From: Cryobacterium sp. CG_9.6
GTDB lineage: Bacteria; Actinomycetota; Actinomycetes; Actinomycetales; Microbacteriaceae
Reading direction: 5' to 3'
NCBI RefSeq assembly: GCF_029893365.1
Contig: NZ_JARXUZ010000001.1
Location: 2,914,001-2,978,000 of the forward strand
DNA: 64,000 bases
Shown here: piece after piece, positions 1-64,000 of the stretch
How the letters are laid out: each line of letters opens with the position of its first letter
How positions within the stretch are numbered: position 1 is the stretch's first letter
Notes under the pieces: generated by a model
What the model saw: only the letters and a program-made list of their open reading frames with translations
Databases searched by the model: none
Told to the model about the DNA's origin: nothing
Program-made: the position numbers and the translations under genes

Positions 1-345
1 GCCATTGAGCTCACGCAGCACGACGCCCTCGCGGCGCACCTCGAAGTTGAACTGCACATCACCGCCGAAGACGTGTCGAACCCGTGGCATGCGGCCTACG
101 CCTCCGCGATCGCGTTCACTGTCGGTGCGGCACTTCCCCTGTTAGCGGTGCTGTTGACCCCGTCGAGCATGCGGATCGCGGCCACCTTCTTCGCCGTCTT
201 CGTGGCCCTCGTCATCACGGGCTGGCTCAGCGCCTATCTCGGCAATAGCCCGAAGCCCCGCGCCATTGCACGCATCGTTATCGGTGGCATTCTCGCCCTC
301 GCGGTAACGTACGTCATCGGCGCCCTCATCGGCGGCACCGTTTAG
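1..345 (+). CDS. VIT1/CCC1-family transporter, C-terminal part (5' end outside window)
   Basis: The reading frame is open from the first base and ends at 345, giving about 114 residues. It starts with a soluble stretch (AIELTQHDALAAHLEVEL), followed by three hydrophobic segments typical of the end of VIT/CCC1 iron or manganese transporters: AAYASAIAFTVGAALPLL, TFFAVFVALVITGWL and a last helix ending GALIGGTV. The family moves divalent metal across the membrane. The N-terminal half is missing because the window begins inside the gene. An internal GTG at 73 could be mistaken for a start, but the frame clearly continues upstream. Confidence 0.8.
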   Translation, partial: AIELTQHDALAAHLEVELHITAEDVSNPWHAAYASAIAFTVGAALPLLAVLLTPSSMRIAATFFAVFVALVITGWLSAYLGNSPKPRAIARIVIGGILALAVTYVIGALIGGTV

Positions 346-348
346 GCT
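343..348 (+). promoter_or_regulatory. -10 box TAGGCT, leaderless start of the DUF3054 gene
   Basis: TAGGCT ends 6 nt before the ATG at 355, so transcription would begin at or near the A of the start codon. No Shine-Dalgarno sequence is visible. The box overlaps the stop codon of the upstream transporter gene. No good -35 hexamer is seen. Confidence 0.5.
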
Positions 349-354
349 AAGCGG

Positions 355-729
355 ATGCTGACACGTCGCTCCACCCTGACCTTCCTCGTCGACGCCCTCC
401 TTGTCCTGCTCTTTGTCATCATTGGGCGGGCCAGCCACAACGAGGGCGTGCTCGGCACCCTCATCACCTACTGGCCGTTCCTCGCCGGACTCGTTCTCGG
501 TTGGCTGGGGCTGCGCGCGTGGCGCAGCCCGCAACGCATCCGCTTCACCGGCCTCGGCATTTGGGTGTCAACGGTCGTGATCGGCCTGCTGCTTCGGGTG
601 GCGAGCGGTCAGGGAGTGCAGCTGAGCTTTATGATCGTGACGACGATTGTGCTCGGGGTGTTCCTGCTCGGCTGGCGAGCCGTCGCTGCCCTCGTGCAGC
701 GCTCGCGGTCACGCGCGCAGACGGTCTGA
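355..729 (+). CDS. DUF3054 family membrane protein
   Basis: This 124-residue protein has four hydrophobic segments (residues ~10-25, 38-55, 70-85, 95-112) and ends in a basic Arg-rich tail. Size, helix count and the early motif VDALLVLLFVIIGRASHNEG match the DUF3054 family of small actinobacterial integral membrane proteins, whose function is unknown. The start at 355 is supported by the TAGGCT box 6 nt upstream. It follows the VIT-like gene after 9 nt. Confidence 0.75.
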   Translation: MLTRRSTLTFLVDALLVLLFVIIGRASHNEGVLGTLITYWPFLAGLVLGWLGLRAWRSPQRIRFTGLGIWVSTVVIGLLLRVASGQGVQLSFMIVTTIVLGVFLLGWRAVAALVQRSRSRAQTV

Positions 730-746
730 GCCACTTCCAGCGTCTT

Positions 747-762
747 ACTTGAATCGTCAAGT
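747..762. promoter_or_regulatory. Inverted-repeat operator upstream of the marR gene
   Basis: ACTTGA-ATCG-TCAAGT is a perfect 6-bp inverted repeat with a 4-nt spacer, extended by T/A-rich flanks. It overlaps the expected -35 region of the MarR-family gene starting at 782. MarR dimers normally bind such palindromes in their own promoters, so autoregulation is the simplest reading (inference). Confidence 0.6.
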
Positions 763-769
763 TAAATGG

Positions 770-775
770 TAGATT
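770..775 (+). promoter_or_regulatory. -10 box TAGATT, leaderless start of marR-like gene
   Basis: TAGATT lies 6 nt before the ATG at 782, and no ribosome-binding site lies between them. Possible -35 hexamers are TTGAAT (749-754, 15-nt spacer) or TTACTT (745-750, 19-nt spacer). Both are covered by the palindrome at 747-762. Confidence 0.5.
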
Positions 776-781
776 GCAGTC

Positions 782-1276
782 ATGCCCGACGCTTCTGCCG
801 CCGAACCCCGCTGGTTGACCGACGATGAGCGCACCGCCTGGTTGCGTCTGATCGCCGTGACCATGCTCTTGCCGAACCGGTTGGAATCAGAACTCAAGCG
901 TGATGCGGGCCTCAGCCACTTTGAGTACTACGTGCTGGCCATGATCTCCGAGAACGTCGCCCGATCGCTCCCCCTCACCGCACTGGCCGCACGCACGAAC
1001 GCGTCGCTATCCCGCCTCTCCCACGTATTGGCCCGCCTCGAACACCAGGGCTTTCTCGCCCGTTCGGCGTCAGCGACGGATGCCCGTGCCTCCGTGGCCA
1101 CCCTCACCGAGACCGGGTGGGCCAAAGTGGTTGCCAGTGCGCCCGGTCACGTCGAGGAGGTGCGATCGGTGGTATTCGACCCGCTCACGGCCGACCAGGT
1201 TGTGCAACTCAGCGACATCTGCTCTCGCATGCTGAGCACCCTCGACCCTGATCACCACCTGCTCGGCCTCGACTGA
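782..1276 (+). CDS. MarR family transcriptional regulator
   Basis: This 164-residue protein has the MarR winged helix-turn-helix layout: N-terminal dimerisation helix, the helices around SLPLTALAARTNASLSRLSH (residues ~60-80, recognition helix) and the wing DARASVATLTETG. The family binds palindromic DNA as a dimer and usually releases it on binding a small phenolic or oxidant ligand. The palindrome at 747-762 in its own promoter suggests autoregulation. No divergent or co-directional partner gene is obvious. The nearest candidate target is the FUSC-type membrane protein at 1589-2692, which is only a guess. Confidence 0.85.
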   Translation: MPDASAAEPRWLTDDERTAWLRLIAVTMLLPNRLESELKRDAGLSHFEYYVLAMISENVARSLPLTALAARTNASLSRLSHVLARLEHQGFLARSASATDARASVATLTETGWAKVVASAPGHVEEVRSVVFDPLTADQVVQLSDICSRMLSTLDPDHHLLGLD

Positions 1277-1309
1277 CGCACGTACGTCGTCGTCGTCGTC
1301 GCGAGAACG

Positions 1310-1471
1310 CTAGTACTCGTCAGCGTCGGGCTCGAGGCCCACTTCACGTTCGTCGGCGTCGAAGCCCTCCTCATCGAGGTCGACAACGGTGAACTCGAGA
1401 TCATCCACCGCCGCTCCCATGTCATCGACAACGCGATCGTCGTCACTCCAGAATGCGTCGTGATCACTCAC
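1310..1471 (-). CDS. Small, very acidic hypothetical protein
   Basis: The encoded protein has 53 residues, starts at GTG and carries a strong Shine-Dalgarno GGAGGAGG 7 nt upstream. The sequence begins VSDHDAFWSDDDRVVDDMG and is dominated by Asp and Glu (about 23 of 53), with no hydrophobic segment. A longer reading from 1540 is possible but ignores the ribosome-binding site. No family is recognised. It lies convergent to the marR-like gene, separated by a short GTC-rich run (about 1285-1300). Confidence 0.6.
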   Translation of the reverse strand: MSDHDAFWSDDDRVVDDMGAAVDDLEFTVVDLDEEGFDADEREVGLEPDADEY

Positions 1472-1588
1472 CGTCGTACCTCCTCCGCCGCGAGCCACCC
1501 TCGCGCGGGCTACGCTACCCCGGCCGTTGCCCGTAGACAAGGGGCTTTTCGGATGTGCAGAACAGTGTGGTGTCGACGACCGAAAAAC

Positions 1589-2692
1589 TCAGAATTGCAG
1601 CGCGCGCAGCTCTCGGCGGCGGGCCCCAGCCTGCACGAGAAGAACAATGACCAAGGCGATTCCGGCGCCGAGGGTGGTCTCAATCACGCGATCGACGAGC
1701 AGCGTGTTCACCGCTACCGGACTCGTGAGATGCACCACGGTGAGTGCCAGCGGGGTGACGAACAGGAGCGCAGCACCGTAGTGGCGCCCAATGAGCATTT
1801 CGGCTCCAAACTGACAGATGGCGATCACCAGAATGAGCACGACCACCGGCGGCCCGGGCAGGAGCACGACAGCGGCGATCACCACACCCACCGCGGTGCC
1901 GATGATGCGATGGAACGCTCGCGATACGGAGTGCGCGGCTCCCGGCGGCGGCAACACGGCCACGACACTCACCACGGCCCAATACGGATGCCCGATGCCG
2001 GCCACCATGGCCAGGCCGCCGGCCACGAGGGCACCCAGCACGTTCTGCAGCACAGAAAACCACACCTGCCGGTCCCGGTAGGCGGTGGGCCGCACGAGAG
2101 CCCCGCGCAACAGGTTCTTGAACAGCGCGTCGGACCGCTCCCCCGCGAGGCGACGGAGCAGCCAGCCCGACATTGTCAGCGCCCACGCGAAACCCGCCGC
2201 GGCCACCGCCACGAAAAAACGCGGCCAGAGCTCCGCCTCCGGAGTGGGCAGCTGCGCCACCACGGCGTAGCCAAAGACGAAGAACACCGGCGTCGCCGGA
2301 AACAGGCCGGCCGTTGACGCCATGACCATGCTGACCGCGAGCACGATGACGAGGCCCACCGTGAGCCCCACGAGCGACGCCTGAACGACCGCCAGCACGA
2401 GACCGCACATGATGAAGGCCAGCATCAGCAGGGCGGCCACCGTGACCGTGCGCATCCGCACTCGGTAGGGTTCGTTGCGACCAAAAAGGGAGGTCATCGC
2501 ACCGAACGCGGCGTAGGCGGCCCAGTCAAGATGGTCCGTGAGCAACAGGATGATCAGCGGCAGTGCCACGGCGAGCGCCGCACGCGATGCCACCTCAAAG
2601 TGAAACGCGCGCAGCGACCGGGCCCACTGGGCGAGGGTCTCCGGGGCCGAGCGCTGCGCGCTGTCGCCGTCCGGAGGCGCAACCGGGTGCAC
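1589..2692 (-). CDS. FUSC family (fusaric acid resistance-like) membrane protein
   Basis: This 367-residue protein begins at GTG just after the pcrA stop codon. It shows two blocks of hydrophobic helices (residues ~35-150 and ~215-355) separated by a cytoplasmic stretch that contains LRRLAGERSDALF, which is the layout of FUSC / aromatic acid exporter-type proteins. These are linked to export of aromatic acids, though most actinobacterial members are uncharacterised. It is co-oriented with pcrA and 2 nt downstream, so it may be read from the same mRNA. Confidence 0.7.
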   Translation of the reverse strand: MHPVAPPDGDSAQRSAPETLAQWARSLRAFHFEVASRAALAVALPLIILLLTDHLDWAAYAAFGAMTSLFGRNEPYRVRMRTVTVAALLMLAFIMCGLVLAVVQASLVGLTVGLVIVLAVSMVMASTAGLFPATPVFFVFGYAVVAQLPTPEAELWPRFFVAVAAAGFAWALTMSGWLLRRLAGERSDALFKNLLRGALVRPTAYRDRQVWFSVLQNVLGALVAGGLAMVAGIGHPYWAVVSVVAVLPPPGAAHSVSRAFHRIIGTAVGVVIAAVVLLPGPPVVVLILVIAICQFGAEMLIGRHYGAALLFVTPLALTVVHLTSPVAVNTLLVDRVIETTLGAGIALVIVLLVQAGARRRELRALQF

Positions 2693-2694
2693 GC

Positions 2695-5160
2695 CTAGAT
2701 CTTCTCGATGGGCGCGATCTTGATCAGCAGCTTCTTTGCCCCTGCGGTGTCGAACTGTACGTGGGCGATGCGCTTGGTACCCTCGCCGGTGACCTGATTC
2801 ACGCGCCCCTCACCAAAGTCATGGTGACGGATGCGGTCGCCCGCGGCCAGCTCCAGGCCACCGTTGTCGCGCACGGTCGCGATCCCATTGGGCCAGGCGG
2901 TCTTCGGCTTGGGAGGGGCCGGCGGAAGACCGGCCTGTTCCTTGCTTCGACCCCCGAAGCCTCCGCCGTAGCCGTCGCGGCGGGCGTTGAGCGCGCGGGG
3001 CTGGGTACCGCCGCGGCTGTTGGCCATGCCCGGGGACTGCTTCCAGTCGATGAGTTCGGCCGGGATCTCCTGCAGGTACCGACTCGGCATCGCCACGTTG
3101 ATGTCACCGAACTGCGCGCGCGTCATGGCGAGGGACAGGTAGAGGCGTTTACGGGCACGGGTGATGCCCACGTAGAAGAGCCGGCGTTCTTCGGCCGGGC
3201 CTCCCGGCTCGTTGGCGGACATCTGGTGCGGCAGCAGCCCCTCCTCGACGCCGGTGAGGAACACCGCGTCGTATTCGAGGCCCTTCGCCGTGTGCAGGGT
3301 CATCAGGGACACGGTTCCCGACACGTCGTCGAGGTCATCGGCGGCCGCCACCAGCGACACCTGGGTGAGAAAGTCCACGAGTCCGCCGTCGGGGTTCTCC
3401 TTGTTGAAGTCCTTGGTCTGGGCCACGAGCTCCTCCACGTTTTCGGCGCGCGCTTCGTCTTGGGGATCCCGGCTCTGGCGCAGCACCGACAGCAGCCCGC
3501 TGCCCTCGAGCAGAAACTCCAGCACCTCGGACACGTTCGACTGACCGGCGGGGTTCTCGGGATCGAGGGTGAGCGCGGCGGAGTCGAGCAGTTCCGACAG
3601 CTGCAGAATGGCGTTCGTCACCTTGGGGCCCAGGCCCAGCGCGCTGCAGTTGCGCATGGCCTGACGGAAGGTGAGGCTGTTGTCCTCGGCAAAGCTGGCG
3701 ATGGCCGTTTCGGTGGCCGGGCCAATCCCGCGCTTGGGAGTGTTGAGAATGCGGCGCAGGGCCAGCTCGTCCACCGGGTTCGCCACCGAGATGAGGTACG
3801 CGAGGGCGTCTTTAATCTCGGCTCGTTCGTAGAACTTGGTTCCACCCACCACCCGGTACGGGGTGGCCGAGCGCACGAGAATTTCTTCCAGCGCGCGGGT
3901 CTGCGCATTGGTGCGGTAGAACACGGCCATGTCACGGTACGCCATGCCGGCCGAGTGCAGCGCCTCGATCTCATCCGACACAAACTGGGCTTCGTCGTGC
4001 CCGGAATACGCGGTGTAGCCGGTGATCTTCTCGCCGTCACCGCCGGCGCTCCACAGTTTCTTCTCCTTGCGGTCGAAGTTGTGGCCAATGACGGCGTTCG
4101 CCGCGCTCAGAATGTTCTGCGTGGAGCGGTAGTTCTGCTCCAGCAAAATCACCTTGGCGCCGGGAAAGTCCTGTTCGAAGCCGCTGATGTTGCGGGTGTC
4201 CGCGCCGCGGAAGGCGTAGATGGACTGGTCGGAGTCACCCACGACGGTAAGCGATGCCCCCGGGATGCCGCCGGTCGCGTCGCGCAGACCACGCACGTGC
4301 ACGCCGTCGCGGTCCATTTCCTCGGCCAGCTCGGAGTTCACCGGGCGGGTGAGCTCGCGAATAAGCGCGTACTGGGCGTGGTTCGTGTCCTGGTACTCGT
4401 CCACGAGCAGATGCCGAAACCGGCGCCGGTAGAGCGCGGCAACCTTAGGGAAGGCCCGGAACAAAAACACGGTCTCGCCGATGAGATCATCGAAGTCCAG
4501 CGCGCTCGCGGCCCGCAGCCGGCTGGTGTACTGCCGAAAGATCTCCACGAACATGACCTCTTGCGGGTCGCTCATGTTGGCGTTGCGGGCGTAGGAGTCG
4601 GCATCCGCTAACTCGTTTTTATACTTGGAGATCTTGGCGGAGGCGTTGCCGGGGGTGAAGCCGAGGGTGTCGGCGTTCAGCGACTTGATGATGCGCTTGA
4701 GCGTCACCTTGGTGTCGGCGGAGTCGTAGATGCTGAAGGTCTTCGACAGGCCTACGCTCTCGGCTTCGCGGCGCAGAATGCGCACGCAGGAGGAGTGGAA
4801 CGTGGAGATCCACATGCCCTCGGAGCCCTGACCCAGAATGGCCTGCACCCGTTCGCGCATTTCGGCGGCAGCCTTGTTCGTGAAGGTGATGGCCAGAATC
4901 TGGCTCGGCCACGCGTCGCGGGTTTCGAGCAGGCTCGCCACGCGGCGGGTGAGCACGCTCGTTTTGCCGGAACCGGCACCGGCAATGATGAGCAGGGCCT
5001 GCCCCCGGAATTCCACGGCCTCGCGCTGCTCGGGGTTGAGCCCATCGAGCAGGGGGCTGGTGCGTTCCGCACCGTCACCGTCGCGCAGCGCGGGGTGGCC
5101 GGGGCCGCCCACGATGATCGGCGTGGACGAAGGCGTGGGGATCGGGGAAGGCGTCGTCAT
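2695..5160 (-). CDS. pcrA: ATP-dependent DNA helicase PcrA/UvrD
   Basis: This superfamily 1A 3'-5' helicase of 821 residues acts in DNA repair and removal of protein roadblocks. Walker A is AGAGSGKT at residues 60-67, the DExx motif appears as VDEYQDTNHAQ, and motif III (VVGDSDQSIYAFRGAD), motif IV (EQNYRST) and motif VI (YVGITRARKRLYL) are present in order. The C terminus (HHDFGEGRVNQVTGEG) is the Tudor-like module that in PcrA contacts RNA polymerase. An extra stretch around RDGVHVRGLRDATGG sits before motif III. A TAGAAT box lies 10 nt before the ATG, implying a very short leader. Confidence 0.97.
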   Translation of the reverse strand: MTTPSPIPTPSSTPIIVGGPGHPALRDGDGAERTSPLLDGLNPEQREAVEFRGQALLIIAGAGSGKTSVLTRRVASLLETRDAWPSQILAITFTNKAAAEMRERVQAILGQGSEGMWISTFHSSCVRILRREAESVGLSKTFSIYDSADTKVTLKRIIKSLNADTLGFTPGNASAKISKYKNELADADSYARNANMSDPQEVMFVEIFRQYTSRLRAASALDFDDLIGETVFLFRAFPKVAALYRRRFRHLLVDEYQDTNHAQYALIRELTRPVNSELAEEMDRDGVHVRGLRDATGGIPGASLTVVGDSDQSIYAFRGADTRNISGFEQDFPGAKVILLEQNYRSTQNILSAANAVIGHNFDRKEKKLWSAGGDGEKITGYTAYSGHDEAQFVSDEIEALHSAGMAYRDMAVFYRTNAQTRALEEILVRSATPYRVVGGTKFYERAEIKDALAYLISVANPVDELALRRILNTPKRGIGPATETAIASFAEDNSLTFRQAMRNCSALGLGPKVTNAILQLSELLDSAALTLDPENPAGQSNVSEVLEFLLEGSGLLSVLRQSRDPQDEARAENVEELVAQTKDFNKENPDGGLVDFLTQVSLVAAADDLDDVSGTVSLMTLHTAKGLEYDAVFLTGVEEGLLPHQMSANEPGGPAEERRLFYVGITRARKRLYLSLAMTRAQFGDINVAMPSRYLQEIPAELIDWKQSPGMANSRGGTQPRALNARRDGYGGGFGGRSKEQAGLPPAPPKPKTAWPNGIATVRDNGGLELAAGDRIRHHDFGEGRVNQVTGEGTKRIAHVQFDTAGAKKLLIKIAPIEKI

Positions 5161-5231
5161 ATCAGTTGTAATTCTAGGCGATGCCCCCGACGCGACGCCG
5201 GAATGGGCGCCTGATGCGTGACGACCCGCGC

Positions 5232-6260
5232 TCAGCCCTGTGCCGCGAGGGGCGTGTCTCGGAGGTGCACGGCGAGGTCCGGATGATCGGCGAACACACC
5301 GTCGATGCCGCTCGCGAGAATCGTGCGGAACTCCTTTTGCCAGTGGCCCCAGTGCGGCGCGTGCCGACCACGCCGCAGGCTTGGCTCCAGAAAACGGTTC
5401 TCGGGCCGCAGGGTCCAGCAGAAAGCGGTCAGCCCCGCCGCATGAACCTCGTCAACCAGGGTCGTGGACCCCACGACGGTACCGGAGGCATCCGTTTTCA
5501 CAATGCGTGACTTGTGCACGCTGACTCCCTGCACCACCCCGGCGAGCGCGGCCAGCCCCGCGGGCGTGAGGTACTGCGTGAAATGGGCGGCCGCCGTGCC
5601 GTGGCGGGCAATTTCATCGTGCGGCTGGCCCTCGTTCTCGAGCAGAAAGACACGGTCACCGCGGATGCCGCGCGCGGCCAGCTGGCTCAGCACCCCGAGC
5701 TCGAAACTCTCCGTCACGAGCCGGCCGTCATTCCACCCGGCGGCCTGTACCTCGGCGGCGAACAGTTCGTCGAGGGGCAGCCCGATCGAGGCGAAGTAGG
5801 TGGCATGTTTAATCTCCGCGACGACCCCGAGCGGACGTCCGGCGCGTGTGCCCGGCGCGGCGTCGGCGGCGTCATCCACCAGCGCAAACACATCACGCAG
5901 ACGGAGCATCGGCTGCGCACCATCGAAAGTGGTGTTGGCCTGCCGCGTCTTCGGCATCCGCTCCCGCGTGCGCAGGGTGCGCAGTTCCTCCCACGTGAAG
6001 TCTTCGGTGAACCAGCCGGTGAGGTGGGCGCCGTCGATGAGTTTTGTGGTGCGGCGACCGGTAAATTCGGGCCGGGAGGCGACATCCGTTGTGCCCGAGA
6101 TCTCATTCTCGTGGCGCACCACCAGCACCCCATCCCGGGTGGCGACGATGTCAGGTTCCACGGCGTCGGCACCAAGCCGAAACGCGAGGTCGTACGCCGC
6201 CCGAGTGTGTTCGGGACGGTAGCCACTGGCCCCGCGATGCCCGATGACCAACGTCTGCAT
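5232..6260 (-). CDS. Glycerophosphodiester phosphodiesterase
   Basis: The 342-residue enzyme hydrolyses glycerophosphodiesters to glycerol-3-phosphate and an alcohol. It opens with the family signature GHRGASGYRPEHT (catalytic His at residue 8), followed by GADAVEPDIVATRDG (metal-binding Glu and Asp) and VRHE (second His). There is no signal peptide, so it is predicted cytosolic. The family is a TIM barrel. A TAGCCT box 6 nt before the ATG supports this start. Confidence 0.92.
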   Translation of the reverse strand: MQTLVIGHRGASGYRPEHTRAAYDLAFRLGADAVEPDIVATRDGVLVVRHENEISGTTDVASRPEFTGRRTTKLIDGAHLTGWFTEDFTWEELRTLRTRERMPKTRQANTTFDGAQPMLRLRDVFALVDDAADAAPGTRAGRPLGVVAEIKHATYFASIGLPLDELFAAEVQAAGWNDGRLVTESFELGVLSQLAARGIRGDRVFLLENEGQPHDEIARHGTAAAHFTQYLTPAGLAALAGVVQGVSVHKSRIVKTDASGTVVGSTTLVDEVHAAGLTAFCWTLRPENRFLEPSLRRGRHAPHWGHWQKEFRTILASGIDGVFADHPDLAVHLRDTPLAAQG

Positions 6261-6266
6261 GACTCA

Positions 6267-6272
6267 AGGCTA
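6267..6272 (-). promoter_or_regulatory. -10 box TAGCCT, leaderless start of GDPD gene
   Basis: On the minus strand TAGCCT is followed by six bases (TGAGTC) and then the ATG at 6260. There is no Shine-Dalgarno motif. It faces the divergent box at 6284-6289, so the two promoters nearly touch. Confidence 0.5.
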
Positions 6273-6283
6273 ACCGCACCTGT

Positions 6284-6289
6284 CAGACT
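6284..6289 (+). promoter_or_regulatory. Possible -10 box CAGACT before GTG start
   Basis: CAGACT sits 6 nt before the GTG at 6296, matching the spacing seen at other leaderless starts in the window. The first base departs from consensus, so this is weaker. Confidence 0.3.
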
Positions 6290-6295
6290 CAGTGC

Positions 6296-6805
6296 GTGAA
6301 CCTAGCCACCGATACCCTCATACCGCCGCGGTACGGCTGGCGTCGCGCGCCGGAACGGCTGTCGATCGGGCTGCTCGTGGTGTGCGTGGGCGTGGGCGCA
6401 ACAAGCCTGTCCAGCACCTACAGCCTGTGGTTTCTGGCAATCGGCCCTCTGCTGCAGGGAATTGGCTGGCTGATGCTGCCCAGCGCGTTGTGGCGTCGTC
6501 TGGTGGTGCTTCTTCCCTGCCTGTTAGCCGGAGTGGTCCTGCTGAGTGGCGTGGAGTTTGTAGGTGCCTTCGCCGTGCTGCTCGCCGGATGGCTGCTGGT
6601 GCGGGGCCGACCCACCCTGACGTATGTCGTTCTGCTGCTGCCCATCGCGGCCAGTGTGGGCGTGAAGATCCTGCTCGGAAACTATGAGCAAAACCTGCTG
6701 GCGCTCGTCATCGGCACGATCGCCACCGTTGCCGGAGCGTGGCTGGCGGCGTGGGGTCAGCTCTTGCTGCACGATCGCGCCACGGCGCGGGTGGTCACAG
6801 CGTAA
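6296..6805 (+). CDS. Hypothetical polytopic membrane protein
   Basis: This 169-residue protein has no recognised family. After a short basic N terminus (PPRYGWRRAPERL) it has five to six hydrophobic segments covering most of the length, for example IGLLVVCVGVGATSL, FLAIGPLLQGIGWLML, LVVLLPCLLAGVVLL and LALVIGTIATVAGAWLA. It is divergent from the phosphodiesterase gene and starts at GTG without a clear ribosome-binding site. No catalytic motif is seen. Confidence 0.7.
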   Translation: MNLATDTLIPPRYGWRRAPERLSIGLLVVCVGVGATSLSSTYSLWFLAIGPLLQGIGWLMLPSALWRRLVVLLPCLLAGVVLLSGVEFVGAFAVLLAGWLLVRGRPTLTYVVLLLPIAASVGVKILLGNYEQNLLALVIGTIATVAGAWLAAWGQLLLHDRATARVVTA

Positions 6806-6909
6806 AGCCGCTGATCCTCAGCACATTCCATGCTGCTTTCGGATAGCTTTAATGCACATCCCCTTCCGGGGCCGCTTACACACAACAGCTGATTGCGAGT
6901 GCTCACCCC

Positions 6910-7683
6910 ATGGCAACCTCCAACCCCGCTTTCTCCCGCAACGCCGCTTTCGGCGCTCCGGGCGCAGTAGCGTCGTCGAAGGCTCTTTCCAACACCGAAC
7001 TTCAGGCGATGTACGACCAGCCTTCGGCCGGCTCGAAGAACACCGATCGCATGACCTACGAAGACACCATCACCAAGACCGGCATCGGCTTCGCCGTGCT
7101 GCTCGTGACGGCCGCCATCGGCTGGATGTTCCCCATCCTTATAATTCCAGGTGTCGTTGCCGGCCTCGTTCTGGGCCTGGTCAACACGTTCAAGAAGGAG
7201 CCGTCCGCTCCGCTCATTCTGCTGTTCGCGGCCGCCCAGGGACTCTTCGTCGGTGGCATCTCGAACATCTTCAACACCCAGTCCGAAGGTATTGTCGTGC
7301 AGGCCGTGCTGGCCACGCTTGTGGTTGTCGGCGTCACCCTGGCCCTGTTCCGCAGCGGCAAGATTCGGGCCTCCAAGAAAGCCACCAAGATCTTCATCAT
7401 CGCCATGGTGGGCTACGGCGTCTTCCAGCTGATTAACCTCGGTCTGGTGGTCTTCACCGGCGCCGACACGATGCGCAGCGGCTGGGTCGGTGTCGCGATC
7501 GGCCTGCTCGCCGTCGTGATGGCCGCCTACTCGCTGGTGCTCGACTTCGACTTCGTGCAGAAGGGCGTCAACAATGGCATCCCGAGCAAGTATGGCTGGA
7601 GCGCCGCGTTCGGCATCATCCTCACCGTTGTCTGGCTCTACATCGAGCTCCTGCGCATCTTCTCTATCCTGCGCGGCGACTAA
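6910..7683 (+). CDS. Bax inhibitor-1/YccA family membrane protein
   Basis: This 257-residue protein has a soluble N-terminal ~55 residues rich in Asn/Ala/Ser and then seven predicted membrane helices. The arrangement, the motif AAQGLFVGGISNIFNTQSEG and the C-terminal YIELLRIFSILRGD match actinobacterial Bax1-I (TMBIM-like) proteins, which in other bacteria act as pH-sensitive calcium leak channels. The substrate here is not proven. It is monocistronic, with a strong terminator 20 nt after the stop. Confidence 0.88.
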   Translation: MATSNPAFSRNAAFGAPGAVASSKALSNTELQAMYDQPSAGSKNTDRMTYEDTITKTGIGFAVLLVTAAIGWMFPILIIPGVVAGLVLGLVNTFKKEPSAPLILLFAAAQGLFVGGISNIFNTQSEGIVVQAVLATLVVVGVTLALFRSGKIRASKKATKIFIIAMVGYGVFQLINLGLVVFTGADTMRSGWVGVAIGLLAVVMAAYSLVLDFDFVQKGVNNGIPSKYGWSAAFGIILTVVWLYIELLRIFSILRGD

Positions 7684-7702
7684 ACCTCGGCGTTGACGCA
7701 TC

Positions 7703-7728
7703 GGCCGGTCCTTCGGGGCCGGCCTTTT
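7703..7728 (+). terminator. Intrinsic terminator after the Bax1-I gene
   Basis: A 9-bp GC stem (GGCCGGTCC with GGGCCGGCC, one G-U pair) closes a TTCG tetraloop and is followed by TTTT. It is a textbook rho-independent terminator. Confidence 0.85.
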
Positions 7729-7787
7729 GTGTGCGCCGGATGCGCCCGTGGTGTCGCGCCGACGACGAACGGTGGTGAAATAGAGGT

Positions 7788-7940
7788 ATGAGCTTCATGG
7801 AACTCCCCGCACTTCTCCTCGCCGAGGGGCCCAGCACGGGCACCGTCGGTTATGTCGTCAGCGCCGTTGTCACCCTGGCGGCTCTCGCCGGCATCGTCTT
7901 CATTGCCCTGCGTCGCTACTTCAAGGCGCCCAAGGACTAG
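7788..7940 (+). CDS. Small single-pass membrane protein
   Basis: This is a 50-residue frame starting ATG at 7788. It encodes a short N terminus (MSFMELPALLLAEGPSTG), one strongly hydrophobic helix (VGYVVSAVVTLAALAGIVFIAL) and a basic end (RRYFKAPKD). The positive-inside rule places the C terminus in the cytoplasm. GAGG lies close upstream. The helix plus conserved-looking basic tail argues for a real gene, but no family is recognised. Confidence 0.6.
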   Translation: MSFMELPALLLAEGPSTGTVGYVVSAVVTLAALAGIVFIALRRYFKAPKD

Positions 7941-7985
7941 CTCGCTCTCGCGCCCTCGCCCTCGCGCGCTGCCTCTGCTGCGGCT

Positions 7986-8199
7986 CGCGGCACTCGTTTG
8001 AGCGCACGGCACTCGTTGCGACACGTGCCACCCGAGCAAACACGTGCCACGCCCGTCACAGGGGCTCAACCAGCGACTGAGGCGCACCCGTGAGTCGGCA
8101 CGACCGCGAGGCCAGCTCGCCCATTCCCGGCTGCGCGGCACTCGTTTGAGCGCACGGCACTCGGGAAAAGGAGTGCCAGCCGCGCAAACACGTGCCACG
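7986..8199. repeat. Two units of a 148-bp-period imperfect tandem repeat
   Basis: The 316-base gap between the small membrane protein and guaA holds no credible gene. A 30-bp block beginning CGCGGCACTCGTTTGAGCGC is identical at 7986-8015 and 8134-8163. A second block, GCAAACACGTGCCACG, is identical at 8036-8051 and 8184-8199. Both pairs are exactly 148 bp apart, so the whole unit is duplicated in tandem with diverged filler. GTGCC/GGCAC words recur throughout. Confidence 0.75.
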
Positions 8200-8256
8200 A
8201 CCGTCACTCGGGCGCGACCAGCAAGTGGTCGCGCCCAGGGGCGCGTCAGCGCGGTG

Positions 8257-9879
8257 CTACTCCCACTCGATCGTGCCCGGCGGCTTCGACGTGACGTCGA
8301 GAACGACGCGGTTCACACCATCCACTTCGTTAGTGATGCGGTTCGAGATCTTGGCGAGCAGATCGTACGGCAGGCGAGTCCAGTCGGCCGTCATGGCGTC
8401 CTCGCTCGATACCGGTCGCAGCACGATCGGGTGACCGTAGGTGCGTCCGTCACCCTGCACGCCCACCGAGCGCACGTCGGCCAGCAGAACCACCGGGCAC
8501 TGCCAAATCTCGCGGTCAAGACCGGCGGCCGTGAGCTCGAAGCGCACGATCGCATCCGCTTGGCGAAGCAGGTCGAGACGCTCCTGGTTGATCGAACCCA
8601 CAATGCGGATGCCGAGGCCGGGTCCTGGGAACGGCTGACGCTGCACGATTTCCGGCGGCAAACCCAGCTCCGCACCAATGGCGCGGACCTCGTCCTTGAA
8701 CAGGGTACGCAGCGGTTCCACGAGCTCGAACTGCAGGTCGTCCGGCAGCCCGCCCACGTTGTGGTGGCTCTTAATGTTGGCCGTACCGCTGCCGCCACCC
8801 GACTCGACGACGTCGGGGTAGAGGGTGCCCTGCACGAGGAAACGAATCGGGTCGCCATCGATCTCGGCGGATTCCTTGATGAGCTCGGCCTGAGCCTGCT
8901 CGAAGGTGCGAATGAATTCGCGGCCAATGATCTTGCGCTTCGTTTCCGGGTCACTCACGCCCTCGAGCGCGGTGAGGAACTGCTCGCGCACGTCGACGGT
9001 GACCAGGCGGATGCCGGTGGCCTTGACGTAGTCTTCCTCCACTTGGCGACGCTCATCTTCGCGCAGCAGACCGTGGTCAACGAACACGCACACGAGCTGG
9101 TCGCCGATGGCCTTGTGCACGAGCGCCGCGGCCACAGCGGAGTCGACTCCGCCGGAGAGGCCGCAGATCACCTTTCCGGTACCCACCTGGGCGCGGATCT
9201 TGGCCACCTGCTCGGCAATGACGTTGCCACTGTTCCAGTCGGCGGGAATTCCGGCGGCACGATGCAGGAAATTCTCGAGCACGTGCTGGCCATTTTCGGA
9301 GTGCTTCACCTCGGGGTGCCACTGCACCCCGTACAGCCGGCGTTCGTCATTTGCGAACGCGGCCACGGGTGTCGAGCTTGACGACGCGAGCACCGTGAAG
9401 CCGGCGGGGGCCGTGGCGACCGAGTCGCCGTGGCTCATCCACACCGTCTGGTCGAAGGGCTGGTTAGCGAGCAGCACGTTGTCGGGGTCGCTTACGCTCA
9501 CCGGGGTGGAGCCGTATTCCCGGGCACCGGTGTGAGCCACGGTGCCGCCGAGAGCGGTTGCCATCACCTGGAAGCCGTAGCAAATTCCGAGCACGGGAAT
9601 GCCGAGGTCGAAGATCTCGGCATCGAAGGCGGGAGCACCCTCGGCGTACACACTGGACGGGCCACCGCTCAGCACAATGCCCAGCGGGTTCTTTGCCTTG
9701 ATCTCGGCCGCCGTGATGGTGTGTGCCACGATCTCCGAGTAAACGGATGCCTCACGCACGCGACGAGCGATCAGCTGCGCGTACTGCGCACCGAAGTCCA
9801 CCACGAGCACGGGACGGTCGATGCCCGACGGGTTGACCGGCACCGCGGCATCCGCTGTCACGTTCTTCTGGGTGCTCAC
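8257..9879 (-). CDS. guaA: GMP synthase (glutamine-hydrolysing)
   Basis: The 540-residue enzyme makes GMP from XMP, ATP and glutamine in the last step of guanine nucleotide synthesis. The N-terminal class I glutamine amidotransferase carries GICYGFQ with nucleophile Cys100 and the HPE motif ([11 protein letters not shown]). The ATP-pyrophosphatase domain follows with the PP-loop GLSGGVDSA (~residue 240). The C terminus ends with the usual dimerisation domain ([10 protein letters not shown]). The GTG start overlaps the stop of the DUF3817 gene by 4 nt (GTGA), indicating coupled translation. Confidence 0.98.
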
Positions 9880-10328
9880 GAAGCAGCCTCGGCCTTCTCG
9901 GCAGCTGCGGCCGCGGTCTTTGCGTCATTCTCGGCGAGGAAGCGGCGAACCTTGCGGGTGTACGGGCCTTCCAGGAAGAACGACAGAGTGGGGATGATTC
10001 CGCCGAGGGCGATGAGGGCGAAATGCGGGATGGGCCAGCGCATCATGCTCCACAGGCGGAAGTCAGCGAACAGGTAAAGCACGTAGAACCAGCCGTGCAT
10101 GATGAGGATGGCGGTGCTCACGTTGATCGCGGCCACCGTTCCGGTGGGAACGAGCGCGAGAAAACCGTTCGTGCCGTTCATCTCGACCTCGTAGCCGTAG
10201 ATGAACTTGGCCACCACCTCGGCGCACAGGAGGAGCAGGAACACACCCGTAATGATGGACGACACCTGGTAAAGCCGGAGCGCACCGGGAATTTTGGGAA
10301 TATCGGCGGGCTTGGGTAAACGGGTCAT
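9876..10328 (-). CDS. DUF3817 domain membrane protein
   Basis: This 150-residue protein has three hydrophobic segments: [42 protein letters not shown] and [17 protein letters not shown]. It matches the DUF3817 family of small actinobacterial membrane proteins often found next to guaA. The C-terminal 30 residues are Ala/Lys/Glu-rich and probably helical. It is upstream of and translationally coupled to guaA; its function is unknown. Confidence 0.85.
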
Positions 10329-10334
10329 GCGCTA

Positions 10335-10340
10335 ATTCTA
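10335..10340 (-). promoter_or_regulatory. -10 box TAGAAT, leaderless start of DUF3817-guaA
   Basis: On the minus strand TAGAAT is followed by TAGCGC and the ATG at 10328. The box overlaps the last codons of the SURF1-like gene, so guaA expression may be partly independent of the upstream genes. Confidence 0.5.
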
Positions 10341-11126
10341 ACTGCCGGAGGTGAGAGCGTCCGCAGCCGCTTTCTCGGCCTGCTCGGCGTCTTCCGCCTC
10401 ACGCTCCACGGCGTCGCGCACGAGGCGATACCAGAGGAACACGGCGAATCCCGCGAAAACGACCCACTCGATGGCGTAGAAGATATTGAGCCAGTTGAGC
10501 GAGGCACCGATCTCGGGAATCGGGGAGTCAATGACATCGAGGCCGGCCGGAGCCACGCCATCGACAATGTAGCCGGTGAACACGGACTGGTCGGTGAAAT
10601 TAGCCCACAGGTTGATGAGCGCGGACGGCGCGACCGTCGTCTGCACGGTGGAGGGGCCGTCCTCATCGGGCAGCTCCGGGGCCTCACCCGGCAGAAAGCG
10701 ACCGGTTATGGTCACGGGCGCGGCGGCATCCTGTGCGAGATCGTCCATCACGGCACGCGCCCCGGCCTCGTCGGCCGACCAGCCGCGCGCCACCGCAATG
10801 TGTGCACCCTCATCCGTGATGTAGTGACTCACCACCCAGAACCCGAGGATTCCCCCGTTGAACCGCTGGCTGATCATCTGCTCGTCGCCGGGCACAACCG
10901 TGGCCGCGAAGCTCACCATCTGCCCGGTCGCGATCTGGGTCGACGGAACGTCGGGCTGGGCAATGTCGGTGAGGGGCAGCACCACCTCGGTCGAGCGCTC
11001 CACGACGACGCCGGATTCAATGGCCCGCGCCAGCTGCCAATGCCCCAACACGGCGAAGGCCGCGGCAATCGCCAGTGCGAGCAGTAGCGCGAGCACCCAC
11101 CGTGGGCGTCTCATCATCTCAATCAC
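10338..11126 (-). CDS. SURF1 family protein
   Basis: This 262-residue protein has two terminal membrane helices (residues ~10-28 and ~212-232) and an extracytoplasmic middle domain, the classic SURF1 layout. The first helix ends in GHWQLARA, close to the family's G-x-W-Q-x-x-R motif. SURF1 assists cytochrome c oxidase assembly, probably at heme a insertion. No oxidase gene is in the window. The GTG start overlaps the antiporter stop by 4 nt. Confidence 0.88.
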   Translation of the reverse strand: MIEMMRRPRWVLALLLALAIAAAFAVLGHWQLARAIESGVVVERSTEVVLPLTDIAQPDVPSTQIATGQMVSFAATVVPGDEQMISQRFNGGILGFWVVSHYITDEGAHIAVARGWSADEAGARAVMDDLAQDAAAPVTITGRFLPGEAPELPDEDGPSTVQTTVAPSALINLWANFTDQSVFTGYIVDGVAPAGLDVIDSPIPEIGASLNWLNIFYAIEWVVFAGFAVFLWYRLVRDAVEREAEDAEQAEKAAADALTSGS

Positions 11127-12718
11127 GTGTAGTCACCCGTTCGTGGTTTTGGTGCAGGTTTGTCTGAATCCGGGTCGGGCGCAGGCCGTTTTGGCGGCGA
11201 TCGACGAGGGTCCGGCCGGTCCTTCGCGAACTCGAGCATGGCGATCATTGCCGCGTCCACGGCGTTGGGGGCGGATGCCTCGGCCTCGGCCTCGTCGGCA
11301 CCGCGCGTCTTCGCCTGCTCACCCGCTGAGCCGGCTTGAGTGCCCGTGCCTCCCGCGGTGTCGTCGTCGCGCGCACCCGGCTTGGCGGTGCGGCCCGTGG
11401 CACCTGCGTACTTGGCCACCGTAGTCGCGGTGTCGTCGGACGCACGCCGACGTCCACGCTCGTGCGCTTCCGCGGCCTGTTCTTTGGTCGCCGCCTCAAC
11501 GAGCGCAATCTCCTCATTCAGCATGGCATCGTGCGGCCGTTTGGGCCTCCCCGGCAGTTTCCGGCTCAGCAGTGCGCCGATCTTCTCCGAGTTGGCCGCA
11601 AACAACGGACCCAAAATAGCCATGGTGAGTACGTACAGCCCGGCGAAGGGCTGGAGGCGCGGATCGAGTCCGGCGCTCACGCTGAGGGTCGCCAGAATCA
11701 GCGTGAACTCACCGCGGTTCACGAAGATCGCCGCCGTGTTCACTCCTTCCCGCACGCCCATCTTGTGCAGCCAGGCCAGCAGGGCTCCGGAACCGAGACT
11801 CAGCACGAAGGTCATGATCACCGCGATGACCACGATCTGCAGGACCGAGCCGAACTCGGCCACGTTGAGCGCAAGTCCGAAGTTGAGAAAAAAGAAGGCG
11901 GCGAAGATATCCCGGAGCGGGACGGCAACACGCTCAATCTTGGAGCGGTAACTGCTGGCACCGAGCACGACGCCGATGAGGAACGCACCGATGGCATCCG
12001 TTACCCCGATAATCTCACCAATGCCGGCGAAGAGAATAACGAGGCCGAAGAACAAAATTGTGAACAGTTCGTCGTCTTTGGTTCGCACCAGCCGGGACAC
12101 GACCCGTCCACCCCAGCGCGCCAGCGAGAACATGACCACGAGAAAGAGGAAGGCGATCGACAACTGGAGCACGATGGGCCAGACCTCGGTCTTGCCGCTG
12201 AGTACTACCGAGACGATAGAGAGGTACACGGCGATGAAGATGTCACCCACCACGGTCACGCCGAGGATCATCGGCGTTTCCTTGTTGGCCAGGCGGCGCA
12301 GCTCAATCAAGAGCTTCGTAATGATTGCGCTGGAGGACGTGCCGGTCATGCCGGCAATCACTAGGGCCTCCCGTGGCCCCCACCCCACGAGCAGGCCGAA
12401 GACGTACCCGGCTCCCATGTTGATGAGCACCCACGAACCACCCGAAATCAGCAGGGTCTTGGCGTTGCCGAAGAACTCCTCCTGGTCGAACTCGAGGCCT
12501 AGGCTGAACAGGAGCAGGATCAGTCCAAAGACGGCGATGAGCTCAATGTCGCCGGATTCAAAGTCAAGCGGGAAGAAGTTACTGTAGGGGCTCGCGAGCA
12601 GCCCGACGATCATGTAAATCGGGATCGAAGGCAGGCCAATGAGTTTGCCCAGCCGACCAAAGATGTATGCAACGACGAGCAGAATGCCGAGAGTGATGAG
12701 GTCTTCGCCCAGGTGCAT
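11123..12718 (-). CDS. CPA2-family cation:proton antiporter (KhtU/Kef-like)
   Basis: This 531-residue protein has a ~385-residue membrane domain with about 12 helices and the CPA2 motifs GLLASPYSNFF, GMTGTSSSAIITKLL and GVTDAIGAFLIGVVLG. The remaining ~145 residues form a polar, probably disordered tail rich in Ala, Asp, Lys and Pro, with no RCK domain. The separate TrkA-C-like protein encoded directly upstream (3 nt gap) supplies the regulatory part, as in the KhtTU K+/H+ antiporter. Its likely role is K+ efflux and pH or electrophile resistance (family-based inference). Confidence 0.88.
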   Translation of the reverse strand: MHLGEDLITLGILLVVAYIFGRLGKLIGLPSIPIYMIVGLLASPYSNFFPLDFESGDIELIAVFGLILLLFSLGLEFDQEEFFGNAKTLLISGGSWVLINMGAGYVFGLLVGWGPREALVIAGMTGTSSSAIITKLLIELRRLANKETPMILGVTVVGDIFIAVYLSIVSVVLSGKTEVWPIVLQLSIAFLFLVVMFSLARWGGRVVSRLVRTKDDELFTILFFGLVILFAGIGEIIGVTDAIGAFLIGVVLGASSYRSKIERVAVPLRDIFAAFFFLNFGLALNVAEFGSVLQIVVIAVIMTFVLSLGSGALLAWLHKMGVREGVNTAAIFVNRGEFTLILATLSVSAGLDPRLQPFAGLYVLTMAILGPLFAANSEKIGALLSRKLPGRPKRPHDAMLNEEIALVEAATKEQAAEAHERGRRRASDDTATTVAKYAGATGRTAKPGARDDDTAGGTGTQAGSAGEQAKTRGADEAEAEASAPNAVDAAMIAMLEFAKDRPDPRRSPPKRPAPDPDSDKPAPKPRTGDYT

Positions 12719-12721
12719 TGG

Positions 12722-13249
12722 CTAGCCTCCGGGCGGGGCGGTGACGGTCCTGGATGCGACCTCTCCGGTACGGAAAAAGGCGAAGGCCTTCGCAACCTTC
12801 TCCGGTGAACCGGCCACGACGAGGGTGTCGCCGGGGAAGACCTTGAAGTCGGCAGCGGGTGCCGGATTGGCTGATTCTCCGCGCACGACGGCCACGACGG
12901 TGAGTCCGGCGATACCGCGATCGGCGGGGTTCCCGAGGGGCTGCCCGGCGATATGGTCTTCGTAGTCGACCGAGAACCAGTCGATGCTCAGGCCGGGAAT
13001 CTGGTCGAGCGCACTGAGTGATTCAGTGATCTGCGTGCCACCGAGCAGTTCGGCCAGGGTGTGCGCTTCGTCTTCACTGAGGCGCAGCGAGACCTTGTCG
13101 GCATCGGGGCCGCCCTCATCGTCCGCGAAGGTGATGAGATCACTGTGACCGGAGCGGTGGGCAATGACGCCCACCTTGCCGCCGTCATCCGTGATGAAGG
13201 TGTGCAGCACACCGACGCCGGGAAGTTTGACCCGTCGAACATCAACCAT
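12722..13249 (-). CDS. Antiporter regulatory subunit with TrkA-C (RCK_C) domain (KhtT-like)
   Basis: A soluble protein of 175 residues. The N-terminal half (VKLPGVGVLHTFITDDGGKVGV...) resembles the KhtT N-terminal domain. The C-terminal half contains the TrkA-C fold (AGLTVVAVVRGESANPAPAADFKVFPGDTLVVAG), which in KhtT binds c-di-AMP or nucleotides to gate the antiporter. ATG at 13249 is preferred over GTG at 13255 because AGGAG is 8 nt before the ATG but only 2 nt before the GTG. It precedes its antiporter partner by 3 nt. Confidence 0.85.
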   Translation of the reverse strand: MVDVRRVKLPGVGVLHTFITDDGGKVGVIAHRSGHSDLITFADDEGGPDADKVSLRLSEDEAHTLAELLGGTQITESLSALDQIPGLSIDWFSVDYEDHIAGQPLGNPADRGIAGLTVVAVVRGESANPAPAADFKVFPGDTLVVAGSPEKVAKAFAFFRTGEVASRTVTAPPGG

Positions 13250-13376
13250 TGTCACGACTCCTGAGGCTAAAAGATGGTGTTGCTATTCTATCGGCGCGCG
13301 CCTGAACGCCGCCCGCGATCGGGCCTGCTGCGCGGCACGGCCACCTCTGCTGGTGCGCGCCTGTCGCCGCGCCCGC

Positions 13377-13433
13377 TTTCGGTGACCGCTACGCCGGTTA
13401 CCGTGGCGCGCTCCCATTTGAGTGGCGGCGGCG
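13377..13433. repeat. 57-bp direct repeat, left copy
   Basis: This matches 14553-14609 at 55 of 57 positions (differences at 13403 and 13405). It begins TTTCGGTGACCGCTACGCCG and contains CTCCCATTTGAGTGGCGG. The two copies are 1176 bp apart and enclose the AbiEi-like gene. The surrounding 13250-13550 gap holds no gene, only GC-rich repeats including a further related unit at 13441-13469. Confidence 0.85.
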
Positions 13434-13550
13434 CGCGTTTCCCGTAGCGCCCACCAATATGGGGCGCGCTCAGCGCCTGCTGCCCGAAAAGTTATCCACC
13501 GATCGTTCCCCGGGACGTTTCTGAAGGCCGGGCGGTGACATCCTCACTGC

Positions 13551-14534
13551 ATGATCTCACCACCGGCACCCGATAACACCTTCGTCCAGGCGCTCCGGCG
13601 CCCCGACGGCCTCCTCCTACGATCGGAAGCCGCCGCTCTGGGCCTCGAGCAGGAGCTGCGCACAGCCTTCGACCAGAAGCGCATCATCCGGCTGCGTCAC
13701 GGCGTGTACATGAATGCGCGCGAGTGGGCGGACCTCGACCTTGACGCCCGTTACCTCTGCCGAATTCGCGCCTTCGCCGCGGTGAGCGCCGCGCCTCCTG
13801 TCTTCTCCCACTACTCGGCGGCAGCCATTTGGGGCCTGCCTCGACCGTCCACCTGGCCAGCAGATGTCCACGTGCAGACTCCGGCAGCACCCGGCGGTCG
13901 TTCTCGCCACGGCATCGTGCGTCACCCTTCCGCCACGCCGGGCACCATCGTGACCCACGAGGGACTCCAGGTGACGCCGGTGGCACACACCGCTGTCGCC
14001 ATGGCCAGAATCCTCTCCTTCCCCGATGCTGTGGCCATGATGGATAAATCCATTCACGTACCGCGTCGCGGGCCAGCCCTCACGACACGCGACGACCTCG
14101 AGTGCGCGCTCGACGCTCTCCGGGGTCCGCGGCGCCTTGTGGGCCGCACAAAAGCCCAGCGAGCCGCTGAGTTCGCCTGCACACAGTCCGATTCAGGTGG
14201 AGAATCTGTGAGCCGTGCGCACATTTTTCTTCTGGGCTTCATGGCCCCGGAACTACAGGTGCGGTTCGACGACGCGCACGGGCTGATCGGGTTCGTGGAC
14301 TTCTTTTGGCGGCGCATCAACCGGGCGGGTGAGTTCGATGGACTGGGCAAGTACCTGAAAGAGGAGTTCACCCAGGGGCTGTCGATCGCAGAAATCGTGA
14401 TGAACGAGAAGCGCCGCGAGGACCGAATCCGAGCGTGCGGTCCAACCTTCAGCCGCTGGGACTGGCCGCTGGCCCGAGATCTGACCGCTTTCGGGGCCTT
14501 CCTGCACGCCGAGGGTGTCCCCCGGGCCCGCTGA
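13551..14534 (+). CDS. AbiEi-like winged-helix protein with C-terminal PD-(D/E)xK nuclease-like domain
   Basis: The gene encodes 327 residues. Residues ~10-60 form a helix-turn-helix like the AbiEi antitoxin N terminus (LLLRSEAAALGL, then RLRHGVYMN). The middle (SHYSAAAIWGLPRP, TPVAHTAVAMARI) matches the AbiEi-associated family. The C terminus has a nuclease pattern: E218, D250 in VDFFW, E261-x-D263-G-x-x-K267 in GEFDGLGKY, and EKRREDRIRACG. Such genes are common, singly, in actinobacteria and their role is not established; no AbiEii toxin gene is adjacent. It is flanked by 57-bp direct repeats. Confidence 0.75.
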   Translation: MISPPAPDNTFVQALRRPDGLLLRSEAAALGLEQELRTAFDQKRIIRLRHGVYMNAREWADLDLDARYLCRIRAFAAVSAAPPVFSHYSAAAIWGLPRPSTWPADVHVQTPAAPGGRSRHGIVRHPSATPGTIVTHEGLQVTPVAHTAVAMARILSFPDAVAMMDKSIHVPRRGPALTTRDDLECALDALRGPRRLVGRTKAQRAAEFACTQSDSGGESVSRAHIFLLGFMAPELQVRFDDAHGLIGFVDFFWRRINRAGEFDGLGKYLKEEFTQGLSIAEIVMNEKRREDRIRACGPTFSRWDWPLARDLTAFGAFLHAEGVPRAR

Positions 14535-14552
14535 CGGCGTGGGCGCACCCGG

Positions 14553-14609
14553 TTTCGGTGACCGCTACGCCGGTTACCTTAGCGCGCTCCCATTTGAGTG
14601 GCGGCGGCG
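14553..14609. repeat. 57-bp direct repeat, right copy
   Basis: This is the second copy of the repeat at 13377-13433, starting 18 bp after the AbiEi-like stop codon. A further unit of the shorter GTACCGTAGC-type repeat follows at 14614-14653. The remainder of the gap to livF (14730) includes a GC-rich stretch with no gene. Confidence 0.85.
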
Positions 14610-14729
14610 GCCGGGTACCGTAGCCCCGGCCCGTTTCGGGCGCGGGCGCGGCGGAGCAGGGACGCAGAAGCGGCGCCCGGCTTGAGGCCGGACGCCGCTT
14701 CTGTGCAGGCCTCGACAGGCCAACGGTCG

Positions 14730-15497
14730 TTAGTCCTGACCGAGCGTTCCCAGGTACAGGCCGATGACCTTGGGGTCATTCAGCAGCTCGCGGCCGGTAC
14801 CCGTGTAGGCGTCCCGTCCCTGGTCGAGCACATATCCGCGGTCACAAATCTGCAGGCAGCGACGGGCGTTCTGCTCCACCATGATCGTGGTCACACCCGC
14901 CTTGTTGATCTCCTTCACGCGCAGGAACGCTTCGTCCTGCCGCACCGGGGACAGTCCTGCAGACGGCTCATCGAGCAGGAGCACGTGCGGGCCCATCATC
15001 AGGGCCCGGCTCATGGCCACCATCTGGCGTTCCCCACCGGAGAGCGAACCGGCACGCTGAGACATCCGCTTGGCCAACTCCGGGAAGATCTCCGTGACGA
15101 ACTCGAGCCGCTCCACAAGCCCCTTGGGCTTCTGGAAGATCCCCATTTCGAGGTTCTCCCGAATAGTCAGCGTGGGGAACACGTTGTTGTTCTGCGGAAC
15201 AAAACCGACGCCCTGTGAGACCAGCTTGTTGGCCTTGAGGTTCGTGATGTTGGCGCCACGGAGCAGAATCTCACCGTCGCGAACCTTGACCTGCCCGAAG
15301 ATCGACTTCAGCAGCGTCGACTTGCCGGCGCCGTTCGGACCGATAATTCCGATCAGTTCGCCATCATAGGCGGTGAGGGAGCAGGAGTTCAGAATGTTCA
15401 CCCCGGGGACGTACCCGGCGGTGACGTTCTTCACCTCGACGACGGCCTCCCGGGTGGGAACCGCCACCGGCTCGGCGAGGGGGCTAGCGTTCGTCAT
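14730..15497 (-). CDS. livF: Branched-chain amino acid ABC transporter ATP-binding protein LivF
   Basis: This 255-residue ABC ATPase has Walker A GPNGAGKST, Q-loop VPQNNN, signature LSGGERQ and Walker B VLLLDEPS, followed by the D-loop and H-loop region. The LivF type is recognised by length and by pairing with LivG. ATG at 15497 is chosen because GGAG lies 7 nt upstream. A longer frame exists but overlaps livG deeply. The gene overlaps the livG 3' end by 14 nt, so translation is coupled. Confidence 0.93.
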   Translation of the reverse strand: MTNASPLAEPVAVPTREAVVEVKNVTAGYVPGVNILNSCSLTAYDGELIGIIGPNGAGKSTLLKSIFGQVKVRDGEILLRGANITNLKANKLVSQGVGFVPQNNNVFPTLTIRENLEMGIFQKPKGLVERLEFVTEIFPELAKRMSQRAGSLSGGERQMVAMSRALMMGPHVLLLDEPSAGLSPVRQDEAFLRVKEINKAGVTTIMVEQNARRCLQICDRGYVLDQGRDAYTGTGRELLNDPKVIGLYLGTLGQD

Positions 15498-16452
15498 CGA
15501 GCAACTCCTTGATCGCTGAAACATGCTCTGTCTCGGCCGAGAGGTCCTCGCCGAGGTCTTCATCGTGGTGCTGGCCCAGATAGGCGTCGATCACAGCGGG
15601 GTTGCGCATGACCTCGTGCGGGTCACCCTCGGCGACCACACGACCCTCGGCCATCACGATCACCCAGTCGGCGATGTGACGCACCATGTGCATATCGTGC
15701 TCCACGAACAGCACGGTCATGCCCTGCTCCTTGAGGCCCAGCACGTGATCGAGAAGCGACTGTGTCAGAGCGGGGTTGACCCCGGCCATCGGCTCGTCAA
15801 GCATCACGAGCGTGGGGTCACTCATCAGCGCCCGTGCCATTTCGAGCAGCTTGCGCTGTCCGCCGGACAGGCTGGCGGCGTAGTCGTCTTTCTTGGCGTC
15901 GAGTTTGAACCGGGTGAGGAGATCGAGAGCCTTTGCCTCGTTCTCGATCTCCTGCTTACGCCAGAGGAAGGGAACCATGGCGCGAAGCATGTTCTCGCCG
16001 ATCTGACCCTTGGCACCGAGCAGCATGTTGTCCATCACCGTGAGCAGCCCGAGAGCCTTCGTGAGCTGGAACGTGCGAATCTGTCCCATCCGTGCCACCC
16101 GGTAGGCCGGAACCCCGGCCACGGGACGACCGTCAAAGGTCCACTTGCCCGTGTCGGGCTTATCGAAGCCGGTGAGCAGGTTGAACAGCGTCGTCTTGCC
16201 GGCACCGTTGGGCCCGATCAGAGCCGTGATTGCGCCGCGGGGAATCTCGATGTGATCCACGTCAACGGCGGTGAGACCGCCGAAGGTGCGACTCACCTTG
16301 TCGACAACCAGAATCGGGTCGCGCTTCTTGCAACCGGGTTCTGCAGCTCCGATATGCAGATCAACGCTCTTGATCGGCTTCCCAGTCGGAACGACCGGTG
16401 CAGCTGGTGCGGCGGATCCGGCCGGAATGTTGAGGCTTTCGCTACTGGACAA
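15484..16452 (-). CDS. livG: Branched-chain amino acid ABC transporter ATP-binding protein LivG
   Basis: The gene encodes a 322-residue ATPase: Walker A GPNGAGKTT, Q-loop RTFQ, signature LSGGQRK, Walker B TLVMLDEPM and the LivG-specific long insert between Q-loop and signature (KGQIGENMLRAMVPFLW). It has an unusual N-terminal extension of about 45 polar residues before the ABC domain and an acidic C-terminal tail (HHDEDLGEDLSAETEHV). It overlaps livM by 11 nt. Confidence 0.93.
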   Translation of the reverse strand: MSSSESLNIPAGSAAPAAPVVPTGKPIKSVDLHIGAAEPGCKKRDPILVVDKVSRTFGGLTAVDVDHIEIPRGAITALIGPNGAGKTTLFNLLTGFDKPDTGKWTFDGRPVAGVPAYRVARMGQIRTFQLTKALGLLTVMDNMLLGAKGQIGENMLRAMVPFLWRKQEIENEAKALDLLTRFKLDAKKDDYAASLSGGQRKLLEMARALMSDPTLVMLDEPMAGVNPALTQSLLDHVLGLKEQGMTVLFVEHDMHMVRHIADWVIVMAEGRVVAEGDPHEVMRNPAVIDAYLGQHHDEDLGEDLSAETEHVSAIKELLDDER

Positions 16453-17425
16453 AGGCCAACTCCTTCTTGTTTCCGAAGATGCCCTGCGGTCTAAATATGA
16501 CTATGAGCATAATCGCGACTCCTACCAGGATGAAACGCACCTGGCCAGCTTGAATGCTGGTCATAAACGGGAACCATCCCGCTTCCACCGCACGGGCAAT
16601 GAATCCACTGAAGAACGACAGCAGCACCCAGAAGATCATCGAACCGATGACCGGTCCAAGAATCGTCGCGGCGCCACCGAGCAACAGAATGGCGTAGATG
16701 AAGAAGGTGAGTGTCGTCATGTAGTTCGACGGCACCACGGCCCGCGGAAGCGCGAAAATCATTCCGGCAATCGTGCCGAACACGCCACCGAGAATAAGTG
16801 ACTGCATCTTGTACGCGTACACGTTCTTGCCGAGCGCACGCACGGCATCCTCGTCTTCACGGATTCCCTTGATGACGCGGCCCCAGGGGCTGCGCATGAT
16901 GCTCCATATGAGCAGGCAAGCGAGAATCACGATCGACCAGGCCACAATGCGCAGCCACCAGTCGTACTCATTGTTGGTGAACGGACCGAAGCCGTAGGTT
17001 CCCGGCGGAATCGGGTTGAGCGCCGCGAACTCGTTCTTGTAGCCGCTCAGCCCGTTGGCCGATCCGGTGACCGCGGCAAAGGTGTTCGTTGTGAACAGCA
17101 GTCGCACAATTTCGGCCGCCGCGATCGTCACAATGGCCAGGTAATCCGCCCGCAAGCGCAGGGTAGGAATGCCCAGGATCAGAGCGAAGACAACGGATGC
17201 CCCGACACCCACGAGGAAGGCGCCCCACACGGGGAACCCAAACGTGAGGATGGAGATGGCGTACCCGTAGGCGCCGAGCGCCATGAATCCGGCTTGGCCG
17301 AAGTTCAAAAGTCCGGTGTAACCGAAGTGAACCGCGAGGCCCAGTGCCGCAAGGGCATAGGCCGCGGTGGTCGGGCTAATGAGCTCGACGGCTGCGTTAC
17401 TAAAGATTGCTCCCCAGTCGATCAT
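16442..17425 (-). CDS. livM: Branched-chain amino acid ABC transporter permease LivM
   Basis: This 327-residue membrane permease has about nine helices, beginning MIDWGAIFSNAAVELI. Family features include HFGYTGLLNFGQAGFMALGAYG near the N terminus and the coupling segment SPWGRVIKGIREDEDAVRALGKN that contacts the ATPase. The C terminus ends in RPQGIFG, the shared LivH/LivM ending. ATG at 17425 has AGGGG 5 nt upstream; a longer frame to 17539 overlaps livH and lacks support. Confidence 0.92.
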   Translation of the reverse strand: MIDWGAIFSNAAVELISPTTAAYALAALGLAVHFGYTGLLNFGQAGFMALGAYGYAISILTFGFPVWGAFLVGVGASVVFALILGIPTLRLRADYLAIVTIAAAEIVRLLFTTNTFAAVTGSANGLSGYKNEFAALNPIPPGTYGFGPFTNNEYDWWLRIVAWSIVILACLLIWSIMRSPWGRVIKGIREDEDAVRALGKNVYAYKMQSLILGGVFGTIAGMIFALPRAVVPSNYMTTLTFFIYAILLLGGAATILGPVIGSMIFWVLLSFFSGFIARAVEAGWFPFMTSIQAGQVRFILVGVAIMLIVIFRPQGIFGNKKELAFVQ

Positions 17426-17433
17426 GGTCGCCC

Positions 17434-18738
17434 CTAGCCAATTCTCTCTTTGCGACCCATGATGCCCTGCGGCCGAAGCAGCAGTACCAGGATCAAAACG
17501 ACAAGTGCACCGACATATTTCATGTCGGAAGGAAGCCACAGCGTTGACAGTTCAACGAAGAGGCCAACGATGATCGAACCGATCAGAGCGCCGAACGCGG
17601 TACCGAGGCCACCGAGGGTGACGGCTGCGAAAACGAGGAGCAGCATCTGGAACCCCATGTCCCAGCTCACGCCGGGGCGGAAGTAGGCCCAGAGGATCCC
17701 GCTCAGTCCGGCCAATGCGCCACCGGCGACCCAAACGATGCGGATGACGTTGTCCACATCGATACCACTCGCCGATGCCAGGCTCGGGTTGTCAGACACC
17801 GCTCGGGTGGCCTTACCGATGCGGGTGCGCAACAGGAAGTAGGCCACAGCGAGGAGAACAACGATGCTGATGCCCATGCTCGCGAGGTCGATGGGCGACA
17901 GCGCGATCGGACCGAAGCGCATCTTCGCCATGCCAGCTCCGGGAAGCTGCATCGTGCTGCCACCAAAGAAGAATTGGTACAGGTAGCGCAACGCCAGCGA
18001 GAGCCCGATGCTCACAATCATCAGTGGAACCAGCGCCACACCCTTGCGGCGCAGCGGTTTCCAGATGACCGCATCGAGGCTGTACCCCAGGCCAGCACTC
18101 AACGCGATGGCGATGAGGATGGCCAGCCAAATGGGAAGCCCGAAGTTGACTCCGAACACGAGGGTCATCAAGGCACCAAAGGTGATCATTTCCGCGTGGG
18201 CGAAGTTGCTCAGGCCCGTGGTTCCGAAGATGAGCGACAGCCCGATCGCCGCGAGGGCAAGCAGCAGACCGAAGTTGAGCCCATTCACGAACCGGTTGAT
18301 GAACTGGTCGAGGAAGCTCACTGTGACGCGTTCCCCCTGACCGAGGAAGAAGTTGACCGACTTCACCTTGGTGGCGCCGAATGTGGTCTCGAGCACGTTA
18401 CCGCCCTCGGCGACGATGACACCGTCGGGGAGGGTGGATTCGTCGAGGGTGACCTCGTACGTGTCCGCTTCGGGAACGCCGATCGACCACTTGCCGTCGG
18501 CACCCGTTTCCACATCGGCGGTGTATCCACCACCCTTGACGCTGATACTCACGCCGTCGAGCGGATCACCGTTGTATTTCACGTTGCCGGAGATCTTGTA
18601 GTCGTACTCTGTTCCCACCTCATCTGCATGTGCGGGACTCGCTGAGAGTGTGGACAGACTGAGGGCTGCGAAAAGCAAACTGAACAGAATGATGATCATT
18701 CTGGGTATGCGTTGGCGAGCCGTAGCTATGGGCTTCAC
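17434..18738 (-). CDS. livH: LivH permease with N-terminal signal peptide and prealbumin-like domain
   Basis: This 434-residue protein is about 140 residues longer than an ordinary LivH. Residues 1-38 are a signal peptide (MIIILFSLLFAALSL, cleavage likely after SPAHA). Residues ~43-125 look like a carboxypeptidase-regulatory/prealbumin-type beta domain (KISGNVKYNGDPLDGVSISV, GADGKWSIGVPEADTYEVTL). From ~145 the canonical LivH permease follows (GLNFGLLLALAAIGLSLIFG, FAHAEMITFGALM) and ends RPQGIMG. The extra domain would face outside, where the binding protein docks. It is first gene of livHMGF. Confidence 0.9.
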   Translation of the reverse strand: MKPIATARQRIPRMIIILFSLLFAALSLSTLSASPAHADEVGTEYDYKISGNVKYNGDPLDGVSISVKGGGYTADVETGADGKWSIGVPEADTYEVTLDESTLPDGVIVAEGGNVLETTFGATKVKSVNFFLGQGERVTVSFLDQFINRFVNGLNFGLLLALAAIGLSLIFGTTGLSNFAHAEMITFGALMTLVFGVNFGLPIWLAILIAIALSAGLGYSLDAVIWKPLRRKGVALVPLMIVSIGLSLALRYLYQFFFGGSTMQLPGAGMAKMRFGPIALSPIDLASMGISIVVLLAVAYFLLRTRIGKATRAVSDNPSLASASGIDVDNVIRIVWVAGGALAGLSGILWAYFRPGVSWDMGFQMLLLVFAAVTLGGLGTAFGALIGSIIVGLFVELSTLWLPSDMKYVGALVVLILVLLLRPQGIMGRKERIG

Positions 18739-20508
<1,770 letters not shown>

Positions 20509-20519
20509 GCCGGTTTCGC

Positions 20520-20563
20520 TGGTGCCCCGCCCGAGTCGTATCAATAGCTCGGGCGGGGCACCA
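20520..20563. terminator. Hairpin terminator after guaB
   Basis: GGTGCCCCGCCCGAG (20521-20535) pairs perfectly with 20548-20562 across a 12-nt loop, and the flanking T/A at 20520/20563 adds a sixteenth pair. There is no T-tract, which is common for actinobacterial hairpins. It separates guaB from guaB3. Confidence 0.75.
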
Positions 20564-20581
20564 CGTGTCGGTGGCTGCACC

Positions 20582-20587
20582 TAAACT
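20582..20587 (+). promoter_or_regulatory. -10 box TAAACT, leaderless start of guaB3
   Basis: TAAACT is followed by GATTGT and the GTG at 20594. This fixes GTG, not the ATG six bases later, as the probable start. It lies directly behind the guaB hairpin. Confidence 0.55.
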
Positions 20588-20593
20588 GATTGT

Positions 20594-21718
20594 GTGAGTA
20601 TGGAAATCGAGATCGGCCGTTCCAAGCGCGCCCGCCGCGTGTACGCCTTCGACGACATTGCGGTGGTGCCTAGTCGGCGCACCCGAGACCCGGAAGACGT
20701 CTCCGTCTCCTGGTCGATCGATGCGTACCAGTTTGCTATTCCCGTGCTGGCCGCACCAATGGACTCCGTGGTATCCCCCACGACGGCCATCATGATGGGT
20801 CAGCTCGGTGGCGTGGGTGTTCTCGACCTCGAAGGCCTCTGGACCCGTCACGACGACCCCGAGCCGCTACTGGCTGAGATCCGCAAGCTCCCGGAGGCCA
20901 AGGCCACCGCCCGCCTGCAGGAGATGTACTCCGCCCCGATCAAGCCCGAGCTCGTGACCGCACGCCTGGCCGAAATTCGCGCCGGTGGGGTCACCGTGGC
21001 CGGCGCCCTGTCGCCGCAGCGCACCCAGGAACTCTACGAAACCGTTGTCGCCGCCGGTGTCGACCTCTTTGTGATTCGTGGCACCACGGTCTCCGCCGAA
21101 CACGTGTCTCAGAACCAGGAACCGCTCAACCTCAAGAAATTCATCTACGAACTCGACGTTCCGGTGATCGTGGGTGGCGCTGCCACCTACACCGCCGCGC
21201 TGCACCTCATGCGCACCGGCGCGGCCGGTGTACTCGTGGGCTTCGGTGGCGGCGCAGCCTCCACCACCCGCGCGACCCTCGGCATCCACGCCCCCATGGC
21301 CACCGCTGTTGCCGACGTGGCCGGTGCCCGCCGCGACTACATGGACGAGTCCGGTGGCCGCTATGTGCACGTCATCGCCGACGGTGGTCTGGGTACTTCC
21401 GGCGACATCGTCAAGGCCATCGCGTGCGGCGCCGACGCCGTCATGCTCGGTACCGCTCTGGCGCGCGCAACGGATGCCCCCGGTGGCGGATTCCACTGGG
21501 GCGCCGAGGCGCACCACCCCCAGCTTCCGCGCGGCAAGCGCGTCGAGGTGGGCACCGTAGCGCCGCTCGAAGAGATCCTCTACGGACCGGCTCCGGCAGC
21601 CGACGGAACGGCCAACCTTATTGGGGCTCTCAAACGCTCCATGGCCACCACCGGCTACTCCGACCTGAAGGAATTCCAGCGCGTCGAGGTAGTTGTTGCG
21701 CCCTACCCGGTGAAATAA
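20594..21718 (+). CDS. guaB3: GuaB3 family IMP dehydrogenase-related protein
   Basis: This 374-residue protein has no CBS domains and a barrel start resembling IMPDH (VYAFDDIAVVPSRRTRDPEDV, then PVLAAPMDSVV). The loop equivalent to the IMPDH active site reads [16 protein letters not shown], with Ser where the catalytic Cys would be. GuaB3 proteins are a conserved actinobacterial branch of the IMPDH/GMP reductase family whose activity is not settled. It ends SDLKEFQRVEVVV. Its placement right after guaB is typical. Confidence 0.92.
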   Translation: MSMEIEIGRSKRARRVYAFDDIAVVPSRRTRDPEDVSVSWSIDAYQFAIPVLAAPMDSVVSPTTAIMMGQLGGVGVLDLEGLWTRHDDPEPLLAEIRKLPEAKATARLQEMYSAPIKPELVTARLAEIRAGGVTVAGALSPQRTQELYETVVAAGVDLFVIRGTTVSAEHVSQNQEPLNLKKFIYELDVPVIVGGAATYTAALHLMRTGAAGVLVGFGGGAASTTRATLGIHAPMATAVADVAGARRDYMDESGGRYVHVIADGGLGTSGDIVKAIACGADAVMLGTALARATDAPGGGFHWGAEAHHPQLPRGKRVEVGTVAPLEEILYGPAPAADGTANLIGALKRSMATTGYSDLKEFQRVEVVVAPYPVK

Positions 21719-21748
21719 GGGCAGGAGTAAAGTAACGTCGAAGGGGAA

Positions 21749-21774
21749 CCGACACTGTCCACACACAGTGTCGG
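21749..21774. promoter_or_regulatory. Perfect inverted repeat between guaB3 and glpD
   Basis: CCGACACTGT (21749-21758) is repeated in inverted form at 21765-21774 with a 6-nt spacer (CCACAC). It lies 30 nt after guaB3 and 46 nt before glpD. It could be a guaB3 terminator (no T-tract) or an operator for glpD; the sequence alone does not decide. Confidence 0.5.
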
Positions 21775-21820
21775 TGTGACACAGGAGTCACGCACCGCTT
21801 CGGTAGACAGGGAGTCGCAC

Positions 21821-23569
21821 ATGGCCTCGCAGAAATCGGTCCCACGCAATTCAGTCACACGGTCCACGAAACTGGGTCCCGAGGAGCGCGAGGCCGCCCT
21901 CGAGAAGCTGAAGACCAAAGAGCTTGACATCCTGGTCGTGGGCGGGGGCATTGTGGGCGTGGGCTGCTCCATGGACGCGGTGACCCGCGGGCTCAGCGTC
22001 GGAATTCTGGAAGCCCGAGACTGGGCATCGGGAACGTCCAGCCGGTCGTCCAAACTCGTGCACGGCGGCATCCGCTATTTGGAACAGCTCGACTTTCGCC
22101 TCGTACGCGAAGCACTCACCGAGCGTGGCCTGCTGCTGCAGCGGCTCGCTCCGCACCTGGTAAAGCCCGTGCGTTTTCTCTACCCGCTGAAGAAGCGGGT
22201 CACCGAGCGGGTCTACATTGGCGCGGGCATGCTGCTCTACGATATTTTTTCGTACACCGGCGGGCGCTCACCCGGTGTGCCGCACCACCGTCACTTGTCG
22301 AAGGGGCAGGTGCAAAAGCTCATGCCGAGCCTCGCCCACGACGCCCTGATCGGCGGGATCACCTACTACGACGCGCAGGTTGACGACGCCCGGTACGCGG
22401 CCGCCCTCGTGCGCACGGCCTCGTTCTATGGTGCCCACGCCGCAAGTCGGGTGCGCGTGGAGGGCTTTATCAAGGTGGGCGAACGTGTGGTGGGCGTGCA
22501 TGCTCACGACCTGCAGACCGGTGAGCGCTTCGACGTGCGCGCCAAGCAGGTGGTGAACGCCACGGGCGTGTGGACCGACGACACCCAGCGCATGGTGGGT
22601 GAGCGTGGCACGTTCAAGGTACGCGCATCCAAGGGCGTTCACCTGCTGGTTCCCCGCGACCGCTTTCAGTCAGCCATGGGTCTGCTGCTGCGCACCGAGA
22701 AGAGCGTGCTCTTTGTGATTCCGTGGGGTCGGCACTGGCTGATCGGCACGACCGACACCGACTGGCACCTCGACAAGGCTCACCCCGCCGCGACAGCGGC
22801 CGACATCGACTACATTCTCGAGCACGTGAACTCGGTGCTCACCGTTCCGCTCACCCGTGAAGACGTGGAGGGCGTGTATGCGGGGCTGCGGCCGTTGCTG
22901 GCCGGGGAATCCGACCAGACGTCCAAGCTCTCGCGCGAGCACCTCGTAGGACACTCGGTGCCCGGCCTCGTGGTGATCGCGGGCGGCAAGTGGACGACGT
23001 ATCGCATCATGGCCAAGGACGCGGTCGATGCGGCCGTGGATGCGCTCGACGGCAAGATTCCGGCGTCGGCAACCCACGACATCCCCTTGCTCGGCGCGGA
23101 GGGATACCAGGCAGCGTGGAACAAGCGACGCAAAATCGCGCGTGCCTTCGGCCTGCATACCGTGCGCGTGGAGCACCTGCTCAACCGCTACGGCACCCTC
23201 ACCGACGAGCTGCTCGATCTCATTCGAGCGGATGCCTCACTCGCCGAGGCCCTACCGGGTGCCGACGACTACATCGGTGCCGAGGTGGTGTACGCCGCCT
23301 CGCATGAGGGCGCCCTGCACCTCGATGACGTTCTCGCCAGGCGCACCCGAATCTCCATTGAGGCGTGGGACCGCGGCGTCTCGGCAGCCCCGGTTGCGGC
23401 TCGGCTGATGGCGGGCGTCCTCGGCTGGGACGAGGCGCAGGTGGAACGGGAGATCACGTTCTACCTCACCCGTGTGGCTGCGGAGCGGGCGTCGCAGCAG
23501 CAGCCCGACGACGAATCGGCCGACCGCGTGCGGCTCGAAGCGCCGGACATCACCTCCGCGACGCAGTAA
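21821..23569 (+). CDS. glpD: Aerobic glycerol-3-phosphate dehydrogenase
   Basis: This 582-residue FAD enzyme oxidises glycerol-3-phosphate to dihydroxyacetone phosphate at the membrane and passes electrons to quinone. The FAD-binding GxGxxG site is VVGGGIVGVGCSMDAVTRG, followed by ASGTSSRSSKLVHGGIRYLE, a strong GlpD signature. Later motifs are FVIPWGRHWLIGTTDTDW and GGKWTTYRIMAKDAVD, and a C-terminal DAO-C domain is present. ATG at 21821 has AGGGAG 6 nt upstream; a GTG at 21776 would add 15 unsupported residues. No glpF/glpK is nearby. Confidence 0.95.
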   Translation: MASQKSVPRNSVTRSTKLGPEEREAALEKLKTKELDILVVGGGIVGVGCSMDAVTRGLSVGILEARDWASGTSSRSSKLVHGGIRYLEQLDFRLVREALTERGLLLQRLAPHLVKPVRFLYPLKKRVTERVYIGAGMLLYDIFSYTGGRSPGVPHHRHLSKGQVQKLMPSLAHDALIGGITYYDAQVDDARYAAALVRTASFYGAHAASRVRVEGFIKVGERVVGVHAHDLQTGERFDVRAKQVVNATGVWTDDTQRMVGERGTFKVRASKGVHLLVPRDRFQSAMGLLLRTEKSVLFVIPWGRHWLIGTTDTDWHLDKAHPAATAADIDYILEHVNSVLTVPLTREDVEGVYAGLRPLLAGESDQTSKLSREHLVGHSVPGLVVIAGGKWTTYRIMAKDAVDAAVDALDGKIPASATHDIPLLGAEGYQAAWNKRRKIARAFGLHTVRVEHLLNRYGTLTDELLDLIRADASLAEALPGADDYIGAEVVYAASHEGALHLDDVLARRTRISIEAWDRGVSAAPVAARLMAGVLGWDEAQVEREITFYLTRVAAERASQQQPDDESADRVRLEAPDITSATQ

Positions 23570-23598
23570 CCGCCGAACACGCGAGCTTCCCAGCACCA

Positions 23599-23702
23599 CC
23601 GCGCCCGTTGTCGGTAGGCGCTACGGTACTCGCGGACCGGCGCCCCCCACATCGGTGGGCGCCACGGTAACGGTCGTAGCGGCCACCCATTTGCGGCGCG
23701 GT
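23599..23702. repeat. Cluster of three GTACCGTAGCGCC-type intergenic repeats
   Basis: Three units of a 30-35-bp repeat are packed here: minus strand 23599-23629, minus strand 23637-23671 and plus strand 23672-23701. Each begins with GTACCGTAGC-like or GTTACCGTGGC-like bases, then GCCCACC, a short AT-containing centre, then GGGGCGCGG. Related units are at 13396, 13441, 14572 and 14614. Confidence 0.6.
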
Positions 23703-23739
23703 CATGCGCGCACGGCGTTCGCGATGCGCTGAGGGCACG

Positions 23740-23773
23740 CACAAGGGCCCCGGCGAATGCCGAGGCCCTTGTG
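23740..23773. terminator. Bidirectional hairpin between glpD and the binding-protein gene
   Basis: CACAAGGGCC pairs with GGCCCTTGTG (10 bp), and the loop contains a second short stem CGGC-GAAT-GCCG. The convergent genes end at 23569 (plus) and 23786 (minus). Only short T runs follow on either side. Confidence 0.65.
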
Positions 23774-23785
23774 TTCGAGCGGATG

Positions 23786-25084
23786 TTAGTTGATGCGCTT
23801 GTACGTGTTGTCGGCGTTGTACTCGTACACGCCGATGGTGGCCTCGGTCGGGTCGCCGTTCTCGTCGAACGTGACCGGACCGGAGAAGCCGTCGTAGTCG
23901 ACCTGCGTACCTTCAGTGAGGTCGGCAGCACCGGCTGCGAAGTCGGTGACCGTGGTGCCATCACCGGTTCCACCGGAAACCTGGCGGAGGTAGTCGGCAA
24001 TCGACTGACCTGATGTGTCGTTCGCCGCGTACGCAGCGAGGGCAATCAGGATGACGGCGTCATACGACTCGGCCGCGTAGCTGAAGTCCTTCAGCGACGG
24101 GTCCACCTCGAGGAGGCGCGTGGTGAAGTCACCGAGCTTGGCCACGTCGAGTCCGGGCAGCGTGCCCTTGGATCCGGTGACCAGGCCCTCAGCGAAGATA
24201 CCGGAGTAGTCAGACAGGTTACCGTCAACGAAGTACAGGTTCTCGCCCGAGAAACCGGAGCCCACGAGTGCCGGAGTGATGATCTTGGCCTGGTCGAACG
24301 TGATCAGTGCGATCGCGTCGGGGTTGGCGGCGGTGACCTCGGAGATCTGGGAGGTGAAGTTGGTCTCTCCCTCGTTGAACAGGGAGGTCGCAACGACGGA
24401 TCCGCCCGCTTCTTCGAACGTCTTCGTAACGGTGTCGGCCAGGCCGGTTCCGTACGCGTCGTTGAGAACAATCAGGCCGAGGGTGCTTCTGCCGTCCTCG
24501 GCGATCTGCGTGCCGAGAACTTCACCCTGCAGGATGTCGGACGGCGCCGTACGGAAGTACAGGCCCTTGTCCGCGTAGGTGGTGAAGTCGGCCGACGTGT
24601 TCGCCGGCGAGAAGTGCACAACGCCTGCGCCCGTGATCTGGTCGATGACGGTCTTGGAGACACCGGAGGATGCTGCTCCCACAATCGCGGTTACGTCCTG
24701 CGAGAGCAGGTCGGTCACCGATGTGGTGGCGGTGTCCGTCGTGGTGTCGCCGGAGTCACGCTTGATGACCTCAACGGTGATGCCGAGGTCGGAGTCGTTG
24801 ATGTCGTTCACGGCCAGCTGCACACCGGCTTCTTCGGGCGGGCCGAGGAAAGCGAGGCCACCACTCTGTGGAAGCAAGGTACCGATCTTGAGGGTGAGGT
24901 CACGGGTGCCAGCCTCAACGGTCTTGGCGTCACCGCTCTCAGCGGTGGTCGCCGTATCGGTGGGAGTGGTGCTCGCACCCGAGGCGCATCCAGTGAGCAT
25001 CAAAGCGCTCACACCAACCATGGCAATTCCAGTAAATACGGCACGAAGTGAGCGTGAGGCTGGTGCCTTCGCGAAAACACTCAT
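23786..25084 (-). CDS. Branched-chain amino acid-type ABC transporter substrate-binding lipoprotein
   Basis: This 432-residue protein has a lipoprotein signal peptide with lipobox LTGC (lipidated Cys33), then a type I periplasmic-binding fold (Peripla_BP_6). The first lobe begins LKIGTLLPQSGGLAFLGPP and includes VTAIVGAASSGVSKTVIDQI; later YGTGLADTVTKTFEEAGG and AAESYDAVILIALAAY are family hallmarks. It should deliver an amino acid or amide to a LivHMGF-type permease; the permease operon lies about 5 kb away on the same strand. AAGGAG sits 4 nt before the ATG. Confidence 0.92.
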   Translation of the reverse strand: MSVFAKAPASRSLRAVFTGIAMVGVSALMLTGCASGASTTPTDTATTAESGDAKTVEAGTRDLTLKIGTLLPQSGGLAFLGPPEEAGVQLAVNDINDSDLGITVEVIKRDSGDTTTDTATTSVTDLLSQDVTAIVGAASSGVSKTVIDQITGAGVVHFSPANTSADFTTYADKGLYFRTAPSDILQGEVLGTQIAEDGRSTLGLIVLNDAYGTGLADTVTKTFEEAGGSVVATSLFNEGETNFTSQISEVTAANPDAIALITFDQAKIITPALVGSGFSGENLYFVDGNLSDYSGIFAEGLVTGSKGTLPGLDVAKLGDFTTRLLEVDPSLKDFSYAAESYDAVILIALAAYAANDTSGQSIADYLRQVSGGTGDGTTVTDFAAGAADLTEGTQVDYDGFSGPVTFDENGDPTEATIGVYEYNADNTYKRIN

Positions 25085-25218
25085 GTTGCTCCTTGGGAGT
25101 AAGGGTATGTGAAAGAAGTACTGATGGCAGACGGGTGACTGCCGTTATGACACCATAAACAGTCCGGGAGACTTGTTCCATGAATTACGTGTTACAACTG
25201 CGTAAAGCGACCAAATCG

Positions 25219-25929
25219 TTACGATTGACTGCCCGTGAGGCCCTGATATTCGATTGTTTGCCCCTCCTGCAGCGCGAGCAGGCATTCCCCCCACGAGGTG
25301 CACACCGCCGGCCCCTGCAGCACGGCGACCCAGCCGGATTCCAAGGACGCAGCACCGTCGTCACCGGTGACGACGGCTGCCAGAGCCGTGGCGATCACGG
25401 CGTCGTAGGCTTCGGCCGCTCCAGCCGTGTCACGGAGCCCCGGATCGGCCGTCTTCAGCCGCTGGGCGAAGTCCTCGTTCACGGCCAGCGGTGTGCCACC
25501 GTTGACCAGGTCGTTCAACGACAACAGGGCTGCCGGAGCAACGGATGCCCCGAGCTCGGCCCGCGCCGCTGTCTGCGCGTTCCAGAGAACCGCGTCCACT
25601 GCCCGGCCGGCGAGGCTTTCGAGGGCTGCGGCCTCATCCCCGGCGGAATTGCGATGGATCAGTTGAATCGGTTGGCCCAAAACCCCACCCTGCGCGTCGA
25701 TTTCACGCGCTGCCACCTCGGCGCCGGCCACCTGAGCCGCGCCACTTTCGGACTGATCACCGGTCAGCGGAAAGAGCGTACCGATACGCAGCAGACCGTC
25801 ACCGGTGGGCACCGTGGCCGCGGGCGTGGCGGTTGCAGACGGCATCACCGGTTCGGGCGCGGAACAACCGGCGAGTGCGGTGACAATCACTGCGGCCACG
25901 AGGGCAGCAAAAAAGACGGCGCGGGGCAT
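25219..25929 (-). CDS. Shortened paralogue of the branched-chain-type binding lipoprotein
   Basis: This 236-residue lipoprotein (lipobox LAGC, Cys22) has ends that align with the neighbouring 432-residue binding protein. The N-terminal part LLRIGTLFPLTGDQSESGAA matches its first strand. The C-terminal part DFAQRLKTADPGLRD...EAYDAVIATALAA matches DFTTRLLEVDPSLKD...ESYDAVILIALAA, and EGQTIEYQGLTG matches EGTQVDYDGFSG. About 190 central residues are absent, so the two-lobed ligand cleft cannot be normal. The frame is intact with AGAGAGG 6 nt before the ATG. Its function is uncertain. Confidence 0.75.
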   Translation of the reverse strand: MPRAVFFAALVAAVIVTALAGCSAPEPVMPSATATPAATVPTGDGLLRIGTLFPLTGDQSESGAAQVAGAEVAAREIDAQGGVLGQPIQLIHRNSAGDEAAALESLAGRAVDAVLWNAQTAARAELGASVAPAALLSLNDLVNGGTPLAVNEDFAQRLKTADPGLRDTAGAAEAYDAVIATALAAVVTGDDGAASLESGWVAVLQGPAVCTSWGECLLALQEGQTIEYQGLTGSQS

Positions 25930-25970
25930 CGAAGTCCTCTCTAGACATCTTCCCCGAGCGTACTGGGGGA

Positions 25971-26933
25971 TCAGACCGGTTCGAGGGACGCTCGCCGTGC
26001 AACCCTGCCCGCGGCAACCATGTCAATCGTGAGGATGATCAGCGCCACCCACACGAGGGCGAACCCCACCCAGCGCTCCGCGGGCATCGGCTCGTTCAAA
26101 ATGAAGACACCCACCAGAAACTGCAGCACGGGTGCCGCAAATTGAATAAGCCCGAGCACAGTCAGTGGGAGACGACGCGCCGCGGCAGCAAACAGCAAAA
26201 GCGGAACGGCCGTCACCACACCAGCCGCGAGCAGCCCCAGTGTGTGAATCGTGGATACCGTACCGAACGTGAGGCCCGACAGGCTGGCCACCACCACGAG
26301 TTGAATGATGGCAACGGGTGCAAGCCAGGCCGTCTCCAGCGTGAGCCCGGTGACGGCGTCAACGCTGGTGCCCACCCGCTTCTTCATGAGGCCATAGAAC
26401 CCGAAGGAGAAGGCCAAAACCAGCGATATCCACGGCAGTGTGCCGTAGCCCACCGTGAGAACGATCACGGCAACGACGGTGATGGCTAGAGCAATCCACT
26501 GGATGCGCCGCAGCCGTTCACGCAGCACCAACACTCCCAGCAGCACGGTGACGATCGGGTTAATGAAGTAGCCGAGCGCTGCTTCCACCACGTGACCGGT
26601 CATCGCGGCGAACACGTAGGTCTGCCAGTTCACAAAGATGAGCAGGCCGGCCAAGCCCATGGTGAGCATGACCCGGCGCTGACCGAGCACGTGCCGCAGC
26701 GCGCCCCACTTGCGAGTGAAGGTGATCAGGAGCAGGCAGAAGACCAGCGAGAACAGCACCCGCCACGCCACGACCTCGACGGCACCGGTGGGGGCCAGCA
26801 GCAGAAAGTAGAGGGGAAGAACTCCCCAGAGACCGTAGGCAAGAAACCCGTAGAGCAGTCCGCGACTGTTTTCGGATCGGCCCGGGGCGACGGCGGGAGC
26901 CGACAGCGTGGGGGTGGGTGCAGCATCCGTCAT
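25971..26933 (-). CDS. rarD: EamA family transporter RarD
   Basis: This 320-residue drug/metabolite transporter has ten hydrophobic helices in two EamA repeats. RarD signatures are GLLYGFLAYGLWGVLPLYF at the start, FVNWQTYVFAAMTGHVVEAALGYFINPI in the first repeat and FAAPVLQFLVGVFILNEPM in the second. RarD was named for chloramphenicol sensitivity, but its substrate is not known. It is monocistronic on the minus strand. Confidence 0.9.
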   Translation of the reverse strand: MTDAAPTPTLSAPAVAPGRSENSRGLLYGFLAYGLWGVLPLYFLLLAPTGAVEVVAWRVLFSLVFCLLLITFTRKWGALRHVLGQRRVMLTMGLAGLLIFVNWQTYVFAAMTGHVVEAALGYFINPIVTVLLGVLVLRERLRRIQWIALAITVVAVIVLTVGYGTLPWISLVLAFSFGFYGLMKKRVGTSVDAVTGLTLETAWLAPVAIIQLVVVASLSGLTFGTVSTIHTLGLLAAGVVTAVPLLLFAAAARRLPLTVLGLIQFAAPVLQFLVGVFILNEPMPAERWVGFALVWVALIILTIDMVAAGRVARRASLEPV

Positions 26934-27010
26934 AACAATGTCCTGTCTACAGCGCCGTCAAGCCAGTCGCAAGTGTGCAATATGAAGTGCAACACACACG
27001 GGGTACAGAA

Positions 27011-27041
27011 AACTCCCGAACGGCGAGGCCATTCGGGAGTT
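27011..27041 (-). terminator. Intrinsic terminator of groES
   Basis: AACTCCCGAA (27011-27020) and TTCGGGAGTT (27032-27041) are perfectly complementary across an 11-nt loop. Read on the minus strand, the stem runs into TTTT and lies 33 nt after the groES stop. Confidence 0.8.
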
Positions 27042-27074
27042 CGTTGTACTGGTGGAGCACGCGCGAAAAGCTAC

Positions 27075-27371
27075 CTAGCGAACAACGACCGCGAGAACGT
27101 CGCGAGCCGACAGAACGAGCAGGTCGTCGCCACCGAACTTGACCTCGGTTCCGCCGTACTTGGAGTAGAGCACCTTGTCGCCGACGGCGATGTCAAGGGG
27201 GACGCGGTTGCCCTTGTCGTCGATGCGGCCGGGGCCGACAGCAACAACTTCGCCCTCCTGGGGCTTTTCTTTGGCGGTGTCAGGAATAACGAGACCTGAC
27301 GCGGTCGTCTGCTCTGCGTCGACCTGCTTGATGACGATGCGATCCTCGAGCGGCTTGATGGAGACCGACAC
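27075..27371 (-). CDS. groES: Co-chaperonin GroES
   Basis: This 98-residue protein is the heptameric lid of the GroEL folding chamber. The sequence starts [21 protein letters not shown], contains the mobile loop [17 protein letters not shown] that docks on GroEL, and ends [14 protein letters not shown]. The start codon is GTG with AGAGG upstream. No groEL is adjacent: the gene is monocistronic and closed by its own terminator, so groEL must lie elsewhere. Control by HrcA is indicated by two CIRCE-type sites around its promoter. Confidence 0.97.
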
Positions 27372-27400
27372 GGTTGACCTCTTTCTTTACGAAGATTGGG

Positions 27401-27427
27401 TTAGCAGACTCACAACGAGAGTGCTAA
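27401..27427. promoter_or_regulatory. CIRCE element 1 (HrcA site), one arm degenerate
   Basis: On the minus strand TTAGCACTC-N9-GTCTGCTAA: the left arm is perfect and the right arm differs at two positions from GAGTGCTAA. It covers the predicted transcription start of groES. Confidence 0.8.
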
Positions 27428-27431
27428 ATCG

Positions 27432-27460
27432 AGCTTAGGGCGCTTCTGGCACTCACGCAA
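27432..27460 (-). promoter_or_regulatory. groES promoter (-35 TTGCGT, -10 TAAGCT)
   Basis: On the minus strand TTGCGT (27455-27460) and TAAGCT (27432-27437) are separated by exactly 17 nt. The -35 lies inside the second palindrome and the start point falls in CIRCE element 1. Confidence 0.65.
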
Positions 27461-27472
27461 CGTGAGTGCCAG
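27446..27472. promoter_or_regulatory. Second CIRCE-like element upstream of groES
   Basis: CTGGCACTC-N9-GAGTGCCAG keeps the 9-9-9 CIRCE geometry and the GCACTC/GAGTGC cores. Changes at outer positions are symmetric, giving a perfect 12-bp inverted repeat around CAA. It also lies next to the divergent methyltransferase promoter. Confidence 0.65.
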
Positions 27473-27488
27473 ACCCGAGCGCAATTGA

Positions 27489-27494
27489 TAGGTT
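27489..27494 (+). promoter_or_regulatory. -10 box TAGGTT, leaderless start of methyltransferase gene
   Basis: TAGGTT is followed by TATTCA and the ATG at 27501. Its -35 position would fall within the second CIRCE-like palindrome, so HrcA might affect this gene too (inference). Confidence 0.5.
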
Positions 27495-27500
27495 TATTCA

Positions 27501-28703
27501 ATGGAACGCACCGAGCTCGTCGAGCTGCTTTCGCCCGAAGGATTACGCCTGCTGGACTCCCTTCCGCCCTATGACACCATCGACGTCGTGCGTGTGGTGA
27601 GCGAGCTGCGCAAGGCGGGCCATGCACCGGGTCTCGTGGCGGCAGCACTCAGTCAGTCCCGGTTGCGCGCGAAGGCCGGTGCCAAGTTTGGCGAGTTTGC
27701 CAGCCGCATGCTCTTCACCGAGGCCGGGCTTGAGCAGGCCACTCGCCTGCGCGTCGCGGCCCTGCACGCCGGCCGGTTTGCCGCCCTGCGCCCGGGTCTC
27801 GGCCGGGCACCCCGCATCGTGGACCTCGGCTGCGGTATCGGCGGCGACGCCATGGCCATGGCCGCAATCGATCTCGACGTGACGGCCGTTGATGCCGACG
27901 AGGTTACCGCCACCGTGGCCAGCTACAACCTGGCTCCGTTCCCGCAAGCGAGCGTGCAGCACTCCCCCGCCGAAGAGGTCTCTCTCGACGATTTTGACGC
28001 CGCCTGGCTCGACCCGGCCCGCCGCACTGGTGGCCACACCAACACCTCCCGCATCACCCGCCCCGAGGACTACTCCCCCTCCCTGGACTGGGCCTTTGGC
28101 CTAGCCACACGGATGCCCGTGGGCGTGAAACTCGGGCCGGGTCACGATCGCGATCTCATCCCGGTGGAAGCCGAGGCGCAGTGGGTGTCGGTGGAGGGCC
28201 AACTCGTGGAGATGGGCCTCTGGTTCGGCGCTCTCGCTCGCGACGGCATCCGTCGGTCGGCCCTGCTCCTCACCGCCACGGGAGCCGTGGAAATGACCGC
28301 AACGGCGGACAGTGATGATGCCCCGGTGGGCGAACTCGGCAACTATGTCTACGAGCCGGACGGCGCCGTCATTCGAGCTCGGTTGATCGGCGATCTGGCT
28401 CGCACGCTGGGGGCGGAGATGCTGAGCGAGGGAATTGCGTACCTCACGGCCCCAACGCTGGTGCACACACCGTTTGCGAGCGCGTTTCGCGTGCTGGAGG
28501 CGCTCCCGGTGGACGAGAAGAAGCTCCGGCTGGCGTTGCAGGAGCGACGCATCGGCACGCTGGAGATCAAGAAACGCGGTGTGGACGTGGACCCGGCCAC
28601 GCTGCGCACCCGCCTGAAGCTCAAGGGACCGGAATCGGCCACCCTCATTCTTACCCGCGCCGCCGGCCACCGTGTTGCGCTGCTCGTGGAGCGCGTGCGC
28701 TAG
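27501..28703 (+). CDS. Class I SAM-dependent methyltransferase with THUMP-like domain
   Basis: This 400-residue protein has the SAM-binding motif I IVDLGCGIGGDAMAMA (about residues 112-127), motif II acidic VTAVDADE and a catalytic-type stretch AAWLDPARR. The N terminus (LLSPEGLRLLDSLPPYD, VVSELRKAGHAPGLVAAAL) and the C-terminal part (LEIKKRGVDVDPATLRTRLKLKG) match the actinobacterial THUMP-like methyltransferases, presumed RNA-modifying. The substrate is unknown. The gene is divergent from groES. Confidence 0.85.
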   Translation: MERTELVELLSPEGLRLLDSLPPYDTIDVVRVVSELRKAGHAPGLVAAALSQSRLRAKAGAKFGEFASRMLFTEAGLEQATRLRVAALHAGRFAALRPGLGRAPRIVDLGCGIGGDAMAMAAIDLDVTAVDADEVTATVASYNLAPFPQASVQHSPAEEVSLDDFDAAWLDPARRTGGHTNTSRITRPEDYSPSLDWAFGLATRMPVGVKLGPGHDRDLIPVEAEAQWVSVEGQLVEMGLWFGALARDGIRRSALLLTATGAVEMTATADSDDAPVGELGNYVYEPDGAVIRARLIGDLARTLGAEMLSEGIAYLTAPTLVHTPFASAFRVLEALPVDEKKLRLALQERRIGTLEIKKRGVDVDPATLRTRLKLKGPESATLILTRAAGHRVALLVERVR

Positions 28704-28718
28704 ACCTGTTTGCCTAGG

Positions 28719-29123
28719 TCAGGCCAGAACCACCTGGGTGACGTAGAGAAACCAGCCGACGGCGAGCACGGTACCCACAACACCGGCCACAAGACCGCTC
28801 ATCCACAGCACCTTGGCGCGGTACTCCAGAGTGCGCGCGATCAGGGCCAGAATGATGGCGGCCACCGAGACGAAGATGCCCCAGACGCCGATGATTCCGA
28901 GCAGCAGACCCACGAGCCCACACACCAGCGACGTGAGGGAGAGCCGTCGACGGGTGGTGTGCGTGTGCACTTCCGCGTCGGTGAAGACGTAGGGCACCCA
29001 CTCCGTGGGCGCGGTCATCGTGGATTCCCACGCGAGTTCACCGCCGGACGGTGCCGGCCTGCGCGTGTGGTCAACCCGGTAATCGTCGTCGACCGCGTCA
29101 GCGTCGCGGTGAGCTCCGTTCAT
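28719..29123 (-). CDS. DUF4190-like membrane protein
   Basis: This 134-residue protein has an acidic, His/Arg-containing N-terminal 60 residues and two hydrophobic segments (SLTSLVCGLVGLLLGIIGVWGIFVSVAAIILALIA and MSGLVAGVVGTVLAVGWFLYV). The two-helix hairpin with a short basic turn is the pattern of DUF4190 proteins. It is the first-listed of three related genes in a row (28.7-30.1 kb). Function unknown. Confidence 0.65.
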   Translation of the reverse strand: MNGAHRDADAVDDDYRVDHTRRPAPSGGELAWESTMTAPTEWVPYVFTDAEVHTHTTRRRLSLTSLVCGLVGLLLGIIGVWGIFVSVAAIILALIARTLEYRAKVLWMSGLVAGVVGTVLAVGWFLYVTQVVLA

Positions 29124-29153
29124 TGCAGTCCTCCGTGGTGCCTCGTGCGTGAA

Positions 29154-29612
29154 TCAAAAGTTGTCGTAGTCGTACGCGCTGCCGAGGGAAAAGAGCAGCC
29201 CCCACAGCACAAAACTCACAATCATGAGCCCCACACCAATGAAACCGGTGATGATTCCGGTGAGCCAGAAGCCTTTCGCTGCGGTCTCTCGCTTCTTGCC
29301 GAGGAAGCCCAACACGATTCCGGCCACCGGGAACAGTAGCCCGAGGAATCCGCCAACAAAGGGAATGATGGCGATGGGCGAACCGATCACGCCGATGACA
29401 CCAGCGATCAGAGCCAGGATGCTCAGTATCGGCGACTTCTTCAGGGCCGCCCCCGCGTATGGCTGTGACTGATAAGGAGTGGCCGGCGCTCCGTAGGCGG
29501 CAGCAGGTGGCGCGACGGGCGGCACCTCGGGGACTTGGGGCACGTCGGGGACCTGAGGCACCTCGGGCAACTGGGGAACGTCGGGGACCTGCGGGGTCGT
29601 GGGGTCACTCAT
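29154..29612 (-). CDS. DUF4190-like membrane protein with PQVPEVP repeats
   Basis: This 152-residue protein has an N-terminal ~35 residues that are a proline/valine repeat (PQVPDVPQLPEVPQVPDVPQ), probably extended and cytoplasmic. Next comes a linker rich in Ala, Tyr and Pro, then three hydrophobic segments (SILALIAGVIGVIGSPIAI, GGFLGLLFPVAGIVLGFLG, GFWLTGIITGFIGVGLMI). The ending GSAYDYDNF is acidic and aromatic. It is a paralogue of its neighbours; function unknown. Confidence 0.65.
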   Translation of the reverse strand: MSDPTTPQVPDVPQLPEVPQVPDVPQVPEVPPVAPPAAAYGAPATPYQSQPYAGAALKKSPILSILALIAGVIGVIGSPIAIIPFVGGFLGLLFPVAGIVLGFLGKKRETAAKGFWLTGIITGFIGVGLMIVSFVLWGLLFSLGSAYDYDNF

Positions 29613-29675
29613 GGCGTTGGTTCCTTTTCACTTGGTGCGGGAGCTGATGGTGCGGGTGCTGCGGCAGCCGGATGA

Positions 29676-30056
29676 CTACAAGCCCGGCGGGCGCATCTCC
29701 GGGTTCGACGCCAGAGCCAGGAAGGACAGTGTGAGGATGATGCCCGCGATGATGCCACCGATTAATCCGACATAGCCGAGCACCAAGCCGGCGATCGCAA
29801 GGCCACGCCCCTTCTCCCCGGTCTTCTTGATCTGCGACAGCGCAATGTGGCCGCAGATAATGGCCGCGAGCGAGACCACAAAGGCACTGACAAACGACAC
29901 GATCGCCAGCACATTGAAGGTGTCGGGGCCGGGCCCTGCCGGCTGACCGGAGACCGGACGCGGCGGGGCATACCCGGGTACGGGCTGCGCACTGACGGGC
30001 GCCGCTGGCGAACCCAGCGGGTTGGCCGGGGGAACGCTGTTGGTGGGATCAGACAT
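29676..30056 (-). CDS. DUF4190 domain membrane protein
   Basis: This 126-residue protein has a Pro/Ala/Gly-rich N terminus (residues 1-45), then a clear DUF4190 hairpin: NVLAIVSFVSAFVVSLAAIICGHIALSQIKKTGEKGRGLAIAGLVLGYVGLI. The central CGHIALSQIKKTGEKGRGLAIAG is the family signature. This is the most canonical of the three neighbouring copies. It sits 82 nt downstream of tsaD. Confidence 0.8.
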   Translation of the reverse strand: MSDPTNSVPPANPLGSPAAPVSAQPVPGYAPPRPVSGQPAGPGPDTFNVLAIVSFVSAFVVSLAAIICGHIALSQIKKTGEKGRGLAIAGLVLGYVGLIGGIIAGIILTLSFLALASNPEMRPPGL

Positions 30057-30138
30057 GTGAGACCTCCTCAGAAAAAAGACACGTAGAAGCTGTCCCAGAA
30101 TATCGCGCTCTGCAGAATTTAGCTCGGTGAGACGCCAT

Positions 30139-31206
30139 TTATGCTTGGATTTCGCTCACCGGAAGCGTGGAATCCGCCCCGAAATCCAGCGATGACGGTT
30201 CGTGTCCGGCCATGATGAGCTGGGCTCCGAGCGCCGCGATCATGGCGCCGTTGTCGGTGCACAGCGAGAGGGGCGGGATGCGCAGCACGATGCCCGCGGC
30301 ATCCGTTCGTTCGGTGGCGACCTCGCGCAAACGCCGGTTGGCGATCACGCCACCCCCGAGCAACAGACGAGGCACGTCGTAGGCCACGCACGCCGCCACG
30401 GCCTTGGTGAGCAGAATGTCCACGACGGCCTCCCGAAAACTTGCCGCCACATCGTTGATGGGTACCGGCTGTCCGGCATCCTCGTGCTGTTCAACCCAAC
30501 GCGCAACGGATGTCTTGAGCCCCGAGAAAGAGAAGTCGTAACGGTGCTCCGCCATGTCTTTCTGCTTGCTGAGTCCCCGCGGAAAGCGGATGGCGGTGGG
30601 GTCACCCGTGAGGGCGGCGGCATCGATGTGCGGGCCGCCGGGATAGGGCATGCCGAGGATGCGGGCCACCTTGTCGAAGGCCTCCCCCGCGGCGTCGTCG
30701 ATGGTCTCCCCCAGCAGTTCGACATCACTCGTGAGGTCACGCACGAGCAGCAGCGAGGTATGGCCGCCGGAGACGAGCAGGGCAATGGTGGGGTATTCGA
30801 GGGGTTCCTCGGCGTCGTCGGCCCCGGTGCGCAGCAGATCGGCGCCCACGTGACCCACGAGGTGGTTGACGGCGTAAATAGGCTTGTCGAGGGCCAGGGC
30901 GAGGGCCTTCGCGGCGCCGACGCCCACCATGAGCGCCCCGGAGAGCCCTGGACCGCTCGTGACGGCGATGGCGTCCACGTCTTCGAGGCGAATTCCGGCC
31001 TCGGCGACCGCCGCGGTGATGGCCGGAACGAGCTCGTCGAGGTGCGCCCGGGCAGCGACCTCGGGAACAACACCGCCGTAGCGGGCGTGTTCGTCCATGG
31101 AACTCGCGATGGTGTTGGAGAGCAAACGCGTGCCGCGCACAATGCCGATGCCGGTCTCATCGCAGGACGTTTCGATGCCGAGCACGAGGGGTTCGGTGCG
31201 GTTCAT
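30139..31206 (-). CDS. tsaD: tRNA N6-adenosine threonylcarbamoyltransferase TsaD
   Basis: This 355-residue enzyme transfers threonylcarbamoyl to A37 of ANN-decoding tRNAs (t6A), working with TsaB and TsaE. It carries [14 protein letters not shown] at the N terminus, [19 protein letters not shown] with the metal-binding His pair, [13 protein letters not shown], and the ATP-binding [15 protein letters not shown] followed by [10 protein letters not shown]. It is last in the co-oriented tsaE-tauE-tsaB-rimI-tsaD run. Confidence 0.97.
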
Positions 31207-31207
31207 A

Positions 31208-31711
31208 TCAGACCTCGCTGATGTCGGTTGTGGCGAGCGCAGCGGTGGGCTCGGGGATCTGCAGACGCATCACAAGGGCGTCCACGTTGTCGGGCTGGTA
31301 GTACCCGCGGCGGATGCCGAGCTCCTCAAACCCCAGGGACCGATACAGCCCCTGAGCGGAGGGGTTATCGGCTCGCACCTCAAGAAAGACCTGCCGGGAG
31401 CCGCGCGCATGCGCCTCGGCAATGAGGCGCAGCATGAGAACGCGACCGAGGCCACGCCCGCGCACCGCGGCGGACACCCCGATGGTCTGAATATCACCCT
31501 CGGTGGCGCCCCGCGGTGCGAGCAGACCCGCATAGGCCTGAATGTTCGTGGGTTCGTCGGGGGGAAACGCAACCAGGTAGTAGCAGGCGGGGTCGGCAAC
31601 ATCCCGGGCCATCATCTCCGTTGACCAGGCATCGTTGTCGAAGATGCCCGTTTCGAGCACCATGATCGCGTCAACATCCGCTTCGGTCGCTCGGCGCAGT
31701 TGCCAGGTCAC
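31208..31711 (-). CDS. rimI: Ribosomal protein S18-alanine N-acetyltransferase RimI
   Basis: This 167-residue GNAT enzyme carries the acetyl-CoA binding motif [20 protein letters not shown], then [30 protein letters not shown], the RimI pattern for acting on N-terminal amino groups. The position between tsaB and tsaD is the standard bacterial context. It begins immediately after the tsaB stop and ends one base before tsaD. Confidence 0.93.
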
Positions 31712-32344
31712 TCAGCTCACCCGCTTGCGCCCGTTGGGCATGGTGACATCGGGCGACCGGAGGTACAGCGGGGCGTCGGCCGCGAAGGGTAGCCCGGCGG
31801 CGAAGGAGAACTCAGCGACCATACCGAGGTCACCGGCCGAGACCGTTGCCGCGTCCAGACGCGCCAGAGCCACGTGCTCAAAAGACGTCTCGAGCAGCTC
31901 AGCAGGCTTGGCGAGACCGGGTGCGCCGATGCGACGAGGCACACCGTGAGCATCCGCTTCACTGTAGGCCGACCAGTACACCTCACGCCGGCGCGCATCG
32001 GTGACCACGAGAAGAGGACCCTGATGGCCGCTGTGATAGGCGCCGAAGGCGACGGCATCGTGACTGACCACTGGCACCAGGGGTTTACCGGCGCCAAGTG
32101 CAAAAACGCGAGCGGCGGCAATGCCCACGCGGAGGCCCGTGAAAGGGCCGGGGCCCATGCCACCCACCACACCGGAGAGGTCGTGGGCCGTGATCCCCGC
32201 CTCGTCGAGGCATTCTCGAATCATGCCACCGATCACCTCGGCGTGGCGCATGGTGTCAGCCTCACGGCGTTCGCTGATCACCCCGCGATCGAGGTCAACG
32301 ACGGCCACACTCGTGCCGGCAGAGGTATCAATGGCCAGAAGCAC
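31712..32344 (-). CDS. tsaB: tRNA threonylcarbamoyladenosine biosynthesis protein TsaB
   Basis: This 210-residue ASKHA-fold protein is inactive as a kinase and serves as the TsaD partner in t6A synthesis. It begins LLAIDTSAGTSVAVVD, contains the signature GVVGGMGPGPFTGLRVGIAAARVFA and lacks the TsaD metal histidines. The start codon is GTG, 2 nt after the TauE/SafE gene stop. Confidence 0.95.
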   Translation of the reverse strand: MLLAIDTSAGTSVAVVDLDRGVISERREADTMRHAEVIGGMIRECLDEAGITAHDLSGVVGGMGPGPFTGLRVGIAAARVFALGAGKPLVPVVSHDAVAFGAYHSGHQGPLLVVTDARRREVYWSAYSEADAHGVPRRIGAPGLAKPAELLETSFEHVALARLDAATVSAGDLGMVAEFSFAAGLPFAADAPLYLRSPDVTMPNGRKRVS

Positions 32345-32346
32345 TG

Positions 32347-33228
32347 CTAGCCCTTCACACGTGGAGTGCGTGCGGTGCGCTTCTGGCGTCGGGCGCGCTT
32401 CTCGCGCGGGGCGCGATCCTTGCGCTGCGCTTTCACAGCCTTCACCGAGAGCTGGAGTGCAGCCACCAGGAGCAGCGCGGCAAACAGAATGCTGGACACG
32501 CGCGGCGACATGAGAAGCGCGAGCTGAACACCGGGAACGGATGCCGCGACAGCAGCGATACCCACCACGACGCCGGCACGGAGATCCACCACGTGGCCGC
32601 GCAGATTGGCGATGGTGCCCACGATCCCGGTGGGGATCAGTACGAGGAGGGACGTGCCCTTGGCGATGAGGTCACTGACCCCGAAGATGGCCACCAGGGC
32701 CGGCACGGCAATCACGCCACCGCCGATACCAAAGAGGCCGGAGGCGATACCCATGATGAGGCCCAGGGCAATGTAGCCGAAGATGACGGGTACGCTCAGG
32801 TCTACCTCGGCACCACGCTCGGGAACGAGGAGCACCATGCGAACGGCCACGAGGAGCATGAGCACGATGAACATCCAACGCAGCCACACCAGAGGAATGC
32901 GACGCAGCAGCATGCTGCCGATTACCGCGCCGACAACGGCACCGGCGGCAATGATGCCGGCGGCCGCGAGGTCGATCTGATCGTTGTAGTAGTAGGTGAG
33001 AGATCCCACGAGGGCGGTGGGAATGATGGCCACGAGAGAGGTGGCACCGGCCCGGCGCTGATCCATGTGCACGAAGGTGATGAGCAGCGGAACCATGATG
33101 ATACCGCCACCCACACCGAAAGCGCCGGATAGCAGCCCCCCGATCACACCGATGATCGCGAGCGCAATCCAGTAGCGTGCACCCCTGCGGGGTTTCACGG
33201 AATCTATCGATGCAGTGTCGTCAGCCAT
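32347..33228 (-). CDS. Sulfite exporter TauE/SafE family membrane protein
   Basis: This 293-residue protein has eight hydrophobic helices in two repeats, each with the glycine-rich motif GAFGVGGGIIMVPLLITF (N-terminal) and GLFGIGGGVIAVPALVAIFG (C-terminal) that defines TauE/SafE proteins, exporters of sulfite, sulfoacetate or related organosulfur anions. The C-terminal 30 residues are strongly basic (QRKDRAPREKRARRQKRTAR). It is inserted between tsaB and tsaE and has its own leaderless-type promoter. Confidence 0.9.
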   Translation of the reverse strand: MADDTASIDSVKPRRGARYWIALAIIGVIGGLLSGAFGVGGGIIMVPLLITFVHMDQRRAGATSLVAIIPTALVGSLTYYYNDQIDLAAAGIIAAGAVVGAVIGSMLLRRIPLVWLRWMFIVLMLLVAVRMVLLVPERGAEVDLSVPVIFGYIALGLIMGIASGLFGIGGGVIAVPALVAIFGVSDLIAKGTSLLVLIPTGIVGTIANLRGHVVDLRAGVVVGIAAVAASVPGVQLALLMSPRVSSILFAALLLVAALQLSVKAVKAQRKDRAPREKRARRQKRTARTPRVKG

Positions 33229-33234
33229 TCGTTC

Positions 33235-33240
33235 AGCCTA
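33235..33240 (-). promoter_or_regulatory. -10 box TAGGCT, leaderless start of tauE/safE gene
   Basis: On the minus strand TAGGCT is followed by GAACGA and the ATG at 33228. It overlaps the tsaE stop codon, giving the tauE-tsaB-rimI-tsaD part an internal promoter. Confidence 0.5.
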
Positions 33241-33768
33241 AGGTGCGGGCCACCCTGCGGCGCGCCACCTCGGCCCGTGGCCGGTGAGTGTCACTGTGCG
33301 GGGCTCGTCGAGATCAAGATCAAGATCGAGATCCGTGTCGGTTGCGGGCGACGCCGCACCGAGAGCCGACTCCACAGCAGATGCGCCCGTGGGTCGCTCG
33401 ATCTCAATGTCCAGCCAGGAATCAGTGATTCCGTCCAGCATGCCGCGACCCCATTCGACCACCACAATAGACCGGGCAAAATCGATGTCGAGGTCGTCGA
33501 GTTCCAGTGCGCTGCCGAGCCGATAGGCGTCCACGTGCACGAGCGGTGGGCCACCCACGGTGCTGGGGTGAGTGCGTGCCAGCACAAACGTGGGGCTCGT
33601 CACCGCCCCGCGCACCGCTAGCCCCGCACCGAGCCCACGCGTGAGAGTGGTCTTACCGGCTCCGAGCGGGCCGGTCAGTACCACCAGGTCACCGGCCTGC
33701 AGGTGCGTGGCGAGGTCGAGTCCGAACCGGTGCATCTCTTCCGGGGTTGCAACCCTGTGCTCGCTCAT
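33238..33768 (-). CDS. tsaE: tRNA threonylcarbamoyladenosine biosynthesis ATPase TsaE
   Basis: This 176-residue ATPase has Walker A TGPLGAGKTTLTRGLG, switch SPTFVLARTH, HVDAYRLGS and Walker B-like IVVVEWGRG, the TsaE pattern. The protein is about 25 residues longer than usual, with a tail containing an acidic Asp-Leu run (TDTDLDLDLDLDE) coded by GATCNN hexamers. ATG at 33768 overlaps the acpS stop by 4 nt; an in-frame start at 33795 is less likely. Confidence 0.93.
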   Translation of the reverse strand: MSEHRVATPEEMHRFGLDLATHLQAGDLVVLTGPLGAGKTTLTRGLGAGLAVRGAVTSPTFVLARTHPSTVGGPPLVHVDAYRLGSALELDDLDIDFARSIVVVEWGRGMLDGITDSWLDIEIERPTGASAVESALGAASPATDTDLDLDLDLDEPRTVTLTGHGPRWRAAGWPAP

Positions 33769-34118
33769 GCGCCCTCGGCCACCACGAAGGCGCACGCCAC
33801 GCCCGCATCGTGCGTCATCGTGACGTGCACGCTGGTGATATTCCGGGCCGCCAGCAGCAGCGCGAGTGCGCCGTGCACCACGAAACCCGGGTTGCCCAGA
33901 TCATCGGAGACGATCTCCATCTCTTGCCAGGTGGTGCCGGCACTTCCACCGAGGGCTTTGATGAGCGCCTCCTTGGCAGCGAAACGCGCCGCCAGAGAGT
34001 GCACGGGCAGACCACGCTCGGCCTCGGTGAACAGTCGCGGGATGAGCCCGGGGGTGCGCTCGACCTGACGCGTGAATCGCGCCAGGTCGACGATGTCGAC
34101 ACCAATACCCCGGATCAT
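33765..34118 (-). CDS. acpS: Holo-[acyl-carrier-protein] synthase
   Basis: This 117-residue enzyme transfers phosphopantetheine from CoA to acyl carrier protein. It has the two family motifs, GVDIVDLARF (metal-binding Asp) and FAAKEALIKALGG (catalytic Glu, Lys). The ending HVTMTHDAGVACAFVVAE is typical. It lies 9 nt downstream of glmS and overlaps tsaE by 4 nt. Confidence 0.95.
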   Translation of the reverse strand: MIRGIGVDIVDLARFTRQVERTPGLIPRLFTEAERGLPVHSLAARFAAKEALIKALGGSAGTTWQEMEIVSDDLGNPGFVVHGALALLLAARNITSVHVTMTHDAGVACAFVVAEGA

Positions 34119-34127
34119 CCGTTCGTG

Positions 34128-35978
34128 CTATTCGACCGTGACGGACTTCGCCAGGTTGCGCGGCTGGTCCACGTCAAGGCCCTTCGCGATGGCCAGTTCC
34201 ATGGCGAACATCTGCAGCGGAACAACGGCGAGCAGCGGCTCGAACAGCGGTGCCGCGAGCGGAATGTGAATCACGGTGTCGGCGAAGGGCAGCACCGCGG
34301 CGTCGCCCACCTCGGCGATGGCGATGATGCGGGCGCCGCGGGCACGAATCTCCTGAATATTGGAGACCACCTTCGGGTGCAGGTGCGCAGAGCCACGGGG
34401 GCTCGGCACCACCACGAACACCGGCTGGCCGGGCTCGATCAGAGCGATCGGGCCGTGCTTGAGCTCGCCGGCAGCGAAGCCCTCGGCGTGAATGTAGGCC
34501 AGTTCCTTGAGCTTCAGCGCACCCTCGAGGGCGATCGGGAAGCCCACGTGGCGACCGAGGAAGAGCACCGCTCGGGTGTCGGACATGTAGCGGGCCAGCT
34601 GGCGAACGGCGTCCTCGGCGAGCAGGGTGGTGGCAATCTTCTCCGGAATGGCCTGCAGCTCGGCAACCTGCTCCTGCTGCTCCGCGTCACTCAGCGTGCC
34701 ACGAACGCGCGCCAGGTGCAGCGCGAAGAGGTAGAGCGCCGAGATCTGAGCCACGAAGGCCTTTGTCGACGCCACGGCCACCTCGGGGCCGGCGTGCGTG
34801 TAGATCACGGCATCGGACTCGCGCGGAATGGTGGCGCCCTGCGTGTTGCAGATGGAGATGGTCTTGGCGCCGAGGGACATGGCATATTTCACGGCCATCA
34901 GCGTGTCCATGGTCTCGCCGCTCTGGCTGATCGAGATCACGAGCGTGTCCGCGGAGAGCACCGGGTCGCGGTAGCGGAATTCGTGGCTGAGTTCCACATC
35001 CACCGGAACCTGCGCCCACTTCTCAATGGCGTACTTGGCGGTCTGTCCGGCGTAGGCGGCCGTTCCGCAGGCGATGATGACGATACGGCGGATGCCCGCC
35101 AGCACGTCGTCCCCGAAAGCAACGAGTTCGGGAACCACCACGTGGCCCTCGTGGATGCGACCGCGCAGCGTGTTGGCCACAGCGTCGGGCTGCTCGGAGA
35201 CTTCCTTGGCCATGAAGCTGGACCAGCCGCCCTTGTCTGACGCGGAGGCGTCCCAGGCAATGTCGAACTCTTCGGTTTCGACACTCACGCCGTCGAAGTC
35301 GGTCACGGTCACGGCATCCGCTGTGATGGTGACGATCTGGTCCTGGCCGATGGCCACGGCGCGGCGGGTGTACTCGACAAACGCTGCAACGTCGGAGCCG
35401 AGGAAGTTCTCGCCGTCGCCGAGGCCGATCACCAGCGGGGAGTTACGGCGGGCACCCACGACGACGCCGGGCTGGTCCTGGTGCACGGCAAGAAGTGTGA
35501 AGGCACCGTCAAGGCGGTTAACGATGGCGCGGAAGGCCTCGCCCAGGTCGCCGACGCGCTGGTATTCGCGGCCGAGCAGGACGGCGGCCACCTCGGTGTC
35601 GGTTTCGCTCAGGAAGGTGTATCCCTCGGCCAAAAGCTCGTCGCGCAGCGGCGCGAAGTTCTCAATGATGCCGTTGTGAATGAGGGCAAGCTTGCCGTTG
35701 TCGCCGAGGTGCGGGTGAGCGTTCTCGTCGGTGGGGCCACCGTGCGTGGCCCAACGGGTGTGGCCGATGCCGGTGGCACCGTTGGTGATCGGGTGCGCCG
35801 CGAGTTCGTCGGCGAGAACCTTGAGCTTGCCGGCGCGCTTCACCGTGGTGAGCGCACCGTCATCGTCAATAACCGCGATGCCTGCTGAGTCATACCCCCG
35901 ATACTCGAGTCTGCGCAGACCGCCCATAAGGACCTCGACGCTTTTACTGTTACCGACATAACCTACGATTCCGCACAT
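34128..35978 (-). CDS. glmS: Glutamine--fructose-6-phosphate aminotransferase (isomerising)
   Basis: This 616-residue enzyme makes glucosamine-6-phosphate, the entry to UDP-GlcNAc and peptidoglycan. The mature N terminus is [10 protein letters not shown] with nucleophile Cys2, which fixes the start at 35978; any longer frame would bury the catalytic Cys. A glutaminase domain (residues ~1-225: [21 protein letters not shown]) is followed by two SIS domains ([13 protein letters not shown]). It ends [13 protein letters not shown]. It pairs functionally with glmM at 48.7-50.1 kb. Confidence 0.98.
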
Positions 35979-35985
35979 GGGCTTG

Positions 35986-35991
35986 ATTTTA
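35986..35991 (-). promoter_or_regulatory. -10 box TAAAAT, leaderless start of glmS
   Basis: On the minus strand TAAAAT is followed by seven bases (CAAGCCC) and the ATG at 35978. No glmS ribozyme-like leader can exist in this spacing. Confidence 0.55.
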
Positions 35992-35998
35992 GTCGGAC

Positions 35999-36004
35999 TA
36001 AGCT
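35999..36004 (+). promoter_or_regulatory. -10 box TAAGCT, leaderless start of coaA
   Basis: TAAGCT is followed by seven bases and the ATG at 36012. It lies only 7 bp from the divergent glmS -10 box, so the two polymerase sites overlap. Confidence 0.5.
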
Positions 36005-36011
36005 TGGGGGA

Positions 36012-36968
36012 ATGTCCGACCCGATGTTCAGCGTGCGCAATACCGGTCACGCAACCCCCTTCGTGGAGCTTGATCGGGCCGACTGGGCGGCCCTCGCGCC
36101 CACCACCAAACTGCCGCTGAAAGAAACCGAACTCGTGCAATTGCGCGGGCTCGGCGAGCCGCTGGACGTGACCGAGGTAACGGATGTCTACCTCCCGCTG
36201 AGCAGGCTCCTCAACCTTTACGCCGGCGGAGCACGCCAACTTCACCGGGCCACGAGCGACTTTCTGGGCGAACGGGCCCAGCGAACCCCGTTCGTCATCG
36301 GTGTTGCCGGCTCGGTGGCGGTGGGTAAATCCACGGTGGCTCGCCTGCTGCGTGAAATGTTGGCTCGCTGGGACGACACTCCCCGGGTGGAACTCGTCAC
36401 CACCGACGGCTTTCTGTTTCCGAACGCCGAACTCGCCCGCCGCGGCATCATGGATCGCAAAGGTTTTCCCGAGTCGTACGACCGCCGGGCGCTGTTGCGC
36501 TTTGTCAGCGCCATCAAGAGCGGGGCCGCCGAGGTGCGCGCGCCGTTCTATTCACACCTCAGCTACGACATCGTTCCCGACGCACAAATTGTCGTGCGGC
36601 AACCCGACATCCTCATCGTCGAAGGACTCAATGTGCTGCAACCGCCCGGGGCTGGCCACGGTCTGGCAGTGAGCGACCTGTTTGACTTCACCATTTACGT
36701 GGATGCCCGCACGCAGGACATTGCCCGCTGGTACGAGGACCGGTTCCTGAAGCTTCAGCGCGGTGCCTTCGCCAACCCGAAGTCGTATTTTCACCGCTAC
36801 GCCTCGCTCACCCCGGATGAGGCCCGCGCAAAGGCACGCAGCATCTGGACGAGCATCAACGAGCCGAACCTGCTGCAGAACATTCGCCCGACCCGATCCC
36901 GTGCCACGCTGGTGCTGCGCAAGGACCCGACCCACCTCGTCTCCACGGTGCTGCTGCGGAAGGTGTGA
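36012..36968 (+). CDS. coaA: Type I pantothenate kinase
   Basis: This 318-residue enzyme phosphorylates pantothenate, the first step of coenzyme A synthesis. The P-loop is [17 protein letters not shown], then [28 protein letters not shown] and [11 protein letters not shown], both CoaA signatures. The ending [20 protein letters not shown] is typical. It is monocistronic and divergent from glmS. Both products feed cell-envelope or cofactor synthesis, and acpS, which uses CoA, is just beyond glmS. Confidence 0.96.
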
Positions 36969-37021
36969 TCGGGCCCGATCTCAGGCCGAGCCTGTGTCCG
37001 GGCACTGACCGACGTTCAGCG

Positions 37022-37906
37022 TCAGGTGTGGGTCATGGCGTAGGAGATCATCAGCATGGTCACGAAAGCACCCACGGTGTAATTGATCCACAGGAACCGT
37101 TTCCAACCGCGATTGGCCTGCTCGGAATCGTCGTCTGAAATGGACCGGAACGGGAAGGCGGCTGCAACGTACGGCAGCACCAACACGGCGGCCAACGGTC
37201 CTGGCCAGGTGGTGGAGAGCATCAGAATTCCCGCAACAATCCACATCAACATGGCGAAGCGCACCGTCCACCGTGCACCCATGACGGTGGCAATGGAGTG
37301 AATGTTGCCGGCCCGATCCGGAATCACGTCTTGCACGGCTCCGAAAGCGTGGCTGGCCACCCCCCACAGGAAGAAACCGATCAGGAGCGAGAGCAGCTGC
37401 GGTGTGATGGTCGCACCGGCGAGGACGAGACCATACACGGCCGGAGAAACGAAGTGCGTACTGCTTGTGATCGAGTCGAGAAACGGTCTCTCTTTGAACC
37501 GCAACCCGGGAACGGAGTACGCGGCGACCGCAAATAGACTAACGGCCAGAACCAACCACGACAGTGGATTGCCCAGGATGACCAGGGCGATGATGAAGGG
37601 CACGGTGCTCAGCACAGCAATGGTGAGAACCATGCGGTGGTCGGAGCGCTGCAGGATGGCACCCTCGAGGCCACCCTTGCGAGGGTTCGCGAGGTCAGAC
37701 TCGTAGTCGAACACATCGTTGATGCCGTACATCGCCAGGTTGTAGGGAACCAGAAAGAACAGTGTGCCCACCACGAGGGCGGCATCAACCTGCTGGCCCG
37801 TGAGAAGGTAGGCGGCAGCGAAGGGGAATGCGGTGTTGATCCAGCTGACCGGGCGAGAGGCGAGGAAGAGTGCGCCGACTTTTTGGCGAGGGCTGCTAGT
37901 TTTCAT
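37022..37906 (-). CDS. crtEb: UbiA-family prenyltransferase, lycopene elongase of the C50 carotenoid pathway (CrtEb-like)
   Basis: This 294-residue membrane enzyme has about eight helices. The first Asp-rich site is GINDVFDYESDLANPRKGG, the second is VQDVIPDRAGNIHSIAT, as in UbiA enzymes. In C50 carotenoid producers CrtEb adds two C5 units to lycopene to give flavuxanthin-type products. Assignment rests on fold plus position as the last gene of the crt operon. ATG at 37906 overlaps the preceding cyclase gene by 11 nt. Confidence 0.85.
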   Translation of the reverse strand: MKTSSPRQKVGALFLASRPVSWINTAFPFAAAYLLTGQQVDAALVVGTLFFLVPYNLAMYGINDVFDYESDLANPRKGGLEGAILQRSDHRMVLTIAVLSTVPFIIALVILGNPLSWLVLAVSLFAVAAYSVPGLRFKERPFLDSITSSTHFVSPAVYGLVLAGATITPQLLSLLIGFFLWGVASHAFGAVQDVIPDRAGNIHSIATVMGARWTVRFAMLMWIVAGILMLSTTWPGPLAAVLVLPYVAAAFPFRSISDDDSEQANRGWKRFLWINYTVGAFVTMLMISYAMTHT

Positions 37907-38225
37907 TCGCACCACGCCTTCCGAGCAGCAGCCACAGCGCGGGGAGCAGCATCAGCCCGGCGAGCGGGTACGTGAAGTCTTCCACGGGCGCCACCCCCAC
38001 ATACAGTCCGGAAATGTTTTCGGAGGAGTAGTCCACGAGACCACTCTGAATCATCACGTTGTCAAAGGCTGCCGTCAACACCATCACCACGATACCGGCC
38101 CCCATCACCGGAAACCGCCAGCGGGCCAGCAGCTCTCCGCGTGGCGCACGCCACGACACCAGCGCCACAACGAGTACCCCGGCCGCAATGGCCAGAAAAA
38201 TCAGACTCAACCACGTGTAGGTCAT
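37896..38225 (-). CDS. crtYf: Lycopene cyclase domain protein, second subunit (CrtYf-like)
   Basis: This 109-residue protein has three membrane helices: TWLSLIFLAIAAGVLVVALVSW, FPVMGAGIVVMVLTAAFDN and TYPLAGLMLLPALWLLLG. The motif DNVMIQSGLVDYSSENISGLYVG and the PVEDF motif mark the heterodimeric C50 carotenoid cyclase family. It works as a pair with the product of the upstream gene. Whether the ring is beta, epsilon or gamma cannot be read from the sequence by eye. Confidence 0.85.
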   Translation of the reverse strand: MTYTWLSLIFLAIAAGVLVVALVSWRAPRGELLARWRFPVMGAGIVVMVLTAAFDNVMIQSGLVDYSSENISGLYVGVAPVEDFTYPLAGLMLLPALWLLLGRRGANEN

Positions 38226-38551
38226 GAACGGCGCTCCCGCACTCGACGCATGGTCAGTTCGATGCCGGTGATGAGCACCATGATCAGGTAACTCAAAAAC
38301 ACGAGGAAGAACGGCTCCTCGAGTGGCAGTTCCCGGGCCAGCAGAATGCCTGTCATGTACGACGTTTCACCGCGAAAAAAGATCCCGAGGTAGATTCCGA
38401 GCAGGTCCCAGGCGATAAAAAACACCAGGCCCACCGCCATGACAATCGACGCGCGCCGCGGATCCTTCCAGAAAAACAACCGAAACTTTCGATCGATCAG
38501 GGCCATGCAGCCGATCACGACCAGAAGAATCAGCAGATAACTGACGCTCAC
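38222..38551 (-). CDS. crtYe: Lycopene cyclase domain protein, first subunit (CrtYe-like)
   Basis: This 109-residue protein has three membrane helices (SYLLILLVVIGCMALID, SIVMAVGLVFFIAWDLLGIYLGIF, PFFLVFLSYLIMVLITGIEL). The family motifs WDLLGIYLGIFFRGET and PLEEPFFLVFL are present. It overlaps crtYf by 4 nt and crtI by 4 nt, so the two subunits are translated in step. Confidence 0.87.
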   Translation of the reverse strand: MSVSYLLILLVVIGCMALIDRKFRLFFWKDPRRASIVMAVGLVFFIAWDLLGIYLGIFFRGETSYMTGILLARELPLEEPFFLVFLSYLIMVLITGIELTMRRVRERRS

Positions 38552-40119
38552 AAGGGCTCCGGCAGCGCCTCTGTTGTGGTGTCACCGTGCAGTCGCTTGA
38601 TGACCAGCTCAGCACTGATCAGGCACATGGGGAGCCCGATCCCGGGAACCGTCGTGCCGCCGGCGTAGAACAAACCGTCAACCTTTGCGGACACATTCTT
38701 GCCACGGAGGAACGCGCTCTGGCGAAGCGTGTGGGCGGGGCCAAGGGCACTGCCCTTCCACGAGTTGAGGTCGCGCTCGAAGTCGGCCGGGCCCAGCGTG
38801 CGGCGCACGACAATGCGTTCCGCGAGGTCCGGGATTTTTGCCCAGGTGGCGATCTGCGCAATGACGGTGTCTGCAACACCCTCGACGACGGCATCGCCGG
38901 CACCATCCACGCCACCGGAACCGATGGTGGGATCCGCCGGTACCGGCACGAGGATGAAGAGATTCTCATGCCCGGCGGGCGCCACGTTGGCGTCGGTGGC
39001 GCTCGGACGGCAGACGTAGATTGATGCGGGGTCAGGGATGCTGGTGGGCTTGCTGAAGATGCGACCGAAGTTATCGGCCCAGTCCTCGGTGAAGAACAGG
39101 CTGTGATGGGTGAGCTCGGGAAGCGCGCCGCTCACACCGAGGTACACCAAAACAGCTCCGGGGCCAGCGACCTTGGTGGTCCACCACTTCTCCGGATAGG
39201 TGCGTAACTCCTCGGGCAGGAGCTCGGTTTCGGTGTGGTGCAGATCGGCAGCGGAGACCACCACGTCGGCGGGCGCGTGCCCCGTGACGCCGTTTGTGGA
39301 CGTGTACCGAACACCGCTCACACTCGCGCGACCGTCGGTGACGCTCGTGGAGATCTGCGTGGCGCGTGCCCCGGTGACAATCGTTACGCCCTCCTTCTCG
39401 GCGAGCCGCGCAAACGTGGCAATGACCTCGGTGAAACCGCCATCGGGATAGTAGACACCGTCATCCATGTCGAGGTGGCTCATCAGGTGGTACATGCTCG
39501 GGGTCAGCGACGGAGCCGAACCGAGGAAGACGGCGGGATACCCGAGAATCTGCCGCAGGCGGTTGTCGGTGAACCTCTTAGCGACAAAACGATCGAGCGG
39601 CTGCAACAGCAGCCGAGCCAGACGGGCAACGCGCTGCAGCACATCGGCTACCAGGAGCGTGCGGAATGACTCGAATGTGCTGTAGAGGAAGCGCCGCACC
39701 GCCACGGTGTAGGTGTCTTTAGCTGACTGCAGATATTTTTCGAGTGCCGCGCCGGCGCCGGGTTCGATGCGCTCGAAGGTGCGCAGGTTGGTGGCACGGT
39801 CAGCCGCGATATCCACGGATTCCGAGTGCTTCTCGAAGAAGACGCGGTAGCCGGGGTCCAACCGGGACAGCGTGAGCTGCTCGGCACTACTGGTTCCCAG
39901 CAGGCGGTAAAAGTGCTCGAAGACCTCCGGCATGAGGTACCAGGACGGTCCGGTGTCGAAGCGAAAACCGTCTTTTTCCCAGCTTCCCGCGCGACCGCCC
40001 AGGTCGGCGTTGGCCTCCAGCAGAGTGACGGAGAGTCCGTCCCTAGCCAGAAGTGCTGCGGTGGCCAGACCCGCAATGCCGCCACCAATGACAACGGCAG
40101 TCTTCTTGTGTTCGGTCAT
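38548..40119 (-). CDS. crtI: Phytoene desaturase CrtI
   Basis: This 523-residue FAD enzyme introduces four double bases into phytoene to make lycopene. The dinucleotide-binding N terminus is AVVIGGGIAGLATAALLARDG, followed by GGRAGSWEKDGFRFDTGPSWYLMPE. The C-terminal carotenoid-desaturase motif includes GLFYAGGTTVPGIGLPMCLISAELV. It sits 4 nt after crtB and overlaps crtYe. Confidence 0.96.
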   Translation of the reverse strand: MTEHKKTAVVIGGGIAGLATAALLARDGLSVTLLEANADLGGRAGSWEKDGFRFDTGPSWYLMPEVFEHFYRLLGTSSAEQLTLSRLDPGYRVFFEKHSESVDIAADRATNLRTFERIEPGAGAALEKYLQSAKDTYTVAVRRFLYSTFESFRTLLVADVLQRVARLARLLLQPLDRFVAKRFTDNRLRQILGYPAVFLGSAPSLTPSMYHLMSHLDMDDGVYYPDGGFTEVIATFARLAEKEGVTIVTGARATQISTSVTDGRASVSGVRYTSTNGVTGHAPADVVVSAADLHHTETELLPEELRTYPEKWWTTKVAGPGAVLVYLGVSGALPELTHHSLFFTEDWADNFGRIFSKPTSIPDPASIYVCRPSATDANVAPAGHENLFILVPVPADPTIGSGGVDGAGDAVVEGVADTVIAQIATWAKIPDLAERIVVRRTLGPADFERDLNSWKGSALGPAHTLRQSAFLRGKNVSAKVDGLFYAGGTTVPGIGLPMCLISAELVIKRLHGDTTTEALPEPL

Positions 40120-40123
40120 GAGT

Positions 40124-41011
40124 TCAGCGCACCCGTCTGCGGGTCGTCGCCGCCATTACAATACGAAGTTTTCCTGCATTGGGCACGCGGATGCGTATCG
40201 CGAGCAGGTCTGATGCCGGAGTTGCCCGCACGCGGTCGGTGAGCGCGGCGAACAGGCCATGTGCAGCGGCAACTGCGACGCGGCAGTTCTGAGGTAATTC
40301 GGGGATGACCGCCACAGCAGCGTCAAGGTCTAGCTCGATGTCGGCAACGAGTTCACGCTTCTGCAGCTCGGTGAGACGATCGGGATCGATGGTGGGAAAG
40401 TAGTTGCGATGAAGCTCGTGCCAGTCAACGCTGAGGTCTCGCAGAAAGTTGATCTTCTGAAAGGCCGAGCCAAGTCGCTGGGCACCAGCCTCAAGCCGAG
40501 CACGCTGCTCGGGAGAACACGGCACGCCGTGCAGGAAGACGCTCAGACACATGAGTCCAATGACTTCGGCAGATCCATAAATATAGTCGCGAACCTGCTC
40601 CACCGTGAAGTCCGACGGATCAAGGTCGCGTCGCATCGACGCGAAGAACGGGCGCGTCAACTCCGTTCCGAAGCCCACGGCTCGCGCCGTCATAGCAAAT
40701 GAGTGAACGGTGAGGTTGGTGCTGTACCCATTCGCCAGGGTACGTTCGGTTTCGGCCTCGAGGTCATCGAGCAGAGCACGCTGGGCGGCCACATCCAGTC
40801 CCGCCGCACCGGCGGCCCCGTCCACAACCTCGTCGGCGATTCGGACCAGTCCGTAGATGTTCTCCACATGCGGTCTGATGGCTCGACCGAGTAGTCGGGT
40901 GGCCATCCCAAACGACGTGGAATACTCGCGGATGATTCCGGCTGAGCTTTTGTGCGCCGCAAGCGTGTACAGCCGCAGATCGTCAGCGGCGTCGTTGTGG
41001 GAAATGGTCAT
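40124..41011 (-). CDS. crtB: Phytoene synthase CrtB
   Basis: This 295-residue enzyme condenses two geranylgeranyl diphosphates to phytoene. It carries RIADEVVDGAAGAAG (first Asp-rich motif) and the second region FQKINFLRDLSVDWHELHRNYFP. YGSAEVIGLMCLSVFL is another family signature. It overlaps crtE by 4 nt. Confidence 0.95.
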   Translation of the reverse strand: MTISHNDAADDLRLYTLAAHKSSAGIIREYSTSFGMATRLLGRAIRPHVENIYGLVRIADEVVDGAAGAAGLDVAAQRALLDDLEAETERTLANGYSTNLTVHSFAMTARAVGFGTELTRPFFASMRRDLDPSDFTVEQVRDYIYGSAEVIGLMCLSVFLHGVPCSPEQRARLEAGAQRLGSAFQKINFLRDLSVDWHELHRNYFPTIDPDRLTELQKRELVADIELDLDAAVAVIPELPQNCRVAVAAAHGLFAALTDRVRATPASDLLAIRIRVPNAGKLRIVMAATTRRRVR

Positions 41012-42078
41012 GCGGAACGTTCACAGGCCTTGTTCGCCACTTCCGTCAGTTGCTCACGCAAGCTGGAGGGGATGGAAGGCAATTCAAGTGCGGCCAGGGC
41101 AGAAAGCGCGTAGTCCGAAATCAGATTCTCAATGAAATCCCGTGCGCCGGTGCTGTCGAGCAGCTCCCGCACCCGGTGAGCGTCGGACTCGGTGACATGC
41201 TCGCGAGTGAGGACCTCACGAAGCTCGTCGGTACCGCTGCGCTGAAGCGCGTAACCCATGAGGAGGGTGATCTTTCCCTCTCGCAGGTCGCTCATGGCAC
41301 TTTTTCCGGTGACGTCCTCTGTTCCGAAGACCCCCAGAATGTCGTCACGCAACTGAAAAGCGATTCCAATGTTGCGACCGTACTCGCTCAGGGCACGCAT
41401 CGTCTCATGATCGGCCCCGGCAAGAATCGCGCCGGCTTGCAAGGGAGCCTGGAAGGAATAGTGGGCCGTCTTCCACTGGGTCATGGACACGATCTCGGAG
41501 AGCTCGGGGAACTGCACACTGGTACTGAACGACACGTCGGCCAGCTCACCCGCTGCCGTGACGAACAGGCACTCCTCCAGCAGATCCAGCAGGGCCACCC
41601 GAATGGGCTCTGCCACATTCAGTCGGGCTACCTGGGACTGAGCCGCGTAAATAAGCAGGTCACCAGCCAAAATAGCGGATGCCTCACCCCACGTGGCTGC
41701 TGAACCCGCCCGAACGCCGCGAACGGCAGCCTGCGCCGAGAATGACCCCGCGAGGTTCGGTTGCCCGCGCCGCATGGTGTCGCCGTCGATGACATCGTCG
41801 TGCAGGAGAAAAGCCGTGTGCAGAAGCTCAAAAGCGGTGGCGACCACAACGGCAGCGTTATGGTCAGTGCCGCCGAGAGCCTGATAGGAGTTGACCACCA
41901 GGGCCGGACGGAATTTCTTCCCTCCCGCACTCGATTGGCGTGCTGCCGCCCAGAGCTCGGCATACTGACCGCTCAGCGAGGCCGCCAGTCGTTCCTTCTC
42001 GTCAAAGAATTCCGTCATGCGCGTCGTGACCTCGGCCACAGACGTGGAAACGTTGAACAGCGATACTTTTTCGGTCAT
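41008..42078 (-). CDS. crtE: Polyprenyl synthetase, geranylgeranyl diphosphate synthase (CrtE)
   Basis: This 356-residue enzyme has the first aspartate-rich motif HDDVIDGDTMRRGQPN and second motif FQLRDDILGVFGTEDVTGK. It elongates allylic diphosphates with isopentenyl diphosphate to C20. The fifth residue before the first motif region (LLHTAFLLHDD) fits short-chain products. It overlaps idi by 4 nt, which links C5 isomer supply to elongation. Confidence 0.93.
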   Translation of the reverse strand: MTEKVSLFNVSTSVAEVTTRMTEFFDEKERLAASLSGQYAELWAAARQSSAGGKKFRPALVVNSYQALGGTDHNAAVVVATAFELLHTAFLLHDDVIDGDTMRRGQPNLAGSFSAQAAVRGVRAGSAATWGEASAILAGDLLIYAAQSQVARLNVAEPIRVALLDLLEECLFVTAAGELADVSFSTSVQFPELSEIVSMTQWKTAHYSFQAPLQAGAILAGADHETMRALSEYGRNIGIAFQLRDDILGVFGTEDVTGKSAMSDLREGKITLLMGYALQRSGTDELREVLTREHVTESDAHRVRELLDSTGARDFIENLISDYALSALAALELPSIPSSLREQLTEVANKACERSA

Positions 42079-42641
42079 CGCAGTACGTCCTCACGTGACA
42101 CCGGTACGCCGCCCAGAAGGGGGAGCTCCTGCGCCTGCAGCACCAACCACGGGCTGAAAGCCCACGGAGACAACCGAATCGACTCACCCAGCTTGGCGGC
42201 ATCCACCCAGGCATGGTCCATCACCTCGTCCGGATGTGCGCGAATGGGGCTCGCAGCTGTTGCCAGGTAAACCGGGCAGATCTCATTCTCCACAACACCC
42301 GAGGCATCAACGGCCCGATAGCGAAAGTCGGGAAGCGAGAGGGTGAGGTCGGCCAGGGTCAGACCGAGCTCGAAGTCGGCACGACGGCTGACCGCGGACA
42401 TGCTCGATTCGCCGGGCTGCGGGTGGCCACAGAAGGAATTCGTCCAGACCCCCGGCCAGGCGCGCTTCGACAGGGCACGACGCGTAACGAGCACTTCCCC
42501 GGCGTCGTTCAGCACGTGACAGGAGAACGCCAGATGGAGCGGAGTCTGAGTGTCATGCACGGTAGCCTTCGGCGCAACGCCGATCGGCTGACCATCGGTA
42601 CTGAGCAAAACGACCTCTTCTACGTCGGTCACCTTTGCCAC
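42075..42641 (-). CDS. idi: Isopentenyl-diphosphate delta-isomerase (type I)
   Basis: This 188-residue Nudix-fold enzyme interconverts IPP and DMAPP. The catalytic Cys region is TNSFCGHPQPGESSMSAVSRRADFELGL, the catalytic Glu region is VENEICPVYLA, and HAWVDAAKL follows. The GTG start has a strong AAGGAGG 4 nt upstream. It is first gene of the carotenoid operon and divergent from the MarR-type regulator. Confidence 0.94.
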   Translation of the reverse strand: MAKVTDVEEVVLLSTDGQPIGVAPKATVHDTQTPLHLAFSCHVLNDAGEVLVTRRALSKRAWPGVWTNSFCGHPQPGESSMSAVSRRADFELGLTLADLTLSLPDFRYRAVDASGVVENEICPVYLATAASPIRAHPDEVMDHAWVDAAKLGESIRLSPWAFSPWLVLQAQELPLLGGVPVSREDVLR

Positions 42642-42720
42642 CGCACCTCCTTTAATAACTTCAATGATCTTAGCAAGTAAATAGATTGGAAAGAGATGTG
42701 AGAGGTTCTACGATGACACT
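42642..42720. promoter_or_regulatory. Divergent idi-crt / crtR control region with CrtR-side promoter
   Basis: This AT-rich 79-bp spacer carries, on the plus strand, -35 TTGGAA (42686-42691), a 17-nt spacer and -10 TACGAT (42709-42714), 6 nt before the regulator ATG (leaderless). On the minus strand a TAAGAT box (42667-42672) precedes the idi ribosome-binding site. Any MarR-family protein binding here would control both directions. Half-sites ACTT/AAGT are visible but no strong palindrome. Confidence 0.6.
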
Positions 42721-43320
42721 ATGCCCGCGCCGCGACCCAGGCCTGAACTGGTTACTGATGTCTCGCTGCAGCCGCGGGTCAATGACCCGCATCAGCACCT
42801 CGCGGACTACTCCACTATGGACGACGCGGAGATCGCACAGGTCACTCGTGTTCTGCTCGGCATCCGCCACTGGCGCGACTCGGAGCAGAGCCTGAGCGTT
42901 CAGTCGCGAAGCCTGATGCAACTCAATGAGACCGACATGCGAGCGCTCCGCTTTCTCGTGGTGTCGCAGAAACATGATGTCACTGTCACCCCCGGCGCAC
43001 TGGCTGAGCACCTCACTATTTCCACGGCGTCGACGACCAAGCTCTTAGATCGATTGGCCGCGGGCGGCCACATTGAGCGCTCACCACACCCCTCAGACCG
43101 GCGGGCTCTGATGATCACCGTCACCAAACGCACACACAAGCAGGTGCGAGAAACAATCGGCCGGAACCATGCCCAGCGTTTCGATGCGGTCGCCCGGCTG
43201 ACACCTGCCGAACGTGAGGTGGTCATCCGCTTCCTGAACGACCTGAGTACGTTGAAGCCGAGCACACTAAAGCCGAGCACACTGAGACCGAACATGCCGG
43301 GGCCGACAGTACAGCGGTGA
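42721..43320 (+). CDS. crtR: MarR family regulator, CrtR-like
   Basis: This 199-residue protein has a MarR winged helix in the middle: LNETDMRALRFLVVSQ, then TPGALAEHLTISTASTTKLLDRLAAGGHIERSPHPSDRRA with the typical DRR wing. The C terminus is odd, with three tandem STLKP-type pentapeptides (STLKPSTLKPSTLRP). In Corynebacterium glutamicum the MarR protein CrtR is divergent from crtE and represses carotenoid genes. The same arrangement here makes that role likely but not proven. Confidence 0.82.
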   Translation: MPAPRPRPELVTDVSLQPRVNDPHQHLADYSTMDDAEIAQVTRVLLGIRHWRDSEQSLSVQSRSLMQLNETDMRALRFLVVSQKHDVTVTPGALAEHLTISTASTTKLLDRLAAGGHIERSPHPSDRRALMITVTKRTHKQVRETIGRNHAQRFDAVARLTPAEREVVIRFLNDLSTLKPSTLKPSTLRPNMPGPTVQR

Positions 43321-43380
43321 CCGGTTCAGGATCACACTGCCGCCGGTTACCCACAACAGAGCGTTCAGGTCGAGTGCTGC

Positions 43381-43397
43381 CACGGCACCGTCCGTGC
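43381..43397. terminator. Possible hairpin between convergent crtR-like and acetamidase genes
   Basis: CGGCAC and GTGCCG are separated by CGTCC. The stem is short (6 bp) and lacks a T-tract, but it lies in the 106-bp convergent gap where a terminator is expected. Confidence 0.35.
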
Positions 43398-43426
43398 CGC
43401 GACTCAGCAGGCGGAGTGAGCTGATC

Positions 43427-44428
43427 TCACCGAAGGGTTTTCGCGCGGGAGCGCAGTTCCTGGTGCAAACCGTCAAAGGCCGTGCCGGTGGTGAAGTACG
43501 ACTTCCGCACCTTCACCACGACGCTGTAGTTCGGATCAACGACGTTCGCGATGGGAGACTCGGAGGTCTGGCTGAGCAGCTGGTAGGCATCCATTTCGTG
43601 GAGGTCAAACATTTCGGAGAGCCAGCGGATCATTTCTAGCTGAGCAATGCGCCACGAATCCTCCATCGGGCGCGACGACCCAACGACCATCCAGTAGTCG
43701 TCGTTTTCGAGCCGCGGCCACAGTGGCGCGTGCCCCTTGATCAGCTCGACCACAATCACCGAGTTCATGGCGCCCTCCACGGCGGTGCCGCAGGCCTCGC
43801 CCTCACCCTGCCGGTAGTGACCATCGCCGATGGAGAGCAGCGCGCCCTCCACGTTGACGCCGAAATAGGCGGTGGTTCCCGCGCGCATTTCGGGCGTGTC
43901 CATGTTGCCGCCAAACCGCTCGGGAACGAGGGACGAGCGCACCTCGCCGCCCGCGGGTGCCACGCCCACGGTTCCGAGCATGGGGGCCAGCGGCAGGGCC
44001 ACCTCAAAATTGCCGAAGCGCGACTGAAAGCCCACGGTTCCGGCGACGGAGTCCACCTCATAGATCCAGGTGGCTTCCGGCAGGGCCGGCTGCAGCATGG
44101 CCGTGCGGTCGGTGCTGGTCATGCCGCCAAAGAACGGAATCGTCGCCGATGCGCCCCAGCTACGAGCGGGCGTGAGACTCACGATATGCACGGCGAGGGT
44201 GTCTCCCGGTTCCGCTCCCACAATATAGAACGGGCCGGTCTGCGGGTTGAGATACCGCACGTCGAGATTCTTGCTCGCGAGGTCGTCGACCGAGCGGAGG
44301 GCGTGGTTGTAGGCATCCTCTGACCACAGGGCGAGGGCGGTTCCCGGGTGCACGCGCATTACCGGCTCGGCACCACCAAAGGTGTAGACGAACTGCGAGC
44401 GTTCCGGGGTGAACTCGATCATGTCCAT
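43427..44428 (-). CDS. Acetamidase/formamidase family protein
   Basis: This 333-residue protein belongs to the FmdA/AmdA family of metal-dependent amidases that release ammonia from small amides. Visible features are AEPVMRVHPGTALALWSEDA, GAEPGDTLAVHIVSLTPAR, the core GDGHYRQGEGEACGTAVEG and SPIANVVDPNYSVVVKV. ATG at 44428 has GAGAAAGGG 7 nt upstream; a longer frame to 44641 overlaps the SDR gene and is unsupported. It lies 23 nt downstream of the interrupted SDR gene, so the IS insertion probably removes its normal transcription. Confidence 0.87.
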   Translation of the reverse strand: MDMIEFTPERSQFVYTFGGAEPVMRVHPGTALALWSEDAYNHALRSVDDLASKNLDVRYLNPQTGPFYIVGAEPGDTLAVHIVSLTPARSWGASATIPFFGGMTSTDRTAMLQPALPEATWIYEVDSVAGTVGFQSRFGNFEVALPLAPMLGTVGVAPAGGEVRSSLVPERFGGNMDTPEMRAGTTAYFGVNVEGALLSIGDGHYRQGEGEACGTAVEGAMNSVIVVELIKGHAPLWPRLENDDYWMVVGSSRPMEDSWRIAQLEMIRWLSEMFDLHEMDAYQLLSQTSESPIANVVDPNYSVVVKVRKSYFTTGTAFDGLHQELRSRAKTLR

Positions 44429-44451
44429 GTCGTGACCCTTTCTCTCGCTGT

Positions 44452-45167
44452 TTAGAACTGAATGCCGCGGGTGAGCGCGCCGTCGATCAGCAGGTTCGTG
44501 CCCGTGGTGCGGCTCGACACGGGGCTGGAGAGAAAGACGACACCGGAGGCGATTTCTTGGGCCGTGCCCATCCGGCCGGTGGGGTTCAAGCCGAGGGCGA
44601 GGGAATACAGGTCCGGGTTGCCGGTCTCGATGCTCGACCACACGCCGCCGGGCTCGTAGGTGTTGCCCGGCGACACCGTGTTGGCCCGAATTCCGGTCGG
44701 GGCCAGCTGCAGCGCCAGGCCTCCGATGTAGCCGATGATCGCCGTCTTGGCCGTGCCATAGGGACCCGACGCGAAGTCGGCCTCGCGCCCCGACACACTG
44801 GAGATGGCCACGATGGAGGGCGCGTCGCTCTTCTCGAGGTACGGCAGGGCCGCCTTCACGAGATTGACGGTTCCCATCACGTCAACCTCGAACGAGTCGA
44901 CCCAGTTCTCGGCTGTGTCGGGAATGGCCAGCGCGCTGACGTTGGCCACAATCACGTCGACGCCGCCGAATTTTTGCGCGGAGGCGTCCACCCAGGCCGT
45001 GAGAGCGACGGCGTCGCGCACATTCAGCACGGACCCGATCACGGTGCTGGGGCTGTCGGCGAAGATCGCCTCAACGGCCGCCACCTCCTCGGCACTCCGT
45101 GCGCAAAATGCCACGTTCGCGCCCTCGGCCACGAACGTATTCACAATGGCTCGGCCGATTCCCTTAG
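44452..45167 (-). pseudogene. Short-chain dehydrogenase/reductase, C-terminal part, separated from its start by IS1380
   Basis: The frame continues directly from the target duplication: KGIGRAI then NTFVAEGANVAFCARSAEEV. Key SDR features are NVSALAIP (NAG-like), VAISSVSGREADFASGPYGTAKTA (Ser-Tyr-x-x-x-Lys catalytic set) and SPGNTYEPGG. Joined to 46758-46808 the protein would be 253 residues, a normal SDR length, with no other lesion. GTG at 45144 could restart translation but would lack the Rossmann Gly-rich loop. Confidence 0.9.
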
Positions 45168-46637
45168 CCTCGATCCACCGGTCTGCCTTGACTGATCGGC
45201 GTCACTGAATTCAGATCGTGGTTTTTGGTGGCGGGCAGGGCGAGGCTGCCGACCTTGCTGCCGGTGGTGTTCCAAGTCTTCGTTCGCCGGGTGGCTGGTG
45301 GTTAGGTGGCGGCGGTTTGCGGGGAGGTGCAGGGTGATCCTGCGTGCCGAGGTGGAGATGCGGGCGGGGATGCTGATGAGTTTGCGACGAATGGTGCCGC
45401 TGCGTGCCTTGCCGAGATCGCTGCCGGCCAGCGAACCAACGGCGCGCGAAAGGTTGAAGGCGATCGTGGCCAGCACGAGCCAGGCCGCGTTGGCCGTGAA
45501 CACACCTGATGGCAGGTGCGCCAGCGCGCTGTCCTTAAGGTCGGCGTTAATCTGCTCGATGATGGCGTGCTGCCGGTGGGTCTGGTCCGCGGTGACAGTG
45601 TCCAGGTCGCTGGTGGTGAAGAACGCATGAAACCGATGCGTGTCAAACAGGGTCGGCTGCCCTTCGGTCGCCTTCTGATTCAGTTCCGGGATCCGGCGCA
45701 CGACCAGGCGCCCCACGATGCGTTCGGCCTTCTTGCGCGAGCTGAACGCGGTGAACACGACTTCCGCGACCTCGGCGGACGATATCCACGCGCCGGTGGC
45801 CTCGTCCCGGATCGCATCGGTGTAGTTGATGGTCGTCCATTGGTCATCGGTGATCGTGCCGATGGCGCGCTTAACGGCCGGGTCCATGCGTGCCGTGATG
45901 GACACTTTTGCGCCAGCCCGGTGCGCGGCGGCGACGACCGCGTGCCCATAGAACGCGCTGTCCGCGCGCAGCAGCACGAGGCCGGTGGCCGTCTGGCTGC
46001 GGAGGCGTTTCACGGTGGCGAGGACATCCCCGACGAACTTTCCCGCGCCGCGCGGGGAACCGGCCGCGCCTTTCCGCAGCCGGGAGCCGACGATGATCGG
46101 TGCCGCCTGGGGTGTGGAGACGATGCCGATCAGAGCGTTCAAGCCGCGCACTCCGGAGTAGCCGTAACCGGAGCCTTGCTTCTGATATCCGTGGACTTCC
46201 TTGATCGTGTCGTCGATGTCCACAAGGGCATAGTCGTCGATGCCCGCCACGATCGGGGTGTGTGCGGCGACGTTGACCAGCCACCGCCAAGCGACGGCGT
46301 CCAACTGACGGACGTGACCAAACGTGAACGACCGCAGGAACGACCCCAACGTCGACGGGGCATACGTCCCGACGAAGAGTTTCTTCATCCCGCCGTGCCG
46401 CAGCAACGCCATGTCATCAATCGAATCGGCACCAGCGAGCATCCCCGCGACCAACGCGGTGACTTTCAACCCCGAGTTCGCGCCGAAGTACCCCGGCAAG
46501 GTCAGCCATGCATCGGCGAGGTCGCTGAGGCCGGTTTTCACCGCCAACGCCATCGCGGGGACAAGCCCCGCGGACGACACGAGATTCGTGTCGTCGAAGG
46601 TGGCTGACAAGCGGCTGGAACTGTGGAAAAGTTGCAT
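45141..46637 (-). CDS. IS1380-family transposase
   Basis: This 498-residue DDE transposase has catalytic-region stretches DIDDTIKEVHGYQKQGSGYGYSG (first Asp), LLRADSAFYGHAVVAAA (second Asp) and RQHAIIEQINADLKDSALAHLPS (Glu). The C terminus is basic. The frame has no stop inside the element: it reads through the inverted repeat (PVTGGSR end) and takes its last eight residues and stop codon (45141-45143) from the target gene. The start ATG at 46637 is 120 nt inside the element. Confidence 0.93.
   Translation of the reverse strand: MQLFHSSSRLSATFDDTNLVSSAGLVPAMALAVKTGLSDLADAWLTLPGYFGANSGLKVTALVAGMLAGADSIDDMALLRHGGMKKLFVGTYAPSTLGSFLRSFTFGHVRQLDAVAWRWLVNVAAHTPIVAGIDDYALVDIDDTIKEVHGYQKQGSGYGYSGVRGLNALIGIVSTPQAAPIIVGSRLRKGAAGSPRGAGKFVGDVLATVKRLRSQTATGLVLLRADSAFYGHAVVAAAHRAGAKVSITARMDPAVKRAIGTITDDQWTTINYTDAIRDEATGAWISSAEVAEVVFTAFSSRKKAERIVGRLVVRRIPELNQKATEGQPTLFDTHRFHAFFTTSDLDTVTADQTHRQHAIIEQINADLKDSALAHLPSGVFTANAAWLVLATIAFNLSRAVGSLAGSDLGKARSGTIRRKLISIPARISTSARRITLHLPANRRHLTTSHPANEDLEHHRQQGRQPRPARHQKPRSEFSDADQSRQTGGSRLRESAEPL
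45163..45167. repeat. 5-bp target-site duplication, left copy
   Basis: CTTAG on the plus strand, repeated at 46758-46762. Removing the element and one copy restores the SDR codons ACT-AAG-GGA (Thr-Lys-Gly). Confidence 0.9.
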
Positions 46638-46757
46638 CTACGAGATGCCTCTCGAATCGGTTGAAATGAACCCTAAGTAAGTTCTATTTTTCCTGATCCG
46701 AGTGGCATTCTCTGTTTAACGCGCCGCTACGACCCTAACTCGACCGGTGGATCGAGG
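45168..46757. mobile_element. Complete IS1380-family insertion sequence (1590 bp)
   Basis: The ends are a perfect 16-bp terminal inverted repeat, CCTCGATCCACCGGTC at 45168-45183 and its complement at 46742-46757. The element is flanked by the CTTAG duplication. It contains one intact transposase gene on the minus strand. A short hairpin (CGAGA-TGCC-TCTCG, about 46640-46655) lies between the right end and the transposase start. Perfect ends, intact gene and exact duplication suggest a recent insertion. Confidence 0.95.
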
Positions 46758-46808
46758 CTTAGTGCCACCGGTGACGAGTGCGGTCTTGCCTGCGATTTTG
46801 AGGTCCAT
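46758..46808 (-). pseudogene. Short-chain dehydrogenase/reductase, N-terminal part
   Basis: ATG at 46808 encodes MDLKIAGKTALVTGGTK, the SDR start and first half of the TGxxxGxG cofactor loop, then runs into the IS element. A CAGTAT box 6 nt before the ATG could be a leaderless promoter. It belongs with the part at 44452-45167. Confidence 0.9.
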
Positions 46809-46889
46809 GACGTCATACTGCCAGACGCACCTGCCCGCCGTCCCCGCGCGGTGCGCGATCGGTGCCCGCCCGGTGCCCGCCCGGTGCCC

Positions 46890-47005
46890 GCACTCGCGTG
46901 TTGCTACTTCAGGAGATCCGGCCTCCTGGCATCCGCTCACCCCCGGAAACACGCGGCCCGCCCCCGCTCCAACCGGCAATGTCCTGAACTAGCAACCGGC
47001 GGCCC
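46890..47005 (+). repeat. Palindromic element, copy A1 (116 bp)
   Basis: 115 of 116 bases match 47084-47199. The outer arms TTGCTACTTCAGGA (46901) and TCCTGAACTAGCAA (to 46995) are complementary with one mismatch. The centre holds CCCCGGAAACACGCGG. Two to three GGTGCCCGCCC direct repeats precede it. The 46809-47337 gap contains only copies A1, A2 and GC-rich linker. Confidence 0.85.
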
Positions 47006-47083
47006 GCGACACGGCCCAGCTCGTCCCAGGGCACAAACACCTGCCCGCCCGGTGCGCTTATCCAGTGCCCTGGCCTGGTGCGC

Positions 47084-47199
47084 GCACTCGCGTGTTGCTA
47101 CTTCAGGAGATCCGGCCCCCTGGCATCCGCTCACCCCCGGAAACACGCGGCCCGCCCCCGCTCCAACCGGCAATGTCCTGAACTAGCAACCGGCGGCCC
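47084..47199 (+). repeat. Palindromic element, copy A2 (116 bp)
   Basis: Direct repeat of copy A1 with a 194-bp offset and a single T/C difference. It ends about 140 bp before the methyltransferase start. Confidence 0.85.
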
Positions 47200-47337
47200 A
47201 ACAAAGACCGGGCGGTCAGCCAAGCTCCCAGCTGCACGGCGCTGCGGCCCAACGCTCCGGGTAGCGAGAGCACACGAGCTCCTGCGCGCAGCCCGGTCGC
47301 GCCCGCAGCTTGGCAATCGGGGCCGACATGATCCACG

Positions 47338-48015
47338 ATGGAGTATGAGCACATTATGACTGAACACCACATGGATGAGCCCGCCTTCGATGCCGCCTAC
47401 TGGGACACCCGTTACCGCGACAGCACCTCGGTGTGGAGTGGCAACCCGAACCCCGTCCTCGTGAGTGAGGCCGCCGAACTCGCGCCCGGTCGGGCCCTCG
47501 ACATCGGCAGCGGCGAGGGAGCGGATGCCATCTGGCTCGCCGCCCGAGGCTGGGCCACCACCGCCGTCGACATTTCCAATGTCGCCCTCGATCGCGCCGC
47601 CGACCGAGCGCGCGCCGCGGACCCGGACATCGCTGCTCGCATCGAGTGGTTGCAACAGGACATCGTGGACTGGACGCCACCCCCGGCCACATTCGATCTC
47701 ATCACCTCGCAGTTCATGCATCTGCCGAGCGCTCAACGAGTGGTCCTGTTCGCACGCCTGGCTGCAGCCGTTGCGCCGGGCGGCACTCTGCTGATCGTGG
47801 GCCATCATCCGTCGGACATGGAGTCCGGGGTGCATCGCCCACCGCGCGCCGACCTATTTTTCACCCCGGAGAGCATCGCCGAGACCCTCGACCCGGCGCA
47901 GTGGGAGATTCTTGTGACCGACGCCCGTGCACGCACTGTCGTCGGCACTGACGGTGCGCCCACGACCATCCACGACGCGGTACTTCGCGCCCAGCGGCGA
48001 CCATCTGCTATTTGA
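47338..48015 (+). CDS. Class I SAM-dependent methyltransferase
   Basis: This protein of up to 225 residues has AAYWDTRYRDSTSVWSGNPN near the start, SAM motif I ALDIGSGEGADAIWLAARG, motif II TTAVDISNVALDRAA and motif IV TFDLITSQFMHLP. It resembles the small-molecule or thiol methyltransferases of the Methyltransf_25/31 group; the substrate is unknown. The start could be ATG at 47338 or ATG at 47356. The gene stands alone in a repeat-rich region, with palindromic elements on both sides. Confidence 0.82.
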   Translation: MEYEHIMTEHHMDEPAFDAAYWDTRYRDSTSVWSGNPNPVLVSEAAELAPGRALDIGSGEGADAIWLAARGWATTAVDISNVALDRAADRARAADPDIAARIEWLQQDIVDWTPPPATFDLITSQFMHLPSAQRVVLFARLAAAVAPGGTLLIVGHHPSDMESGVHRPPRADLFFTPESIAETLDPAQWEILVTDARARTVVGTDGAPTTIHDAVLRAQRRPSAI

Positions 48016-48093
48016 GCGGCTCGGAGTCGCCGGAAAGCGCAGGTGGTCGGGAAGCGTCGAGACAGCACAGGTGGATGCCGCGCCCGGCCCGGC

Positions 48094-48246
48094 TCGGCGG
48101 AGGCTCGTGCCCGCAGGTGGCTCGGGTGCCCCGTTGTTAGTTCAGGAGATCCGGTAGAAGACCGGCGGACTCCCCTGTCTTTCCGGGAGCCCCCAGCCGA
48201 AAGCACCCGGATCTCCTGAAGTAGCGACAGACACCGCCGCAGACTG
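48094..48246 (-). repeat. Palindromic element, copy B1 (extended unit 153 bp)
   Basis: Core 48141-48220 with perfect 14-bp arms TTCAGGAGATCCGG / CCGGATCTCCTGAA. It is co-linear over 153 bp with copy B2 (offset 217) without gaps. The centre contains TTTCCGGGAGCCCCC. It is in the opposite orientation to copies A1/A2. Confidence 0.8.
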
Positions 48247-48310
48247 CACTGCTCCAGATGCCACGGGCCACGCGAAGCCTCGGCTCGATGTCAGCCCGGC
48301 CCGGCCGTCC

Positions 48311-48463
48311 TCGGCGGAGGCTCATACCCGCCGGTGGCTCGGGCACCCCGTTGCTAGTTCAGGAGAACCGGTAGAACACCGGCGGGCTCCCCCGTGTTTC
48401 CGGGAGCCCCCAGCCAAAAGCACTCGGATCTCCTGAACTAGCGACAGACACCGCCGCAGACTG
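48311..48463 (-). repeat. Palindromic element, copy B2 (extended unit 153 bp)
   Basis: Core 48353-48442, with arms GCTAGTTCAGGAGAACCG and CGGATCTCCTGAACTAGC (one mismatch). A nested hairpin GGGCTCCC / GGGAGCCC occupies the centre. Confidence 0.85.
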
Positions 48464-48530
48464 ATCGTGCCCGAGCGCCAGGCGACGCATCCACTCGGCG
48501 CGACGAGACGCAGCGCCACGCCGGCTCACG

Positions 48531-48660
48531 ACCGCCGGTGGCTCGGGTGCCCGGCTGCTAGTTCAGGAGAACCGGCAGAACACCGGCGGGCTCCCGCGTG
48601 TTTCCGGGAGCCCCCAGCCAAAAGCACTCGGATCTCCTGAACTAGCGACACAGACGCCGC
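48531..48660 (-). repeat. Palindromic element, copy B3
   Basis: Core 48557-48646, with the same arms as copy B2 and the nested GGGCTCCCG / CGGGAGCCC hairpin. It ends about 45 bp before the glmM stop codon. The 688-base gap 48016-48703 holds copies B1-B3 and linker; no gene is supported. Confidence 0.85.
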
Positions 48661-48703
48661 TGAAAACGCCCAGTAACGGCGGGAGGCGAGCAGCCGGGCA
48701 GAG

Positions 48704-50065
48704 CTAGTTCGCGAGGCGCTCGAGAACGAGCGCGGCCAGCTGCTGCGCAAGGCGGTCCGCGGTGGGCTGATCGGCAGCCTCAACCATGACGCGAACCATG
48801 GGCTCGGTGCCCGAGGGCCGAAGCAGCACACGTCCGGTGTCGCCGAGTTCCGCCTCGGCGGCAACGACGGCCGCGGCAATCACGTCGTCCGACACGAGAG
48901 CCGAACGGTCGACGCCACGCACATTCACGAGAATCTGCGGGTAGACAGTCATCACCGAGGCGAGCTCGGCAATTGTTTTGCCGGTGCGCGCCATTTCGGC
49001 AACGAGGTGCAGCCCGGTGAGAATGCCATCGCCGGTCGTGGCGAACTCCGTCATGATGACGTGTCCGGACTGCTCGCCGCCCAGGGAATAGCCGTGTGCG
49101 TTGAGTTCCTCGAGCACGTACCGGTCGCCGACCTTGGTCTGCACGACACGGATGTCGTTCTCGGCCATGGCCTTACGCAGGCCGAGGTTGCTCATGACCG
49201 TGGCGACGAGGGTGCGGTCTTTCAGCACTCCACGCTCAGCCATGGACACGGCGAGAATGGCCATGATCTGGTCACCATCGATGATGTTGCCCTCGCGGTC
49301 AACGGCGAGGCAGCGGTCCGCGTCGCCGTCGTGGGCGATGCCGATGTCTGCCCCGTGTTCAAGCACGGCCCTGGCGAGGTTGTCGAGGTGAGTCGAACCC
49401 ACGCCGTCGTTGATATTGAGGCCGTCGGGGTCGGCGCCGATCACCGTGAGGCGAGCGCCGGCATCGGTGAAAACCTGGGGTGACACTCCGGCAGCGGCGC
49501 CGTGAGCACAGTCGAGCACCACGTGAATGCCAGCAAGCGGGTTCGGCAGGGTGCCGAGCAGATGCACGACGTAGCGGTCCTCGGCGTCGGCGAACCGGCG
49601 CACGCGGCCGACATCGCCACCGATGGGCATAAGCGTGTCGCGGCCGATGTAGGACTCAATGCGGTCCTCGACATCGTCGGGAAGTTTGGTTCCGCCATAG
49701 GCGAAGATCTTGATGCCGTTGTCGGGGGCCGCATTGTGTGAGGCGGAAATCATCACACCAAAGTCGGCGCCGATGTCGGCGATCAGAAAGGCTGCGGCAG
49801 GGGTGGGGATGACCCCGGCGTCGAGAACATCGACGCCACTGCTGGCAAGTCCGGCCGAGACTGCGGCCGTCAGAAATTCTCCGGAGATGCGGGGGTCGCG
49901 GGCGACCACTGCTACCGGGCGGCGACCCTCGGCGAGGCGTGCGGTGGCACGACGACCGGTGGTCAATACTGCTGCGCTGGCCTGGGCAAGGCTCAGGGCC
50001 AGGCCAGCCGTGAGATCACGGTTGGCCAGGCCCCGAACGCCGTCCGTGCCGAATAGTCGAGACAT
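48704..50065 (-). CDS. glmM: Phosphoglucosamine mutase
   Basis: This 453-residue enzyme converts glucosamine-6-phosphate to glucosamine-1-phosphate for UDP-GlcNAc. It has the N-terminal [15 protein letters not shown], the phosphoserine loop [15 protein letters not shown], the metal-binding [11 protein letters not shown] and the C-terminal phosphate-binding [14 protein letters not shown]. It follows rpsI by 25 nt, the standard actinobacterial order. Confidence 0.97.
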
Positions 50066-50090
50066 AGAGTCTGGGTATCCGACGTGGGGG

Positions 50091-50576
50091 TTAGCGCTTA
50101 GAGAACTGAGGCGCCTTGCGGGCCTTCTTGAGTCCAGCCTTCTTACGCTCCTTGACGCGAGCGTCGCGGCTCAGGAAGCCGTTCTTCTTCAGGATGGCGC
50201 GGTTGTTCTCTTCGTCGATCAGGTTGAGCGAGCGAGCAATGCCGAGGCGAAGCGCGCCAGCCTGGCCGGAGGGGCCACCACCGGTGATGCGAGCGATGAC
50301 ATCGTACGAGCCGAGAAGGTCAAGAACCTTGAACGGGTCGTTGATGAGCTGCTGGTGCAGCTTGTTGGGGAAGTAATCGGCGAACTCGCGGCCGTTCACA
50401 ACGATGGTTCCGGAGCCGGGGACGATACGCACGCGGGCAATGGCCTGCTTGCGACGGCCCACGGCTGCGCCGGGAACGTTGAGGACGGCGCGAGGCGCCT
50501 TGGTTACAGTCTCCGCGGGAGTCTCGGTCGAGTAGCTCTCGGGAGTTGCGTCAATCTGGTCTGCGATCTGCGCCAC
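50091..50576 (-). CDS. rpsI: 30S ribosomal protein S9
   Basis: This 161-residue protein has an S9 core from [18 protein letters not shown] through [11 protein letters not shown], the conserved basic tail that reaches the P-site tRNA. An extra N-terminal ~35 residues ([18 protein letters not shown]...) precede the core, as often in actinobacteria. It is co-transcribed with rplM, 48 nt upstream. Confidence 0.97.
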
Positions 50577-50624
50577 GATGGGTTGAATCCTTTTTCTAGA
50601 GTCGAGAAGTCTGGTCGGTCAGCG

Positions 50625-51071
50625 CTACTGCGCGACCTGGCCGAGGGTGTACGGCTTGGGCTGCTGAGCGGAGTGCGGGTGCTCGGGGCCGGCGTAGACC
50701 TTGAGCTTCGTCAGCTGTGCACGGCCGAGCGAGTTCTTCGGCAGCATGCCGCGAATCGCCTTTTCAACCGCACGCGTGGGGTGCTTCTCGAGCATCTCGG
50801 AGTAGTTGGTTGCCGTGAGGCCGCCCGGGTAACCGGAGTGGCGGTAGGCGATCTTGAGGTCGAGCTTCTTGCCGGTCAATGCAATCTTGTCCGCGTTCAC
50901 GATGATGACGAAGTCGCCACCATCCATGTGCGGGGAGAAGGTTGCCTTGTGCTTGCCGCGCAGCAGAATTGCCGCGTGGCTGGCCAGACGTCCGAGAACG
51001 ATATCGGTGGCATCGATGACAACCCAGTCGTGCTGGAGTTCGCTTGCCTTGGGGGTGTAAGTGCGCGTCAC
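50625..51071 (-). CDS. rplM: 50S ribosomal protein L13
   Basis: This 148-residue protein is recognised by [27 protein letters not shown] and the signature [34 protein letters not shown]. It binds 23S rRNA early in 50S assembly. It is first of the rplM-rpsI-glmM unit. The 171-bp spacer upstream (51072-51242) probably holds its promoter, but none is convincing by eye. Confidence 0.97.
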
Positions 51072-51242
51072 TATTGTGCTGCTTTCTTCTTTTCGAACGG
51101 AGGTGTTCGTGAATCCCGCTCCGGGCGTGTTTTCGTGATGAAAACACTGTCGATGGAGGGCTCACGTTCGTATGTCGCGCTGCAACGCGCAGACATCAAG
51201 GGTCAACACTACGCGCCCGCCGAACCTAGTGCAAGTCGACGC

Positions 51243-52157
51243 TCAGAGGGTGGGAAGCGCGCGCCGATTACGGGTCTCCAGCGAGCGGATGCCGAGGGCT
51301 GCGTCCTCGGGGTAGCCCACGTCCATCAGCGTGAGGCCTTCGGGGGGCATCACCTTGAACTCCGTGATGCGTGCCCGCTCAATGTGCAGATTCACGAGTC
51401 GTGCGGCGTCGAGCTTGCCCTCCCCCACCGACACGCACGCACCCACGAGGGCGCGCACCATGCTGTGGCAAAAGGCATCCGCTGTGAGGGTGGCAATGAG
51501 CACCCCGTCGTCGTCTCGACGCCACTGAAAATCCTGCAGCGTTCGAATGGTCGTGGCACCGGGCCGGGGTTTGCAGTACGCGGCAAAGTCGTGCAGTCCC
51601 ACCAGGTTGGCCGCACCGGCATCCATCAGGTCGACATCAAGCTTTCCCGGATGCCACGTGGTGCGCAGACGCTGTTGCGGGTCACGCAGTGCATGCAGAT
51701 CGGAGATGCGGTACTCGTACCGTCGCCACAGCGCAGAGAACCGGGCATCGAAACTGGTGGGAACCACGGTGGCCCGGCGCAGCACAATGTCGGGTTGCGT
51801 CACGAGCACACCGCTGAGACGGCGCTGCACCGCGACGGCGAGCGGAAGGGGCGGGCGATCGCCGGTGCCCCGCTTAGCCCGCACGAGCGCGTCGGCCTGT
51901 TCGGGCGTGAGATCGAAGTGGGCGACCTGCCCGCGCGCGTGCACACCGGCATCCGTTCTGCCGGCCACAATCAGGGTGGGGTGCGGCGGGAACCGGCGCA
52001 GAATGGTCGCGAGGCCCTCTTCGATCTGGGCCTGCACGGTTCGGAAGCCGGGCTGGCTCGCCCAACCCGCGAAATCTGTGCCGTCATAGGCGATGTCGAG
52101 GCGGATGCGCGTGGCCGCGGGCCAGGGTGGGCCGACACGAGGCGCTAAGAGATTCAC
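51243..52157 (-). CDS. truA: tRNA pseudouridine(38-40) synthase TruA
   Basis: This 304-residue enzyme has the catalytic motif AGRTDAGVHARGQVAHFD (nucleophile Asp) after the N-terminal DIAYDGTDFAGWASQPGFRTVQ. Later motifs are RYEYRISD and FCHSMVRALVGACVSVGEG. It modifies the anticodon stem-loop of many tRNAs. The start is GTG; the TAGGCT box 7 nt upstream supports it. It precedes rplM by 171 nt. Confidence 0.95.
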   Translation of the reverse strand: MNLLAPRVGPPWPAATRIRLDIAYDGTDFAGWASQPGFRTVQAQIEEGLATILRRFPPHPTLIVAGRTDAGVHARGQVAHFDLTPEQADALVRAKRGTGDRPPLPLAVAVQRRLSGVLVTQPDIVLRRATVVPTSFDARFSALWRRYEYRISDLHALRDPQQRLRTTWHPGKLDVDLMDAGAANLVGLHDFAAYCKPRPGATTIRTLQDFQWRRDDDGVLIATLTADAFCHSMVRALVGACVSVGEGKLDAARLVNLHIERARITEFKVMPPEGLTLMDVGYPEDAALGIRSLETRNRRALPTL

Positions 52158-52164
52158 AGTTACC

Positions 52165-52170
52165 AGCCTA
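52165..52170 (-). promoter_or_regulatory. -10 box TAGGCT, leaderless start of truA
   Basis: On the minus strand TAGGCT is followed by seven bases (GGTAACT) and the GTG at 52157. Confidence 0.5.
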
Positions 52171-52226
52171 GGCGGCTGGGTAGGGTTATCTTTGTTGTTC
52201 GGTTAGCTCCGAATCACCGAGCAATT

Positions 52227-54113
52227 ATGAAGCCAACGCAAACATCGCAGACCAGTCTGGTCGCCTCTCCCCCCGTGGCCACCGCTCCACACTCACCGCG
52301 GGTCAGCGGTCGCTTGTCGGGACTCGACGGCCTGCGCGCCATCGCCGTGGTCGCCGTGGTGATCTACCACTTCTTTCCCGATGTGCTGCCGGGCGGTTTC
52401 ATCGGTGTCGACGTGTTCTTTGTGATCAGTGGCTTTCTGATCACCGGGCTACTGGTGTCCGAGCACACCCGCACCGGTCGGGTGTCGCTGCGCAACTTCT
52501 GGCAGCGTCGAGCCCGCCGTCTGGTGCCGCCGCTCGTGCCGTTGCTCCTTGCGTGCAGCACCGCAGCGTGGCTGATCGGCGGCGATGTTCTGGTGGGCAT
52601 CGGCGCTCAGCTCCTCGGGGCCGTGACCTTCGGGTACAACTGGGTCTCCATTGCCAATGACGCGAGCTACTTTGCCGTTGATCAGCCTGAGCTGTTTCGA
52701 AACCTCTGGTCGCTGGCGGTTGAGGAGCAGTTTTATGTGATTTGGCCCCTGCTCCTCCTCGCCATCTTGCTGCTGCGCAAACCGTGGATGCGGCTGGCGC
52801 TCGTAGCCGCCCTGGCTGTGGCGTCGATGCTGTGGATGGCGGGCCTCTATCAGCCGGGCGTGGACCCCACCCGCGCCTACTACGGCTCTGACACCCACAG
52901 TTTCGGCCTGTTTACCGGCGCCAGTCTCGCCCTGTTATTGCGGCGACCCGCAGGTGCCCGTAATGAGCTCCCCCGCCTGCGTCCGTGGCTGGGCGGTGCC
53001 GCGCTGCTCGGCATTGCGGCGGCAGCACTGTGGTTGCCGGAAGACGGAGCCGCGACCTACCGTGGTGGCCTGGCACTCGTCAGCGTCCTCACCGCCGTGG
53101 CCATCTGGGCCGGCGTGCGCGGCGGTCGGTTCGGCGAACTCCTCGACGCCACGCCCCTGCGATACGTCGGTGAGCGCTCCTACGGCATCTACCTCTGGCA
53201 CTGGCCGGTTCTCGTGCTGCTCCAGGTGGGGCTGCCGGGAACACCGTCCGTGTGGCACGTGCTGCTCCTTGGTGTGCTCGCTGCTGCGATCACGCTCGGT
53301 GCGTCAGTGGCGTCCTATCGCTGGCTGGAGACTCCCGTGCGGCGCGACGGCGTTCGCGGCACCATCAGCCGCCTGATGACCGTCTGGCGGTTACCCCTGC
53401 GACGACGCTCGCTTGTGGTCGCCCTCGTCGCGGTTCTCGTTCTGACGTCCGGCGGGACAGCGGCCGCCCTGGTCACCGCCCCCGTTCTCACCACCGCCGA
53501 GATCGAGATTGCACGTGGTCAACGTGCGATTGATGCCGCCGCGAAAGCAGCGGCCCGTGCCGAGGCTGCTGCCGCGCGTGTGGCCGCCGCCGCACCTGCT
53601 GCCCTCCCCGAGGGCGCAACGATCACCGCGGTCGGCGACTCCGTCATGCTGGCGTCGGCGCCGGAGCTGCAGACCGCATTTCCCGGCATCTCCATCGATG
53701 CTGCGGTATCCCGCGGCATGCATTCCGCTGCCGGAATATTACAGGAGCTCAATCAAGCCGGCACGCTGCGACCGGTGGTCGTTGTGGGCCTCGGCACCAA
53801 TGGCCCGATCACGGCGGCGGAGCTGGATGCGGTGAAAAGCGCCATCGGCCCCACCCGCAAGCTCATTCTCGTGAATGCATACGCCGACAGGGACTGGACC
53901 GAGGGCGTGAACGCATCGCTCGCCTCCTTCGCTGCGAGCAACCGTCTCGTTGAACTGGCCAACTGGCATGATGCCATTGCACCGCGCACCGACCTGCTCG
54001 CGGGCGATGGCGTGCACCCCGGCACGGACGGCGGCCAGCTCTACACGGATGCCGTTACCGCGGCCGTGCAGCGTCTCGCCAACCTGCCCACTCGCCGCCC
54101 GTCCTCGCGGTAG
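52227..54113 (+). CDS. OafA/YrhL-type membrane acyltransferase with C-terminal SGNH domain
   Basis: This 628-residue protein has an N-terminal acyltransferase-3 domain (residues ~30-400, about 10-11 helices) containing GLDGLRAIAVVAVVIYHFFPD (catalytic-type His), DVFFVISGFLI and LWSLAVEEQFYVIWPL. After another helix and an Ala-rich coiled stretch (AAAKAAARAEAAAARVAAAA), a SGNH hydrolase domain follows: GDSVM, GLGTNG and the catalytic DGVHPG. Such fusions O-acetylate cell-wall polymers or surface glycans. The target is unknown. It is convergent with the GNAT gene (3-nt gap). Confidence 0.9.
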   Translation: MKPTQTSQTSLVASPPVATAPHSPRVSGRLSGLDGLRAIAVVAVVIYHFFPDVLPGGFIGVDVFFVISGFLITGLLVSEHTRTGRVSLRNFWQRRARRLVPPLVPLLLACSTAAWLIGGDVLVGIGAQLLGAVTFGYNWVSIANDASYFAVDQPELFRNLWSLAVEEQFYVIWPLLLLAILLLRKPWMRLALVAALAVASMLWMAGLYQPGVDPTRAYYGSDTHSFGLFTGASLALLLRRPAGARNELPRLRPWLGGAALLGIAAAALWLPEDGAATYRGGLALVSVLTAVAIWAGVRGGRFGELLDATPLRYVGERSYGIYLWHWPVLVLLQVGLPGTPSVWHVLLLGVLAAAITLGASVASYRWLETPVRRDGVRGTISRLMTVWRLPLRRRSLVVALVAVLVLTSGGTAAALVTAPVLTTAEIEIARGQRAIDAAAKAAARAEAAAARVAAAAPAALPEGATITAVGDSVMLASAPELQTAFPGISIDAAVSRGMHSAAGILQELNQAGTLRPVVVVGLGTNGPITAAELDAVKSAIGPTRKLILVNAYADRDWTEGVNASLASFAASNRLVELANWHDAIAPRTDLLAGDGVHPGTDGGQLYTDAVTAAVQRLANLPTRRPSSR

Positions 54114-54116
54114 CGC

Positions 54117-55160
54117 CTAGAACTCGAGCGTGTACGCCATCTTGCGGTGGCTCGGTACGAAGCCCATGCCGGTGTAGAGACCCACGGCTCCCGTGGGGCT
54201 ATCCGAGTCCACCGCCAGAGTCACGCGGTCGTGTCCGAGTGCGCGCCCGGCCTCCAGCTGGGCGGCCAGGAGTGCCTGCGCAATGTGACGGCCGCGCCAT
54301 CCGCTTGTGACACCCACGAGGTCAATGTAGCTTCCCGTGAACCCCTGCGTCTGCCACACGTTCTCGTTTGCGGTCGACAAGACAAAGCCCACGACCTGCT
54401 CCACACCGGCGCTGTCCGTGCCGTAGGCCACAAAAGACAGGTCGGGTCGAAACCAGCGGCCGTTCACAAAGGCTGCCCAGTTCTCGTCGCTCATCGGTTG
54501 GCTCGCCCAGTGGTCCATGAAGGCGTCGTCGCGCGCCGCGTGCACCCGCTCCGAGTCGTCGACCGTAAAGGCAGAGAGGCGGATGCCGGCGGCCGGCTCA
54601 ACAGACCGAATCGGCTCGGTCAGCGGCCGCTCCAGCGACAGGAAGTACCGGGCCAGGCCCAGCCCGCCTCGGTCGAACAGGCGCGCACTCTGCGGCGCAC
54701 GCTCGTCGGCGTAGGCGAAGATCCAGCCCGGCAGACGTTTTGTCGACGCGGCCAGCTGCTGCTTCGCCCGTCCCACCTGCCACGCGAGTAGCTGACGGCC
54801 GATTCCCCTGGCGCGAAGCTCGGGATGCACGCCGCCAATCAGAATGGACCGCACGAGTGTTTCCTGGCGCGGCGGGCAGAGCACCATGCCGTTGGCGACA
54901 ATGCGACCGTCGGAGTCGAGACCCACGAGGGAATCCCGTTCGGCGCTTACGTGTGAGTAGCCGAAGTCCGCGGCAATTGCGCCGCGGGTGGTGAGGTAGT
55001 TCGGGTGATCGAGGCGGCCCATGGCTTCACGCAACTGCCAGATGCCGTCGATGTCACTCTCGGTGGCCGGGCGCCATTCGGCCACATCGGGGTGGATCGG
55101 CAGGGCGAGCGACGCGGGAGCGAGAACGCGTTCGTTCAGGGGTCGCAGGGTCTCAGTCAT
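54117..55160 (-). CDS. Two-domain GNAT family N-acetyltransferase
   Basis: This 347-residue protein has two tandem GNAT folds. The first has IGGVHPELRARGIGRQLLAWQV (acetyl-CoA loop RxxGxG), the second has LVGVTSGWRGRHIAQALLAAQL with a less canonical RGRHIA loop and ends AVGLYTGMGFVPSHRKMAYTLEF. The overall plan resembles mycothiol synthase (MshD), but it is longer and the substrate cannot be called. It sits between rplQ and truA together with the acyltransferase, interrupting the usual order. Confidence 0.85.
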   Translation of the reverse strand: MTETLRPLNERVLAPASLALPIHPDVAEWRPATESDIDGIWQLREAMGRLDHPNYLTTRGAIAADFGYSHVSAERDSLVGLDSDGRIVANGMVLCPPRQETLVRSILIGGVHPELRARGIGRQLLAWQVGRAKQQLAASTKRLPGWIFAYADERAPQSARLFDRGGLGLARYFLSLERPLTEPIRSVEPAAGIRLSAFTVDDSERVHAARDDAFMDHWASQPMSDENWAAFVNGRWFRPDLSFVAYGTDSAGVEQVVGFVLSTANENVWQTQGFTGSYIDLVGVTSGWRGRHIAQALLAAQLEAGRALGHDRVTLAVDSDSPTGAVGLYTGMGFVPSHRKMAYTLEF

Positions 55161-55166
55161 GAAACA

Positions 55167-55172
55167 AGCCTA
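55167..55172 (-). promoter_or_regulatory. -10 box TAGGCT, leaderless start of GNAT gene
   Basis: On the minus strand TAGGCT is followed by TGTTTC and the ATG at 55160. Confidence 0.55.
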
Positions 55173-55194
55173 TGCGCGATGACCCCACACGCAC

Positions 55195-55222
55195 GAAAGG
55201 CCCGACCGAAGTCGGGCCCTTC
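55195..55222 (-). terminator. Intrinsic terminator of the rpoA-rplQ operon
   Basis: GGCCCGAC and GTCGGGCC form an 8-bp stem around a CGAA/TTCG tetraloop, extended by A/T pairs. On the minus strand it is followed by TTTC. It lies 31 nt after the rplQ stop. Confidence 0.85.
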
Positions 55223-55252
55223 ATGTACTGCGGGTGGTGCGGGTGGTTCTAA

Positions 55253-55765
55253 CTACTTGGCGTCCGTCTCGGCGGCTGCGTCGGCAGCAACCTCGGCGGG
55301 AGCCTCAACGGGCTCGTCCACAGCGGCGTCAGCAACAACAACCTCTTCAACGACGGGCTTCTCAGCCGTCACCGTGGAGGTCTTGGAGTGCTTGACCTTG
55401 GGCGTCAGGGGCTCAAGAACGAGCTCCATCTGAACCATGGATGCGTTGTCACCCTTACGGAAACCGAGCTTCGTGATGCGGGTGTAACCGCCCTGACGCT
55501 CGTTGACCTGCGGGGCGATGACCGTGAACAGCTCGTGCACAACGGACTTGTCGGTGATCGTCGCGAGAACGCGACGACGGGCGTGCAGGTCGCCGCGCTT
55601 GGCGAACTGCACCATGCGCTCGGCGAGCGGACGCAGGCGCTTGGCACGGGTCTCGGTCGTCTTGATCGACTTGTGCGTGAACAGGGCAGCAGCCAGGTTC
55701 GCAAGCATGAGGCGCTCGTGCGCCGGGCCGCCACCGAGACGGGGCCCCTTTGTGGGCTTAGGCAT
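55253..55765 (-). CDS. rplQ: 50S ribosomal protein L17
   Basis: This 170-residue protein has an L17 core at residues 1-122 ([56 protein letters not shown]). The last ~48 residues are an acidic Ala/Glu/Val extension ([20 protein letters not shown]...), typical of actinobacterial L17 and absent in E. coli. It is last gene of the operon before the terminator at 55195. Confidence 0.96.
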
Positions 55766-55813
55766 TGTTATTCTCCAGTATCAAAAATCGAAAGGCAGTC
55801 GCGAAGACGAGCC

Positions 55814-56803
55814 TTAGTTGGTCTCTTCTTCGTAGCCGCTGTAGAAGTGCGCTCCGTCGAATCCGGGAACCGAATCCTTCAGGGACAGGCCGAGCTCAAC
55901 GAGCTTGTCCTTCACCTCGTCAACCGACTTCTGTCCGAAGTTACGGATGTTCATCAGCTGGGTCTCCGAGAGGGCGACCAGTTCACTGACGTTGTTGATG
56001 CCTTCGCGCTTGAGGCAGTTGTACGAACGAACCGACAGGTCCAGGTCCTCGATCGGAATCGACAACTCGGTCGAGAGCACGGCGTCAACCGGCGCGGGGC
56101 CGATCTCGATGCCCTCGGCTGCGGTGTTCAACTCGCGGGCCAGACCGAACAGTTCGGTCAGCGTGCGACCGGACGATGCGATGGCGTCGCGAGGCGAGAT
56201 GGCCGACTTGGTTTCCACGTCAACGACGAGGCGGTCGAAGTCGGTACGCTCACCGGCACGAGTTGCCTCGACGCGGTAGGTCACCTTGAGAACGGGCGAG
56301 TAGATCGAGTCGACCGGAATCTGGCCGGCCTCGGAGAACTCGTTGCGGTTCTGGGCGCTGGACACGTAACCACGGCCACGCTCAATGGTCAGTTCAAGTT
56401 CGAACTTGGCACTGTCGTTGAGGGTTGCGATAACCAGCTCGGGGTTGTGAATCTCGACCCCGGCCGGAGCCGAAATGTCCGCGGCGGTAACCTGACCGGC
56501 ACCCTGCTTGCGCAGGTACGCGGTGATGGGCTCGTCGTGCTCGCTGGAGACAACGAGGCCCTTGATGTTGAGGATGATTTCGGTGACATCTTCTTTAACA
56601 CCGGGAACGGTGCTGAACTCGTGCAGCACGCCATCGATACGGATGCTGGTTACAGCAGCTCCCGGGATCGAGGAGAGCAGGGTGCGGCGAAGTGAGTTCC
56701 CGAGGGTGTAACCGAAGCCAGGTTCGAGCGGCTCGATGATGAACCGGGACCGGAACTCCGAGATGTTCTCTTCGGTGAGCGTGGGACGCTGTGCAATAAG
56801 CAC
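55814..56803 (-). CDS. rpoA: DNA-directed RNA polymerase alpha subunit
   Basis: This 329-residue protein has an N-terminal dimerisation domain ([31 protein letters not shown]) and a C-terminal domain ([40 protein letters not shown]) that binds UP elements and regulators. It is preceded by an unusually long 159-bp spacer with a large hairpin rather than directly by rpsD or rpsK. Confidence 0.98.
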
Positions 56804-56878
56804 TGTTAATTCCTTTCGGCTAAGTGTCCGCTATATGACACTTGCAATGACGTGGTTACAAATTCTGAAAGGGTCGAA

Positions 56879-56910
56879 GCCGGGCGTCAGGTTTTCACCT
56901 GGCGCCCGGC
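56879..56910. promoter_or_regulatory. 14-bp hairpin in the rpsK-rpoA spacer
   Basis: GCCGGGCGTCAGGT (56879-56892) and ACCTGGCGCCCGGC (56897-56910) pair over 14 positions with one wobble, around a TTTC loop. A weaker stem (TGATGGG / CCCATCA) follows at about 56918-56957. No T-tract is present, so attenuation or processing is as plausible as termination. Confidence 0.5.
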
Positions 56911-56962
56911 CTGAGGTTGATGGGCCTCATCGACGAACGACAAGCCCCATCAGCACAAGGAA

Positions 56963-57361
56963 TTAAACGCGGCGGCGCTTCGGCGGGCGGCAACCATTGT
57001 GCGCCTGAGGAGTGACGTCGTTGATCGAACCCACCTCGAGGCCAGCGGCCTGAAGTGAACGGATCGCAGTTTCGCGTCCCGATCCGGGGCCCTTGACGAA
57101 GACGTCAACCTTCTTCATGCCGTGCTCCTGAGCCTGGCGCGCGGCCGACTCGGCAGCGAGCTGCGCGGCGAACGGGGTCGACTTACGTGAACCCTTGAAG
57201 CCAACCTGGCCCGACGAGGCCCAGCTGATAACGGCACCAGTGGTGTCGGTGATCGAAACGATCGTGTTGTTGAAGGTGCTCTTGATGTGGGCCTGGCCCA
57301 CAGCAACGTTCTTCTTCTCTTTCTTACGCGGCTTCCGTACGGCCGACTTGGGTTGTGCCAT
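56963..57361 (-). CDS. rpsK: 30S ribosomal protein S11
   Basis: This 132-residue protein is recognised by [42 protein letters not shown] and the C-terminal [22 protein letters not shown]. The N terminus is basic ([12 protein letters not shown]). It forms part of the 30S platform near the mRNA exit. It lies 45 nt after rpsM. Confidence 0.98.
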
Positions 57362-57406
57362 GAATTTCTCCTGAATCCTAAAGGCGTTAGCGAACTAGGC
57401 CGAGGC

Positions 57407-57781
57407 CTAGCGCGCCTTCTTCTTGCCGGCTACGGTGCGCTTCGGGCCCTTGCGGGTGCGAGCGTTGGTTTTGGTGCGCTGTCCACGCACGGGCAGGCCC
57501 TTGCGGTGACGGATTCCCTCGTAGCTGCCAATTTCGACCTTGCGGCGGATGTCAGCGGCAACCTCACGGCGGAGGTCACCCTCAACCTTGAAGGTTCCCT
57601 CGATGTAGTCACGGAGAAGGACGAGCTGGTCGTCGCTCAAATCCTTGACTCGGATGTTTCCGTCGATGGCGGTGTCGGCGAGGGTCTTGATAGCCCTCGT
57701 GCGGCCAACACCGTAAATGTAAGTCAATGCAACTTCCACGCGCTTATCGCGCGGGATGTCGACGCCGGCTAGACGTGCCAT
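57407..57781 (-). CDS. rpsM: 30S ribosomal protein S13
   Basis: This 124-residue protein begins [21 protein letters not shown] and contains [24 protein letters not shown] and the basic tail [17 protein letters not shown]. It contacts 16S rRNA and the A- and P-site tRNAs. ATG at 57781 has AGGAG 7 nt upstream and matches family length; a longer frame to 57856 is spurious. Confidence 0.98.
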
Positions 57782-57799
57782 TGTGTCTCCTGTTAGTGA

Positions 57800-57837
57800 T
57801 TGGAGGTCTGTAGCAGCTCCTGTACACCGGCCTCCAA
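57800..57837 (-). promoter_or_regulatory. Stem-loop in the rpsM leader
   Basis: On the minus strand TTGGAGG and CCTCCAA are perfectly complementary across a 24-nt loop, just upstream of the rpsM ribosome-binding site. It could be a ribosomal-protein leader; no known family is recognised. Confidence 0.35.
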
Positions 57838-57905
57838 CCGATGGTGTCACCCTCACGGGTTCCCGGACCTGCTATCGATATTTAGTTACTGAGGCAGAAC
57901 ATCAA

Positions 57906-57923
57906 CGGACTCTTGCGAGTCCG
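57906..57923 (-). terminator. Short hairpin after rpmJ
   Basis: CGGACTC and GAGTCCG (perfect 7 bp) surround TTGC immediately after the rpmJ stop. It may act as a partial terminator or mRNA 3' end between rpmJ and rpsM. Confidence 0.45.
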
Positions 57924-57929
57924 CTGAGA

Positions 57930-58043
57930 CTAACCCTGGCGCTGCTTGTGACGAGGGTTCTCGCAGATGACCATCACATTGCCATTACGGCGGATGACCT
58001 TGCACTTGTCACAGATCTTCTTGACGCTGGGCTTAACCTTCAT
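57930..58043 (-). CDS. rpmJ: 50S ribosomal protein L36
   Basis: This 37-residue protein, [20 protein letters not shown] to HKQRQG, has the C-x2-C...C-x4-H zinc-ribbon residues (Cys11, Cys14, Cys27, His32). GGAATCACC lies before the ATG. It sits between infA and rpsM, the usual actinobacterial position. Confidence 0.97.
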
Positions 58044-58109
58044 GGTGATTCCTTGTTCTCGCTGTCTTCGTACCCCCGGGATGCCGGAAGCCGTTACTTA
58101 CAGCATCCG

Positions 58110-58331
58110 TTACTTGTAGCGGTAGACGATCCGGCCTCGGGTCAGATCGTAAGGGCTCAACTCAACGATCACGCGGTCCTCTGGAAGGATGCGGATGTAG
58201 TGCTGACGCATCTTGCCCGAGATGTGGGCAAGAACTCTGTGGCCGTTGGACAGCTCAACGCGAAACATCGCGTTGGGCAGAGCTTCGACTACCGCGCCCT
58301 CGATTTCGATGACACCGTCTTTTTTGGCCAT
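58110..58331 (-). CDS. infA: Translation initiation factor IF-1
   Basis: This 73-residue OB-fold protein, [20 protein letters not shown], ends RIVYRYK and contains [22 protein letters not shown]. It blocks the ribosomal A site during initiation. It leads the infA-rpmJ-rpsM-rpsK-rpoA-rplQ series. The 130-bp gap upstream to mtlD carries an AT-rich stretch likely to hold its promoter. Confidence 0.98.
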
Positions 58332-58461
58332 AGCCTCACTGTCGCTCTTTGTATTGATTGCTGGTCATGCGTGGATGTGATGTTCGGACACGCCGCAAAA
58401 GACGCTACCGCACACCAAGGGTCTATCCTATGGTACGTAATTGCTTTTTGCCAATTCCGTC

Positions 58462-59610
58462 CTATAATCCCTGCGCGGCGCGGACTTCGTGCACCACGTG
58501 GGCATAGAGCGGATGCCCTGACGCAAGCCCGCAGACCTGCTGCACCACGTGCTCGGCGCTCTCTGCCCGCAGCAGGCGCTGCAATTCTACGCTCTGCTCA
58601 TCGGCAGGAACCGCGAAGCGCAGCGCGGCACCAATCGCGGCCAGCAACGCCACGGGCGTGGTTCCCGACTCGGCAATTTCGGCTGCCGGTCCAATGAAAC
58701 GCTCGTTACGGCTGAGCTTGCGCAGCGGCTCGCGCCCCACGCGCAGGGTGGTGTCCAGCAGCGCGGGGTTGCTGAACCGGGTGAGAATCTTCTCGCGATA
58801 CGCGCGCTGGGCGGCCTCGTCGAGTCCGTGCTTGCTCACCAGCAGGGCGGACGTCTCCTCGAGCACGCTGCGGGCGGCAGCCACGACCGCCGGAATCTGC
58901 AGAGCCTCAGCGATGCTCGTTGCGCCGGCTTGCTGGCCCAGATAGGCGATGGTGGCGTGGCCCGTGTTCACCGTGAAGAGCTTGCGCTCAATGTAGGGGC
59001 CGAGATTGTCGACAAAGGTTGCGCCGGGAATGATCGGTTCGGCGCCGGCGAAGGCACCGCGTTCGATCACCCACTCGTAGAAGGCCTCCACCGTCACCGA
59101 GGTGCCGGCATCGGCAGCCTGGTTGGGCACGATCCGGTCAACGGCCGTGTTGGCGAACGCCGCGCGGGCGGCAATGTGCGGCCAGTCGGCCTCCGTCACG
59201 TGGCTGTGCACGTGCTCGGCCAGCAGATCGGTGGCGTTGATCGCATTTTCGCAGGCGATGACCGAGAGTGGGGGCAACTCGGCCAACCGGCGGGCGAGCC
59301 CGGCCGCAATCACCGGTGCCACGAACTTCAGCACGTTGGGTCCCACCGCCGTGGTGACCACCTGGGCTGTGGCAATCTCGTCAATCAGCGTCTCCGTGTC
59401 GGTGGCGCTGTTGATGGCCCGAAAATTGTCGACGACATGCACGCGTGCACCTTCGCCCTGTTCGCGTACCTCGTAGGTTGCCGCGGTCTGCAGCGACTCA
59501 ATGAGGGCCGAATTCACGTCGGCGAAGACAACCTCGTACCCGGCCTCATGGAGCAGGAGTCCGACGAAGCCACGTCCGATGTTGCCTGCGCCGAAGTGAA
59601 TAGCCTTCAT
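58462..59610 (-). CDS. mtlD: Mannitol-1-phosphate 5-dehydrogenase
   Basis: This 382-residue NAD-dependent enzyme converts mannitol-1-phosphate to fructose-6-phosphate. The Rossmann start is [30 protein letters not shown], followed by [34 protein letters not shown] and a Lys-containing catalytic region [19 protein letters not shown]. It is last gene of the mannitol PTS operon and overlaps mtlF by 4 nt. Confidence 0.95.
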
Positions 59611-60044
59611 TCTGCGTTGACCTCCTCGAGCAGGGCGAAGATTTCCTCGGCCGAACCCGCGTCAATCAGCTTGGCAACCTCGTCTTCGTCGGAGAACACG
59701 ATGGCGATCTTCGAGAGAATCTCGAGGTGCTCGTTGTTCAGCCCCGCGATTCCCACCGCGAAACGCACCGGCTGACCGTTCCAGTCGATTGGTTCGGCGT
59801 ACCGCACCAGCGAGAGCGCCGAGCGCAGGATCGACTCTTTCGCGTCGTTGGTGCCGTGCGGAATGGCCAGAAAGTTTCCCATATAGGTGGAAACGGATGC
59901 CTCCCGCTCGAACATTGACGCCACGTAGTCTGCGCTCACCGAGCCGGACTCCACCAGAAGCGCACCGGCTTCACGGATGGCGTCGTCCCGGGTGCGGGCG
60001 GTTCCCTCGTGAATAAGGTTGCGGGGTTCGAGGATCTGGCTCAT
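59607..60044 (-). CDS. mtlF: PTS mannitol-type EIIA
   Basis: This 145-residue EIIA domain has the phosphorylatable His in [19 protein letters not shown]. The start [27 protein letters not shown] fits the fructose/mannitol IIA family. It receives phosphate from HPr and passes it to the IIB domain of MtlA. It overlaps both neighbours by 4 nt. Confidence 0.93.
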
Positions 60045-61519
60045 CGAGTGACTCCTTCTTGGGCCTGGGCCGCAAGCATGCCCACGACCTCGTCATACTT
60101 GGGGCTATTCATGAAATTATCCACCGATACGTGCTCGGATGCCGGGGACTTAGCCCGGGCCCGAGCCGTGAGGTCCTGGTGCGTGATCACGAGATCAGCT
60201 GAACCGTCGAGGTTCGCGATGGCCTGGTTGGTCACCGTGATGCCCTCGATACCGGCCTTCTTGATCTTGTTCCGCAGAACGGAGGCACCCATGGCGCTGG
60301 AACCCATGCCCGCGTCGCAGGCAAAGACGATGTTGGACAGCGGGCGAACGGGCGCCGCGGCATCCGCTTCGGAGGAACCGAGGAGGCCACCGAGAACCGA
60401 GCTGGACTTACCCTTGTTGGCTTCGGTCTTGGCGACGGCGGCGATGAGGTCCAGGTCGGCGCCGGCAGCGAGGTCGCGCTTGCGGCTGGCCCGCAAAATG
60501 AGGGCAGTGATGAAGAATGACACACCGGCCGCGCCGATGACCGAAAGGATCACGCCCACGTAGCTGCCGGGCGCCGTCTGAAAGAGCACGGCGAAGATGC
60601 TGCCCGGCGAGGCGGGGGCACGCAGGCCGGTGTTGAACGCCACGTTGATGGCCACACCGGTCATACCGCCACCGATGGCAGCAAGAACGAGGATCGGCTT
60701 CATGAGCACGTACGGGAAGTAGATCTCGTGAATACCGCCGAGGAACTGAATGACAATGGCGCCGGGAGCGCTGGCACGGGCAATGCCCACACCGAAGAAG
60801 GTGTACGCGAGGAGGATACCGAGTCCGGGGCCAGGGTTAGCCTCAAGCAGGAAGAGAATCGACTTGCCGGTGGATTCGGCCTGGCCGATACCCAGCGGGG
60901 TCAAAACGCCGAAGTTGATGGCGTTGTTGAGGAAGAGGATCTTGCCGGGCTCGATCAGGATGCTCGCGAGGGGCAGCAGGCCGTTGCTGATGAGAAAGTC
61001 CACACCGGCTTCGAGGGCGTTGCTGAGGGCGGTCACGAGCGGCGCGATGCCGAGGAACGCACCGAGGGCGAGGATGGCGCCGAGAATACCGGCCGTGAAG
61101 TTGTTCACGAGCATCTCGAAGCCGGCCTTGATCTTGCCATCCCAGATGCTGTCGACCTTCTTCAGCAGGTAGGCGGCCAGCGGGCCCACGATCATGGCGC
61201 CGATGAACATGGGGATGTCACTACCGACAATCACACCCATGGTGGCGATGGTTCCGATCACACCACCGCGGGCGTCGTAGACCATGCGGCCACCGGTGTT
61301 GGCGATCAGCAGGGGTAGTAAGTACACGATCATCGGGCCGACGAGCGTTTCGAAGGTGGCGTTTGGAGTCCACCCGGTGGGGATGAAGAGGGCGGTGATC
61401 AGTCCCCACGCAATGAAGGCGGGGATGTTGGGCATGACCATGCCGCTGAGGAATGTTCCAAAGCGTTGCACGTGCACGCGAGTGCCCGCGCGTGGGGCAT
61501 CGGTTGACGTCGTCGTCAT
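60041..61519 (-). CDS. mtlA: PTS mannitol transporter EIICB
   Basis: This 492-residue protein has an IIC membrane domain at residues ~20-345 with about eight helices and the sugar-site motif QFLGGIHEIYFPYVLMKP. A linker leads to the IIB domain with the phospho-Cys in NIVFACDAGMGSSAMGASVL. The IIA is separate (mtlF), unlike E. coli MtlA. It transports mannitol and phosphorylates it at carbon 1. It overlaps ptsI by 4 nt. Confidence 0.94.
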   Translation of the reverse strand: MTTTSTDAPRAGTRVHVQRFGTFLSGMVMPNIPAFIAWGLITALFIPTGWTPNATFETLVGPMIVYLLPLLIANTGGRMVYDARGGVIGTIATMGVIVGSDIPMFIGAMIVGPLAAYLLKKVDSIWDGKIKAGFEMLVNNFTAGILGAILALGAFLGIAPLVTALSNALEAGVDFLISNGLLPLASILIEPGKILFLNNAINFGVLTPLGIGQAESTGKSILFLLEANPGPGLGILLAYTFFGVGIARASAPGAIVIQFLGGIHEIYFPYVLMKPILVLAAIGGGMTGVAINVAFNTGLRAPASPGSIFAVLFQTAPGSYVGVILSVIGAAGVSFFITALILRASRKRDLAAGADLDLIAAVAKTEANKGKSSSVLGGLLGSSEADAAAPVRPLSNIVFACDAGMGSSAMGASVLRNKIKKAGIEGITVTNQAIANLDGSADLVITHQDLTARARAKSPASEHVSVDNFMNSPKYDEVVGMLAAQAQEGVTR

Positions 61520-63261
61520 TTCAGGACCTTTCTAGGGTGTTCTGCTGGGGTTTCTGCGAGGGGTGTCGTGGTGGTGTCAGACGGGTGAAGTTCGGTGAGC
61601 CGGGCTGCGGCAGTGGTGACAAGCAGGCGAGCGGATGTGGCGTCATCCGCTGTGAGGGCAAGGCGCGCGAGGGCGTGGGCCTGATCCCGGGTGAAAAGAC
61701 CGAGACTGGCCCGCACATCGGCGAGAGCGGAGGCCGACATGGACAGGCTCGTGGCGCCGAGCCCCACGAGTACCACGGCGAGCAGCGGGTCCGCCGCGGC
61801 CTCCCCGCACACGCCCACGGGCTTGGCGAGGGCGGCGCCGGCGGCACCCACCTCGCCCACCAGGTGGAGAACCGCGGGGTTCCACGGGTCCTGGTAGGCG
61901 GCCACCGTGCCGAGCATGCGATCGGCAGCCAGCGTGTACTGCGTGAGGTCGTTCGTACCGATCGAGGCAAAATCGGCGTGAGCGAGAATTCGGTCCGCCA
62001 GCAGGGCTGCGGCGGGAACCTCCACCATCACCCCGGCGGTGCGCAGGCCGAGCTCGCGGGCGAGCGTCACGAAGTACCGGGTCTCCTCCACGGTGGCCAC
62101 CATCGGGGCCATCACCCACAGGTCGGCGTCGGTGGCGGCATCCGCCTGGGCCAGAGCGGTGAGCTGGTCGCGGAGAATCGCCTCGGACGCCCGCAGAGCC
62201 CGCAGCCCGCGAAGTCCGAGCGCGGGGTTTTCTTCGCGGGCGCTGTTCAGAAAGGCGAGTGGCTTGTCAGCACCGGCGTCGAGGGCACGAACGACCACCT
62301 TTTTGCCGGGGAAGGCGCGGAGCATCCGCTCATATTCGGTGGCCTGCTCGCCCACGGTGGGGGCTGTCACGGAGTCGAGAAAGAGAAATTCGGTGCGGAA
62401 CAGGCCCACGCCCTCGGCACCCAGAGCCACGGCCTGCTCGGCACCGTCGGCCGAACCGAGGTTCACCAGCAGGGGAACGGGGGTGCCGTCGGCCAGTTGA
62501 CCGGGCAAAACGGGCGCCTCGGCACATGCTGCACGGGCGGCGATCCGCGCGTGCGCTTCGGCGAGCTGCTCGGCGGTGGGCGAGGCGATGACCACACCGT
62601 TCGCCGCGTCGAGAATCACCTCGGTACCCTCGAAAAGGTCGGCGGCGAGCGTGGCACCCACGAGTGCCACGATCGATTTCTCCCGCGCCAGAATGGCGGT
62701 GTGCGAGGTGGGGCCACCGTCGATGGTCACGAGGCCCAGCACGTGGTTCAGGTCGAGGGTTGCCGTGTCGGCCGGAGCCAGATCACGGGCAACCAGAATG
62801 AATGGATGCCCCGGGTCGGGCACTCCGGGTGCGGCCACGCCCGAGAGGCTCGCGATAACCCGCTGGGACACGTCGTCGAGGTCGCCCGCGCGCTCGGCCA
62901 TGTAGCCGCCGAGGTCGGTGAGCATGTCGCGGAAAGCGGCAAAGGCTTCGAACACGGCGCGCTCGGCCGTGACCCCGGCTGCGAGGCGGTCCGTAACATC
63001 GTCGACGAGAGTGGGATCCTCAGCCATCATGGCCTGAGCCTCGAGCACCTCACCGGCCGTGCCACCGGCTCGCTCGGCACGCGCCACGAGGTCAGCGGCA
63101 ACGCTCTGCAGGGCACCGGTCATGCGGGCGCCCTCCTCCTGTGGCGTACGCGTGCTCGGCGTGGTGGCAGGTTCGGGAAGCGGCTCGGTCATGCGAACAA
63201 CGCGGCCAACCGCGATGCCGCGGCCAATGCCGATTCCCTGAATGTCGGTGAGTGCGCGCAT
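61516..63261 (-). CDS. ptsI: Phosphoenolpyruvate-protein phosphotransferase (Enzyme I)
   Basis: This 581-residue protein starts the PTS chain by taking phosphate from PEP. The active-site His187 lies in IDGGPTSHTAILAREKSI. PEP-binding motifs are ALGAEGVGLFRTEFLFLD, VVVRALDAGADKPLAF and ASIGTNDLTQYTLAADR, followed by PVGVCGEAAADPL. The final ~45 residues extend past the usual end. The operon context with mtlA, mtlF and mtlD ties general PTS supply to mannitol use. Confidence 0.96.
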   Translation of the reverse strand: MRALTDIQGIGIGRGIAVGRVVRMTEPLPEPATTPSTRTPQEEGARMTGALQSVAADLVARAERAGGTAGEVLEAQAMMAEDPTLVDDVTDRLAAGVTAERAVFEAFAAFRDMLTDLGGYMAERAGDLDDVSQRVIASLSGVAAPGVPDPGHPFILVARDLAPADTATLDLNHVLGLVTIDGGPTSHTAILAREKSIVALVGATLAADLFEGTEVILDAANGVVIASPTAEQLAEAHARIAARAACAEAPVLPGQLADGTPVPLLVNLGSADGAEQAVALGAEGVGLFRTEFLFLDSVTAPTVGEQATEYERMLRAFPGKKVVVRALDAGADKPLAFLNSAREENPALGLRGLRALRASEAILRDQLTALAQADAATDADLWVMAPMVATVEETRYFVTLARELGLRTAGVMVEVPAAALLADRILAHADFASIGTNDLTQYTLAADRMLGTVAAYQDPWNPAVLHLVGEVGAAGAALAKPVGVCGEAAADPLLAVVLVGLGATSLSMSASALADVRASLGLFTRDQAHALARLALTADDATSARLLVTTAAARLTELHPSDTTTTPLAETPAEHPRKVLK

Positions 63262-63268
63262 CGGTGCT

Positions 63269-63877
63269 CTAGGCGTCGTGGTCGGTCAGCAGCAGGGCGG
63301 AGAGCTCGTCAAGAATGGTCTCGGCGTTCTCCCCCTGGGCGGCGAGAGTCACCTCGTCACCGTGGTTGATTCCGAGGGAGATGACGCCCAGAATGCTGGC
63401 GGCGTTCACGGTCTTGCCACCGGACTTCGAGAGGGTCACGGGCGTGCCGGCGGCCGCGGCGGCCTGGCTGAAGAGTTTGGCGGGGCGGGCGTGCAGTCCG
63501 TGGGTGGAACCGATCTGGACCGTTCGTTCGAGCATGGTGAAGCCTTTCGTGTCGTGCAGTGAATCTGAGTCCTGGTCAAGGGTGGTGGCGAGTACAAGGT
63601 CAAGCACGGCGTCACCATCGCGGACAGCGAAGACGGTGTCCGGCAGGAGCCGCGCTGTGACTCCCTCCGCGCGCGCCTGCTCCGACATGGCCGCGAACTG
63701 TGCGGCCAGGTGCGGACCGACGAGCAGCACGTCGGTCACGGGCAGGGTGGTCTCAAGGTCTGATTCGCTTCCCGCCGTGACCGTGACGACAACGCCACGC
63801 TGAGCAGCGCTGCGCCGAAGTCGTAGTGCCACGAAGGTGCTGGAGGCACCGGCACCACACACAACATGAATCCTCAT
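63269..63877 (-). CDS. PTS IIB-like domain fused to HPr
   Basis: This single uninterrupted 202-residue frame has a lactose/cellobiose-type IIB-like domain at residues 1-~105, with phospho-Cys7 in CGAGASSTF and VTDVLLVGPHLAAQF. Residues 115-202 are a complete HPr: phospho-His129 in THGLHARPAK and the regulatory Ser in NAASILGVISLGI. ATG at 63535, with AAAGG 7 nt upstream, could also start free HPr (88 residues) by internal initiation. AGGAAGGG precedes the first ATG. It lies 7 nt before ptsI. Confidence 0.85.
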   Translation of the reverse strand: MRIHVVCGAGASSTFVALRLRRSAAQRGVVVTVTAGSESDLETTLPVTDVLLVGPHLAAQFAAMSEQARAEGVTARLLPDTVFAVRDGDAVLDLVLATTLDQDSDSLHDTKGFTMLERTVQIGSTHGLHARPAKLFSQAAAAAGTPVTLSKSGGKTVNAASILGVISLGINHGDEVTLAAQGENAETILDELSALLLTDHDA

Positions 63878-63952
63878 CGATTCGCCCTTCCTCGGCTCGC
63901 TTTAGGCTTCTTACAGTGTGCGCCCGGTCGTTTTCGAGGGCCACCAGACACT

Positions 63953-63976
63953 TTTCCGCTCCCCCGGAAACGGGGG
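63953..63976. promoter_or_regulatory. Overlapping palindromes upstream of the mannitol PTS operon
   Basis: TTTCCG-N6-CGGAAA (63953-63970) is a perfect operator-like inverted repeat. It overlaps CCCCCG-GAAA-CGGGGG (63961-63976), a hairpin with a GNRA loop. They lie 76-99 nt upstream of the IIB-HPr start. No regulator gene is within the window. Confidence 0.4.
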
Positions 63977-64000
63977 CAACTGCACGCGGGCACACCATAA

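Follow-up and report, generated by a model that had tools for sequence, protein, structure and literature searches.

Five copies of a palindromic sequence lie between an IS1380-type transposase gene and a glmM-like gene of Cryobacterium sp. CG_9.6, on both sides of a single methyltransferase-like gene. This arrangement raises the question of what these repeats are and whether any enzyme is dedicated to them. The window, i.e., the whole 64,000-nucleotide stretch of DNA analysed here (C1:2914001-2978000 of the genome designated G000), contains the five copies in two clusters of opposite orientation, as the first-pass annotation had proposed; a covariance model (R1) confirmed the number and refined the limits (Table 1). 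The outer arms and the centre described earlier are present, as is the GGGCTCCC/GGGAGCCC pair nested in copies 4 and 5.

Table 1. Elements and neighbouring genes in window coordinates
Feature	Position	Strand	Basis
Palindromic element 1, arms and core CCCCCGGAAACACGCGG	46900..46996	+	cmsearch R1, 68.4 bits
Palindromic element 2, tandem copy of element 1	47094..47190	+	cmsearch R1, 68.8 bits
Palindromic element 3	48133..48228	-	cmsearch R1, 62.5 bits
Palindromic element 4	48350..48445	-	cmsearch R1, 69.8 bits
Palindromic element 5	48554..48649	-	cmsearch R1, 68.3 bits
Class I SAM methyltransferase-like gene, flanked by clusters 1 and 2	47356..48015	+	ORF; name read from sequence
glmM-like gene, 3' end towards cluster 2	48704..50065	-	ORF; name read from sequence
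IS1380-type transposase ORF, left of cluster 1	45141..46637	-	ORF; name read from sequence

Cluster 1 (elements 1 and 2) is flanked by a short-chain dehydrogenase (SDR) gene and the methyltransferase gene, and cluster 2 (elements 3–5) by the methyltransferase gene and glmM. The first two copies are identical at 115/116 positions (46890-47005 versus 47084-47199), and the pairwise identities among copies 3–5 are 87/96, 84/96 and 93/96. Tandem copies take flanking DNA along with them, forming a 170-nt unit in cluster 2. The IS1380-type copy interrupts the dehydrogenase gene, which is intact in a related genome, G318 (L102 608-1369); its transposase ORF does not belong to the repeat system. A sub-threshold Rfam match to Ms_IGR-7 (window 46641-46756; 32.4 bits, gathering score 45) adjoins the IS1380-type copy.

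The placement of the repeats around one lone methyltransferase gene had been singled out as unusual. It proves incidental, because the syntenic region of G318 (L102) has the same DUF-SDR-methyltransferase-glmM order with zero elements in both gaps. A role of the methyltransferase as a gene cassette or cargo was rejected for the same reason: G318 carries the gene without elements, so it is an ordinary neighbour. The window elements were therefore either gained in G000 or lost in G318. G318 lacks the window elements, but its flanks are too diverged for the junction to be placed, and no target site duplication was found in this comparison.

A dispersed repeat family and its anatomy

The 13-mer TTCAGGAGATCCG is far more frequent in G000 than chance would give, with 45 occurrences versus 0 of the reversed control. 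A covariance model built on 43 aligned elements detected 48 elements in the fetched G000 stretches (96 matches, both strands) and matches in 42/57 genus genomes, G000 included (both strands counted, at most 73 candidates scored per genome). A purely local duplication, the alternative to a repeat family, is refuted by these counts. Nearly all of the G000 elements (47/48) measure about 97 bp (96-98), and one measures 85 bp (L236 2507-2591). A 49th element is split in its core by an IS256-type insertion (L002 6348-7836) with CCGCGTGTT on either side of the insertion. As a motor of the element, both the IS1380-type and the IS256-type copy were rejected, the latter being an insertion into it.

The elements of G000 are arranged in clusters of 1-5 tandem copies, spaced mostly 160-220 bp apart (138-289 bp overall). 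They are extragenic and biased towards gene 3' ends: according to heuristic gene calls, 10 of the 20 clusters lie between convergent genes, 8 between co-directional and 2 between divergent ones (convergent excess, p 0.014). Clusters are also nearer the origin than expected by chance (p 0.002, with cluster positions typed by hand from earlier listings), and no element was found in an arc of 1.36 Mb (C1 1.385-2.747 Mb; gap p 0.003) that lies roughly across from dnaA (0.201 Mb). A nucleoid-occlusion-type signal was considered as a reading of the origin-proximity bias and set aside. A plasmid or phage origin of the elements was rejected after a search with zero matches, made in a collection that may lack records close to this genome.

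Several arrays show further peculiarities. The same 169-aa gene stretch stands beside two of them (L002 5205-5711 and L008 6894-7400), whose elements are alike too, probably through segmental duplication. At L012 (5740-6215), the 3' end of a DedA-like gene preceding the array recurs in degenerate form behind the second element (local score 58, shuffle maximum 35), which recalls the gene-end capture reported for BIMEs in the available part of PMC2817692 (section 8). The octamer GCGGATGC is present in 17 Cryobacterium elements, 13 of them in G000, mostly at a position of about +12 relative to the centre (range 7.5-14.5); it is common in the genome regardless, with 31 occurrences in the window.

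A strict pattern matched 9/299 genomes of the family Microbacteriaceae. Among GTDB representatives it matched 73 stretches, 42 of them from Microbacteriaceae, namely Cryobacterium, Glaciihabitans, Glaciibacter, Salinibacterium, Diaminobutyricibacter and other members; Naasia and Agromyces gave doubtful single matches, which were excluded from the anatomy and pairing analyses. Element sequences are shared among members of one genus, and this points to Cryobacterium as the probable host genus. The 31 remaining stretches were put aside by eye. They include multi-copy palindromes with TTCAGGAGAT...ATCTCCTGAA from Listeria (L023, L047, L062, L074, L078, L082 and L086; span 77) and Legionella (L044 and L071; spans 75 and 92), which look like other palindrome families sharing a ten-base word.

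Each element consists of two inverted arms of about 18-20 bp (GTYGCTASTTCAGGAGATCC), two spacers, and a conserved core around CCGCGGAAACACGCGG / CCGGACCAGTGCGG. The spacers, about 20 bp on each side, are fixed in length, have no conserved sequence and do not pair with each other. The arms are lineage-specific, with GTYGCTAS-, GTGGCTAA-, CGGAAA- or TTGCAAA- preceding TTCAGGAGAT. Across lineages the two arms change together (69 cells altered on both sides versus 30.5 in shuffles). The first-pass annotation had proposed aligning the copies to look for compensatory changes; within G000, however, pairing at the variable outer arm positions is no more frequent than chance (15/46 with 21.9 expected and 22/46 with 22.7 expected), in a test of modest power as few arm positions vary, and three other genome sets gave no significant excess either.

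The nuclease gene flanked by the elements

Clustering of element-adjacent genes combined with translated searches led to a 296-aa protein. Its G000 gene (C1:685889-686776) is located on the same contig as the window, between two pairs of the same elements. The protein comprises a predicted AbiEi_4 winged helix followed by a predicted Vsr-like REase_MTES_1575/DUF559 nuclease domain (PF18741, PF04480). Against Pfam, all three families score below cut-off for the G000 protein (MTES_1575, E 3.9e-5; DUF559, 15.8 bits; AbiEi_4), DUF559 exceeds it for several homologues (e.g., L092, L072, L188 and L200), and zero families are listed for L046 and L212. The sole significant PDB relative is 3hrl, annotated as 'endonuclease-like protein' (E 3e-4), and NCBIfam yielded zero matches for 8 proteins. 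Residues E195, R199, Q212, D222, E232 and D248 are invariant across 27 divergent homologues; we take the catalytic subset to lie among E195, Q212, D222, E232 and D248, following the Vsr/PD-(D/E)XK pattern, and the protein thus has predicted PD-(D/E)XK catalytic residues. A second, degraded homologue with two internal stops is found at G000:C1:3092861-3093424.

Matches to this protein occur in 53/57 genus genomes. Close homologues (group A, 57-100% identity) are present in 15 genomes and a second type (group B, 47-52%) in 22, with G348 possessing both. According to the covariance model, elements lie on both sides of the group A gene in all 15 genomes, a finding that points to a novel enzyme partner of repeats of this sort; at one of these loci, L183, the two flanking matches are both weak, scoring 26.9 and 20.1 bits. 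Relative to each other, the elements closest to the gene on either side are inverted at 11 of the 15 loci, direct at 3 and unclear at 1, as judged by strand scores that are nearly tied at L173 and L183, both counted as inverted. When inverted repeats with arms in common were sought blindly, 13/15 of these loci were recovered. Outside the genus, the genes of L026 (Salinibacterium), L046 and L072 (Glaciihabitans) are bracketed too; at L026 and L046, the nuclease open frame is overlapped in its 3' part by one of the elements.

Group B genes are bracketed by palindromes with different arms, GCATAACTCCTGCAATT, at 14/15 loci in L185-L199 and at 18/22 of all group B loci (15/22 with the first boundaries); the B genes of G347 and G348 (L225 and L226) are not bracketed by B arms. 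Further Cryobacterium paralogues have arms of their own: of 24 loci fetched, 3 gave no match, and 9 of the 21 that were scored are bracketed. As controls, loci of methyltransferase homologues gave no model match or bracketing pair (0/19), and mismatched flank pairs were never bracketed (0/400). Outside the family, 5/48 loci from three genera are bracketed, a few of the 48 having cut flanks; this hints weakly at a wider occurrence, as a lead and not a general rule. AbiEi/DUF559-type genes were observed in one genus of the same taxonomic class, with 5-6 Mb genomes (f6/g91; L243, L246, L279 and L283), with palindromes on both sides that match in L246, L279 and L283 and nearly match in L243.

Copy numbers follow the nuclease lineages. 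Genomes with the A gene (15) have a median of 60 A-model matches versus 5 in the 42 without it (one-sided p 2.8e-7), and those with the B gene (22) a median of 19 B palindromes versus 4 in the 35 without it (p 1.2e-6), in tests that ignore phylogeny. Cross association between A gene and B palindromes, or the reverse, was absent (p 0.87 and 1), so the number of palindromes of a given type goes with the presence of the cognate nuclease lineage and not with that of the other. The pairing is not absolute: some genomes have many A-model matches with neither a group A nor a group B gene (61 matches in G309, for example), and the B gene is accompanied by zero B palindromes in G347 and G348. A-model matches persist in 27/42 genomes without the A gene, and some of these may represent other palindrome types. 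Of the 18 other clusters in G000, 6 are found at most 105 kb away from the nuclease gene, versus 1.13 expected (p 6e-4, at a distance picked post hoc).

Both nuclease types reside mostly at one site, glpK-nuclease-HAD-trpS. In G299, G305 and G348 the A gene is instead located between ribD-like and regulator genes as element-nuclease-element, and the ribD-like site of G000 holds a solo element. Either homing or recombinational loss would be expected to leave such a pair of states at the same site in different species.

Protein and arm divergence at the locus are correlated (Mantel r 0.86, n 41), which may be plain linkage. For arms unlinked to the locus, the genome's own protein-associated arms were a better match than the mean of the others in 12/14 genomes (p 0.004) and ranked first in 3/14; this test is weak, with 2-4 arms per genome except in G000 and arms misread at one locus (G326). 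The unlinked elements sampled mismatch the own A arms in G299 (rank 14/15) and G305 (rank 12/15). Closer to those of G299 are the GTTCCGAATTCAGGAGT arms that flank a third nuclease of this genome (L202).

Element lengths fall mostly into discrete classes in both families. Arm-to-arm lengths in the A family are 69-71, 80-82 or 91 bp in 114/115 elements and 89 bp in one, in a set where some elements are double-counted owing to the same genomes in two collections (e.g., L066/L089). In the sister B family they are 72-74, 83-87 or 95 bp in 72/75, with three others, all from G303, at 79, 81 and 82; these 75 lengths were hand-copied from a capped listing of places in eight genomes, using a pattern that admits totals of 70-96 only. 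The steps between classes correspond to approximately one DNA helical turn in both families. Given that the arms vary independently within a genome, each looks like a separately recognised double-stranded site, and together with the one-turn length classes this makes recognition of double-stranded DNA by a protein more plausible than an RNA hairpin.

Proposed working and alternative explanations

We hypothesize, and consider it likely, that the repeats are dispersed recognition elements of a dedicated endonuclease, combining the AbiEi winged helix with a Vsr-like PD-(D/E)XK domain, and that they constitute a REP/RAYT-like system with an unrelated nuclease at its base. The winged helix would recognise each ~20-bp arm on double-stranded DNA, and the fixed spacing would set both arms on the same helix face, allowing a dimer to bridge them. 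The nuclease domain may then nick or cut the conserved core, the arms or DNA close to them. During repair or recombination the element would be copied adjacent to itself, often plus flanking DNA, giving rise to tandem arrays; copies may also reach extragenic sites elsewhere, frequently close to gene 3' ends. With divergence of the enzyme, the elements of a genome would be replaced by the matching type. Binding, cutting, copying and mobility are inferred, as would be any effect of an element on its host. The A, B and further subfamilies would provide a natural series of protein-site pairs for studying changes in DNA recognition.

Alternatively, nothing in this system may be mobile. The arms could be AbiEi-type operators through which the protein autoregulates at the gene-side copies, the dispersed copies being a regulon or chromosome-organising sites. 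The N-terminal AbiEi-like winged helix, despite its weak scores, would fit this idea, and independent arms with helical phasing suit a dimeric DNA-binding protein. However, elements are also found downstream of the nuclease gene, half of the G000 clusters lie between convergent genes and only two between divergent ones, flanking DNA travels with tandem copies (the 170-nt unit of cluster 2), and the nuclease residues are conserved. We therefore regard the operator function as an unlikely explanation for the family.

The first-pass annotation had also suggested MITE-like elements. Conventional MITEs moved by a DDE transposase, the arms serving as their terminal inverted repeats, would account for the uniform length and the inverted ends, and helical-phase classes are expected for short DNA that needs synapsis. 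Yet in 16 G000 stretches every arm with at most one mismatch has a partner at short distance, except in the element that the IS256-type copy splits into two halves. Allowing up to two mismatches across the genome adds just two unpaired matches to the listing, both weak (C1:1812916 and C2:104398); weaker arm matches with 3-4 mismatches in the 16 stretches are unpaired. No target duplication was seen, the gene between the elements encodes a nuclease and not a DDE transposase, and a scan of G000 revealed no autonomous IS with the same ends. These observations make a MITE very unlikely.

Structured RNA ends had been suggested as well, and the elements could in principle act as a 3' UTR stabiliser, a terminator or a small RNA: they are foldable, biased towards 3' ends, and their outer arm positions change on both sides across lineages. 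Against this, the left arm of an element varies independently of the right one within a genome, with no variable position pairing significantly above chance in G000 and the three other genome sets, the two 20-nt spacers are unpaired, and Rfam gave no match at gathering score in 46600-48800, only three sub-threshold ones. An RNA function is thus highly improbable.

A classical REP/BIME of a Y1 (RAYT) transposase can practically be dismissed: ecology and arrangement are the same as described for REP-RAYT in the available part of PMC2817692, but size and end motif differ, and the REP-associated tyrosine transposase that the first-pass annotation had suggested looking for was rejected as the partner, with zero matches to PF01797 in 18 genomes against 5/14 positive control genomes.

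Comparison with known systems

We return to the preferred explanation, a dedicated nuclease with its own dispersed elements. AbiEi, the regulator of the AbiE type IV toxin-antitoxin system, binds inverted repeats in its own promoter. The protein described here shares with it the winged-helix type and the presence of inverted-repeat DNA nearby. Unlike AbiEi, it has a C-terminal nuclease, and its putative sites flank the gene on both sides and occur genome-wide; unlike in AbiE, no AbiEii was recognised among the listed neighbours (glpK-, HAD- and trpS-like genes), as judged by names.

By profile similarity and predicted catalytic residues, the protein probably belongs to the REase_MTES_1575/DUF559 'very-short-patch-repair endonuclease' family. 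The MTES_1575/DUF559 domain has been described as a DNase of conflict systems, and the available part of that work mentions no repeat partner (PMC3710099). Among the matches listed from the open-licence PMC literature, we found neither a DUF559/Vsr-like gene tied to palindromic repeats nor this repeat family itself. We speculate, as a tentative generalisation that we hold somewhat less probable than its opposite, that the AbiEi/DUF559 'very-short-patch-repair' endonuclease genes, which are frequent in Actinomycetota and lack an explanation there, represent a second, RAYT-independent class of REP-generating systems, in which each lineage recognises, cuts and propagates its own palindromes, and that many orphan actinobacterial palindromes are their products. 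This would offer a function for a large family of 'hypothetical endonucleases'.

ERIC, BOX and other orphan bacterial palindromes are not known to have a dedicated enzyme. They resemble the present repeats in size class and dispersion; here, an enzyme is linked to the repeats.

The closest parallel is provided by REP-RAYT systems (REPtrons), as characterised in the available parts of Nunvar 2010 (PMC2817692) and Di Nocera 2013 (PMC3733652). The REP/BIME-like assignment made from the window holds for behaviour, as the elements are extragenic, clustered, palindromic, often at gene 3' ends and accompanied by a cognate gene; it does not extend to RAYT-REP, given the lack of Y1_Tnp in the 18 genomes, the Vsr-like nuclease partner and the length of ~97 bp. 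Extragenic palindromes, arrays and a 3'-end bias are common to both systems. In both, repeats bracket the enzyme gene, which here encodes the Vsr-like nuclease (all group A loci), the repeat type follows the enzyme lineage, and the repeat number follows the presence of the gene (with G309, G347 and G348 as exceptions and phylogeny ignored). The enzyme of REP-RAYT is an HUH Y1 transposase, whereas the one found here combines an AbiEi winged helix with a Vsr-like PD-(D/E)XK nuclease. REP-RAYT repeats are 20-40 bp long and exceed 100 copies, whereas the present elements measure ~97 bp with a separate core and number in the tens, and their arms are free of within-genome pairing constraint, unlike those of REP-RAYT. 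The GTAG/CGTC end tag is absent from arms of other lineages (CGGAAATTCAGG, TTGCAAATTCAGG). Since the Y1 enzyme, the size and the end tag all differ, we do not file the system as REP-RAYT.

According to the available part of Di Nocera (PMC3733652), one REP superfamily has no dedicated transposase, and how REP families of this kind spread is left open there. A cognate nuclease of a different superfamily would be a concrete and testable answer for at least one repeat family.
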